Assembly (NCBI RefSeq): GCF_025698545.1
Contig: NC_068569.1
Coordinates: 2,976,001-3,040,000, forward strand
Length of the DNA stretch: 64,000 bases
Source: Gossypium raimondii
Lineage: Eukaryota; Streptophyta; Magnoliopsida; Malvales; Malvaceae
Direction: 5' to 3'
The position numbers and the translations under genes were made by a program. Positions 1 through 64,000 of this stretch are shown here, piece after piece. The first letter of the stretch is position 1. Each line of letters begins with the position of its first letter. The notes under the pieces were generated by a model, which was not told the origin of the DNA, did no database searches, and saw only the letters and a program-made list of their open reading frames with translations.

Positions 1-109
1 TTATGGAAATAGGGTTCTTTTATGCATAATCATCAAAAGATATACGAAGCACTTATAGGAACAATCAATGTTTGTTATGCTTGAACTGAATTTGATATTA
101 ATGTCTCAG

Positions 110-1351
110 CCATTATGGGTCCTGAAAACAGCCGAGGATAGAAATTTGCAAAGGCTTGTTCACATGTCTGCTGATTTGGCCAGGCAAATTGGGATACTGC
201 TTGAAAAATCTCAGAATGGCATTGTAGGAGAGGTACTTTTGAAGATATTGCTGTCAGAATTACAGATAGTACTATATTATGCCTTCCTTGTGATGCTAGA
301 AAGACCGAGAATGATGCTAATGTTTTCACCTTTTCTTTAATAGGAAAATAATGTGGCTAGTTCAACAATATCTACTCGGAGCGTTAGAGGGAATGCAAGT
401 CATGAAGAGAGGCAACAAATTGTACATTTGGCTAAAACGGGGGTTAGAAATCATCGCAGTCTCCGTATGCAGGCAAGTGGTTTAATCATGTTTGGTATGT
501 GCTAGAGCTTCATACTAATGTGAATTCTTGCATTTCTTTGAACATCTGTTTTTCTTTCAGACTTGTCAAAACCCTTTCCGTCCAATAAGCCCAACCATTC
601 TTCTGGAGACAATTTGTTGGTCGATATCGGAGCCAACTTCGACTGCCTCTATTTTCACAGACACTGTTAGTGGCGAAGATGCTAGTGAGCATCAATCTGT
701 GTTCTTTGATGCAAATGGTGATGGCAAGGATTCTGAGACCTCATTTACTAACATAACCCGGTCACTTACAGAAAGGTGATGGATCACTCTCTTGATATTC
801 TATTGATTAGCCCTGTAATTTTCGGTTCCTTCTCATGTTTTGATTCAATTCTCCTGCAGTGAGAAAAATGAGTTGATATTCAAGAACCATTTTCTTACCA
901 TACTATTTCCAGCTGATCGATTTTCTGAAATGGGGCCTTCTTCACGGACATATTTCAGCAATAATGGCTTTACACGTCTGCAGATTTTGGATTTTATATA
1001 TGCTTTTTATCAGGTATGACTTGTATACGCCTCTAGCTTATTGTGTTAATGGAACCTGTTCAACTATTGCACTTGTCCTGAAAGCAATCAATCTTTACCC
1101 GGATTCTCTTTGCTGTTGCTCATCTTTTGTAGGAGAACATGTCAGTCCATGAAATAGAGGCCGCTATTCACACAGACTCAAGGCATGCTGACAGGCTTCG
1201 ATCAGCATACTGTAGCAAAGAGACAATAGAACATGGATATACGGTTTTCAAACGAATAGATTTCCTAGGAAGTCGTAAAAGCTTTGAAATGCTGAAGCGT
1301 GTTAGCGGAGATAATGACAGTAATGTATATGAACTCTTGATTAGAGCTTAA
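110..1351 (+). CDS. 3' part of an unrecognised multi-exon gene
   Basis: Five exons can be joined: 110-232, 344-472, 561-775, 860-1013 and 1133-1351 (TAA). Together they are 840 nt with one open frame of 279 residues. The 5' part lies outside the window. The join at 472/561 uses a GC donor (CAG then GCAAGT); a competing GT donor at 495 leads to a stop near 669 (see findings). The visible protein starts with a helical stretch (TAEDRNLQRLVHMSADLARQ), passes a Ser/Thr/Asp-rich linker, and ends in a compact domain containing FPADRFSEMGPSSRTYFS and GSRKSFEMLKRVSGDN, finishing ELLIRA. I do not recognise the family. A faint resemblance to the C-terminus of plant SHOC1/ZIP2-type meiotic proteins is memory only and may be wrong. 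The gene is tail-to-tail with the CID7-like gene. Confidence 0.6.
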
Positions 1352-2986
1352 ACATGCCATTTGCATTAGATGCCTTCATATACCACTACCGAAGATGGCT
1401 TCGAATCTTCAGTTAGCAGCATCAACATTTCAACGGAAAAAAATAGTTACACATCGTATTATGACATGATCCTTGTTTAGTTATAGTGTGTCCGGTGTGA
1501 AAGGAAGAGTGAATGAGCGAACTTAAAACTTTGTTTGTCATAGCTCTATATTTAACATGATGAAGATCAGCTTCGTCCTAAAATACTGTGAAGAAATATG
1601 AAGGAAAATGGCCGACTGCCGGATAATACAACATTCTCTATTGATATATTGAAACAAAAAGATGGTAGGACCCAATGATGAGATTCCCCTCCTTTAAAAG
1701 TTGATAAAGCTTAAAGGGTGTTGCAGTGTCCCAACAACTTTTGTTTTTGGCAGCCCTTGCTTGCATTCCATCATGCAGAAATCTGGGTGCATTGAAGGTG
1801 ATCTTTTTTTTTATGCAAAGCTGATGAGAAAACCCCCTTTTTTCTAGTCTATCTCAGGCTCAGCACAATGGCCAAATTTCCGAAGGATTACCATCAAGAA
1901 AAAAGCGAGAACGATAAGAAACTAGCAGTGATCATAAAGTTGAAAAAACAAAAGATTGGTCAGGTAAGGTTACTCAGTTGGGTTAATATCCTTTCAACAA
2001 TATCACTCGGCTTTGACTTGAATCTTCACAGTTACACCCCCGTTTTGTTCTCTTCCACAAGATTCCTGTCCTCTGTTATTGCAGACATACAACATGACTT
2101 GGACCAAGTATATTTTACAGTGGCCGCTATTAAGGACTATATGATACAAAAATGTTGGGAGTCCCCATCCACAGTCATCCCGTTGTTTGCTGTTCTTTTG
2201 CATTTGGTATGAAATGCTTTTCGTGTATTATTGGATTCCATCATCTTTGTTTTCTATATTCAGAACGTCATTGTTTTGATCATGTCGGCAAATGTGTGCT
2301 GTTCAAGGGGTGTTTCCTTCCACTTAACGACAAACTCTTGCACCCAACCACTCTCCATAAGGCCTAAAGGAATGTCAATACAATTTCTTTTTACCAACAA
2401 AACCAGACCTAAAACTAAAATGATTATATTCCAAAATTCCTACCCTAATCTAAATCCATCCCCTAATAATGAACCAAAAAAGAGAATCTACCCCCTAATA
2501 AAATCTCCATACTAGAGAGCACAGACAAGCAGAGTAGAAACATCAAAGTTCCAGCATGAGTTACATTTCATGAATTGTAATATCATGTAATTCAAATCTA
2601 TCAGTTACATCTGAGAATTAAACCCAAAATTTAACATAGTAAGATTTAAGATACAAAATTAACAAACCGGAGAAAAGATGTTGCTTGCTTGCAGGCAGTG
2701 TCCGCCCCAGTGCAACCCCCCCACCCCTGATGCTACCAAAATGCAATTCCTGAGGTCATCTGGCTAAAACTTTAATGATACACTTCTGCTTCTTTTTGTT
2801 TTTTAAACTTTTTTCTTCCCCTAACTTTCTGTTTTTTGATTTCCTTTTCCAGACTTCAACTACATCCCCCTTTCCATTTCCTCCCATGTACAGATACAAG
2901 AATGACTATGGTGACTATGACTTGATGGTTTCTTTTTTCTGTAGTGTCAAAAACTCCTATACCTCAACGCTGTCAAGTCCATGGCT
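1352..2986. other. Convergent intergenic region with 3' UTRs
   Basis: This holds the 3' flanks of two convergent genes. The right few hundred bases, running up to the Smr-domain stop, are probably the CID7-like 3' UTR. A 114-codon open frame at 1868-2212 begins with a Lys-rich stretch followed by a good donor (CAG then GTAAGG), so it could be a stray exon, but it has no recognisable domain and no partner exons. Confidence 0.5.
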
Positions 2987-5900
2987 TCAATATATGACAA
3001 CTCGAAGTAGCCCTGGCTGTGGTTCTGTATAGTCAAGGCCCTCTTCTTCAAGCAGATACCGTTGCACAGCAACTGGAAGTCTCGCTGGAGTACGAGAACC
3101 CCTAGTATGGTGGCCAGTTCCAACACATATGTATACCTGCAGACGCTGATCTGCTGCCCGTGCTGTGCTCCGCAGCACTGATAGTTCATGTTTCAGCATA
3201 TGAAGGGCCTCACTTACATGCAATCCATGCAGGTCTATCATCCGCTCCTGCCCTCTGAAATTCTCTAGAGGAACTGGGTTCCTATATTATCATAGTTCAT
3301 AAGCAGTCAAACAAGAAAAAACTAGTATTAAGCGACCTAATAATAAAACATGAATTTGGATTATTGGAAATAACAAACGACCAGGCTTCAAAGCTGACAA
3401 ACTCAGTTATATTATGCATCAGACCTGTGAGTATGAAAGATGAACAGATGGATGGATAGTGAAAGAAGAACCGGGGCTCAGGCTAGTAGAAGTGAGGTAT
3501 ACCAACTAATTATACTTAAATGTCGAAACAGCACAGATAATTAATACCACCCCCTCATAGATCTCAGGAACCAATGCTTTTACTCTTCAGTCTCCACACA
3601 AAAATATCCATTGATAAAACAGATAATAAAAGCAATAATAATTCATAGCAAGAGAAGAACGGCTAGAAGCCTTGAAACCACCCTGTCAAGGGACCAAGTA
3701 CAACAGGAAAGAAATGACAAACCTCTGGTGATATATAGATTCCTGAGCTTTTCCATGAGCTGCCTTCATATGCATATTGTGCATTTGTCCTTTCACACTA
3801 AGCTCCTTTGCTAGAGCCTTGTTGCCAATGAGAAATGCTTGACGTGCCTATGTTAAATATGCAAGAAGTAATATCACTTAAATATATAAGTAAGATGAGT
3901 GGGCCTAGTTCAGTGGGGCAGAAAGAAAGAACGAGAGAGATACAATCGATTAAGAGCAGCCAAACTTTAGAAATTTTCCTTCTACCAGTTAATAGTTGAT
4001 GCACTCTGTACATGTATAATTCAATCAACTCTCAAAAGCAAGGGCTACTACTCATCAAACACATGCTCATTCAGGATATTAAACAGACTTTGTTTACTTC
4101 CTAACTTGAGAAAGCCCAATGATGATGCATTAGTCAACATGAAACGCGTTGAAGCTTACCTCAAGATTTTTATTTTCTTTTTTGAGTGGGGGGAGGTGGT
4201 AATACTGGAGTCCAAATTCTATTAATTTTTCCTATATCTAGCTAAGCCGATTGAAGATTGATATAACTTAGTGGAAAACTATAAAGTTAACAAAGAGATA
4301 GCAGTAAAAGCAGAAGCAAAACTCGAAGTGCTATACATGAAAGGAATAAAAAAGAAAACTTATTTTCTAGGGTTACAAAATGGGGCACAAAAAAATTTAA
4401 AGAAAAAAGCAGTTTAGCAATTAGGCTGAACATGTGAAGGAACTTGATTTCATAGCTTGCAAACAAAAATGAAAAACCTACAAAATATAGCAGCTTAAAT
4501 CAAATTTCCAATAAAACACCTGTTCAAAATAAGCATTACGTAAACGCGCATGGTCTCGAGCTTCTTCCCGTAGTTCAGAGTATAAATTTCCTGCCAGATC
4601 AATAATGTTAAAGCATATGAATATGCAGAGAGGATAGAATGCTCCTATTAAAAGCTTTATAAATGCATGAATTTTATCAAGTGCAGAATATTACCCACTG
4701 CATCTCCAGTTTCAAGCCAAACAGGAGCTGAACGAGCTGAACCACGAGTCTGCAACCTATTAGCATAAACCCCTCTTCCAGGTGCAGCACTGTAGGAATT
4801 AGCTGACCCGTTAGAACTTCTACTTGACCCCACAGTTGAATCAGCAGAACCATTTCTATCATACTTCCACATTCCGGAATCTTGAGATGCCATTTTCCTG
4901 ACAGCTGATGCAAAATCTATGGCACCTCTGGATGGAAGGGAGGAACTGGTTTTGAACATAAGCAGATTGTCCTTCTCAGAAGATCGATAGGTACTGGCAC
5001 TATGTTGAAGATCATCTCCTGTATATTTTGGAGGACCACTCTGACCATCTGACACAGTAAGTGCAGGAAAGTCCATTGTACTCAGATTGGGAGCTGACAA
5101 GGTCTTTGAATTAAGGTTCTGGTTGAAACCACCATCAACTTGAAGCTGCAATAAGAATCAAAACGACCCATGAAATGCTAAAAGTTTTAGTACAATTAAA
5201 AGGAACAAAACATACAACAAAACTCCAAAACCCTTTTGAGTATGCTAGATATTGTGAGCCGAAAACAAAAACCTAAGAAGATATAACTTCAAAAAGGAAT
5301 AACAAAAAGTGAAGAAAATCACATAAGGAAATCTACCCCTCTACCAGGCCACAGGATATCATGAACTAGAGTCAACATACAAGACTATGGTCGAATTGAG
5401 TCACCTCAAAACATCCACGAAATCCATGGTGCCCACAGCAGATTCCCAACATCCCATAAGTACCACATGAGAAGAAAAATGATAAGCAATTGCAGTGTAA
5501 AAATAAAGGAATGTGGAAAACTTCTAAAAGAGTTCCACATCCAGACTTTAAATATAAACCATTCCTTTAGTATTCTGCAACTTTCTAGCAAATGATAATC
5601 ATAAAATAATATATTAAGCAAAAAAATAAGATAACCATAATATAATATATATCTACATATAATTTGAAGATATAATAACTCTGCATCACTACGTAAACAA
5701 AGGACAGATGCAAGCACTTGAAAATTGACCAACTAAAAACAGTTGAGCACCACTCACCTCAAGTTGTGTGAGCATCTCTATAGTTAGATTTAAGTCACAA
5801 CCATTGGCGAAATAAACTTCAGCAAGGCTTTCAGCAGCAAATCCAGGGAATTGGGAAGCCAAAAAATCCACATGATTCATTTCAGTATCATTGATATTTG

Positions 5901-6552
5901 TGTGCTCACCCAAAATATCACTGGCAAATGCATGCCTAGAATTTCCATCATACAGTTGTCCTTCCCTCCCATTGCCAATCAACTGATCACTGTTAACAAG
6001 TTGCTCATCCCAAGGTTTGAGTGGTAAGTTCAAAAAACTAGCTGAAATAGGCTCCTCTCCATAGGATGAAGAAGGATATCTAAATTTTTCATCCAAGTTA
6101 TTACCATTACCATACTGATGCAGTAGTTCCTGCTGATCACCAAATACATATCCACCAGCAGCAGAAGCAGGAAACCTTGAAGCTTCGCTACCATCATGCA
6201 AGGACAAACCTGCTAAGGAGAGGCTCCCAGGCTCCATACTTTGAGAATCATCCTCATTAATAACCTTAAAGTCTGGGGTAATGTCATCAGGGAGCTGGTG
6301 TCGCCAGAACTGATGAGCCTCATCATCAGAATTATTTGAAACAGAAGACCCTGACCGATCAAGCACTGCTTTTCCTACAGTACCAGAAGTAGAAAACGTT
6401 GCTGTAGCAGCTGCTCTAGTGCTTCCTGATGAAGATGGAGACCTAAGAGAGAAGGGAACGAACTCGGCTGCATTAGGATTCAAAGTTGTTGCCTTGCTAG
6501 GGACATTTGATTTTGCGTCACTAATTTGGGTCCCTTTCTTGGACAAGCTCAT
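2987..6552 (-). CDS. CID7: CID7-like PABP-interacting protein (PAM2, CUE-like, DUF1771, Smr)
   Basis: Coding exons in transcript order are 6552-5758, 5145-4695, 4590-4520, 3847-3723 and 3281-2987: 1737 nt, 578 aa, close to the size I recall for Arabidopsis CID7. Residues 24-33 (LNPNAAEFVP) are a PAM2 motif, which binds the MLLE domain of poly(A)-binding protein. Residues about 231-265 (FPGFAAESLAEVYFANGCDL and onward) look like a CUE ubiquitin-binding fold. Residues about 416-480 (SELREEARDHARLRNAYFEQ and onward) are DUF1771. The C-terminus is an Smr domain with DLHGLHV at 497-503 and VGTGHHT. Smr domains bind or cleave nucleic acid in other families; the plant CID function is not settled. 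An untranslated first exon lies near 7457-7560. It is expected to be cytoplasmic and to act on mRNA, which is an inference from the family. Confidence 0.92.
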
Positions 6553-7560
6553 TCTTTACTTAAAAGGAAAAAGTAGATTCTATGTATATAAAGGAAACTG
6601 ATGCAGAGGATATACACTTGAGTTCCACTAAATTCTAACCAAAACCTGCAAAACCGTCCATCCGTGTCATAATATTAATTAGTGAAACTTACAAAAGAAT
6701 CTTAAATTGAAGACAAACACACATGTATAAAATCAACCCTGAGCCGAAAATAACTCAATAACAAATCTAGAACGAGATTAATACCAAAAACACCACATCG
6801 CTCTTTATATAAACTGTCACACTAATCATCTCCAATAAAATAATGATTACGAAAAGCCAAGACAATCGGAATGACTAAGATAAAGGAAATATTAAACCGT
6901 ATTTGACTCTTACGCATGCAAAATCCATTGCTTTAAATGAAACAAACATAGTGCTGTGTTTAATTAACAACTGAATGGAGCTCACAGCCAAACGTTTCCT
7001 ATATAAGTAACATTAAAATTAAGCCTTCAGACTACGAATTAATAGCGAGATTTTCATTAAATAAACCAAAATTATACCAATATACAGTTCAAAGCCTTGA
7101 AATTCACTTATCAACAAGACTTTAACCTGAAGAGAAAAGGAAATCACAAAATCCTCAAGTAAGAATTAAATAGCAAGCTCCTTTAATTAAAAACCCTAAT
7201 TAAAAATAAAAATAAGAATAAGAAAAAAGCTTTCTAGGTATCTAGCTAAACGAATAATTAAAACGAAAAGGCAGCATAAGTCAAATCTATAATCTCCCAT
7301 TATCTAGTCCCAAAGTATCCGAGATCTCAAGTCAATCCAACACAAAAAAGCACAAAAATAAAAATAAAAATTATAAAAAAAGGGTAAATTTTGTAGTAAA
7401 CGGAACGGAGAAAGACATATGAAAAAAAAGAGAGAGATCTAAGAAGAAAATTATACCTTTGCGAAACAAATCGAAAGGATCCATAGCTAAAGCTTTCAGA
7501 TGAAAAAGGGGAAAAAACGAAAAGAAGATCAAAGAGGAGAATCGATGAACAAAGTATGTA
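6553..7560 (-). promoter_or_regulatory. CID7-like 5' leader: untranslated exon, leader intron and upstream ORF
   Basis: A donor (CGCAAAG then GTATAA) lies at 7457/7456 and a pyrimidine-tract acceptor (TTTTAAG) just upstream of the main ATG at about 6558, which implies a leader intron of about 0.9 kb. The first exon contains an ATG at 7484 (MDPFDLFRK). After splicing this frame runs out of phase across the main start and stops about a dozen codons into the second exon. It is therefore an overlapping upstream ORF and could lower translation of the main frame. The transcription start was not located. Confidence 0.5.
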
Positions 7561-10500
7561 TTCCCGATGATTTTTGGCTTAATTAAACTGATTGGGATTT
7601 GAGCTTTTTGGTTTTTGTTTTTCTCTGGCTGCAGTGTATTATCTCAGCTTTTTGTTTCACAGCACAGGTTTCCCTGTTTCTCTTTTCTTTCTATCTCTTT
7701 CTCTTCGAGTTTTCTTCTCTTTTTTTTTTTTTGGTTTGAAAACGGTTAAAGCCCAACACCACAAAAATATATATATATAATAAAACTACACATCTAATTC
7801 CAATCCAACCCCCTTCGCCACTTCATTTGAAGATTTGACCTTTTTTTCCAATTTCAATTTTATCTTTTATTTTCAAAAATAACTCTTTTTTCTTTTTTCT
7901 AATCTGACGACCTTACACGTTATTTGTCAATAAATTAAAATCATAAACTAAAGAGTTGGATTATAAAATTAATTTTACATCAATTTATAATACGATAGAT
8001 TTTGAATCCATTTTAAATCTTAAAATTACAAATAAGGTTATATATATGTTTCAACAATTATACTTATTATGATATTGATATAAAGCATGATCGTATCGAA
8101 ATTTCGAAATCGTAAATGATTTTAAACCTAAAAGAATGTTTGATTCAACTCATAGATAATAACTCATAACAATCTTAACTTTAATAACAGTTGGGATGTA
8201 TTGTAAGGTTTTTAAGATTTAAGATGTAATTTAGTTTTACAATTATCATTTATTATGAAAAAGAAGATTAAGGGTAAAAGTTCTCAATTTTTCAAAAAAG
8301 TTTTGCACTCAATTAGGTACTTCAATTGTCAAAATATATTAAAAGATCCTTTAAGCGTTGATTATTAAAGTTAATTACCCTAATTTATTTCAATTAAAGC
8401 AACCACGTGTTACAACCACGATGTAGCAAAAAAGGTATAAAATAAAATTATTAAATTTAAATAAAAATATTTGAAATTTATTAAAAATTAGAAAAAAATT
8501 ATAAAATATATAGAAAATTATAAAAAAAATGTAAAGAAACATAAAATTCTTAAAAAATTATTGTACCAAAAGAAGCATTTTTTAATTTCCTTATAACTTT
8601 TATTGTTTTTTTTCGCCACATGTCACGTTATGTTGCGACACGTGATGGCTTTAATTAGAAAAAAACTTGAGAATGTTAACTTTAATGACCGACGATTAAA
8701 GTTAATGAGTAAATAGTCTTTTTGGTGTATTTTGTAATTTTTATAAAAATTTTCAATTTTTATGTTTTTTATTAAAATTTAATAATTTTTATTTTTTATA
8801 TTTTTTGTCACATGTCACGTTGTGATTGTGACACGAAGTGACTTTAACCAAAAAAAAATTAGGGGCAGATAACTTCAACGGTTAAAGGGCCTTTTTAATG
8901 CATCTTGACAGACCGAGTACTTAATTGAGTGTGAAAAATAAAGCAGGAGCTTAATTGTGTTATTTGAAAATTTTTGAAGGCATTTTTAATACATTTTAAA
9001 AGTTCAAATACCCAATTGAGTGGAAAAAAAAAACAGAAACTTACTTTTTTTTTTTAAATTGAAGAATTTTTATACCTGAAATATAAAAAAAGAAAATCAG
9101 ATAATAAATTACCCAACAAAATGCAAAACCAACATTAATTTGATATAGAGATCTAACTCTTTAAATCTATCCATTTTAGGTAATCATAAATAATTGTTCA
9201 CAATACAGTATTTCTAGCAATCATTTAATTATTAATCTAATGTTATTGTATTTTTGAGTTGCGATTTCGGGAAATGAAAGGGCAAAGGTCTAATTTCGCT
9301 TTCAGTCCATGTACTCTCTACTTTTAATTCCTGAAAGTTTATCCTTTTATTAGTTTAATTTAATAATTAAAGTCAAATTAATAACACTATCAAAAGAGCT
9401 TCATTAAATTAAATTAGATGTAATCAATTTTAAAACATGCAGAAGTTGTGTAAGTAAAAATATGTATACATATATTAACTTTCACTCTCCGTATCTAAAT
9501 TAGTGCTAAAGAGTTGTACAACCTCATATTCATAATAAAAATCCTTCCAACCCCATATTTATAACAATAACAAAACTTTCCAAGTCTCATTCAATATTTT
9601 TATTTGCTTATTTGATCCTTTATGCGTGCATGAATAATTTTTAAAGTTTAAAAAAGTCAGTAGTGTCAATTGGATTGCAATTATTAAATTGAAAGAGTAA
9701 TGGGACTAAATCCATGAAATTAGAAATAAATGAACTAAACTTCAAAATTGTTCAAATAGTACGGAGGTTTGGAGTACAATTAAACCAAATAATAAACATA
9801 TTCTTGTTTATTTTTAATTCTAGAGTAATTTGTAATATTAAAACATGGTTAATTGCTGGACTTATGACCAAAATTTTCCCATTACATCACTAAAATATTT
9901 TAATTAAATCCAACATTTGTCATTTGTAGCTATCATTGATTAGTTTGGATAGAAGAATGATAATGATAATTATTTATAATTAAATGTTGTGTGTAACAAT
10001 AATAATATATGCAACAACTTTTATCTAATAATAAAATATTTGTTTCCTCCTTCAATTATAAAATAAACAATAACAATATATATTTTTATAAAATATTTTT
10101 TTATAATATATAACAGAAGTAATTATTAACCACTAATTATATTATTGACCACTAATTATATCTTTAATTTGTTATGATTCTCAAAGTTAAAGAAACCCTT
10201 TCTTTTTCCAACTAAACTGTGTTCGTTACATCAAATCCAGTCAACCTTTTTTTTTTACAAAGAGGAAATATACTATGAAATTCTAAGTCCGAGAAGCCCT
10301 CTCACATGCTGTCCCTCTACCATCCTGTGAAGTCAACCATTTTTTAATTAATGAATATGGAATTTTATTTTTTTTCAAGTAAACTAATATTAAATTGTCT
10401 GTAAACTCAATAAAAAATTATAATATTAGAGGATAAAAAAAGAGTACATATGTACACATTCCATCCGTAATCTATACTACATTTAAGATTTAGATTAAAT

Positions 10501-13045
10501 TGATGTAAAATTTAGATTAAATTTCTTATAAATTACTTAAAATATTTTACTTTTATAAAATAATAACTTTAAACCCACAACATTATAATCTTTAATATCT
10601 CAATTTTACTATTTCAACTAAAATTATATTTAATTATTATATAAAATTTATATTTACACGGTAAATGTTTCATAATCTAATACCACTCCTTTCCCTCGTA
10701 AATCACATCCAAACTTCAACTTTGGTCTAAAAAACTTTATCAACTTTGAGTATTGATGTTTTAATTTATTCTATACATTTTATTTAAGTCCGGAAAAATT
10801 GGAAGGATGAAAGATTAAAAGGGTAAGAGACATAAATTTTTTTATTAATTACTTGGTAGAATTGAAAATGATAAGAAAAATAAAATAATTAAAAATACAT
10901 AATTTTAAATTATTATACACATCTCTCCTCTTATTTTTAATATTTATATATTAGAATGGAAAATGACTATCCCTCCTGTTTTATTTCCTCTCAACCAACT
11001 ATACTCAGAATTTATTTCTTTTCACTACCTCTTATTATTCTTTCACATTTTCACCCAACCAAATACACCATTAATGTCAAAATTTATTTGAAACAATTAT
11101 TATAATTTCGTTAGACATTTAAATAATATCCTTAAAAATAATATTTTTGTTCGTAGACATTGAAAGAGAGAATGTATTTAAAAAAATATCAGTTTTCTTA
11201 ATTTGCTCTACTGATTTAAATTATTTAATAAATGAATTAATATTAAATAATAATTAAACCAATAAGTATAACACGGTCCCCATCGACCCTAGTCTTGAAA
11301 TGTACACCAGACAAGCCTTGTTTGGGTGATGGGGAACAAAAACCAAATATGGTTGAGGTTATAATGAAAGTTTTCTATCCTAGGCAATTAACATTTACAG
11401 GTCAAGTTTGCATTTGCTGATTGAATTGCGTATTTTCTTTTTCAATTTCATTTGTGTAAGCATAAATATATATTATTAATATTCCGAATGAAAATATGAT
11501 ATGTATATTAAGTATTAATGGTATTTAATTTTATTGAGTTTAATTATAATATTAATTCTTATAGATTTGTTTAATATTATTTCATCTTTATAATATAAAA
11601 TTATATATTTGTTTTAGATTTTCTAAATAAATTTGAAACCATTTTTCGTAACAGAGCCTCCCAACCTCCGCTTTAAGTAAATTGTGACATAGAGTTTGCT
11701 ATCAGGTCACCATGGCTCCCACATCAAAGAAAAACCAATCTAATCAAAGTACCAAACCAAATCGATGTTTTATTTTATTTTTAGAGATAATGGTAATTTA
11801 ATTTTCAATGTTTATATTTTTTTATTCTTAGTTAAATTTAATTTTAATATTTTAAAAAGAGTTAAACTTAATTATTAATTTTTTAAAAATAGTCAAATTG
11901 TTATTTTTAACGAAAATCTTACATAGCCATTCACGATATAATTAATGTTTTTCTTAAAATTTGTATGAAATGTTTATATATATTTAAAATTAAAATTATT
12001 TTATATATTTTTAATTGTTTATTGATATGACATATAAGATAAATATTATTAAAAAGTTAATATTATAGTTATCATTTACATTAAAAATAAATTATCTATT
12101 TTTAGAAAATTATTGATCAAATTAACTAAATAGCAATAACAATCAAATTAAGAAAAAAAATTGAGCTTATTTAAAAAAAAATCCATAAAAAAAAAGCTGA
12201 ATTACTATGAAAACATTTTGTTTCTACATTATTTCCGGATAAATTTATAGGCGGCCTTCCAAAAAAGTCAAATACTAAATCCAAACCAATTTCTACCTCC
12301 ACCAATGCTTTGCCACCTCTGGCCTTACGTCACATACGCATTGACACTGACAACGAGACCACCATACACTTATGTATGGCCTCCAAAGCTTGACCAAGCA
12401 GCCCAATGACAAAAACCCAGCACTGGCTTTCGTTCCCGACTTGCTCATTTTCGGGCTGTCATTTCGATCGGAAAGTCGATGAATGATGAAGAGGCTTCAA
12501 GTTGAGAAAAATCAGATAACACGACATTACAACTGAAGAGAGCTAGCAAAGTGGGAGAACATTGAGGAATTTAAGGCGGGAAACTTTGATGAAGGTGGTG
12601 AAGAAAGAAGGGCGAAGGAGACCTCCTCCTATCAATCATGGATAGTTGAATCTAATAGATCGTAGAAGTGAACCAAGAGCTTAATCACAGTATGACACAC
12701 ATATCGCAAAGCTCCGACATCATATTCTAGCTAGTAACTCCGGATATACAGAATCAGTACATGTATTCAAGATTAACTATTATCTAATGAAACCACTTTC
12801 ATATTTTACCCATTGTGGTTTTACACTTAATGAATTATGAATGGGTGGTTTTTGAAGTGCGTGTCTTACTTTTTATAATAACTATTGCAATTAAAATGTT
12901 AAAAGAAAAGAATCAATGACTACGTTTCCCTAACATTGTAATTGGGGTAAACATAATATGATTAAAACAATCTATGAGATGAGAATAGGAATGCATATTT
13001 TGAAGTAAAATGCAAGCATATATTAATGTTTTATTAGTTAGCATT
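7561..13045. other. Long gene-poor AT-rich intergenic region
   Basis: No frame here looks coding. The region is mostly AT-rich filler with short direct repeats, for example two copies of CCACTAATTATAT near 10.13 kb, and it contains the inverted-repeat element listed separately at 8301-8936. The left 200 bases, with CT-rich tracts, are probably the CID7-like promoter. The stretch near 12.3-12.7 kb is more GC-balanced but has no long frame. Confidence 0.6.
8301..8936. mobile_element. Inverted-repeat (MITE-like) element with an extra nested arm
   Basis: The left arm (8301 to about 8430, starting TTTTGCACTCAATTAGGTAC) matches, with divergence, the reverse complement of about 8800-8936 (TTCACACTCAATTAAGTACT). 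The similarity continues through the TTAAGCGTTGA, ACCCTAATT and CACGTGTTACAACCAC parts. A second right-arm-like copy lies at about 8615-8740, so the element is nested or partly duplicated. It has no coding capacity. This fits a non-autonomous DNA transposon or a decayed foldback element; superfamily not determined. Confidence 0.55.
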
Positions 13046-13161
13046 GTCGTGCAGCTAAAGCAAATCAACCCACCATCATCACTCTTGCATGATACTAAGA
13101 AACGTGCATGTTTTCAGTCGTTTATCAACACTCTGCTTTCCCATTTAAACACAAGCTGCAA

Positions 13162-13178
13162 TATACATATATATAAAA
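13162..13178 (+). promoter_or_regulatory. Probable TATA box of the first Cys-rich peptide gene
   Basis: A TATATATAAAA stretch lies about 100 bases before the ATG and directly follows the conserved ACAAGCTGC block. The second gene has the equivalent TATATATA at 14799-14806 after the same block, which supports a shared core promoter. Confidence 0.55.
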
Positions 13179-13276
13179 TCTAGTATCCATATTCAAGCTC
13201 TTTAACTTTTTTTTTTTTCCTTTTCTGGGTGAATCAAGTTCTTTAACCATTAGTGACCGTAGCAGCATACTAAAAT

Positions 13277-13597
13277 ATGGGTCGTGGTCTGGGATCCAAC
13301 ACCATGTCTCCGGTAATGGCACGATTGCTGTTGTTGAGTATCTGCATAGGAATATTGGCGAAGGCGGCATCAGCCCAAGTGAATCCCCCAAATGCGTTGG
13401 CCTCAAAACTGGGGGGCTATTGCGGCAAGAGTACCATGTCCTGCTCCATGAAATGCGGTTATCTCGGCTGCCTTGCTGGCTGCGTGACATCTCCCTCGAT
13501 AGGATGCGGCTATAAGTGCTTTTTCGAAAACACCAGTTGCCAATTTGGCTGCACCCCCTTTGATATTCGAGGCCAATCAGCCCGTGTTAAGACCTAG
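13277..13597 (+). CDS. Secreted nine-cysteine peptide, copy 1
   Basis: This single-exon gene encodes 106 residues. Residues 1 to about 34 form a signal peptide (LARLLLL-type core, likely cleavage after ASA, before QVNPP). The mature part has nine cysteines: a lone Cys, then four CX3C pairs separated by 4, 7 and 6 residues. The spacing from the second Cys onward is identical in the neighbouring copy. Paired CX3C motifs recall the alpha-hairpinin fold, and small secreted Cys-rich proteins of plants are often thionin-like or defence- or reproduction-related, but I do not recognise this family and assign no function. The first 60 or so bases of the 3' UTR carry a TA-repeat and then a GC-repeat. 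Confidence 0.75.
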   Translation: MGRGLGSNTMSPVMARLLLLSICIGILAKAASAQVNPPNALASKLGGYCGKSTMSCSMKCGYLGCLAGCVTSPSIGCGYKCFFENTSCQFGCTPFDIRGQSARVKT

Positions 13598-13601
13598 AGG
13601 G

Positions 13602-13635
13602 ATATATATATATATATATGTGTGAGCGCGCGCGT
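13602..13635. repeat. TA/TG/CG alternating purine-pyrimidine microsatellite
   Basis: Just past the stop of the first Cys-rich gene, about nine TA units run into TGTGTGAG and then GCGCGCGCG. Such alternating tracts can be hypermutable and can adopt non-B DNA. The second gene copy lacks this tract. Confidence 0.8.
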
Positions 13636-14852
13636 TGTTTGTTTATTATTAAGTGTTTGTTATTATTATTACAAAACAAAAAACATGATGATACACAATG
13701 AATAATGTCTTTGAAATAAATAAACAAGTAAACTTATACAATGCCACTGGATTAGTGTTATGTTGTTTTATGCTTAACAAGTAAGAAGAGCATTCAACCA
13801 TTTAGGTTGATTTGATTTAAAATTATAAAAATAAAATAAGTTGATTGTATATGAATGTAACCAACTGAATCCACCTATTATTCATGATGCATCACAAATA
13901 ATTAACCTTAAATAGGTGGCCAATTCTTTAGTCTTTGTTTGAGTACGAAATTTGTAATGTTAAAGGATATTCCATCTTTATGCACATATTTTGTCCGCTT
14001 TGGTTTTTCAATTATTGTTGATTTATTTGATTTTTAATAACTAAATCCTAATTTCAATAAATGATCAGATTAAGTACTTAATTTTTTAAAACCCTAAATC
14101 TATCATAAACCTATAAAATTGGTTTCAATTATAATCCACTATTGCTTTTCTTAGTAACATGAAGAGCACATTAATCTTAAACGGGAGTATGCTCTTCGTT
14201 ATGCTTTAGAAAATTAAATTAAAGTGCTAAAAATTATTTCTAAACTATTTATATCAATGTTTGACAAATATAATATGATCAAAATTCTATTAAGAAAATG
14301 AATTTAAAATTAAAATTATAATCAATAAATGATTAGTTTATACACGGCCATTAAAGCATGACAAGAAGAATAAGATGAAAACGCAAAATTATAAAAATAA
14401 AAATTAATGCATGAAATAAATATTGATAATACTTTAAACATACAAAAACCTTAAAATGTAGTTTCTATATGTTATTAACTGCCATGAATGCAATAACTTT
14501 GCATTTGGTCATAATTACAATAAACACTGCATGATCCGTTAAATAACAAATATGATAATTACACACGAGTAATTCGTATTTGGGAGTAAAATGCAATTAG
14601 GTAGGGGGTTAAAGGGTATGCCATGAAGCAAGCAAGCATGCAATTTATATTAACAACTGGAGTTAGAATTGTCGTGCAGCTAAAGCAAATTAACCCACCA
14701 TTTATCATCATTCCTCTCGCATGATTTGATATATACTTAAAAACGTGTTTCCATTCGTTTAATCAACTCTCTGCCTTCCCATATAACACACAAGCTGCTA
14801 TATATACACACAAATATTCAAGCTCTTTGATTATTATTAATTCGTAATAAAA

Positions 14853-15164
14853 ATGGGTAGTGTTGGATTGAGATCATCTAGGTCCGTGAGCGTGGTACTG
14901 GCACGACTGCTGTTGCTGAATATCTGCATAGGGGTAGTAGGGATAGGGGCGGTGGCGATGACCAAAAATGCGTTGGCCACGGAACGGCAGGACAGTTGCC
15001 CGGACAAAGTTAGTGGGAGTATAACCTGCTTCTTAAATTGCGATATTTTCAGTTGTCTTGCAGGTTGCTTCACGAATCCAAGCATTGGATGCGGCCTAAC
15101 GTGTTTTGCCCGAAACGTCGGTTGCACCACTACCTGCTCCATTATTGAATTTCCAGACCCATGA
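14853..15164 (+). CDS. Secreted nine-cysteine peptide, copy 2
   Basis: A 103-residue single-exon paralogue of the peptide at 13277. It has an N-terminal basic stretch and hydrophobic core (VLARLLLLNICIGVVGIGAVA), then a mature part with the same nine-cysteine layout: CX9C, CX3C, X4, CX3C, X7, CX3C, X6, CX3C. Only the first gap differs from copy 1 (nine against six). The segment around CLAGC and PSIGCG is best conserved, while residues between cysteines vary widely. That is the usual pattern for secreted peptides where the disulfide frame is kept and surfaces diverge. Function unknown; signal peptide by inspection only. Confidence 0.75.
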   Translation: MGSVGLRSSRSVSVVLARLLLLNICIGVVGIGAVAMTKNALATERQDSCPDKVSGSITCFLNCDIFSCLAGCFTNPSIGCGLTCFARNVGCTTTCSIIEFPDP

Positions 15165-15290
15165 ACATCACCTGGCAAAAGCCGTATATGGACGCTGTTT
15201 CTCACTTTATGTTATTACCGTCTTTGTAATTATTACAAAAACAAAAAAATGATGATAGACAATTAATAAAGTAATTGAAACAAATAAATA

Positions 15291-17397
15291 AGTAATCTTT
15301 CCTTATGTTATTTATGCTAATAAAGAAAAAGAAAAAAGAAGAAGGAATCGGCTCAATCTAAGATTATATAAAACGAATAAAATAATTTATGAGTAATTTA
15401 TCCAACCAAAGGTAGGTAATTGAGTTAATTTGGTTTTAGTACAGAGTTCAAAGGTATGCATATTTTTGTTCTTACAAATTCTGTATTATCGAGTTTGGTT
15501 TTTAATGATGGTTGTTTTGTTTGATTGATTTAAAACCAAATGAAATTGGTTCAATTGGCCCATTAATTCAAACACTTTTAATTTTAAACAATAATAATTA
15601 AACAACTTAAAAGATCTAATTAATTATTTTTCTAAGTTAGAACAGTAACATATTTAATTAATTATGCTTTGTAATTGGAATATCTCCATTATTAAATTAA
15701 AATTAATTTAGACCAAACTTGTAGATGCTGTAATTTAAAAAGTAACTAATGATTTACGTAGGACGTTAAATCAAAATAATTTTAATTATACTAATATGTT
15801 AAAAGAATTTATCTAAAACATTTTAAAATAAGATATTTTATATCTTAAAATTATTTTTAATTTCTATGATCGTAAAATGAGTGTATTAATATTACATAAT
15901 ACACAATGTTGGGGTCTACGATGAATGGTAAGTGGACTGCAAGGAAAGAAATATTGAAGTGAATAAAAGGATAGATGATACATTGCTTAATCGCCTGACT
16001 TCAGTATTTATAAGTCCTTGTGAAATGTTGCTTAGAGTTCCATTCCCCGACTTGCCTAAATCTAATTCGCTGATTTATTTATTTTCACATTTTGCCTAAT
16101 TTCTTCCATCGATATTATTGAAGTTGAAAAATCGTCTAAGAATTACTTTGAAAAGTTCCACAATCTTTTATCATTTTGTCCAAAAAGTATTTTTTTTAGA
16201 AGTTAAAAATGTTTATTTTAGATTTCATATTATAAAATAAAAGATAAGTTGAATTAAGGTAAACAAGTAATTTCATTGTAAATGCCAAAAAGAAAATTTT
16301 TTATTTGGAATAAAAATTTAATTCAAGAGTATTTACTATTGCATAAGCGTTAGTAAAATACAATAATATAAAACTTTTATATCAATCACAAGATCGAACA
16401 AGAATAACATTAATACATATATAACTGGAAAATAGAAAACAAAAGTAAATTGAAATAGTATACTGGCAGTTGAAGCCTGTTTAGACAGTTTCTTTAAGAT
16501 AGATTCTTCCGCTCACAACAACAAGATGAGCACGGCTGCAGTGATCAACGAATGATAACCTTAAGCTTTTCAATTTCCTCAACTTAATTCACAAGTGACT
16601 CACTTTGAGCATCAACTTCTCATTCATCACTCAATCATTTTGAGCATATGATATACCGCTATAAAGATCTCATAGAGTAAAATATAAAACCATAATTTTA
16701 TGATTCAAATATCTACCTTTACTAATCAAGAATATGCCTCAAAGCTTCCAAAGTATCTTTTTTTCCAACATTTACATTGCGTTTGGTAAAAAATAGTGGC
16801 GAAGATAGAGTCCTAGTCTCCTTAAAATAAATTTTTTATTTAAATCTCTTTATTATTTATAAGTAAAATTGTACTTTAATATAAAAAATGATAAAAAATA
16901 ATTTAATTTTTAAAAAATTATAAAAACTTAAACTATTATAAAAATATACAATATAATTTCGATTAAAAAAAATTGTGATTTCACCCGGGGAAAAGATATG
17001 ATCGTTATCCAAATTTATTTGGATGAAATTAGCTTTTAGGCTGGAGCTTATTTCGGGCAGTCCTACTCTTTGTTGAGCTGTAATACCTCTGAGCTTGAGT
17101 AGTTTTATCGAGGTCTTAACACTTTTTAAAATTATTTATTAAATTAATAAATATTAATTCAAACAAAGCATTAATTTTTATTTTGAAAAAGAAAACGCAA
17201 ATAAAAAGTGCATTATTTTTTCTATGGTCAAAATGTGAGAAGATATTCGAGACTTTGTGAACAGAGAGGATCAGAGGGAAAAAAGCAAAGGAAAAAGATA
17301 GGCAATGGCAATGGCAGCAACTGAAGCTGAAGCAGAGCAGAGCAGAGTTCCAGTCTAAGCGCGTCTATGTATTTTCCCGAGACACCCATTTCTCTCG
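15291..17397. other. Intergenic AT-rich region upstream of the G-alpha gene
   Basis: I see no coding frame. It contains one copy of a dispersed repeat (about 16795-16990, listed separately). The right end, from about 17.2 kb, becomes purine-rich (GAAGCTGAAGCAGAGCAGAG) and should include the G-alpha promoter. Confidence 0.5.
16795..16990 (+). repeat. Dispersed repeat, copy A
   Basis: A stretch beginning at about AGTCTCCTTAAAATAA and passing AAAATTGTACTTT and AAAAATATACAATATAATTT aligns, with divergence, to 56385-56590 in the same orientation. Both copies consist of short degenerate blocks ending in a Pur-rich segment, resembling a common plant non-autonomous repeat. Class not determined. Confidence 0.45.
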
Positions 17398-18799
17398 CTA
17401 TATAAAAACACTATACTATATATTCTTGTGTAATTTATACACATTTTTTTATGGGGGAGGAGGATGTTTAAAAATTTTCTATTATATATAAAAAAGTACA
17501 GATCTTTCTAACTTTGACTGAAGATTGAAAGAAAGAGAAGGCAACCAAAGCCAACACTTTCGGCGCTCCTTCTTTCTTCCCTTTGGCTTTGCTTTGCTTG
17601 CGTCTCCATCTTTCTTCTTCCTTGTTTTGCTCTCCAAAATCTCTCTTTTAAAATTCCAATTTTTATTGTTTATTTATAATTTTCACACTTGAACAAAGTT
17701 TCAAAACATTTTTTTTATTACCACTAATAAAATAACATATCCATAGTTGGCCCTCAAAAGAAAACCTCTTTCACTCTCTGTTTTCTTGCCCCAATTGTAC
17801 GAATCTAAAGCTAACCCTTTTAGTCTATCAACCTTACCAGACCCTTCTTCTTGTTATTGGGTAAGTTTTTTCTTCTTATTTTTGTTTGCATCTTGTTGAA
17901 CTTCCAATCTTTTGTGCTTTAGATCTTTTGGGTTTTTTTGGGCCTGCTTTTGGAGATCTCTTTGTTGGTTTTTTGGTGATTAGATCAGGAGGATTTTGGG
18001 TATGCTCATTTTTTGTGTTTTGATTTTTTCTTTTGTTTAACTAGTGAGAACCTTCATTCTACTGATTTCCTTACCATTTCTTTGAACTGAAAGGTTTTCC
18101 GGTGAGTGATCCCGTGAGCAGCTAAGATTTGTGGGTTAATTTCTGTTTGTTTGACACAATTGAGCACTTTAGTTTCTAATATTTCGTGGAAAAAGTCGAG
18201 GAGGCATGAAAATTATGCTGTAAAGGAGGGTAATGAAGTCCCAAAAACATTGTAAACATCTAAAGGACGGTATATTGTTGTTGTGGGTAATGGTGAATAC
18301 AGAAATGGACGTTCATGTATGGTTTATTAGTTGTTGTCTAGCACGTGGCCATGTGCTTCGATGTCATGTTCACATTAAGTTTGTAGATTCACGTGAAATA
18401 AAATGGAATCTGATTGCTGATTTGTAGGCTTACATCTGAGTGGGAGGGGGGAGGGAATTTAATCAGTTATGATATGCTTTGATTTATATTTGTACAGTTT
18501 TTTTGGAATGTTTTGACTGCTGATCATGAGTTTGTTTGTAACCTGAATTTCAGGCAGTTTTTCTCATGTTTGTAGTAAAAGAAACTTTCTTGCCATTTTG
18601 TGGACTATTGCTAGAAAGCTTATTAAGTTGTTTTAAGAAATTTCATGGTTTCTTACGAAAGGATCTCTTGTAGGAGGAGACGACTGTAATCATTGTTGCC
18701 TTAAAATTCTTTATTAGTGAATACTGATGGAGGCAAGGGCACATAAGATGCCTTTTGGTGCTTAATTTTATGCATCTTCTATGCTGATTACTGTTCTAG
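17398..18799 (+). promoter_or_regulatory. G-alpha core promoter, leader exon and leader intron
   Basis: CTATATAAA at 17398-17406 is a plausible TATA box. A CT-rich leader follows to a strong donor (TTATTGG then GTAAGT) at 17860/17861. The likely acceptor is TTCTAG at 18799, five bases before the coding ATG, which gives a leader intron of about 0.94 kb. An in-frame ATG at 18781 falls inside this intron. If the intron were retained, that ATG would add eight residues ahead of the Gly needed for N-myristoylation. Confidence 0.55.
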
Positions 18800-18804
18800 A
18801 GAAT

Positions 18805-21800
18805 ATGGGTTTATTATGCAGTAAAAATCGTCGTTTCACTGAAGCAGATGCCGAGGAGAATGCACAGGTGAACACAGTTTACATGCAACATAGACCATCC
18901 TTTTATTTTAGTGCAACTGGACGAACCCTTTGGACATGGTTTTATTTACAGTGTATATTTAGTTTAATTTTGAGTTTGTTCATTTTCAGGCTGCAGAAAT
19001 TGACAGGAGAATTGAACAAGAGCGAAAAGCTGAGAAGCATATCCAAAAACTTCTACTACTTGGTGTGTGCTACTTAGTTTGCTTTCCATTTTTTGCCTTG
19101 TTCGTTAGCAAAAAATGAGCTTTGTACTTTCGTATTTTGACTGTTAAATTCTTATTATTATGTTTGAGTGGTTGAAGACATTGATATGGAACCATTCATG
19201 TTCTAACACTGTCCAAATTTTATGGATATGAATAGGAGCATGTTAAATGTCATGTGTTTTTCTGTTTGTCTATGGAAAATGTTCATGCTTATAGAGGACT
19301 TGGCATGCTTATTAGTCTTTATCACCTAATTTGTTTAATGGTTTGTATTGATAGCTAAATTGCACTTTTTTCATTTGTTTTTGTCCAAGACTGGCAAATA
19401 GTAATGGTTATCATAGAATTGTAGTTGGTTATGCTTATACTTGCTACACCTAGATTAGTATCAAAGAATGTTTGATCGATTAATTCTTAACAATTGAGAT
19501 ACGAAGTTGAGCAGCCTAAACTGTTCGTGCTGATTTGCAGCAATGCTTTTTGTTTTCTTTCTTGTTCTTTCAATGACTTAAATATTCATTGTTTTTAAGG
19601 TGCTGGTGAATCTGGGAAGTCAACAATTTTTAAGCAGGTAAGACAGATTGATTGGCCTTTTATTGAATTGATTTCTTATCAGTCTACAATGCTGGTGTGT
19701 ATATTGTTCTTTTATTCTTATCTGTAGATAAAGCTTCTGTTTCAAACTGGCTTTGACGAGGACGAGCTGAAGAGCTATATCTCAGTCATCCATGCAAACA
19801 TCTATCAGACTATAAAAGTACGCAAAACCTGAAAAGGGTGTGTTGGTTATTTCCCTTCAGGTGTCAGTTATCTATGACGAGGAATTTTATTTATATCATA
19901 AGAGGATCTTTATCGATGTTCTTAACTTGAGCTTAACATGGTTTGATAGATACTGTATGATGGATCAAAGGAATTTGCTCAAAATGATGCAGATTCTTCC
20001 AAATATGTTTTATCCAACGAAATTAAGGTTTGAATTCATCATTTTCATGTTGCATTTTTTTTGAATAAATCAGTTTTTGATTTGTAGTCAAGGTATTACA
20101 CACACTTTCTTTACTCTGTCAGGTTATTGGAGAGAAACTATCAGAAATCGGAAGCAGGTTGGACTATCCACGTCTTAATAGAGAACTTGCACAGGAGATA
20201 GAAACTCTCTGGAAAGATTCTGCAATTCAGGTGCCTATTTGCTTTACCTTAAGCTGTTTAAGCATTGCTCCTTTTGTGTGTGGAATTTACTGAACCTGTT
20301 GAAACTGGTCCTTTCGATGGTGTATTTTAGTACTTAATCACTCTGTGTACTTGTAGGAAACCTATGCTCATGGTAATGAACTTCAAGTTCCAGATTGTAC
20401 TCATTATTTCATGGAAAATTTGCAAAGATTGTCTGATGCAAATTATATTCCCACGAAGGTATCTAGAAGTTGCAATATTTCCTTCTTAAAGAAGTTCTAT
20501 CATGTATATATGATAAAGACAATTATAATATACGTCCTTGCTCATCAAAACAATTATCATGTATATGATTTATACCCTCAACAAGATGAGTGTGAATGAT
20601 AAAAAAAACCTTGAAAATGAATTCTTTTTGGTCCTGTCTGCATCTTTATTAGCCTATTTAACATGCAATGTTGGTAACATTGCACTATTTTAAGAACTAC
20701 AAACTCTGTCCATCGGCTTCTTATTCTGTTCCATATTGCAGGAGGATGTTCTATATGCAAGAGTTCGTACAACTGGTGTTGTTGAAATTCAGTTCAGGTG
20801 AATTATATCTAGTCTCTCCTTTGATTATATGGATAAATTCAATTAGGTACTCAAATAGGTGTTCATGTTTGACATGATCTATGCAAATTATATTTTGGTA
20901 AGGTGACTTAAATCAATGGTTAGATCATCGATACAGCATAGGTTCCTGTATGCATTTTATTGGGTTACTTGATTAATAACTCATGTTGTTATGTATGATG
21001 TCTGCTTTGCAGCCCTGTGGGGGAGAATAAGAAAAGTGGTGAAGTATACAGACTCTTTGATGTGGGAGGCCAGAGAAATGAGAGAAGGAAATGGATCCAT
21101 CTTTTTGAAGGTGTTACGGCTGTGATCTTTTGTGCTGCTATTAGCGAGTAAGACCTTTTTGCTTTTGCCATCTGCAGATTCCATTTTGTCTGTACACGTA
21201 ACGATACAACACTGCTTCTATATTGAACCTGGTATCAAAATACAGAAATATTAACCTAGAAATCGTTGTGGTTTAGGTATGATCAAACTCTTTTTGAGGA
21301 CGAACAGAAGAATCGGATGGTGGAGACAAAAGAACTCTTTGATTGGGTCTTAAAGCAACCATGCTTTGAGGTTTTCCTTATGCTATATTATGCTTTTTGT
21401 GTGTCTACAAGGTAAAGGGTTTTGGTTATAGCTGGAATTTAACTTAATGTAAAAACTTGGTTGTTTTTTACAGAAAACATCCTTCATGCTGTTCCTCAAC
21501 AAATTCGACATATTCGAAAACAAGGTTCTAAAGGTAAAAGCCAGTATAATGGGTATAAAATTACAATATTTATGTGTTTGCATGAGTGTGATCTTTGACA
21601 TTCAACATTCCATAGGTTCCGCTAAATGTATGCGAGTGGTTCAAAGATTACCAGCCAGTTTCAACTGGAAAGCAAGAGATCGAGCATGCATACGAGTAAG
21701 CAATTCATCTCCCCTCTTTGCGAAGAAGGAATTTTTCAACTTATGACAATTTTATGAACTCTCTTTCTGTTCAGGTTTGTAAAGAAGAAATTCGAGGAGC

Positions 21801-21952
21801 TGTATTTTCAAAGCACAGCCCCTGATAGAGTTGACCGAGTCTTTAAGATATATAGAACCACTGCCCTTGACCAGAAGCTTGTGAAGAAAACTTTCAAGCT
21901 CGTTGATGAGTCTTTGAGACGGAGAAATCTGTTCGAGGCTGGGTTGTTGTGA
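18805..21952 (+). CDS. GPA1: Heterotrimeric G-protein alpha subunit
   Basis: Thirteen coding exons: 18805-18867, 18990-19062, 19600-19637, 19728-19817, 19950-20027, 20123-20230, 20357-20458, 20742-20797, 21013-21147, 21277-21370, 21474-21533, 21616-21695 and 21775-21952. They total 1155 nt, 384 aa, against 383 in Arabidopsis GPA1. The N-terminus MGLLCS fits myristoylation at Gly2 and palmitoylation at Cys5, placing it on the plasma membrane. GAGESGKST (46-54) is the P-loop; RVRTTG (from Arg191) is switch I; DVGGQR (219-224, catalytic Gln223) is switch II; NKFD (288-291) and TTAL near the end complete the guanine-binding set. It switches between GDP and GTP states, paired with G-beta/gamma and RGS. 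All key residues are present. Confidence 0.97.
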
Positions 21953-23960
21953 ACGAGATCACAAAACCCTAATTGCAAAGACTTGTTCATAATATGAAGA
22001 ATGTGATCATCACACCATCTTGGATGTTTTTGAAATGCTGGCATATCATATCATATCATATTTTCATCACAGGCTAAAAGTTTTGATTTCCCCATATTGT
22101 TGATCAAATTTTTTTTTGTTAAAAATCTTCTCTAAAATCCCCATGATTCTAGGGACTCTGATTTGTTCAGGGTAAAACATTCCCCAGAGGAATTTGTTTT
22201 TCTTGTTTGTTTCTGTCTTTCAGGGTTTGGGGGGGTGTATCGGATCAGACGTATGAAGGAACAATGAACATGAAAAGACATTCTTTATTTCCTAGTAATA
22301 CAACACATTGTTTATAATATTCTAGTAATTCTCGTCATGATTATTCTTGTCTGGGAATTTGGCATTACACCCTGTTTTTGAAAATATAACTAAGCCACTA
22401 TTTCATGATTATTAATTAAGCCAAAAAGAAAAAGAAAGAAACTGGAGTTTTCTCCTTTTACTCTTTGAGCCTCGATTTGTCCCAAAGTGAGGCCTTTTCT
22501 TAGAAACAAAAATAATAGAGGGATAAGTTTAGGCGGTCTGTTTGTGGTCTAAACTGAATTTGTTACTGGCAGTTGTGTTTGTCACAATATATGGGTTCTT
22601 TTTGCCACCTAAGTAGTGATAACAGGGAATTTTAACCCACAAAATTAAATGGCCTATATTCTTGGTTGATAAATGTTTTAGCTACATCACTACTTCTGGA
22701 TTTGAGAATTTTAACTAATTCTTTTTTTATGTATTTTTAATTGCTCTAATTCTTCATTTTAATATAAAAAATTTATGATTAATCTGATATATATTTGATA
22801 TGTTACAACTTGAGAGCACATGCAATATTTTTGTTAGGGCTTGAATCTTAAACCTTAAACTGTTAAGGTAGATCTCCTATGTCTTAATCCTTAGTATTAT
22901 TTAAGATATAATATTACATTTTTGAAGTTATATCCTCATTTTAATATTACTTCTTTAATAATAATTTTTTATACATGGTGATCCGTTAGGATATGAAGCG
23001 CGTGGCCTTCGATGATGCAGCAGATGGCGAGTAAAATAACAATAAAACTAACCAAAACGTACATTGACAGCGATCTGAGACGGAGAACAAGAAAGACCGA
23101 CCCCTTGAACTGTTTCTACACGTGTCGAACTCTTACGGTCTTTCCTTATTATTATTATTATTATAAAATAATATTAAATAAAACAACTGAGGCCGGGCCC
23201 TTTTAACTAGCCCCACTTACCGACTCTCTACGCCGATACTACAAAACCCATAGGCCCATTCAAGCCGACTTCCCAACTAAACCCTTCGGCTCTGCTCAAC
23301 CCATTCTTTTCGGGGTATATTTATGATTTTTTAAAAAAAAAAAAGCTGTTTCATGCATGGTAAAAGTTATAGCGCTGGCATAAAATATTATTTAGCCTTA
23401 ATTATATTTTCATAAGCTGCAATTTTGGCTTATTTTTACAATTACATATTTACAATAAAAAAAAAGCTTATCACATATGACACAAAAATGGAAAAATAGT
23501 AAAACATGTTATTAATTGAACTATTTATATATTAAATATATCATAATATAATTGAATAATGTTATCATTAGATATCCTACCTTTAATTTCATTTTAAATT
23601 TAGATAGTTTATAGTTGTATATTATCTTTATTTAAAACATTGTACTTTATGTTACAATTAAACTGTTTGTTATTAAGTTAATTAATAGAAAACATCAACT
23701 TCATTTTATATTACTTTTTTAAACCAAATTCGTTTAGAAATAGTTTTAAAGAAAATATTTATGTTTTAAAAATGTTAAGAGAAATATAATAAATTTTAAA
23801 AAAGGTAGGGTAAGAAAGCCAAGCTTCAAAAATAAATAAAGGATATGGATAACGCAAATGCATTGTCAGCGGACATTGTAAGTACGAACTACCACGTCAG
23901 AGTCGGAGACAGACAGTTCCTGAACATGTAGTAAACCAACACCTTGCTTCTATAATTGGA
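21953..23960. other. G-alpha 3' flank and distal OXS3-like upstream region
   Basis: The first 350 or so bases are probably G-alpha 3' UTR. Beyond that there are AT-rich segments with no convincing frame. A CACGTG lies at 23119-23124, and a short TTA microsatellite sits near 23147-23163. Confidence 0.45.
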
Positions 23961-23961
23961 C

Positions 23962-23974
23962 CACGTGGCACGTG
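23962..23974. promoter_or_regulatory. Twin G-box/ABRE-like sites upstream of the OXS3-like gene
   Basis: Two CACGTG hexamers occur at 23962-23967 and 23969-23974 with one base between, about 440 bases before the OXS3-like ATG. A TACCACGTCAG element lies about 75 bases further upstream. Closely spaced ACGT-core elements are the classic arrangement for bZIP/ABF binding under ABA or stress; binding here is inferred. Confidence 0.5.
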
Positions 23975-24409
23975 AAATTGCCAACCATTCTTGGTATTTA
24001 ATTACGTAACAGTTGCTCATCACTACTTTTTTTAAGATGAGAACGTAACTATGACTCATCGCTTCACTTAACATTTACACAGCGATAAAGCACATTCGGG
24101 TGCAAACAAACAAGTCGTGCGCTTCGAAAACAACTGATTATACTCTCTCTTTTTTTAAAAAGAAAAAGAAAATGGAAACATCAACAATGAGTGGGTGAGG
24201 ATAAGGCCCCAGTTGGTTGCTTTAAACTTTGAGTAATAAACATTTCAGTCATCAAAATCTAACTTATCCTTGTTTTTTTTCGCCAAAGACTTCCATTTTC
24301 CTTGCCATTTTGTTTTAAGAAACAAACTCTTCTGTCTTCTTATTCTTACTTTGTTTATCAATTTTAGTATTTTGGCGAAGAAGTGATTAATATCTCGACT
24401 GTATCGGGA

Positions 24410-25050
24410 ATGGCGTGTAATGCATCCACGGCGCTGAACCAAAGGAAAGAGGTTGAGGAAGATGATTGGAGGAGTTCATCGTCTACCACCACGACGTCGT
24501 CGTCTTGGATCGGGATGAATAGTGATGGATCTGCCGATGGTGGAGATTGCGACGGAGATGATGATGAGGTGGAAAGCTCTTATAAAGGTGGCTTAGACAT
24601 TATGGATTCGCTTCAACAGGTTTTGCCTATGAGGTTCGTATCTATTCTCCGCCGCTTACATTAAAATTTCTTTTTATGATTTCATAATGTAAACAAAAAA
24701 CTGGGTTTATGAACAGGAGAGGGATCTCAAGTTTTTACAATGGGAAATCCAAGTGTTTCACAAATTTAGCTGATGGCTCATCCACTTCATCGATTAAAGA
24801 GATAGCAAAACCTGAAAACGCCTATACACGGAGGAGGAGAAACCTGTTAGCAATCAACTATGCATGGGACAAGAACAAGTTCAAAAGACCCATCAAATCC
24901 ATAATGAATTCAAGAAAAAGCAGATTGGCTTTTCTAGCTGTTGCAATGGGTAGCTCTGAAAGTATCTCTGCTACCACAAGTGACCACTCTACTTCTAACT
25001 TCATGCCCTCTGCACCCGCCCTCAAACCCCCACTTCTTTCAATAATATAA
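24410..25050 (+). CDS. OXS3-like stress-tolerance protein
   Basis: Two exons, 24410-24633 and 24717-25050, encode 185 aa. I chose the ATG at 24410 (MACNASTAL); the frame is open for nine codons upstream but without another ATG. The N-terminal third is Ser/Thr- and Asp/Glu-rich. The core MDSLQQVLPMRRGISSFYNG, GKSKCFTNLAD and KPENAYTRRRRNLLA form the conserved motif of the plant OXIDATIVE STRESS 3 (OXS3/O3L) family, nuclear proteins tied to heavy-metal and oxidative stress tolerance and ABA responses. The intron falls inside the conserved core (Met-Arg/Arg-Gly). A basic RRRR patch could act in nuclear import. The twin G-boxes upstream fit stress control. Confidence 0.85.
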
Positions 25051-26339
25051 GACCCCCTTACTCGTCGTAGCCGGAATTTCTCTAATTGGTTGTCCTTTTC
25101 GTTGTCTGGTGTACGGCACTGTCATGGGAAGCATTCATCCCGATTGCTCATTACTTGAGGATAAAACTAACTCTTAAGAAACAAAATTGATACTAATTTG
25201 CTTTGCTTCTTACAGAGCTTGATATATATTTTATTGACCCTAATGCATGTGGATGATCATGCTGAGCGGTACTTTTTCTCTTTTACGTATAGACATTAAA
25301 ATTCAAGTTAAAGTCTATTAAATATTCAACCTTTTTTTTAAAAAAAAGTTTTAATCATCGTAATGCTTCAGAGTGGAGCACACAAAAATTTTTAAAGCTT
25401 TTATTAAAAATATTGATATTGGTATAAATTAAAAATTCTCATAAACATTAAAAACTTCAACAAAGTTTTGGTAAAAGCTTATCAATCGCTCGCCTCAAAA
25501 GATGGAACTGAATAAAGTAAACGGAGAAAGTGTCTTGTACTTCTATTGATTTCTGAAGTTTACTTTTTATCTGTTTGGGTCCTAGGATGGAGGTGATGGA
25601 CTGTTCACAACCAGCAAAATAGCAAATGTGTATATAACTACATATAATATTACTATTTAACTTTATTTGTAAAATACTTAACGTGGCGAAAATAATGTGA
25701 ATGGATTAGATAAGAATGTCATAGTCAATCAAATTAAAATGGAATGAAGTAAAAAAAAGAAGAATAAAGATTTCATTAACAATAAAGAAGCTAACGATAA
25801 GGCGTAGGCTCATAATTGGCTTGATAAATTTTTACTCAATCAAATTCAATTTGATCTGTCAAATCTTAAAAACATTTTTTACTAAACATTTATGTTTTTC
25901 TTTAAAATAATTAGAACTTGAAAAAAAAAATGTCCAGAACTCAGTCCATGAGCAGTAATGGCAGTTCTATGTACAATCTAAACATTCTGTATACAGGCAT
26001 AAGAATACAACATGAAAGCATTTCTACAGTTAAAAAAGCAAATATGAAGAAAGGACAAAACAGGAGAGGACAAGCTTCACAAGACAAAAAACAAGAAGCA
26101 TCCTTCTCAATTTAAAACCCAAATAAATGGCTATCTCTAAACAATGCCAACCATGTGGTTACCTAAGTCCTACGGCTACCCAATGTGGACGCCATCAAGA
26201 GAGATGGCAGTTTATATAGACTTAATTTCACAAGTTTCTAGGTTCTTTGCTGCTAAATCTTTTATCTTCGATGCATTTAACTTTCAATACGAGCTATACT
26301 GTGAGTTCAAAAAGCTGCCTTCGGAATCATACGGTAGAC
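25051..26339. other. Convergent intergenic region, OXS3-like and myosin 3' flanks
   Basis: OXS3-like 3' sequence runs into AT-rich DNA and then, from about 25.9 kb, into the probable 3' UTR of the myosin gene on the other strand. The open frame at 25918-26115 is low-complexity Lys/Ser/Gln text and is not supported as a gene. Confidence 0.5.
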
Positions 26340-29300
26340 TTACTTTTGGTTCTGCGTTAGGAATTGTGCACATGAATATTCCGACAAGATCGCAGGGAGT
26401 TCAATGTCAGAAGGGTCTATTGCTGGTATCGCAATATCTATATCTTCAGTTGAGAATGGAATGCTGCAATCAGAAAACAATTTGAAATCAATAGCAAATC
26501 AAATTGATATACATAGAAACATGTATTCACGTATAATAATACCAAGTGGGTTCTGGCAGGGAAAACACACTTTCAAAAGGCATGACGTGCCATTACTCCA
26601 GTAAGTTCAATTATACACAAATTTGACAGAATGTATTACCTCAGATCATCATCCAGTAAAAATGAGTTTGAGGCAAGATACTGGTTGTCCTTGTTCAACA
26701 TCTCCCTCATTTCAGCAACAACCTGGTGGTAAATAAAGTTAGAAACCCAAGGGACATTATGGAACACAAATTTAACATGGGCCCTGATTTATATAACTTG
26801 CCTCATTTGACACACTTTGAGTGCCATATTTGTCATCCCAGTACATGGTACTTATTCGGTAAATTTGCCTGATAGTCAAGACCTGCACAAGTTCCACAAT
26901 ACAAGGAAACATGACTAGCGTCCAAAAGGGTGAACTTGAGATAGGGGATTCAGATAAGCACTAACTTACCGGACACAAATCATTACTGATCTCATCCAGA
27001 GATTTTTTCCTCTTCTGATGTATAACCTAAATAAATGTAGAAGGAAAAAAGTGAACAAACTTCATAATTTATAGTTTAACTAGCCAAAAAAATGTAGGAC
27101 ACTAACCAGAAAGCCAACAGCTTGTCTAATATAGTTTAGCTCATGCCATGAGGTTCCTGCAAACTACATATTGCAATATTTCAGAATATTGATACCATTA
27201 GCACAATAACTCACAGAAAAAAGTTATTTACCTCTTCTGTTGCATTGCCTATCCATTTCTCTAGTTCTGCTAGGCCAGATTTAACATATTCCCCATTTGA
27301 GAACGAGCAACATTCTCGTCTAAGTAAAAGACTGGAGAAAATTTCAACTTAATAGTCTGGTCATTCAACCAATTGAATCTTAGGATAATTTTGGATACTA
27401 TGAGCACATACCTGTTGAAAAGAGACATGTTGATGAAGGAGAAAACCTGAGTTATCAGCTTACGAATGAAGAAAGAGGGTACCTACATGCACAGGGGTTA
27501 GGTCAGGAAGGTAATTAAAGAAGCAAAAGCTGGGATTATTTTTATCAGTACTGCTCTAAATAAATTTTCTTCATTATTGCACACAAATGATGACCTTCTC
27601 AATTAAGGTTTAAGGATCAACTGCAAACTAGTAATTATTGTTTCTAGAAGAGATACACCTTGCTTTAAACTTTTACACCTACATGATTTTCACGCAAACG
27701 ATCCATAAGGTTATTCAAGAACTTGATGATACTATCCCATTGACTACTAGGTGATTGCTGGGGAAGCCCTCCAGGAGATCTTGATTTTCCAGCAAGCATT
27801 CGTGCATTTTTTGGCACCTTCAAAATTAACAAATATTATCCAGCAATTAGAGTTTTGAAGTTTCTAACCAACTAAAAGTCTGATGCTTCCTCACAAGAAT
27901 CCAAACAAATATACCTTATTTAACAAAATAAATAAATAAAAGGATCGCATATACATGACAACATATATAAAAAACACCGTGATCAAATCTTAATCAGACA
28001 CCTAATGCCTTTCTGCCTAAGTTACTTTTTAGTGTCAAGTTAACTCAATATAAAAAGCTAAGCACTTGAACCGCACAATGCAGAGATTATTTGGGACATA
28101 ACACACACAGCTAAATAATAATCAAAACTAATCTTGGGGCCAAGTAATTTATAAATTTGATTTTTGGCTTTAGATTCTAGATCTGCATAAGATATTAACA
28201 TCTAACATTGAATACAAACCTGAATGCACAGTGCCAAAAGTGGAGATAATTCTTTCTTAATATTGTCACGAATCAAGCCAAAAATCTTCTCAACACAGGC
28301 CGTCAATTGTTGTTTGAATAGTATTGCTGGATATCTTGCATCTATATGTGACATACCATCCTCGAACCCGAGGTATTTGAAAGGGGATTTTAGACCCTGG
28401 AGGCATCATAAACAAAATCAGTTACATACAACAATAATGATTATCATTAGAAAAAAATATATCAAGAGAAGACCAATTCATAAAGGTGTCAACTATTCAG
28501 TCATATGATAACGATAACATGATAACCAAAACTCAGGAAATATTTTCAGCTAGAATTGCATTAAAATTTCAAAGAAATAGAGATAAGAAATTAAATATTC
28601 TCTACCATATATAACAAAATTACAACCAGAAAAAGTCTTATTTTCAAAATATTGCAACGGAACTCACATAAGAAACTCTCCCAGGTAAACCAGTGTTTCC
28701 CCCAGAACGTTGAGTGCCAGCAGACAGAAAGCCATTTGATCGCAAATTTTTCTGCAGCAGACACAAAAGTGCTGAGGTGTTGGACAGCCAATAAGGTAAG
28801 GTTTCATTTTCAGCTCCAACCTGCAAAAAAGGCCAGATGAATATGGGTAACATCCACAGAAGGCAAAAAAGTTGCTAAAAATATTATGGGATTGAGCTGA
28901 GAGAAGGTATGAAATATGACTCATCATCAGCAGTATCTATTACATATGGCCTTTCAATTTCATGAAATTTGTGATAATGTCTAATAGTACCTTCAGAACA
29001 TCATTGATTCCTTCTATTATGTAGTCAAATATAGCTGTCCGTTCAGACTCAAAGGAATGCCAATGATGGAGACATTTATATATGATACAAGCAGCCAGCG
29101 GTTTACCATTGTGAAACCCTAAATTTTCTTTGATACATCTTGAAAGGAATTCATAATTTTCCTGTGGACAAAGATACTTATATATTAAGTCATGCAAATG
29201 TAAAACTATCAATTTCGAAACTATTTATCTACTAAAAGATCTCATGAAAATCAAAAGAATAAACTTAATGATATTTGTATAAACAAGAAACCTGTTGTCT

Positions 29301-32300
29301 CTCTGCTGTTAGTTTAGGTCTTCTTGATTCAGACATGCTATGTGAGAAAGGTACAATAAGTTTTGAAGGAGTGGGAGACTCCTGCAGAAAAGAATGTAAT
29401 GAAGAAAGCTTAAAACTTGCACAACAGTTGAGCTAAAATTAGTGAAATGCAGAAATATTTTTCTCATGGAAAAAATGAGAAATTGGGAGGGGTCTTACAA
29501 ATACTTGCTTCCGGTCATTCAAAGGAAGATTAAGCATACCACCATATTTCTGGTTCATTAAGAAAACAATAATTTACATGAACCACTTCTCAGCAAGTCC
29601 AAAAAAATGCAAATTTAATAAGAAAATAAAGAAGAAATTGAAAAAAGAATGCCTGTCAGACTGGCATCATCCAAGAAAAACAAACACTATGGTTAGCGCA
29701 GTGATAAGCCATCAAAGACAAAACACACAAGCACTTACATCTGAAAATGACTTTAAAAAGTTAGAGCGGTTGCTTTTCGGGGATGGGGTCAATGCTTTTT
29801 GTCGTAGAACATGATTTTCATCTTCTAAATGTGAGAGCTTCTCCTCCAAACTTAAAAAAAACCACCAAACAAAATGAATCAGGAAGTAAAATTAATTAAC
29901 TGTGCAAACCAAATTAATATATTCACTTCAGATGGCAAGACAACCAAATAAACAGCACTCATAGCAGACATGTATGCATTAAGTCTAAAAGTAATATAAT
30001 AGTTTCAGTTATCAAAGATACCTCTGCATGTTATTCTGGAGCTCAGAATTCTTCTGTTCTAATTCCTGCAACTTGTCAACGGTATCATTGGCATCTTTTA
30101 GAGCCTTCTTGAGCTCAAGCTCCAGGGCAGAATTCTTCTTTTCCAAGGTATCCAAAGAACTCTGAAAAAGTAAATGGAAGCCAATGGAAAGTCCTTATTA
30201 ATAATAAAGCAGATAAAGAATATACAAAAGCATATTCTAAATTCAATATATAAGAAAATATTTAAATCAGACAAAGTAAACCACAAAGTCCCAAAGCAGA
30301 ACGTAAATAGTGCTCTTAGACTTATCATGAGATACTCATAATCAACACCAAAACACAAACCTTAAGTGATGCATTTTCCTTTCTCATTTCAGCGATCATA
30401 GTAAATTCCTTTTCCAAAGCAGATTTCTCTTTTCTTGATAATTCCAATTGATTTTGCAGCACTGCGTTCTTGTTGCACTCACTAATTGTTGCTAGCTTAG
30501 CTGCATCTAACTCAAGCTTCAAAGATTCAAAGGCTTTTTGAAGTTTCGAAATTTCTACTGACTTCGCATCTTCATTGGAAACCTGCAGATTGCCACATTT
30601 AAATTAAAAAAGGAAATGGAATGTAGAATAATAGAGTATTTTATTAAGGAAAAGAATAGAGGCACTAGAACAAAGATCTAAGAGCCAGATATTTATAGCA
30701 CAAACTGAACAGTTAGCTTGCCAAGTTTATACACAATAAAGTTAAGAATTCCAGTTCATAATTAAGCGATTCAGCTTTTTATAGAAAGTGGAGAACCCTG
30801 TCATTAGCATCACTAGCCATAACCACAAAGAAAAGACCAAAATACAAACTTCCCAAATTTATATGATCACCTAACTTTTCTAAAACAAGAATTAAAAAAA
30901 TAAAAGCGATACCCGCATTCGTTTTTCTAGATGTAGCCGCCATGTTAGGTCTTCTAATTGCTTTTCAAGCTTGCTCTTAGCTAACCGCAAGGCACCTGCT
31001 TCATTAGCCTCCTGAAAAATGCACATGCAAAAGTGGTCATGCATTGAAACTTAACATGTGGAAAGTTTGATGATGAATTGGGATTCTATTGAATGCATAA
31101 GTAGGAATATTCCACCTCCTTGTATAGACAGGTCTGATCTTAAATGAATACTCACTTCTCAAGTCAAACTTGAGAAAACTAGGAATCATTACTGATTACT
31201 TTTCTACAATTCCTTAAATTCATAACAAGTACAATCAACAATTATTAAAAAGATTAATACACCTGGAAAATATAGGACTTTCCTACCCTGCTTTATACCT
31301 CACACATGAAGATTGTTGACCAAACATTTGACTTACTAAATAAGTGCGTACAACTACCTTTACATTTAATGAAACTAAAATGAAGTTTAAGGTATTCAAA
31401 GAACAGTTTTCAACGAACAAGGATTCTCTTCTCTTCAAGTACTTTTTCTTGGGCCCTAGAGGTAGCACTAGGCAGATTCCACAAAACACATTTAATATGC
31501 CATTTACAGCGAAAGAAAACACAAGAAAAAGCAGTTCCACATACTTGCTTAAGCCTTCGGAGCTCTCTTTTTGCAAGTTTTTGCCTCCAACGACATTGTA
31601 ATGCTATGATAGATTTTTTATAATTATGGAAAGCAGAGCGGAATCTGCACAATCTCCAATGAGCCTGCTCAATACAAGAAACAGAATATATTAAAAGTCA
31701 CATTGCAGCCTGCAAAGGATTTTACAGAACTCTCAAAAAAAGCAGAAAAGGTGAAACAGCTTCAAAATAAGCAATTGAATGCTAAGCATGCTATGAATTT
31801 GAGGACGGGGAAACACATTAATTGTTTATCACTCACGTGCCCAGAGTGCAACTTCATAAAACCATGATGAACATAATCATATACATATTGAAAACCACAA
31901 GATAGCACAGAAATGCATATATAAATTAGATGAAGTTGATTTCACCTGGATTACAGAGGCAGCTCTATGCCTCTTTCCATGCAAAAACTTTTGACGAGTT
32001 GAAAAGCCACGAATGTTGGACTGTATACAAACAGCTGCAGAAATTAGTTTCAGATACGCATGCCTCAATAGCCACCTGCGGACATATTTCTGTAAACAAA
32101 TAGCAGCTGCAGCCTCTCTCCTTGCAGCAAACATCTTTCGAGCAAGGCATCCTGTAGGAATCATGGTAACTTAGTACTACAGCTTAGATGGAATGCATGA
32201 GACAATCACATGGAAAGGATAGTTAGTGACTCAAATACATTTTGTTCTCAGAAGAGGCTAATCAAATGAGTATTCTGTAATTTCAATTTTGATTTAAGAA

Positions 32301-35300
32301 TATGTAATTTAAGTTTTGTGCTAGTTTTTTTTTTTAAATCTCCATTATATATTTTGAACATCAAAGTTATTATGTTGATAAATTGAATAATTTCAAGGCT
32401 TGATTCTCTAGCCTCCTCTCTTATTCCTCTGTTTACCTAAATTCTCTCGATTCCTTTTTTCTCAATGCTTCTCAATTCATATTCTATCTACCCTCGTGCC
32501 ATACATCAGAATCAGATATTAATTTTGTGTGAAATAAAAAATATAGCCAAATGTAATCTTTGAAGAATATAAAGAGAATAACATTAAAGAAAAAGAAAGA
32601 TTCAAGCAGCAAAACAAAAAGTGAATAACAGATTAGTTATGTAAGAAAAGTTGGTATCCAGACGCCAAGAAAACCTCTGCAATATGCCTGGAGTGCAATT
32701 GCGGCAACCCTGGCTGAAATAAACTTCCTATGAGCAATAAATGTCCGCAAACGATGCTGAATACGTTTTGCAGCCATATCCAAAACCTCAGCCCTTCGTG
32801 AATCTAAAACACCAATCTGACCAGCCCTAAGAAACACTTTTGTCCTGCCCAACTGCACAAAATATTTGAAAATGAAGAATTAGAAGAAAAAAAATAGGCA
32901 ATCTAAAGACAAAATTGCAAAAGATATGCAAAAGAAGCAACAAAAACTTGGAAATAATTTATTTATACAATGTTAATCATAATTACCTGAAAATTTTGAA
33001 GGTTTAACTTCTGCAGAATTTTTTCAGTCAATCTCTTTTCATCATAACTGCAAATATAGCTTTAAAAGTTAAACAAGAAACAGAAAAAGAAGTCACAGAG
33101 AACTGCAAAACAGAGAAGAAATGGATTTCTTTAGAAAAAAAAATCTAGAAAAACACAACCATGGAGAAGCAAGGATGCCTTTTAACTATTCACAAACAAA
33201 GAATGGCAAGTTGTAAGCAAATTCTTGGGAGAACTAGATATGCAAAATACTGCACAAGCAGAGATTTTACCAGAGATGAAAAAAGGATTTCTACAAGGAA
33301 TACGGGGAGATACTGACTATATTTTAACAATCCTAAAGAAAATTAAGGAAATATGCAGTTTTACATGTGCATATGATAATCTGCACGATATGCAGGTATG
33401 TTTGGAAAACATATACAACCTTGTATCCATAAATTCTGGAGCTAACAAGCCAAAGCGGTCCACAAATTCAGAATAAGTCCGTCGAGTTGGATAGCCAGCT
33501 AAACTTATTCGAACAGCCTCCAGAACACCCTAATTCCAAATCAAAAAAAAAATGTTCTCAGCAAATCAAATCTATAGTATTTAGCAAGAATCAAGACCAG
33601 GAATGGGAGGATATCCATGTGCCACAGGGGAGAAATGCACAGGCAGTCAGATTGAAATAAATGTAAAACCAATCATGAATTAATTGTGTGTCACTTGCAC
33701 CAGGAACCTCTTCCATAGCATACCAAGTATTTAGCATTATTAATGGCATCGGAAATTTCTTGTTAACAGACTTGCCTATTCTATTCCTTCATCTAAAAGA
33801 GACATTTTCAAGTCTGACTGAAAATGTAAAAGATATGCCTTCATTGCTAGTAAGCTTTTACATACTTTCCTGCCATTTATCAAAGAAATCTGCAAATTGG
33901 ACCGTTTAAGTAGTGTTTTAGAAATTTAGAACCCATTTTCATGTAGAAATTAATACAGATTCATAAATCAACTAGAAATAAAGAACTTCCAGAATGAAAT
34001 GGAGCCAAAATACATGGATGAGATTTCCATGTAAAAGAAATTGCAGTCAAAGAGATTAGGAAAGTAATGAACAGATAATTATGTAACCATGAAAGGCCAA
34101 GGTCAAATGTTACAACACAAGACTAATCATCATCAGGAGCACAAAGCTTTAGACTGACCTTTCCATTTAGATTGCTCGCACTACAGTTCAACATAGGAAG
34201 CATACATAAAAGAGACTACTTACCCCACAGCGTAGCTGATGAAGGATACTAAGGTTCTCAAATTTCTGAGGCCGGTTTGATGAGTTTGGCTTCACACAGC
34301 GTATATAATGAGGTTCTGTTGAGTTGAGGGTTTCCATGAGTGCTTGAAGTTGTTGCTATAAAGAAAAGGAAAAATAATTATGCCTGATGTGCTTACACTA
34401 AGCAGAAAGCCCTCGTCAGTAAATCACAACTAAATAGGCAAGTTAACAGGGAAATCTTTTAGTAATCAAGGCACTCAACCAAGAACATTAATAAAGAAAA
34501 TGAATCATCAAAATCTTCAAATATTCCACCCGCTAAAAGTATGATCCAACAAAGAATAATATCAGCACCACAAGAAAGAAAAGATTGACATAGCCAAAAA
34601 TTCCTTTCATAAGTTTATTCTCTTAAAAAATGCATTCAACAACATGCATTTATGCATGCCTGAACCTTCACAAGAGCTTCCTAAAATAAGTGCTCAACTA
34701 TGTTACATGTACTCGAGTATGAGTATCCAATAAAAGTATGTGTCCATCTGTCAGACTCATCTTTTGGTAAAATATGTTACTTGCAGATTTGGCTTAAAAG
34801 TGAAGGAAAATAAGATACAGAAATGGGGATCATTGTAAAAACTTATGTGAACATAATAGTCCTACTTCTAAAAGTTAGAAATTAGAAAATTCCATTCGAC
34901 TCGAGCAAAACACCGTGTTAAGAAAAGTAAGAACAAATTGACCCATCCAACTCCAAACCGAGGGTCAGCTCATATTCTTCCTTTCTCTCATTTTATAAAA
35001 GGGCTTATGGTGACACAATAACAATTTTATACGACCTAATAATTGTTTCTATTTAACCCCCCCCCCAAATCTCAAACAAACTTCTATTTATTAGTTTTTT
35101 AAACCATTGCAAGTTGCAAGCCACATGTCATTTTCTTTTAACGGTACCCCTGAATGTCCTCTTTGTTTTCTTTCTGCTTGACAATAGCTACCATTCTGCT
35201 CTTTTTTTTTAAAAAAAAAATGCTCAAGCAAAGGTTAAAAAAGGAAAAAAAAAAAAAAGGAAAATAAAGCAGGCTGTGATGTGAATGTGCCTCGGGAGCC

Positions 35301-38300
35301 CAATCCCTCCCATGGCAATAAGCTCCTAATTGCAGCTTTAAACTTCCTCTCATGCTTTCTTACACTACCCCATCAGAATATCTTTTTTTCCTATAATGTC
35401 TGGATTGGGGTTTTAAGATTTGCTGTACATGAAAGAGACCCAGTCTAATAAGAATCACCATACTGGACACATATGCCACACTCAAATCTGTGTCATGTTG
35501 CTTCAACATGGATAGGCGGGTAGAAAATGCTTTGTCCAAGCAACACTGGTGTTTGAAGAAAAAAAAAGGCTAATGTCGCAATTTGGCTCCTAAACTATAT
35601 CTATTTTTTCACTTTGGTACCTAAACTTTTTTTATCCCATTTTGGTACTTGAACTATCATTTTCATTTCAGTTTACCCGAAAATATAAAACCTGCCAATA
35701 AGGTGACATGTGGCATATTATTATTGTACATAGGTAACTTTTGGTGTAAAATGGGACAAAAATGATAGTTTAGGTAACAAAGTGGCATAAAAAAAGCTTA
35801 GGTACCAAAGCAGGAAAAAGAGTATAATTAAGGGGCCCAATCGTGACTTAAGCCAAAAAAATAGCAGTTTTTGACAATAACTAAGAAAAATTATCTAAAT
35901 ATATCATATGACATAATTATTAGAAACATCTTTAAATTTCTGATTCCTTAGGAAAGCCATCAAAAACCAAAAAGAGTCTCGTACTTTAAATCTTGTGGCG
36001 ACCGAGGAAAACTTGTATGATGATCTTGAAGATTCCTCAGGTGGTGAAGGGAAAAGACCCGCAACAAATGGGCATTTAGAAGAAGCCAAGAGATTGCAAT
36101 GTTCTACCACAACATAATCCCGGTTTTTGTCTAAAAAGGAATCTGTTTGATAAGTAACCTAGAAAGAAAGGAAGATGTACACATCATCATATTATCTGCC
36201 ATATCAGAATATAGTTATATTAACTAATACACAATGTTCTATTACTTGCCTTGCCAGCATAATGTGAAACGGTAAAATCTGTTTCTGAAAATTTAGCCTT
36301 TTCCAACCTTGGGTGACCACGGAAATTCTGAAATAATTTGGTTGAAAATGTTTCATGTGTGGATCTCGGGAACATGCTGCACAAATAAGAAAATCAGGAT
36401 AAGGACTAACAGCACAGATCAAATAGTATAGAGCAACACGCACCAATTTATAATGAAGAACTTAAACTGTACCAAGCTTCATCCAAGAGAGCAATTATCC
36501 CTATCGGTTTCTGCATATGCAAGCACAATAGTTAAAAATATTTAAAAAATGTACAAATTGGGTGTTATATATTTGCTCAAGCACAAATTTACACAGTGAA
36601 AATAATAACAGTACCTACATGTGCATTGCTAATCAGTAATCACTAAATATCATACAGATGCAAATTTCAAGTGCACATCATTTAAGTTAGATTCATCCTC
36701 ACCCCCTTAAAAGAAATGCTACTTATAATAACAGCACCATAAAGGACAAAACTTAGATAATGGGATATTGCAAGGTATTCCAAATACACCATGATGATAA
36801 TGGCAGAACTTAAATAAGGCCTTATGCACTTACAGTCTCCAACATGTAGTAGTGCACACCTTAGGTATACAAGAATGTTTAAACTAAAGGAAAGAATAGT
36901 ACTTAGCTCCATATTGATTAGCTACCTGATTGTACTATTAGGAAGATAAAAATAGCCAAAGTAAAGCTCTATTGCCAACAGAAATAACAAATAGAACTAA
37001 ACAAGATAAACATTTCTTTTTAGAAGACCAAGCATGAAAACCTTCTCAATCAAATCCAAGACATCTTGGTTGTCTATAAATTCGATGTAGCTCCAATTAA
37101 TTTCTTCTTTCTTATATTCATCCTGTTCCATCTTGAATACATGCTGAAACAAATCAAGAAGGGAATATATAAGACTGGAGAGCATAGCACCATCAGAATA
37201 AATGTAGACTTCATTGCATGGAAGATTGACTTCTAACCTCGTTGAAATGCTGCTGAAGCTTTTCATTCGCAAAATTAATGCAAAATTGCTCAAAACTAGA
37301 GCATAAAAGATTACAACCAATCAATGAAAAGAAACATAAAGCTATACATTTACCTAATAATAACGATAAAAATATTAAATAAACATACAAAACCAAAGAA
37401 CAATATTTTACCTATTATGCTTAAAGCATTCAAATCCATAGATGTCCAAAACTCCAATTTGCACACAGGAATTTGGATCTTGCCCCACGGATATATTAAT
37501 CTTATCAACAAGCCTTACAAAATAGAAAGAAAATTTTCAGAACAGAAACAGTTTAATCTTGACCCCATGCTGGCAAGGCAAGTAATACAAAATATGAGCA
37601 TATGATAAAATAAATGCCTCCAAACATGAATTAACATAAGCATACCAATCAAACAATCGAGCATAAACTGTCTTTGCCAACGCATCCCGACTAGCCACAG
37701 CAGCATTACAATCAAGAGCTTTAACTATACTTCCTTCACGGGTTTGAATGGTACGAGTACATAATGTCGCCAACAAGAGGTTCACATCACACCTGCCAAA
37801 TGAGCAATTTTTTAACATGCCTAACAAGAGAATGAAAATCTACAAATTGCATAGATCAACAAGCTGCTGGCTTGAACTACCCAGCAACCTACTATGCCAT
37901 TGCCAATGTGCAAGTCACAGGGTATTTAATAAACTCAAAACATCCGTGCAAAAACTATTAGGTGTTTAAAGTAGATACTTTTACTACTGAAATTTGAACT
38001 AATTATACTACAAAAGTTGTTTCATATACTAGTGAAAATAAATCACAGCTTTGATTTTAGTCTTTTTTGTTCCAAACTATACATGCAATCCAACTTTTTT
38101 TATTGAGAAAATATTTTATTAAGCCAATTAGCACAATAGTGATAAAACATATCAACATAAACCATTGATTGCAATTAAATACTGTGCTTCCGAATCCAAA
38201 CCTCAAGTTCCATATGGTAATTTTGTCTTTAAATTGCGAAAACATCCAAGAATCCTCATAGGCTCATCCATGAATTGGAATAGTTGCTTTTATCAACACA

Positions 38301-41300
38301 TACATGACATAAGAAACAACTTTTAACACTTCTAAAAACGTTGGTTGTTACTTTATTCATATTACAGTTTCCAAACCATTACTGAAAACAAAAAGAAAGT
38401 TCTATAATTTATACTTTACTCAAGAATGACAAACAAGACAAGATTGAAAGCTATCTTCTAGGGTGACCCACCTAAAAAGATCAGCAGCCATCTGCATATG
38501 CAATGTAGATTTCTGATCTTTAACAACTGAAGAATCATGCTCTCTTCCAGGGGAAAATTCAACGTTTCCCAGATGCAAAATAGCAGCCAAGGTGCGAAAT
38601 ATAGCTTCCTGATAAAAAAAATCACAATAGCAAAAGTTAATCCAGGAAAAAATAATTCAAAAGTAAAAGATAAGTGTAATATTTTCAAACCTGTTCCTCA
38701 TGACTGATGCCAACAATATCCATTGCCCTCCTTGCCTTCATATATTCCTCTGCATTGCTTACTCCTTCAAGGTCATATGTCTTGCTTTGATTTAAATAGT
38801 GAAAGTGGCTTGGATGGCCTAATTTGTACTTTTCTGCATCCTGAACAAAAAAAGTGATAGGGATGAAAATATGCCAGTTAAGGGATTAAGTGACCTAAGC
38901 CCTTATTTTATATCCCGACATTAATGAAATAACCTTCTAAATTCTAATAATACAATTCAGCTCAACAAAAGCCGTTTTTAAAAAGTAAAAGTAGTATAAT
39001 ACTACAACAGCAGTTTTCTTATAGGCGTACATGAAGTATGTTAACAAAAACATTTGTAGGAAAAATTCAACAACATGAAGAGTAAAAAAAGGAACTACGC
39101 AATCAAACAAAACAGCATTATAACATGCGTATATGCATACTAATTAAACATAATATTAGCAATAAAAGAAAGTGCAGCAATCTCAACATTAAACAAAACA
39201 CTCTCAAGCATATATACAGCATGTACACAAACTCTAAACATGGATAAACACGATGAGATAGAAAATGAAGAAAAGAAAAAGGGAAAAAGAGACATATATG
39301 GCCAAAATAACAAGATAAAGGTAAGACAGATTACTTTCCCAGATGCACACAACTGGTAGAAGCAGTGATAATTCCTCTCAGGATCTGTTATCTGAACAAC
39401 GCGAGACCGTTCAAGAAGGTAAGTTCTGACTGCAGCACCAGATATTCTACCATTTGCATCGAATTGGATCTCAACAAACTTTCCAAAGCGACTGCCACAA
39501 ACAAATTAAGCATAAGGATTAAACAATAGTACAAGATAAATAAATTATATCCTCTGTCGCTTGTATCTTGTTAGCATACAACTGTAAACTGGAATGTAAT
39601 ATGGAAATAGCCCAAGCTTAACAGATTCTGAGTTGCAATGATATGGCTTTATGTGACACATTCAAATAAAGTCATCTTATATTCTCCCATCTTGATGCAT
39701 TTAAAACATATACTGATACAGAAGCAAAAGAACAAACTACATGGTTTCATCTATCTTGCATGATTATAGCTATAATCATGATACTTACCACACCACAGAT
39801 TGAATCAACAATACAGATCACACAAAAATTGTACTCATGAAGAACAACTATATAAGGGCAGTAGTGAAGAAAAAAATCAAAGATTAGAGAAACAACATGG
39901 ATTAGTAGGATAAGATCAGCAACAATGTAAAAGAAGCTAAACTCTTACTTCGAACTTTGTTATTAGATCTATTTGAAAAGAACTATAATCCTATACACTG
40001 CTGATGGAGTATATAAACTCAACAAGAAAGTATATGCACTAGCCAGTAGCCACATGTATTTTGTGAAACTTGTTCTAAATCTCACCTCGAATTGTCGTTT
40101 CTAACAGTCCTTGCATTTCCAAAAGCCTCCAAGAGCGGATTTGACTGAATGAAAAAGGAAATGAAATCAAGAGCAAGTTGGTAGCAAAGAGGGGTAGCGC
40201 ATTCCAAGAGTGTGTAAGAAAACATGAACTAGGCTAAACTGCATAATTAGTTTATAGGATCCTCTATTAAGCTTCCATGAAACTACAAAATAAGAAAAAT
40301 AAAGGTTTGATCCATTCTAAAAGTAATCTGCTATAAAGTTTGATCCATTCTAAAAGTAATCTGCTATCAACCTAGAGCAAAAAATGCTAGTAGCTGCCAA
40401 ACTTTCATAAGACAGCGGGCTACCTGACATGCCAGTCCACCCACTCACCCCCACCCCTCAAAGGAAAGCGAAAACAGAGAGACCACATTTAGCAGTAAGA
40501 GAAAAACCTAATAATAGCAAAATAAAAAAGTTTATATATGTAACCATGGTATTTAAGTAATAATAAAGTAAGTCAACTTATGCCATCTTACTTCCAGAAC
40601 TTGCTGCTCAACAGTTCGGTCATCACCAGCTGCACGGCCTCCAACAAAAGTAAGATATTGCATGATAAGTTTTGTTGTCTCAGTTTTACCAGCCCCACTT
40701 TCTCCACTGACTAGTATAGACTGGCTTCGACCCTCATTCATCATTGCCCTAGGTTATAAAACAAGGGGTTTAATAGATACCAGCTGAATCATGCCATAAG
40801 CAAAATTATGGATCAAGCATCCAGACAAAGATGACATACCTGTATGATACATCAGCCACAGCGAAAACATGGGGGCTTAGCTCACCAAATGGAGCACCCT
40901 TGTACTGCTCCATCATATGCACATTGTAAAGATGAGGAAGTTTTGTGAACGGATTAACGGCTATCAAAATGCTTCCTGTATACGTCTATAAAAGAGAAAC
41001 ATCTTTGTAACTGGTTTGGTAGCAGAAAATTTACCAACTAAGGATACCAAGAAAATCAGAAAATGTTATACAAATAATGCACAAGTGCATGAGCGAACAC
41101 ATCGCGTAACCAATGAGAATAAAAAATGGTTTCTTTTTAAACTAAAATATGTTAGTCATGACTTGCTAAAGACCACTGATAACAACACACAAAAGATCAG
41201 AGTCAATCACTAATAATCTCATAATGAAACTAGAAAACCAAATTGGAAAAATACAAATTTAGTCAGCAGTGTCTCATCAAATGAATGAAGCTATACAAGT

Positions 41301-42233
41301 AAGAGAAAAGAACATGTCTAGATAACTAGTAAAAACTCCACATTAACTTGTCCATATGGTACGCTGACTGAAAGAACATATTACATTAGAAAAGAACATA
41401 TTGCATGATAACCATGGAACATAAATCTCGTTGACCACAATTTACATCATCGTGGCAATAAGTAAGAAATAAACAAAAAGGAAAGAAACTAAACGGGTTT
41501 CTTAATTAATACGAGGGGATGACTAGTGTTTCAATGCGCCAACACATGGAACCAAGATTCAAGCATTTATGGGAAATATATTTTTAACCAAATTTGGAAG
41601 ACAGGCTGCATAGTGGATCACAAACACCATAATTCCATTAATACGTAACTCAAAGATAATATATCCAACATGGCGGTTCAGACGTCAGAACAAATTCATC
41701 ATCAAATTTAAGTAACAAATCAAACATATTGATCATATGTTATAATCATTACCATTTTGAACATCTACAAAGAAAATATGCACGAAAAACCAATAATTAA
41801 GTTCACAACTTAGCATAATTTTGAACATCACTTGAGTAGCTAACGGAATCAAACTTACATAAATATCATTCAAAGCATATCTCCTCTGGAGATTATAAAG
41901 CACACCGGGCTCATTCAAATAAGTCAACTTCGTCATATCATCAACTCCTCCATGTTCTTCCTCTTCATCCGCATCTCTAGGAAACAATTTCTCTGGCAAA
42001 GCTAACACCTGAACAACGAAAATGAAACCAACAAGTTCAAAAATAAGCAAACAAATACTATTCAAAACACCCAAAAGAATTTAAAAACAAACGGAAATGA
42101 ATGAAACTTATACCGTTTTACCGGAGCCAATTTGGAGTTGGACCTGCTTGCCTCTGCAATCAGTAATTTCAGCTGGAACCCAAGCCAAGTGCTTGTCCTC
42201 AACCCAAACCTTAGCACCCTTGCGGAAATTCAT
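26340..42233 (-). CDS. Class XI myosin heavy chain (XI-J-like)
   Basis: 38 coding exons, 4554 nt, 1517 aa, complete. Exons: 42233-42114, 42008-41859, 40985-40840, 40748-40592, 40144-40086, 39491-39335, 38840-38691, 38608-38472, 37792-37646, 37513-37412, 37295-37238, 37143-37042, 36510-36473, 36376-36250, 36158-35985, 34355-34224, 33529-33420, 33047-32987, 32852-32675, 32151-31946, 31664-31545, 31011-30913, 30582-30361, 30161-30022, 29850-29739, 29549-29499, 29381-29292, 29161-28991, 28820-28668, 28396-28220, 27817-27683, 27482-27412, 27331-27232, 27163-27107, 27026-26970, 26882-26802, 26722-26640, 26463-26340. N-terminal SH3-like region ([10 protein letters not shown]), motor with P-loop GESGAGKT (154-161) and DIYGFECF, a series of IQ light-chain sites (about 735-860), coiled coil (about 860-1060), then a DIL globular tail. 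It should move organelles along actin. The XI-J subclass is a judgement from memory. Two introns start with GC. Confidence 0.96.
35568..35854. mobile_element. MITE-like inverted-repeat element inside myosin intron 15
   Basis: The arms are long and diverged. The left starts GGCTAATGTCGCAATTTGGC and the right, reversed, starts GGCTTAAGTCACGATTGGGC. Both continue through TTTGGTACCTAA and CTTTTTTTAT blocks and an AACTATCATTTT block. The element is about 287 bp, non-coding and bounded by A-rich DNA, which may hide the target duplication. It lies in the 1.6 kb intron between exons 35985 and 34355, the largest region of that intron without splice function. Confidence 0.7.
40301..40367. repeat. Tandem duplication of about 33 bp in myosin intron 4
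   Basis: The unit starting TTTGATCCATTCTAAAAG and ending AATCTGCTAT occurs twice in a row with only a one-base difference at the junction. It is purely intronic and probably a recent slippage or repair product. Confidence 0.85.
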
Positions 42234-42480
42234 GTTTGGTTCCTGAGAAAATTTGGAAAATTCAAGAAACTAAGGAAGAAAATTAATTAAAATGAAACCC
42301 TAAAGAATCTCGTTCTGTTTGTTTGTTAGTTAGAGTGAAGTAAAATGTGGGTGCGACGAGTGTGACATTGGAAATTTCAAAGAAACCCTAAACGGACATA
42401 GAAAGACAAAAGGAGAGAGAGAGAGATTACGGGCAAGTTATTAGCTGTGAATTTTTTCGACTTCCCGCCCTAACTGCAGC
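42234..42480 (-). promoter_or_regulatory. Myosin 5' leader with a leader intron
   Basis: An acceptor (TTTTCTCAG then GAACCAAAC and the ATG) at 42242/42243 pairs with a donor (CTTGCCC then GTAATC) at 42431/42430, giving a leader intron of about 190 bp rich in GA on the + strand (CT in the transcript). A leader intron next to the start is common in plant myosin XI genes. The transcription start was not located. Confidence 0.5.
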
Positions 42481-45267
42481 TGTAGACTCTAAACAATATT
42501 GAACGAGTACTATTTTGATTTTCTTTTTCTTTTTTAATATATCGTATCGGACACGTCACTCTTTACTGTGCCCTTTGCTTAGCTTGTGTTTCTCTTATTT
42601 TGGAATGTAAATACAAATTTTTATAAATTTACTGGAGCGGGCGGGACAAGTTTGCTTGTTCTTCATAACTTTGACTGTTTGTTTGGTTACTGGGAAAATT
42701 GAAATTTTCAAATCTTGAAAGAGAAGGGAAAACCCCAATGTTTTCGAAACTTTGAATTTGCGTGGGGATGCCCAGGAGCTGTAATCTATTCATATTCAAC
42801 TCTAGCTTCAGTTAACTTTTGATTTTTCAACGCTCCATTTCTTCTTCTTTTTTTTCTTTTTTTTTTTAAACAAAAATGTTATTGAAGACATTTATTTGTT
42901 TTCCTCCTTTGAAAATTCAAATTTCAAAATCTATTCGTCTTTCACAATTCTTTTACTTTTAATATCAATAATTTAATCTCTTCATTTTTTATTTAACAAA
43001 ATTTTGATTCAACCGGATAACAATTTTAAGATGAAATTCATGAAATATCAAATAAACAAATTAAAATGTTGAATTTGTATTGTAACATCTTTATCTAAAA
43101 CAACATTACAAAAAGGTATAACGAAAATATTTTAGCAAAAATAAAAATAAACTCATTATTAATTGAACTCCAACTATAAAAAAAAAGAATTTTAATTTAC
43201 AAAATGTACTTGAACCTTAATTGTAAAGCATTTTTTACGGTTTTAATAAATGGTGATGTTATGTAGGAACAGTGCAATGAAGTGACACATAATTTGAGTT
43301 GTTTTAATCATCCAAACCAGAAAGGAATGTAAGTTGTTTCGTCATTATTGGCTGATGACAACAAGTCCATTTCACTTGGAGTTACCCCCACTGCATTTTC
43401 TTCTTCCCTCTCAAGGACCAATCCGTTATCAATTTTTTAAATTAGGGCTTTTATGGCTACACATGCCATTCAAGGCTTAGCATGTACCCAATTTTTTAGG
43501 ATAAAACTAAAATATTATGAAATAATAATTTTAAATTTTTAAGAGAATATAAATAAATTAATCAACTTTAAATACGGCTATCATGTTTCGTGGACATTTT
43601 AATTTATTTTAAATTATGTATTGATTTAAGTAGAACGGTGGTTAAAATTTTTGTCACATGGATACAAACTATGTTACACCCTTCTCCGTCATATTGTATA
43701 AAAAAAAACTCATTTTAAGGTATAAATGAGAAAAAAATAGATTTAATATTATAATATTTACATTTTAAAGTATTTGTATATAAAGTGTTGGTGGTTAAAG
43801 TACCAGAAAAGCCCTTATACTTAGGAGCGGATTGAATTTCAATTACCCTTTGTACATTTCAAAATATGTAAATTAGTTCATCCTAAATGACAATGTTTAT
43901 ATACAATACGACATATCCCTTAGTCTAGTACTTAGAATGATTAATAGCTTAATGTCTCGATCCTGTCATTCGAAACTTTAATGAAAAGTTTATAGATGAT
44001 TTACTTCAAACTTATCATTAACAAGTAAAATTTAATGGATATATTATTTTGTACAATTTTAAAATATATACAAATTAATTTACTCATTTTTCTCATAAAA
44101 TGGTTAAACTGCCACCCTTTTTAAGTAAAGAGCTTTTATTGGTGTTGGTTGAAAACAAAAAGCACCGTCAAGAACTTGTTCTGATAATAACATCAAATAT
44201 TACGCAGCTCCAATAAGTTGTCGTTCGCAACCGCATTGAAGCGGCGGCTGCTTTGTCTCACGTCATTGTTACATTCTTTAATTTGTCGCTGCACAGAAAA
44301 ACATTAATCTTAAGTATGTTAAGAAATATGAAGATTTTATTTAACTTTTGGTTGATTAGTGTTAGCTTTTAAGCAAATTTGTAGACCGAAAAAAAGAAAA
44401 AGTATATTACGTTGATATATATATATATATATTGTGCCACAAATCATTCTAGCTCGTTCTATTATGGACTTTTATAGGTTTTTCAATTTTCTCTCTTTTA
44501 AAAAATTGAATTCACATTTTCAAATACAAATGGTATAGCAATAACAATTGTATATTTTTTAAACATGAAAATAACATGTCGCTTCTTCGAAGCGGATGAT
44601 ATGGAATTTTATCAATTCCTAATGTCGTAAATTCATCAATCAAGATATTTCATTAATTTTACAGATTAAATAAAACAATAAAAATGTGCCAATGAAAGTT
44701 AAAATGTTTAAGTTAAACCTATAAATACTTATCAATAAGTAATTGGAAGAAATAGAATTAGATTAAGTTTAAATCTTGAAATTATCATTATTACGAAGAT
44801 TTTACTTAAAAGATCATCCCGATCAAAATAGTACAAATCTCATACCGTTGCTTGTATAATTAAAAGTTGAGATATCTTCCGCTGTTTGTTGTCTTACCTT
44901 ACCGGACATTTTAAAAGGTGTTGATCTCAAATAGCATCTATTTAAACAACTTTAGACATAACTGGAAATTTGCACAGGAATTCTGCTCCTAGAATCTGAT
45001 TCCAAACAATTTAAAATGCAACTTCCGGAAGGATTCCAATGGGATATTGGTTTAAAGAAATTGCTCTTTCATTTCACCCCTGTGCCTTGGCCGTTGGATT
45101 GGAATGTTTCTCCACCCCAAACTATATTCCAAATGGATGATCCAAAGGGAAAGTTCACACCTTTCTTTAAAAAAGAAAAAAAGAGGCAAATATAGGATTA
45201 TATTACGAACTGGGAAATTCTCAATAAGAAAAAAAAGGGTTGCTCCTAAAGAAATTTGTTTTCATCA
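42481..45267. other. AT-rich intergenic region between myosin and the duplicated membrane protein
   Basis: No coding frame is supported. The left 200 bases hold the divergent myosin promoter. Sequence near 43.2 kb and 43.8-44.1 kb has the look of decayed repeat DNA. A TA microsatellite is at about 44416-44432. Confidence 0.45.
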
Positions 45268-45825
45268 ATGGAGCCTAGAGGTGCTTGCAGATCAAACAGG
45301 TCTTCATTTGAGAAATGGGTGGCAATTGTATTGACCTTTCTAGCTGTGGTTTCACCTCTCTACGTCAACCAAAAGCCAACAGAGCTGGAGCTTGAAGAGC
45401 AATCCATGGACTTCACCTCATGGTTATGTCTCCTGTTTGTGCTACTGCTCTTGGCCTTTGCTTTCTGGCTTTACTTGAACCAGAGCTTTACCAGGTTCGA
45501 CCGTCATTGGATTAGGCCGAGCAGGTATTCATCATATGAAAGACTGGTTGCAATAGGCTTGATAGTCTTAGGTGTTCTTTCTCCTCTTTATATCAACAAG
45601 GGCACGAGTGAGCTCGAACCTGATGAGCAGCCCATCAACTTTGCTTCTTGGTTGCCTCTTCTGCTATTGATATTAACCTTGGCCATCGCTACATTGCTTT
45701 TCTGTGATAGAGGCTGTACGAAGTTCGATCCTAACTGGATTCATAGAGTTGGGGGTTCTTCTGCTGGGATCTTACTGGTTCTTTTGATTCTTGCTGTCGT
45801 TTTGAAGTGTAAGAATGCCGGTTGA
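45268..45825 (+). CDS. Internally duplicated small plant membrane protein, function unknown
   Basis: A single exon encodes 185 aa; the start is the first ATG (MEPRGACRSNRSSFEKWVAI). The protein consists of two homologous halves. Each has a hydrophobic helix ending in SPLYVN or SPLYIN, an acidic turn (TELELEEQ or SELEPDEQ), a second long helix after FTSW or FASW, then a conserved exit motif FTRFDRHWI or CTKFDPNWI. A fifth helix (GILLVLLILAVVLKC) follows the second copy. The predicted layout is five transmembrane segments. I believe plants have related uncharacterised proteins, but no function is known to me. It is tail-to-tail with the GPI-anchored protein gene. Confidence 0.75.
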   Translation: MEPRGACRSNRSSFEKWVAIVLTFLAVVSPLYVNQKPTELELEEQSMDFTSWLCLLFVLLLLAFAFWLYLNQSFTRFDRHWIRPSRYSSYERLVAIGLIVLGVLSPLYINKGTSELEPDEQPINFASWLPLLLLILTLAIATLLFCDRGCTKFDPNWIHRVGGSSAGILLVLLILAVVLKCKNAG

Positions 45826-46572
45826 AGTTGAATTTCTAACAACAGGAAGTGATTCATTAAAGAACACAAGTCATGAAGCTTCTGTTTCTGTCAATGTCTT
45901 GGAGACGAAGGTTCTCTGTTTCATAGTTGCAGCCTTGCAGGTATTAGACCATGTCATTGTAAGAAGAACGAATGTACAGTTTACTGTTAAACTGGTGTTT
46001 TATCCAGTTGTGTACGGTTTCCATAATCCCTGTAACAGGGCTTTACCACAAAGCCAAGCTCTATACTTGACTATATTGGACGCATGGTGTGAATGTAGTT
46101 CAAGTGTTCAACAATGTCACCTGCTCACGTATGCATAAAATGTAGATTCAAGATAAATTTCATGAAGCACCACAAAAACAACATCGAATAGGGGTCTACC
46201 AGGGTGCCAAGCATAACAACATACACCATTCCAAGTGGGAAAGAGAAAAGCCAACGCCTCTTTAAATCGTGGTGTATGATGGTTTCACAAGTCAATGATG
46301 AACAACATGTACCATTCCAAGTGAAAAAAATAAGTAATTGTCATTCCAAGTAGGTTCACTCAATTTGAAGGTTGACACATGAAACTGGAGAATTCAATGG
46401 CACAGTGTGAAACTTGCTCAATGTGAAAAAAGAAACAAATCAATAAAATTATAACAATATATAAACCCCTCCAAAAAACTACTAGAGAGGCTAGCTATAT
46501 ATGGCAATGGACTGAAGCAGGCCTCAGAATGAACAATCTAATGATAAAGAGTTCGGATACTGTAGGGTATGA
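45826..46572. other. Convergent 3' flanks of the membrane-protein and GPI-protein genes
   Basis: This probably holds both 3' UTRs. Three near-copies of ACCATTCCAAGTG (46226, 46311 and, partly, 46343) occur in the middle. The open frame 45815-46138 overlaps the end of the membrane protein and looks like chance. Confidence 0.45.
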
Positions 46573-47837
46573 TCATATTCCGAAGGCATATCCTGCAGCA
46601 ACGAAAGCTGTTATGGCGTACAGCCACATTTGATGAAGTCGAGATAAATCATTAGCACTGCTGCATTCATCATTGGCACCACTAAAGCATCCCGGTCTCG
46701 AGATTTTAGCCACACCACCTTGTGCAACAAAGCTACTGTTATGCTTACCGTTGCTGAAAAGTACACACCAGAAATAGGGACCCCCACCATCGGAGCCGGT
46801 CACACCAGCCCCAACTTCAGTGTGGTTCTTATTGTAAAGAATTTCCAAACTCTTCTCGTTTTTCATCAACATCGAGAAAGCTTCAGAAGGCTTGACGTAT
46901 TTCGATTGGCATCCAAGTAAACGACCAGTGATTGGAGAGAGGGTTGAGGCTTCCACACCACAGTCGGGGGCAAAAGTTTCAGCAAATTCGGAGTCAGCGG
47001 GCTTCTTGGCCTCTCCTACAGCTTTACAGTCACCTTGGTATGCTTTTATATATTGCAAAGCAATGCAGGCCAGGCCTGGGTTGTCGGTGAGAGCCGATGA
47101 CTTGTGAGCTGTCCTATTGGCATTAAGCGCAGCCACCAATTCATCCGCAGGGTTATCGGTTACTTTGGCTACAATTGAACAGTTCCATCATAAGGGCTCC
47201 AGCATAATAATAAAATTAGACCATAAACTGAAACCACAAAGATAGTTCCTCTTCCCTCTTCTATAACAGATGATTATTCCTTATCATAGACAAGCAAGAA
47301 GTATACGGTGGAATTAAATGCATTAAAAATGTTTCCAATCAGAATACACGGAAACCTGAGATGCAAAATAAATTTTCTTTCCTTTGTCCTCCTTTATCAA
47401 CTAAATAAAGGACTGAAAAAATTAAGTCAACTGCCTAAAATACACAGCTTTAAACATGTGATCCAGGGGGGAAAAACTGCTTAAAGAAAGTCATATCAAA
47501 ATGGGCAACCATTCAAGTTTAGACTTTAGAACCGCAATGCCTGAGATTCAGATCAATACTACATCTTACCAACTAATAAATAAAAGAAGCATTTGGAAAA
47601 TACGAAAAAAAAACCCAGAAATAAACATGGAAAAAGGATATAATTCTATAGTTATTAAGCAGATTCATCACTTACTCAGACCAACAGAAAAAGAAAAATA
47701 AACCATATTTTTTAATTTTGTAACAGAAGCTAAAGCTGGATAAGAGAAAGAAGAGGGGAGGGAGACTTACTCTGAGTGTTGGCAGAAACAGATAAGAACA
47801 GAAAAGGAGAAAAAAGAAGCCATAAAACCATTGCCAT
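46573..47837 (-). CDS. GPI-anchored secreted protein (At5g19250/At3g06035-like)
   Basis: Two exons, 47837-47771 and 47168-46573, encode 220 aa. Exon 1 codes for the signal peptide (MAMVLWLLFSPFLFLSVSA). The middle domain (NPADELVAALNANRTAHKSS, CKAVGEAKKPADSEFAETFA, GCQSKYVKPSEAF, and WCVLFSNGKHNSSFVAQGG) matches the plant family annotated as uncharacterised GPI-anchored proteins, with conserved cysteines likely paired and several Asn-X-Ser/Thr glycosylation sites. The C-terminus has Ser/Ala/Asp small residues followed by a hydrophobic tail (MWLYAITAFVAAGYAFGI), the signature for GPI attachment. It should sit on the outer face of the plasma membrane. Its molecular role is unknown. Confidence 0.88.
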
Positions 47838-50800
47838 TGTTGCTGGGTATTTCCCTTTTTTTCCTTAAGTTGCTATGAAGAATATAACTCAGTAGATCTG
47901 ATACAGAAGAAAGAAAGAGTCAGTAAAATGTCTACTTCGTTTCGGTTGCTGTACAACTATGGCTAATCTGTTGTTTTGGTCTTTATTTGCCGACATTACC
48001 ACCATCCGGGTTCTTCTTGGACTTTAAAATAATTATCTCGTGTGGTATACTATTTTAATTTTAAGAAAAATGATTCAATCTACAACACAGATGCATGTGA
48101 TGTGAGGAAGGCAATTTTTCTAAAGCCAACTGTTTTAGTTATAAATTATTATTTTATTATCATAACCCCAAACGTGTTTAAATATTATTTTTGATGTTCA
48201 ATAAAACTTATATGTGAATTAAATATTAATAACTCTGAATTTTTTAGATGCAATCTTATTTATACAAAATAAAATATCTTTAAACATGGTTGGCATATTA
48301 AATAAACACAATTAGGTATAAGGTACATGAACTGTAGGTGCATATTGGGCCATTTGCTCAATTAATGGACCTAAGCAGTGCGTACTCTGAAAGTATCTGA
48401 TATTAAGGTCCCCAACTTCAAATGTTGAATGTCTGTCGTCACAAATTCATGCTTCCAATCAACTGATATCCTTAATGCATATTCCTTCAAATATATGTAT
48501 ATATATCTTTAATGCAACCATTTCTTTGTAGGATCATAGCATTTTTTCTTTTTAACAACAAAATTATGTGACATGATTTAATTGTTTAGAGTTTGCCTTT
48601 TATATATATATAAAACCCATTATGTTTTGACAAAAATTATAATGGAAAATACTTTAAACAATAAAACGGGATAAAAATAAAAAATCGAGTCACTAAATTT
48701 TTCACATTTGAAAGAAAATAATTTAATATTGAATGTAGATGGAGCAGTGATGAACTTGTAATTTTAATTATTTCATTTAAAGATATATTAAGTATAATTT
48801 TTAAAAATATATTTTAATAATTTCGTAATTAAATCGGTGAATCAATTGAAAACGATATTAATTTAATAAAATGCTTAAATACTAATAAAATATGTAAGTA
48901 CAGATAAAAGTGTGGACATTTGATCTTCACTTTCCTCAAGAACAAACCCAACAGGGCTTCTATTAGGGAATAATTGGGTCTTTTACGTCGGGCTTAACCC
49001 TAACACAGCCGGTTGCTGGGCGTCAGGCGTCCAAATGTATCAGCTCAGTTCATCTTTTCTTATCTTTATCTAAGCTCAAAAACATTTTATAGATTAATTG
49101 AACTTTCCAAATGAAATTGCATCATCAAGCCCATATATAACTTTTATCATAAGCTTCATAAATATATTCCAAACATAGTGATGATAATATACATAAACAT
49201 AAATATTTAGAATTTGAAATATAAAATTACATATGAAATTAACAACATGCATACAAAGAAGGGATTGTACGGAATTATGATTCCATTTTATCTTTATCTC
49301 TTTTTAATAGGAGAATGACAAATTGTATTTTTACTTCTGAAAAAATTCAAATCCAACTAAATGCTAAAAGTTAAGAGGAAAATTTTGATTTGTCATCCTC
49401 CTATTATAAAGGGATAAGAATGACGTGGAATCATAGTTTTATACAATTTTTTTCTCCATACATACATCAGATTAACAATACTAAATGCACTACAATTATT
49501 TATCACGACGTTATCATCGGTTGTGAGTTAGTATCGAGTTAACTTGCCACACGAATTCAATTAATAACATTATTAATATACACAACTGATGGAGATAATA
49601 AGTTGTGCATTTTAAAATAAAACTGTATAAAATATATCAAAATGAAGTCTTAGCTTAGTGGTAAATAAAATGCATAATGCAATTGGTTTATGTTTAAATC
49701 TCATTATATGCAATTTTTTTGTTTTTAATGAAAAATATTAAAGTACCATCGAATAATATAACTTATTTTAATTACAGAAAAATATTTCCGTAATTTAACA
49801 ACTGAGTTAATGATTCTGTCGAGAGTGACAATAATGCAACATTTAAAAAAAAAATTCTAACTAAGCCACTATCCAAAAATAAGTAAGATTAATATATACA
49901 TTTCACTTAGCCAAATCAAATGAAAAAGGAAAAAGAAGTCACACTCCAACTCTTATCAATAGACCCAAAGAGGATTGAGAGATTTGTGTTTAGCATTTTC
50001 ACAATACAATCTTTCCTATGAAATCAAGGATCAGTCAGCTGATTTGTGGCTGTCGTTTCTAATATATATTAAAACCAATAAAATTCAGTATTAAATTATA
50101 TCGTCTCTAATATAGTAACATCTCCAAGCTGTATCGCCTTAATAATATCTGTCGTCTTCCTTCCATGTCAGCCACACTGAAGCCCCACATTTCAAATCCT
50201 ATTACCACACCTACAATATGTTTGTGGCTTCATCCTCGCCCAAGACAGTTGTAGGGAACTATAAGAGAAGGGAAAGTGGACCATAATGAAACTGCATATA
50301 ATCAGTCGACGTACGAAAAAAGAATCATTCATGGCTACCAACTGTAAAGTTCACTAACTATAATATATTCATTTATGAAAATACCGATTTAATTTTGTAT
50401 TTATGCAGAGAAAGGCATGCATGTAGCCTACTCCAACTTTAATCTGCCTTACAAGATAGCTTACTACGTAACGAAGTAAGTGGACTATATGTCCGTGCCT
50501 TTTGGCTTTTCATTAGACCGTGACAAGAAAAAAGAGTAATTTTATTGAAAAGTAAAGATAATACAAATACAACCACTAACACCGTCCAAACTTAATTTCG
50601 AATGCATGCAAAGTACCGCATTTTTTTTTTCTTAGTGTAATATATAAAAATTTATCTTCTCTTGCGTAGGCTAGAATCAAATTGTACCTCAACAAATGTT
50701 AGAGGGAGCCATCAATGATTGGTTGGTACATGTGATATCTTACAATAAATCATGATCTTGTAATGAAACTCTAAAGTTGCTATTGGACCCCCTCCATTTT

Positions 50801-52107
50801 TAACTTTTTCTCTTCTTTTTATAAGTGGAAATTGGAAAAAGAAAAGGAAAAAGGAAACCAAGTAGATTCGATTTGCATTGTTTCAACGTTCAAACAATTA
50901 AGAAAACCTAATGCTTAAGGAATAAATAAATGAAAGAGTATACTAATATGATGTTAAAAAGTTTAGTTTTTAGACGCTAGTAAAATCAAGTCCTGTCATC
51001 CATTTTAAATATATAATTCGATTTTTAAATTAAATTATTTAAAAATAAAGAGTCAAACTTAATTAGAAATTCAATTCTTGTAACCTTCACATACTATTAA
51101 AGCAATGAACTGATCATGTTTTTATGACTTTTGCCGTTACTGTTTTTATAATTTTTTTCACAGCCTAAACCGTTTCCTGAAGGGTGTTGTTCCCATTAGT
51201 TCTTGTAAAAAAGTGCATCTTTCGTTTTCCATGTTTCAGTATCCCTTTATTCACGAAACTTGAAATATTTTAAAGCTGAAACAACTGCATATAATGAAAG
51301 AGAAATTGGTTGTATTATGTGATATTATTTATCTTTTAAATAATTTAAGAGAAGAGATTGTCTATGCATGTATGTATATTTTATTTTTATTTCTTTAAAA
51401 TTTGATTACATAACTTAATTTTATTGATACCTGGAAATTAATTTTTTTTGAAAGTTACTGCCATAAATAAATAAATGGGAAGAAAGTTTTTTGGTTTGAA
51501 AAGTGAAATTGATATGCACTTTTCGAGTTTTATACTTTTTTTAACTCCTAAAATGATGTTTATTGAAAAAGGAAATGAGCATAAATTTTAAAATATGTAG
51601 TTTTACAGTTTGAAGTCAAATTTTCTAGAATTGTAACATCAAATCCCACTTGAGATTAATTATTAATTCAGATTTGACATGAATTGAACGGTCCAAATTG
51701 ATTGGTTTATATGAATGACAGAGACCTGAATCAAAAATAGAGTCCAGAAGCAAATGGAAGTAGTTTTTGCATGAAGTATGCCCCATTTTGAGATTAAAGA
51801 AAAAAAACTTTATAACAGTTAAATCAGTTTTTAGGCGATTAGATTATTGGTCGAGTTTAGATTTTTAATTAAAATAAATCGTATATATAATCCGTTTAAC
51901 TCAAATTTTAATTTTCTTTGGAGGTTTTTTTTTTCTTCTTTTAAAAAAGAATCCAAATTATTTGACGAAGATTTTTTTCCCCTTTACAATGATAATGCAA
52001 CATTCATTGTCATCAATCATTTGCAAACAGAACTGACCTAACCCACAAATTAATTAGGGGGAAACATTAAAGATGATAAATGTGATGATATGCAAAAAAA
52101 ATTAAAA
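47838..52107. other. Long AT-rich intergenic region
   Basis: No coding frame is supported. It contains the short inverted-repeat element at 49264-49447, a possible tRNA-derived (SINE-like) fragment near 49650-49712, and the 3' flank of the CKX gene at its right end. Confidence 0.5.
49264..49447. mobile_element. Short MITE-like element with long terminal inverted repeats
   Basis: The left end ATTGTACGGAATTATGATTC and the reverse complement of the right end ATTGTATAAAACTATGATTC match. The match continues through TTATCTTTATCTCTTTTTAA against TTCTTATCCCTTTATAA and then AATAGGAGAATGACAAAT against AATAGGAGGATGACAAAT. At 184 bp with arms of about 60 bp, it is almost a complete hairpin. Confidence 0.7.
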
Positions 52108-59514
<7,407 letters not shown>

Positions 59515-60407
59515 TGGAGTTTACTGAATATTTTCAATAATTCTGAATAATTTATTATTCATATTCTGAAAATAATCATAACGTCTCTCTATTGGGCTCT
59601 CGAAGCCCAAAACATTTATTAAGAACCTACTGGGATTAAATCGGAATCCTAGGGAATTTTTCGCAAAATCCTAAATATATATATATATATATATAGATTT
59701 TAGAATTTTTTTTCCGAATTAGGTGCAGGGTTCATACGGGCGTATCACATAACAAATCTTTTCATAAGAAATTGCATAACTGAAACCTTTCCACTCTTTT
59801 ATAAGCTCAATTATACTTTCATCTAAGCACTTACCATTCCAATGCACCTTATAATTAAACATATTACCATTCAACAGTAATTTGACACTTGCCTAAACTT
59901 CAAGCAACAACATTGGTTAGCGTACTTTAATATTGACAAACTTATTTTCTCGCCATGTCTCACTTAAATTTATTACTCGTCTTAATACACATAATTTTCC
60001 TTGTATACGTATCAAAGATAGTCTCATATTTACATGTCATGATACATATCATTTTCTTGTTGTTTCTTCTTAAATATAAATTATTCAATTCAAGATGACA
60101 ATATTTCATGTACCATAATTTTTTATAAGTTCAATGTATATTTATTCCAAGAGCAGTTCATAATCTTGAATATGCATAATTATCAAGCAAGTTTCACATA
60201 CATGTATTTTCCATGTCATATTTTAGTATATCAAATAATTATCATCTCTATGTATTTCAAATTTAATTTCATGACTTTAAGTACTTATCATTTTCTATTT
60301 TTATCCCGTTGAATTTCTCGGAATTTCGATGGATTTTTAGGGGTACACTTTAGTGTACAAATTCAGGACCGTCAATTCATATTCATGTGCGCGTATTTTC
60401 CAATTCA

Positions 60408-60608
60408 GAGAGCACACTCCCACGAACCTTATTTCTTATAGCGGGATTACCAGTCCAGGCTAAATCCCCTACAAGAGAGCACACTCCCGCGAACCTCATT
60501 TCTTACAGCGGGATTACCAGTCCAGGCTAAATCCCCTACAAGAGAGCACACTCCCGCGAACCTCATTTCTTACAGCGGGATTACCAGTCCAGGCTAAATC
60601 CCCTGTAA
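60408..60608. repeat. Three tandem 67-bp units, each carrying one hairpin
   Basis: GAGAGCACACTCCC begins units at 60408, 60475 and 60542, giving an exact 67-base period. Units two and three are near-identical; the first has a few substitutions. Each contains GGGATT, the loop ACCAGTCCAGGCTA, then AATCCC. Confidence 0.95.
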
Positions 60609-60811
60609 TATAAACTCAAAGAGTATTGTCGGGATTACCAGTCCAGGCTAGATCTCCTGCAACGACAATTACTCTAATAAGATTGGATCTGAATTACCAG
60701 TCCAGGCTAAATTCAGACCTTAATTCGGATTATCCGTCCGGGCTAAATCTATTTTTCACATATTCTTCGGGAGGGCTATATCAGAATACGATCACCCGTC
60801 CGGGTTAGATC
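60443..60811. other. Array of seven hairpins with a conserved 14-base loop and changing complementary stems
   Basis: Loops of exactly 14 bases start at 60449, 60516, 60583, 60637, 60696, 60732 and 60794. The first five are ACCAGTCCAGGCTA; the sixth is ATCCGTCCGGGCTA; the seventh ACCCGTCCGGGTTA. Closing stems are GGGATT/AATCCC (copies 1-3), GGGATT/GATCTC (copy 4, with wobble pairs), TCTGAATT/AATTCAGA (copy 5), GGATT/AATCT (copy 6) and GATC/GATC (copy 7). Copy 3 extends with TTACAG/CTGTAA and copy 4 with an outer TTGTCG/CGACAA. The stems differ but stay complementary. Confidence 0.8.
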
Positions 60812-63082
60812 CTTTTTACCGTCAATTCCTTTTCAGAGATCCATCGAATTTTCCTTCCATTCAACAGAGATTTCTTCCCCTTTTTATCAAATATATAAAT
60901 GTTTCATCAATTTTCAAACAATGAACATTCAAATCATATTCACATCAATAACATACATTTCAAGCATTTAAGAATATAATTCAAGTTCGAACTTACCGGG
61001 CTAAATTACAGAAATATCAAAATTTAGGGACATTTTGGTAATTTTCCATTTTCTCAATTTCCACCCAAATCTTGATCTAAATTAATATTTCATTTAATTT
61101 ATTAATTTAAATGATAAAACAATTCATTTCATGCAATTTGGTCATTTTGACATTTTACAAAATTACCCTTAAAATTTTACTTTTATTCGATTTAGTCCCC
61201 GAACCTAAAACATGTAAATTAGATATTTTAAAATAAACTCATATTAGCTGAACATTCACGTATATTATTTTTCCTCCTCCTCCACTCCATTCCACATCCT
61301 TGATATATATATTATCACTATTTACTTGTTTACTCATAACAAGTTGTTCACTTGAGTCATAGTAACTAAATTAATTATATCTTAAGCTATAAAACTCCGA
61401 ATTGAGATCCGTAAATTTTATCTGAAACTAGAATTACATATATTATTACCATAAAATTTTAAGAATTTTTGGTCTAGCCAATAAGTATATTTTATTCTTT
61501 AAAGTCATCCTTGTTTTGTTGTCCGACAGTTTCAACCCTTCTTCACTAAAAATTAATTATCTCATTGTACAGAATTTGGATGATGGTCTCGTTTGTTCCT
61601 TTTGAAAGTAGACTTATTAAGGATTCTAATCATATAAATTATAACTCATAATCATTTTTTTACAATTTTAATGATTTTACAAAGTCAGAACAGGGGAACC
61701 CAAATTCATTCTGACATTGTCTCACAAAATTTATTATATCTCATAATTTATAATTCCATTGATTACACTGTGTCTTCTATGAGAAACTAGACTCAATAAG
61801 ATTTAATTTCATATTTTTTCATCCTCTAATTCAATTTTCATTATTTATGGTGATTTTTCAAAGTTAACTTATTGTTGCTGCCCAAAACTGTTTTAGTGCA
61901 AAATGTTGATTACTAAATTTATAACACCCTTATTCCCTTTCTCTATAGTATTTCCCATCACTTTCTCTTATTTTCTTCACTAACATATCAAGAACATAGA
62001 ACCTTATATAATAAAACCCTACATTAACATCAATTTCATACTTTTTCAATAATATCAAACTCAAAAATATATTAAAATCTTGATGTTCTTACCTTGCTCT
62101 ATTGATTTCAATCTTTAACTTGATTTTCTCTCTCCTCCAGCCTCTATTTCTTGAATCTAACTTGATATTATAGCTCCCCATAGTCTCCTTATCAATTTTC
62201 TCTCTTGGTGGCTATGGAAATTTCTTTGAATTCTAAGTGAAAATAGTGAATTTTTGGTGAGAGGACCAAATTGTAAAGAAAGCAAAACTTTCTTTCTTTC
62301 TCTCTTCTTCTCACGTTGATGCACGGAAAATTGGTGGGATGGTGGCTTCCATCTTTCTTTCCACTTATATATATATACACTAAATAAAATAATAAAATAT
62401 CATTAAGAAAAAAAATCAAATCAAAATATAATAAACTAATATTTATTTATTTATTTAATCTAAAATATCTCCAACATCATCATTATTTTCTAGATTTCTC
62501 TCTCTTCAAATTGACCATTTTGCCCTTTAGATCTTCTAAAATTCCATCCTTGAGTCATCACTTAATTTGGTAAAATTACGATTTAGTCCCTCATAATTCT
62601 TCATCTATTCAATTTGGTCCCAATTCATCCATTTTCCTTAGTTTCTAGATTATTCCACCCTTAAAATATTTACACTATTGATCCTTCAACTTTTTCATAA
62701 TTACATTTTAACCCCTCAAATTTTGAGTATTTACTATTAGGTAACAAAACTTTTCTCACTTTTTCAATTTAATCCTTTCTTGAATTAATATGTCATAATA
62801 TACTTCCCAATGTTGTCATAGCTCAAAAATCTCCTTTTTGTCACTTTATTTCCTTACTATATCAAAAATAATATCTTACTGTAAAAATTTTCGGGGTATT
62901 ACACCTACCCTCGTACACCTAGTGGGAGTTTGGGTTATATGCAAAATTTTAAACTCCCTTTTTAGGTTAAAATTCTATCTAAGTTTAGTCCAGATTTAAA
63001 ATACAAAATTCAAATCCGACTCGGCTCGTCTGAATTATATTTACTTTATATTATTTTTATATAAAAATAAAATTAAAAATAT

Positions 63083-64000
63083 AATACATCAAATACTCTA
63101 AAAACATTAAAATAAATGTTTCCCAATAAATTGAAAATATATTAAAAAAGTCTTTACACTTAAATAATATTAAAGAGATTTGCAACTTAGTAAGCAAATG
63201 TATCTAGCAAAATTAACAATAAAACAACAGTTATATAAAATCCAAACAATAACAACAAAATAATTGTGATATAATAGTGTAAATAGCAAAAAAGCAGCAA
63301 TAGAAAAAAGAAGTTTAAGTTGATTTAGGTTGGGCTCGGGCAAAAAATCAAACCGAGGCTTGACCCATTTAGAAAATGAGCCTTGTTTCAAGTGGGCCTT
63401 CGAGCCTAGGCAGGTGGCTCAACACATGATCGAGTTTAGTCACTCCTTGTCTTGTAGTGTCATGTAGTAAATCGTATGATAACTTGAATATTTATGTGGG
63501 TTGGCTAGATGTCAATGTTGTTTAGGTTAGGTGTCACCATGGCATGTACTGTGTGGTATTGCCAGTATCGTAGGTTGTCATTAGTCTGTTCTTAGGTCGA
63601 GCCACCTAACTAGGTTCGAAGGCCTGTCCTAAAAGTGGGAGGGTTTGAGCAAAAAATAGACCCAAAAAACGGGCTTGGACAAAAAATAATACCCGTTTTC
63701 TAAACTGGTCGGGCCTCGGGTGATTTTTTTTGTCTAGGGTCGTCCCGACCCGAATATGCATAAATTATTTTTATTGTTGTTGTTTTGCTGTCATTTTGCT
63801 ATTATATTACTACTATTTTGTTGTTATTTTTTGGATATTGTATAACTCTTGTTTTATTGATAATTTTGCTACTATTGTAGAGGTTTGCTTGCTAGGTTGT
63901 AACTATATTTGTATTATTTAAGTATAAAACTTTTTTCTTAATGTATTTTCAATTTGTTGAGAAACATTTGTTTTAATGTTTTTAGTGTATTTGATGTATT
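63083..64000. mobile_element. Large inverted-repeat (foldback or Mutator-like) element, cut by the right edge
   Basis: The left arm, about 63083-63422 (outer AATACATCAAATAC; inner GGGCTCGGGCAAAAAATC and GGCAGGTGGCTC), reappears inverted at about 63597-64000 (GAGCCACCTAACTAGG to TTTGATGTATT). A unique spacer of about 175 bp separates them. Open frames in both arms (63170-63391 on the minus strand and 63730-63921 on the plus strand) are the same repeat text read outward and are not genes. The right arm leaves the window. Confidence 0.75.

Follow-up and report, generated by a model that had tools for sequence, protein, structure and literature searches.

Near the right-hand end of a 64,000-nucleotide stretch of Gossypium raimondii DNA (the window), a series of short inverted repeats stands in a row, with arms that differ from one repeat to the next. 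A first-pass annotation of the sequence read these as seven hairpins whose stems covary, seemingly kept as a structure in RNA or single-stranded DNA and possibly serving a retroelement. The locus thus raises three questions: what carries the repeats, whether their pairing has been kept, and what such pairing could serve.

A hairpin array in the LTR of a Ty3/Gypsy retrotransposon

All seven hairpins were present at 60443..60811, and the stem sequences quoted for them were correct when re-checked against the window letters (Table 1). A covariance model of the motif that drew on other loci in this genome, and not on the window, found exactly seven hairpins in the window, all on the minus strand (E 8e-8 to 1.4e-4), and its next-best window match had an E value of 1.4. 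A descriptor scan of collected cotton loci, which include arrays by selection, gave 211 matches against 1 in reversed sequence, and the core pattern gave 1329 matches genome-wide against 0 for the reversed control. The hairpin motif is more than chance. Copies 1-3 repeat a 67-bp unit in tandem, with 93-96% identity to the first, so the distinct hairpins number five, not seven. Two of the window stems taken to covary, those of copies 4 and 7, partly reflect decay: copy 4 reads GATCTC where most genome copies of that slot have GGGATT/AATCCC, and copy 7 has only GATC/GATC where most have AGGATC/GATCCT.

The genome searched comprised 750.8 Mb in 281 contigs, with matches on contigs C1 to C13. The array region proved to be a dispersed repeat, with 917 first-look candidates, the best 40 of which were scored and showed 90-100% identity (the window's own place included). 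Alignment with other loci placed the array in a 3.4-kb LTR, of which the window copy ends on the right in ...GGGGTATTACA; one of the aligned copies (L048) stops short of the right end. The five complete copies all had TG..CA ends and 5-bp target site duplications (CTACC, GGCAC, ATCTA, CATGT and CCATT). The left end of the window copy is about 60 bp short of the complete copies and has no target site duplication, the edge at 59512 having been removed or rearranged by something. No second LTR copy was found within the window, hence the window copy is a solo LTR or a remnant.

Among the matches listed, at least four same-orientation pairs of motif clusters lay 7.6-8.0 kb apart on C1, and these mark fuller elements. 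Pfam searches between the clusters of one pair detected reverse transcriptase (E 8e-32), RNase H (E 1e-35), an integrase core below the Pfam cut-off (E 7.9e-6) and a weak Chromo match (E 0.0033; 17.7 bits, under its 25.1 cut-off), all on the strand reading TAGCC-GGAC. A primer-binding-site motif, TGGTATCA(G/A)AGC, was present on the same strand at three of four predicted LTR-end places, and in two of these (L101 and L103) the letters of the LTR end could be read before it. We take this motif to match initiator-Met tRNA, and tentatively name Tekay, a chromovirus lineage, from the LTR ends and primer site. The TG...CA ends with duplication, and the paired LTRs around pol pieces with a primer-binding site, are those of a Ty3/Gypsy LTR, and they bear out the retroelement origin proposed earlier. 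Since the coding pieces and the primer-binding motif lie on the TAGCC-GGAC strand, the minus strand of the window is the sense strand.

On that strand, the array lies about 2.1-2.5 kb from the LTR 5' end, with the primer-binding site about 1 kb further on. The candidate splice donor GGTAAG occurred at the matching place in all four LTR copies examined, each of which holds three or four GGTAAG overall. The TATA-like pattern was seen at its place in the window copy and was absent there in the other three. A tRNA scan of the window gave nothing helpful. Other repeats and gene pieces observed in the window are listed in Table 1.

Table 1. Positions of the LTR, its hairpins and other features in the window
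Feature	Position	Strand	Basis
LTR copy (solo or remnant), Ty3/Gypsy	59512-62903	- (sense)	alignment with six other loci, five reaching the right end
Hairpin slot A, tandem copy 1 (copy 1)	60441-60470	-	covariance model, window letters
Hairpin slot A, tandem copy 2 (copy 2)	60508-60537	-	covariance model, window letters
Hairpin slot A, tandem copy 3 (copy 3)	60575-60604	-	covariance model, window letters
Hairpin slot B (copy 4)	60629-60658	-	covariance model, slot comparison, folds
Hairpin slot C (copy 5), 8-bp stem TCTGAATT/AATTCAGA	60688-60717	-	covariance model, slot comparison
Hairpin slot D (copy 6)	60724-60753	-	covariance model, slot comparison
Hairpin slot F (copy 7), outer stem decayed in window copy	60786-60815	-	covariance model, slot comparison
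GGTAAG, candidate splice donor (GCAAG|GTAAGAAC), upstream of hairpins on sense strand	62088-62093	-	sequence pattern
TATA-like stretch, candidate promoter, upstream on sense strand	62365-62378	-	sequence pattern
Gene pieces, a few kb from the LTR	52108-55272	-	matches to FAD-binding and cytokinin-binding domains of cytokinin dehydrogenase
Large inverted repeat; possibly a foldback or MITE-like element truncated at the window end	63083-64000		arms of about 225-233 bp, 81% identity
Stretch matching its own reverse complement	35568-35854		72.5% over 295 columns
Two near-perfect tandem copies of a 33-34 base unit	40299-40367		

Slot order, fold and covariation of the hairpins

Across 40 LTR array copies, the hairpins occupied slots A1, A2, B, C, D, E and F in a fixed order, with units gained or lost, and all six slot types were present in 28 of the 40 (the window array, without slot E, is outside these 28). 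Each slot has its own self-complementary stem. Read on the plus strand, the usual stems are GGGATT/AATCCC in A and B, TCTGAATT/AATTCAGA in C, GGATT/AATCC in D, AAGATC/GATCTT in E and AGGATC/GATCCT in F. Slots A and B have about 80 bp in common at 80%, and little is common between slots C-F beyond the roughly 30-bp hairpin. In predicted folds, the slot B hairpin sits within a longer outer stem involving its spacers. Slot E, found in most other arrays, is missing from the window: the D-to-F spacing is 62 in the window and in ten other arrays without E, and about 119 where E is present. The spacing shows that a unit is missing, and the idea of a degenerate slot E in the window was dropped. In L094, slot E is duplicated as a 57-bp unit; between D and F, the window array falls short by that same length, indicating that single units are gained and lost.

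Sense-strand RNA of two arrays was folded with its flanks. Thirteen of the 15 units formed a lower stem, a UA bulge, an upper stem (GCC or GCCC with GGT or GGGT, or decayed forms) and an apex of GGAC or UGGACU; the two exceptions, which folded otherwise, were slot C of L090 and slot D of L094. What the first-pass annotation described as a fixed 14-base loop is not open on the sense strand, being made up of the UA bulge, an upper stem of 3-4 bp and the apical GGAC.

Hairpins of the same kind were found in other families. Four loci (L106-L109, 251 bases each) were read from matches with a changed lower pair 3; L106, L107 and L108 form one repeat family and L109 another. Short chance words aside, these 251-base pieces match the window LTR only around the motif. 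The first three loci have tandem hairpins and L109 has one clear hairpin, with lower stems GGTT/AACC, AAGTT/AACTT and others and upper stems GCCC/GGGT, GCTT/AAGC and GCTC/GAGC. A search with the family of L106-L108 gave 659 first-look candidates, and among the best 40, which were scored, matches besides the query had 80-85% identity. Relatives bearing other apices were read by eye, GAAT in L106, and GTGT and GTGC in L109. Three similar units follow the GGAC hairpin on the minus strand of L109:1-251 (also by eye), with an upper stem of GCTT or GCTC and an apex of GTGT or GTGC; they are possibly a relative with a changed apex. In the related LTR ends L098 and L099 (3.0 kb each), the covariance model did not find the hairpin, so not all relatives need it. 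A 70-base match (81%) was also observed between L108:158-226 and L054:6247-6316, the latter outside the LTR. Just after the primer-binding site, L101, L102 and L103 have a leader with a possible hairpin; GATTTAGCC is common to the LTR hairpins and the leader in two of the three (L101 and L102). Folds of the leader were no better than shuffles in L101 and L102 (z -0.80 and -1.08) and better in the third (-2.24).

The arms of the five slot reference stems were then compared with permuted pairings. The true pairing was the single best of 120 permutations, with summed uninterrupted Watson-Crick runs of 31 against a permutation mean of 12.2; with G.U pairs admitted, the mean was 19.0 and the true pairing was still 1 of 120. 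In 24 of the 28 arrays that carry every slot type, the permutations equal to the true pairing made up less than 0.5%, and the four exceptions (L065, L071, L072 and L093) have decayed slots.

The structure drawn from folds of the window LTR family was tested on an alignment of 19 hairpins, seven from one array of that family and 12 from the four loci of the two other families. Changes on both sides were present at 9 of 12 pairs, in 35 cells against a shuffled mean of 12.8 (0 of 500 shuffles). The covariation score was 0.348 against 0.186 in shuffles, a value that none of 500 shuffles reached, and a slid partner gave at most 0.194. Further pair types were not unusual (17, against 16.7 in shuffles). 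The first upper pair was G.U in 17 of the 19 hairpins and G-C in two, and the UA bulge was present in 19/19; however, the searches had asked for TAGC/TAGCC and GGAC, which fixes much of the bulge, the apex and the first upper pair, so the constancy of bulge and apex is overstated. Upper pair 4, which was expected to be conserved, was unpaired in 9/19, and the two outermost pairs were unpaired in 16/19.

Genome-wide, lower pair 3 was changed on both sides at 136 places against 1 in the reversed control, and 92 of the 100 listed were G-C. Upper pair 3 was changed on both sides in 67 hairpins (T-A 54, A.A 9, T.T 3 and T.C 1), none of which had lower pair 3 or 1 crossed, though the pattern allowed crossing. 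A relaxed pattern gave 1873 genome matches. In 99 readable rows of these, all from C1, lower pair 3 was A-T in 86, G-C in 11 and crossed in 2, and lower pair 1 was T-A in 74, C-G in 20 and crossed in 5; a few crossed rows also occurred among other genome-wide match lists. Upper pair 3 was C-G in 1487 matches (by subtraction), T.G in 179, C.A in 154 and T-A in 53, a modest excess of T-A over the 25.6 expected (odds ratio 2.9). These genome-wide counts are of copies, not events, and the tests ignore the tree, so that independence is overstated. Stems re-pair rather than break, as had been claimed, both between slots and between families, in the permutations, the shuffles and the genome-wide swaps alike. 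It appears that single-strand pairing was retained.

Among copies of one slot, the picture was different. Over all collected arrays, 69 of 1649 stem cells were broken, 28 kept the pair by a one-side change and none was compensated; stem sites mutated less than loop sites in five of the six slots. Uncompensated stem variation among genome copies had been named in advance as what would speak against a kept structure, and it was found within each slot, while between slots and families the stems re-pair. The within-slot variation fits neutral decay of dead insertions after integration and is not the kind that bears on the idea, which is variation among lineages still active; on such decay the genome copies of a single family alone would seem to refute the structure. 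Pairing was probably kept while the elements were active.

The window fold had a z-score of -1.90 on the sense strand (4 of 100 shuffles as good) and -2.83 on the antisense strand (0 of 100), and three other arrays gave -2.6 to -4.2 (sense) and -1.7 to -4.2 (antisense). With scores this moderate, folding does not decide between the strands. Only in the sense orientation does G.U count as a standard pair, and because the usual first upper pair is G.U, an RNA role on the transcription strand is favoured but not proved.

A candidate packaging signal and its rivals

To our knowledge, how plant Gypsy elements choose their own RNA for packaging is largely unknown. We tentatively propose, at somewhat less than an even chance, that the bulged hairpins together form a repeated RNA element to which a protein binds, with a Gag packaging signal as the likeliest identity. 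The LTR carries 5 to 8 such hairpins on its sense strand; each consists of a lower stem of 5-8 pairs, a UA bulge of two bases, an upper stem of 3-4 pairs that opens with G.U or G-C, and GGAC at the apex. We infer that, as the letters of the stems drifted, selection acting on active elements preserved the pairing along with the bulge and apex. Each hairpin would then be a docking site for a protein, with repetition raising affinity, and the most plausible protein would be the element's own Gag (nucleocapsid), which would pick genomic RNA containing the array for packaging or dimerisation. Gag is proposed because of the repeated unit, its bulge and apex, and its place between the candidate donor and the primer-binding site, by analogy with retroviruses and with BARE (PMC3735527). 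Conserved RNA structure with covariation, as looked for in a packaging signal, was found, counted over copies without regard to the tree. The distance of about 1 kb to the primer-binding site is consistent with presence in unspliced genomic RNA, and the same distance counts against packaging.

The strongest rival is template switching in DNA replication or reverse transcription, by which one arm is copied from the other and covariation appears without function; we consider this unlikely, though it deserves serious weight. According to published work, template switching is able to give rise to hairpins carrying multi-base compensatory changes and to keep them (PMC8794818). Slots C and E indeed differ from A at several pairs at once, and the lack of compensation among copies of one slot (0/1649 cells) points the same way. 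However, arm copying would be expected to remove the UA bulge together with the G.U pair, which persist in 19/19 and 17/19 hairpins (letters that the searches favoured), and the hairpin core is common to families whose spacers, in the pieces read, are unrelated. Ordinary tandem duplication, in which palindromic units are multiplied by slippage as satellite seeds with no selected structure, would account for the 67-bp duplication of slot A and for the varying number of units among copies. Plain duplication would carry the spacers too and break stems, whereas slots C to F and the families have little in common beyond the hairpin of about 30 bp, whose stems covary; a whole unit common to copies, as in a satellite seed, was found for slot A (67 bp) and not between C-F or families. 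Satellites are known to arise from tandem repeats of retrotransposon origin (PMC7004042), yet there is only a slim chance that duplication explains this array.

The repeats could also act as double-stranded DNA, as inverted repeats bound by a dimeric host transcription factor in an LTR enhancer array. Several units have inverted GATT/GATC half-sites, and the presence of several copies in one LTR is reminiscent of enhancer repeats. Against this, a constant binding protein would be expected to preserve the letters and not the pairing, and the half-sites vary between slots and families (GATT, AATT, GATC, GGTT, AAGTT) yet stay complementary; also, in the window copy the TATA-like stretch is about 1.5 kb upstream of the array. 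We regard sites in DNA as improbable. Least probable of all, in our estimate, is that the hairpins act at some other step of the sense RNA, such as splicing control, translation of a long leader, RNA export or small-RNA production: the donor-like GGTAAG upstream in 4/4 copies means that the array may be intronic, but the three or four GGTAAG in each LTR copy speak against giving this one much weight.

A broader form of the packaging-signal proposal, which we think rather unlikely, is that the hairpins, tandem and bulged with a constant UA bulge and GGAC apex, are a modular, multi-copy, coat-binding RNA cassette within the LTR, common to otherwise unrelated LTR families of one plant genome and marking RNA for packaging. 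The changed apices (GAAT in L106; GTGT and GTGC in L109) would then serve as specificity variants, allowing each family to distinguish its RNA from that of the others. If the packaging reading is true, the covarying repeated hairpin, with 1873 matches to one pattern, would be a concrete candidate cis-signal for packaging, and the packaging question would become directly testable in cotton. Tekay and CRM elements have been reported to be still transposing in tetraploid cottons (PMC12557855), and "hairpin" or "stem-loop" occurs nowhere in the main text of that paper.

Relation to known RNA and repeat elements

As the first-pass annotation had supposed, no named element of this design emerged from Rfam or from the literature covered, outside which most subscription papers lie. 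A further Rfam search gave only a chance match to mir-1285 (E 0.8; 18.1 bits against a cut-off of 56). In a bacterial genome collection, the 17-base core had 37 single matches, fewer than the approximately 240 estimated to occur by chance; a viral collection had one core match, without stems; and four motif strings searched for in papers were not found there. We know of no catalytic core like the cotton hairpin, and Rfam detected no hammerhead or other family in the window at the gathering score, so that the window lacked the signature of a retrozyme or ribozyme. The array nevertheless has a likeness to retrozymes, in which RNA structure is found in plant non-autonomous retrotransposons (PMC4918200).

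The satellite seeds of plant LTRs (PMC7004042) are, like the array, short direct repeats of variable copy number in a retroelement. In the cotton array, by contrast, conservation is largely limited to the 30-base hairpin and proceeds through complementary changes. In small RNA viruses, packaging signals take the form of scattered hairpins that have a short apex in common. Short, degenerate signals that are recognised within viral RNA have been proposed (PMC6475782). The cotton hairpins differ from the viral ones in being clustered in a Gypsy LTR.

The packaging and dimerisation stem-loops of the barley retrotransposon BARE and of retroviruses are, as here, hairpins in retroelement RNA with short exposed loops, and the retroviral loops are bound by nucleocapsid. 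Conserved dimerisation and packaging signals are described for BARE2, and separate packaged and spliced RNA pools for BARE (PMC3735527). Compared with these, the cotton unit is distinguished by its UA bulge, its GGAC apex and its 5-8-fold repetition in the LTR, at a distance of about 1 kb upstream of the primer-binding site.
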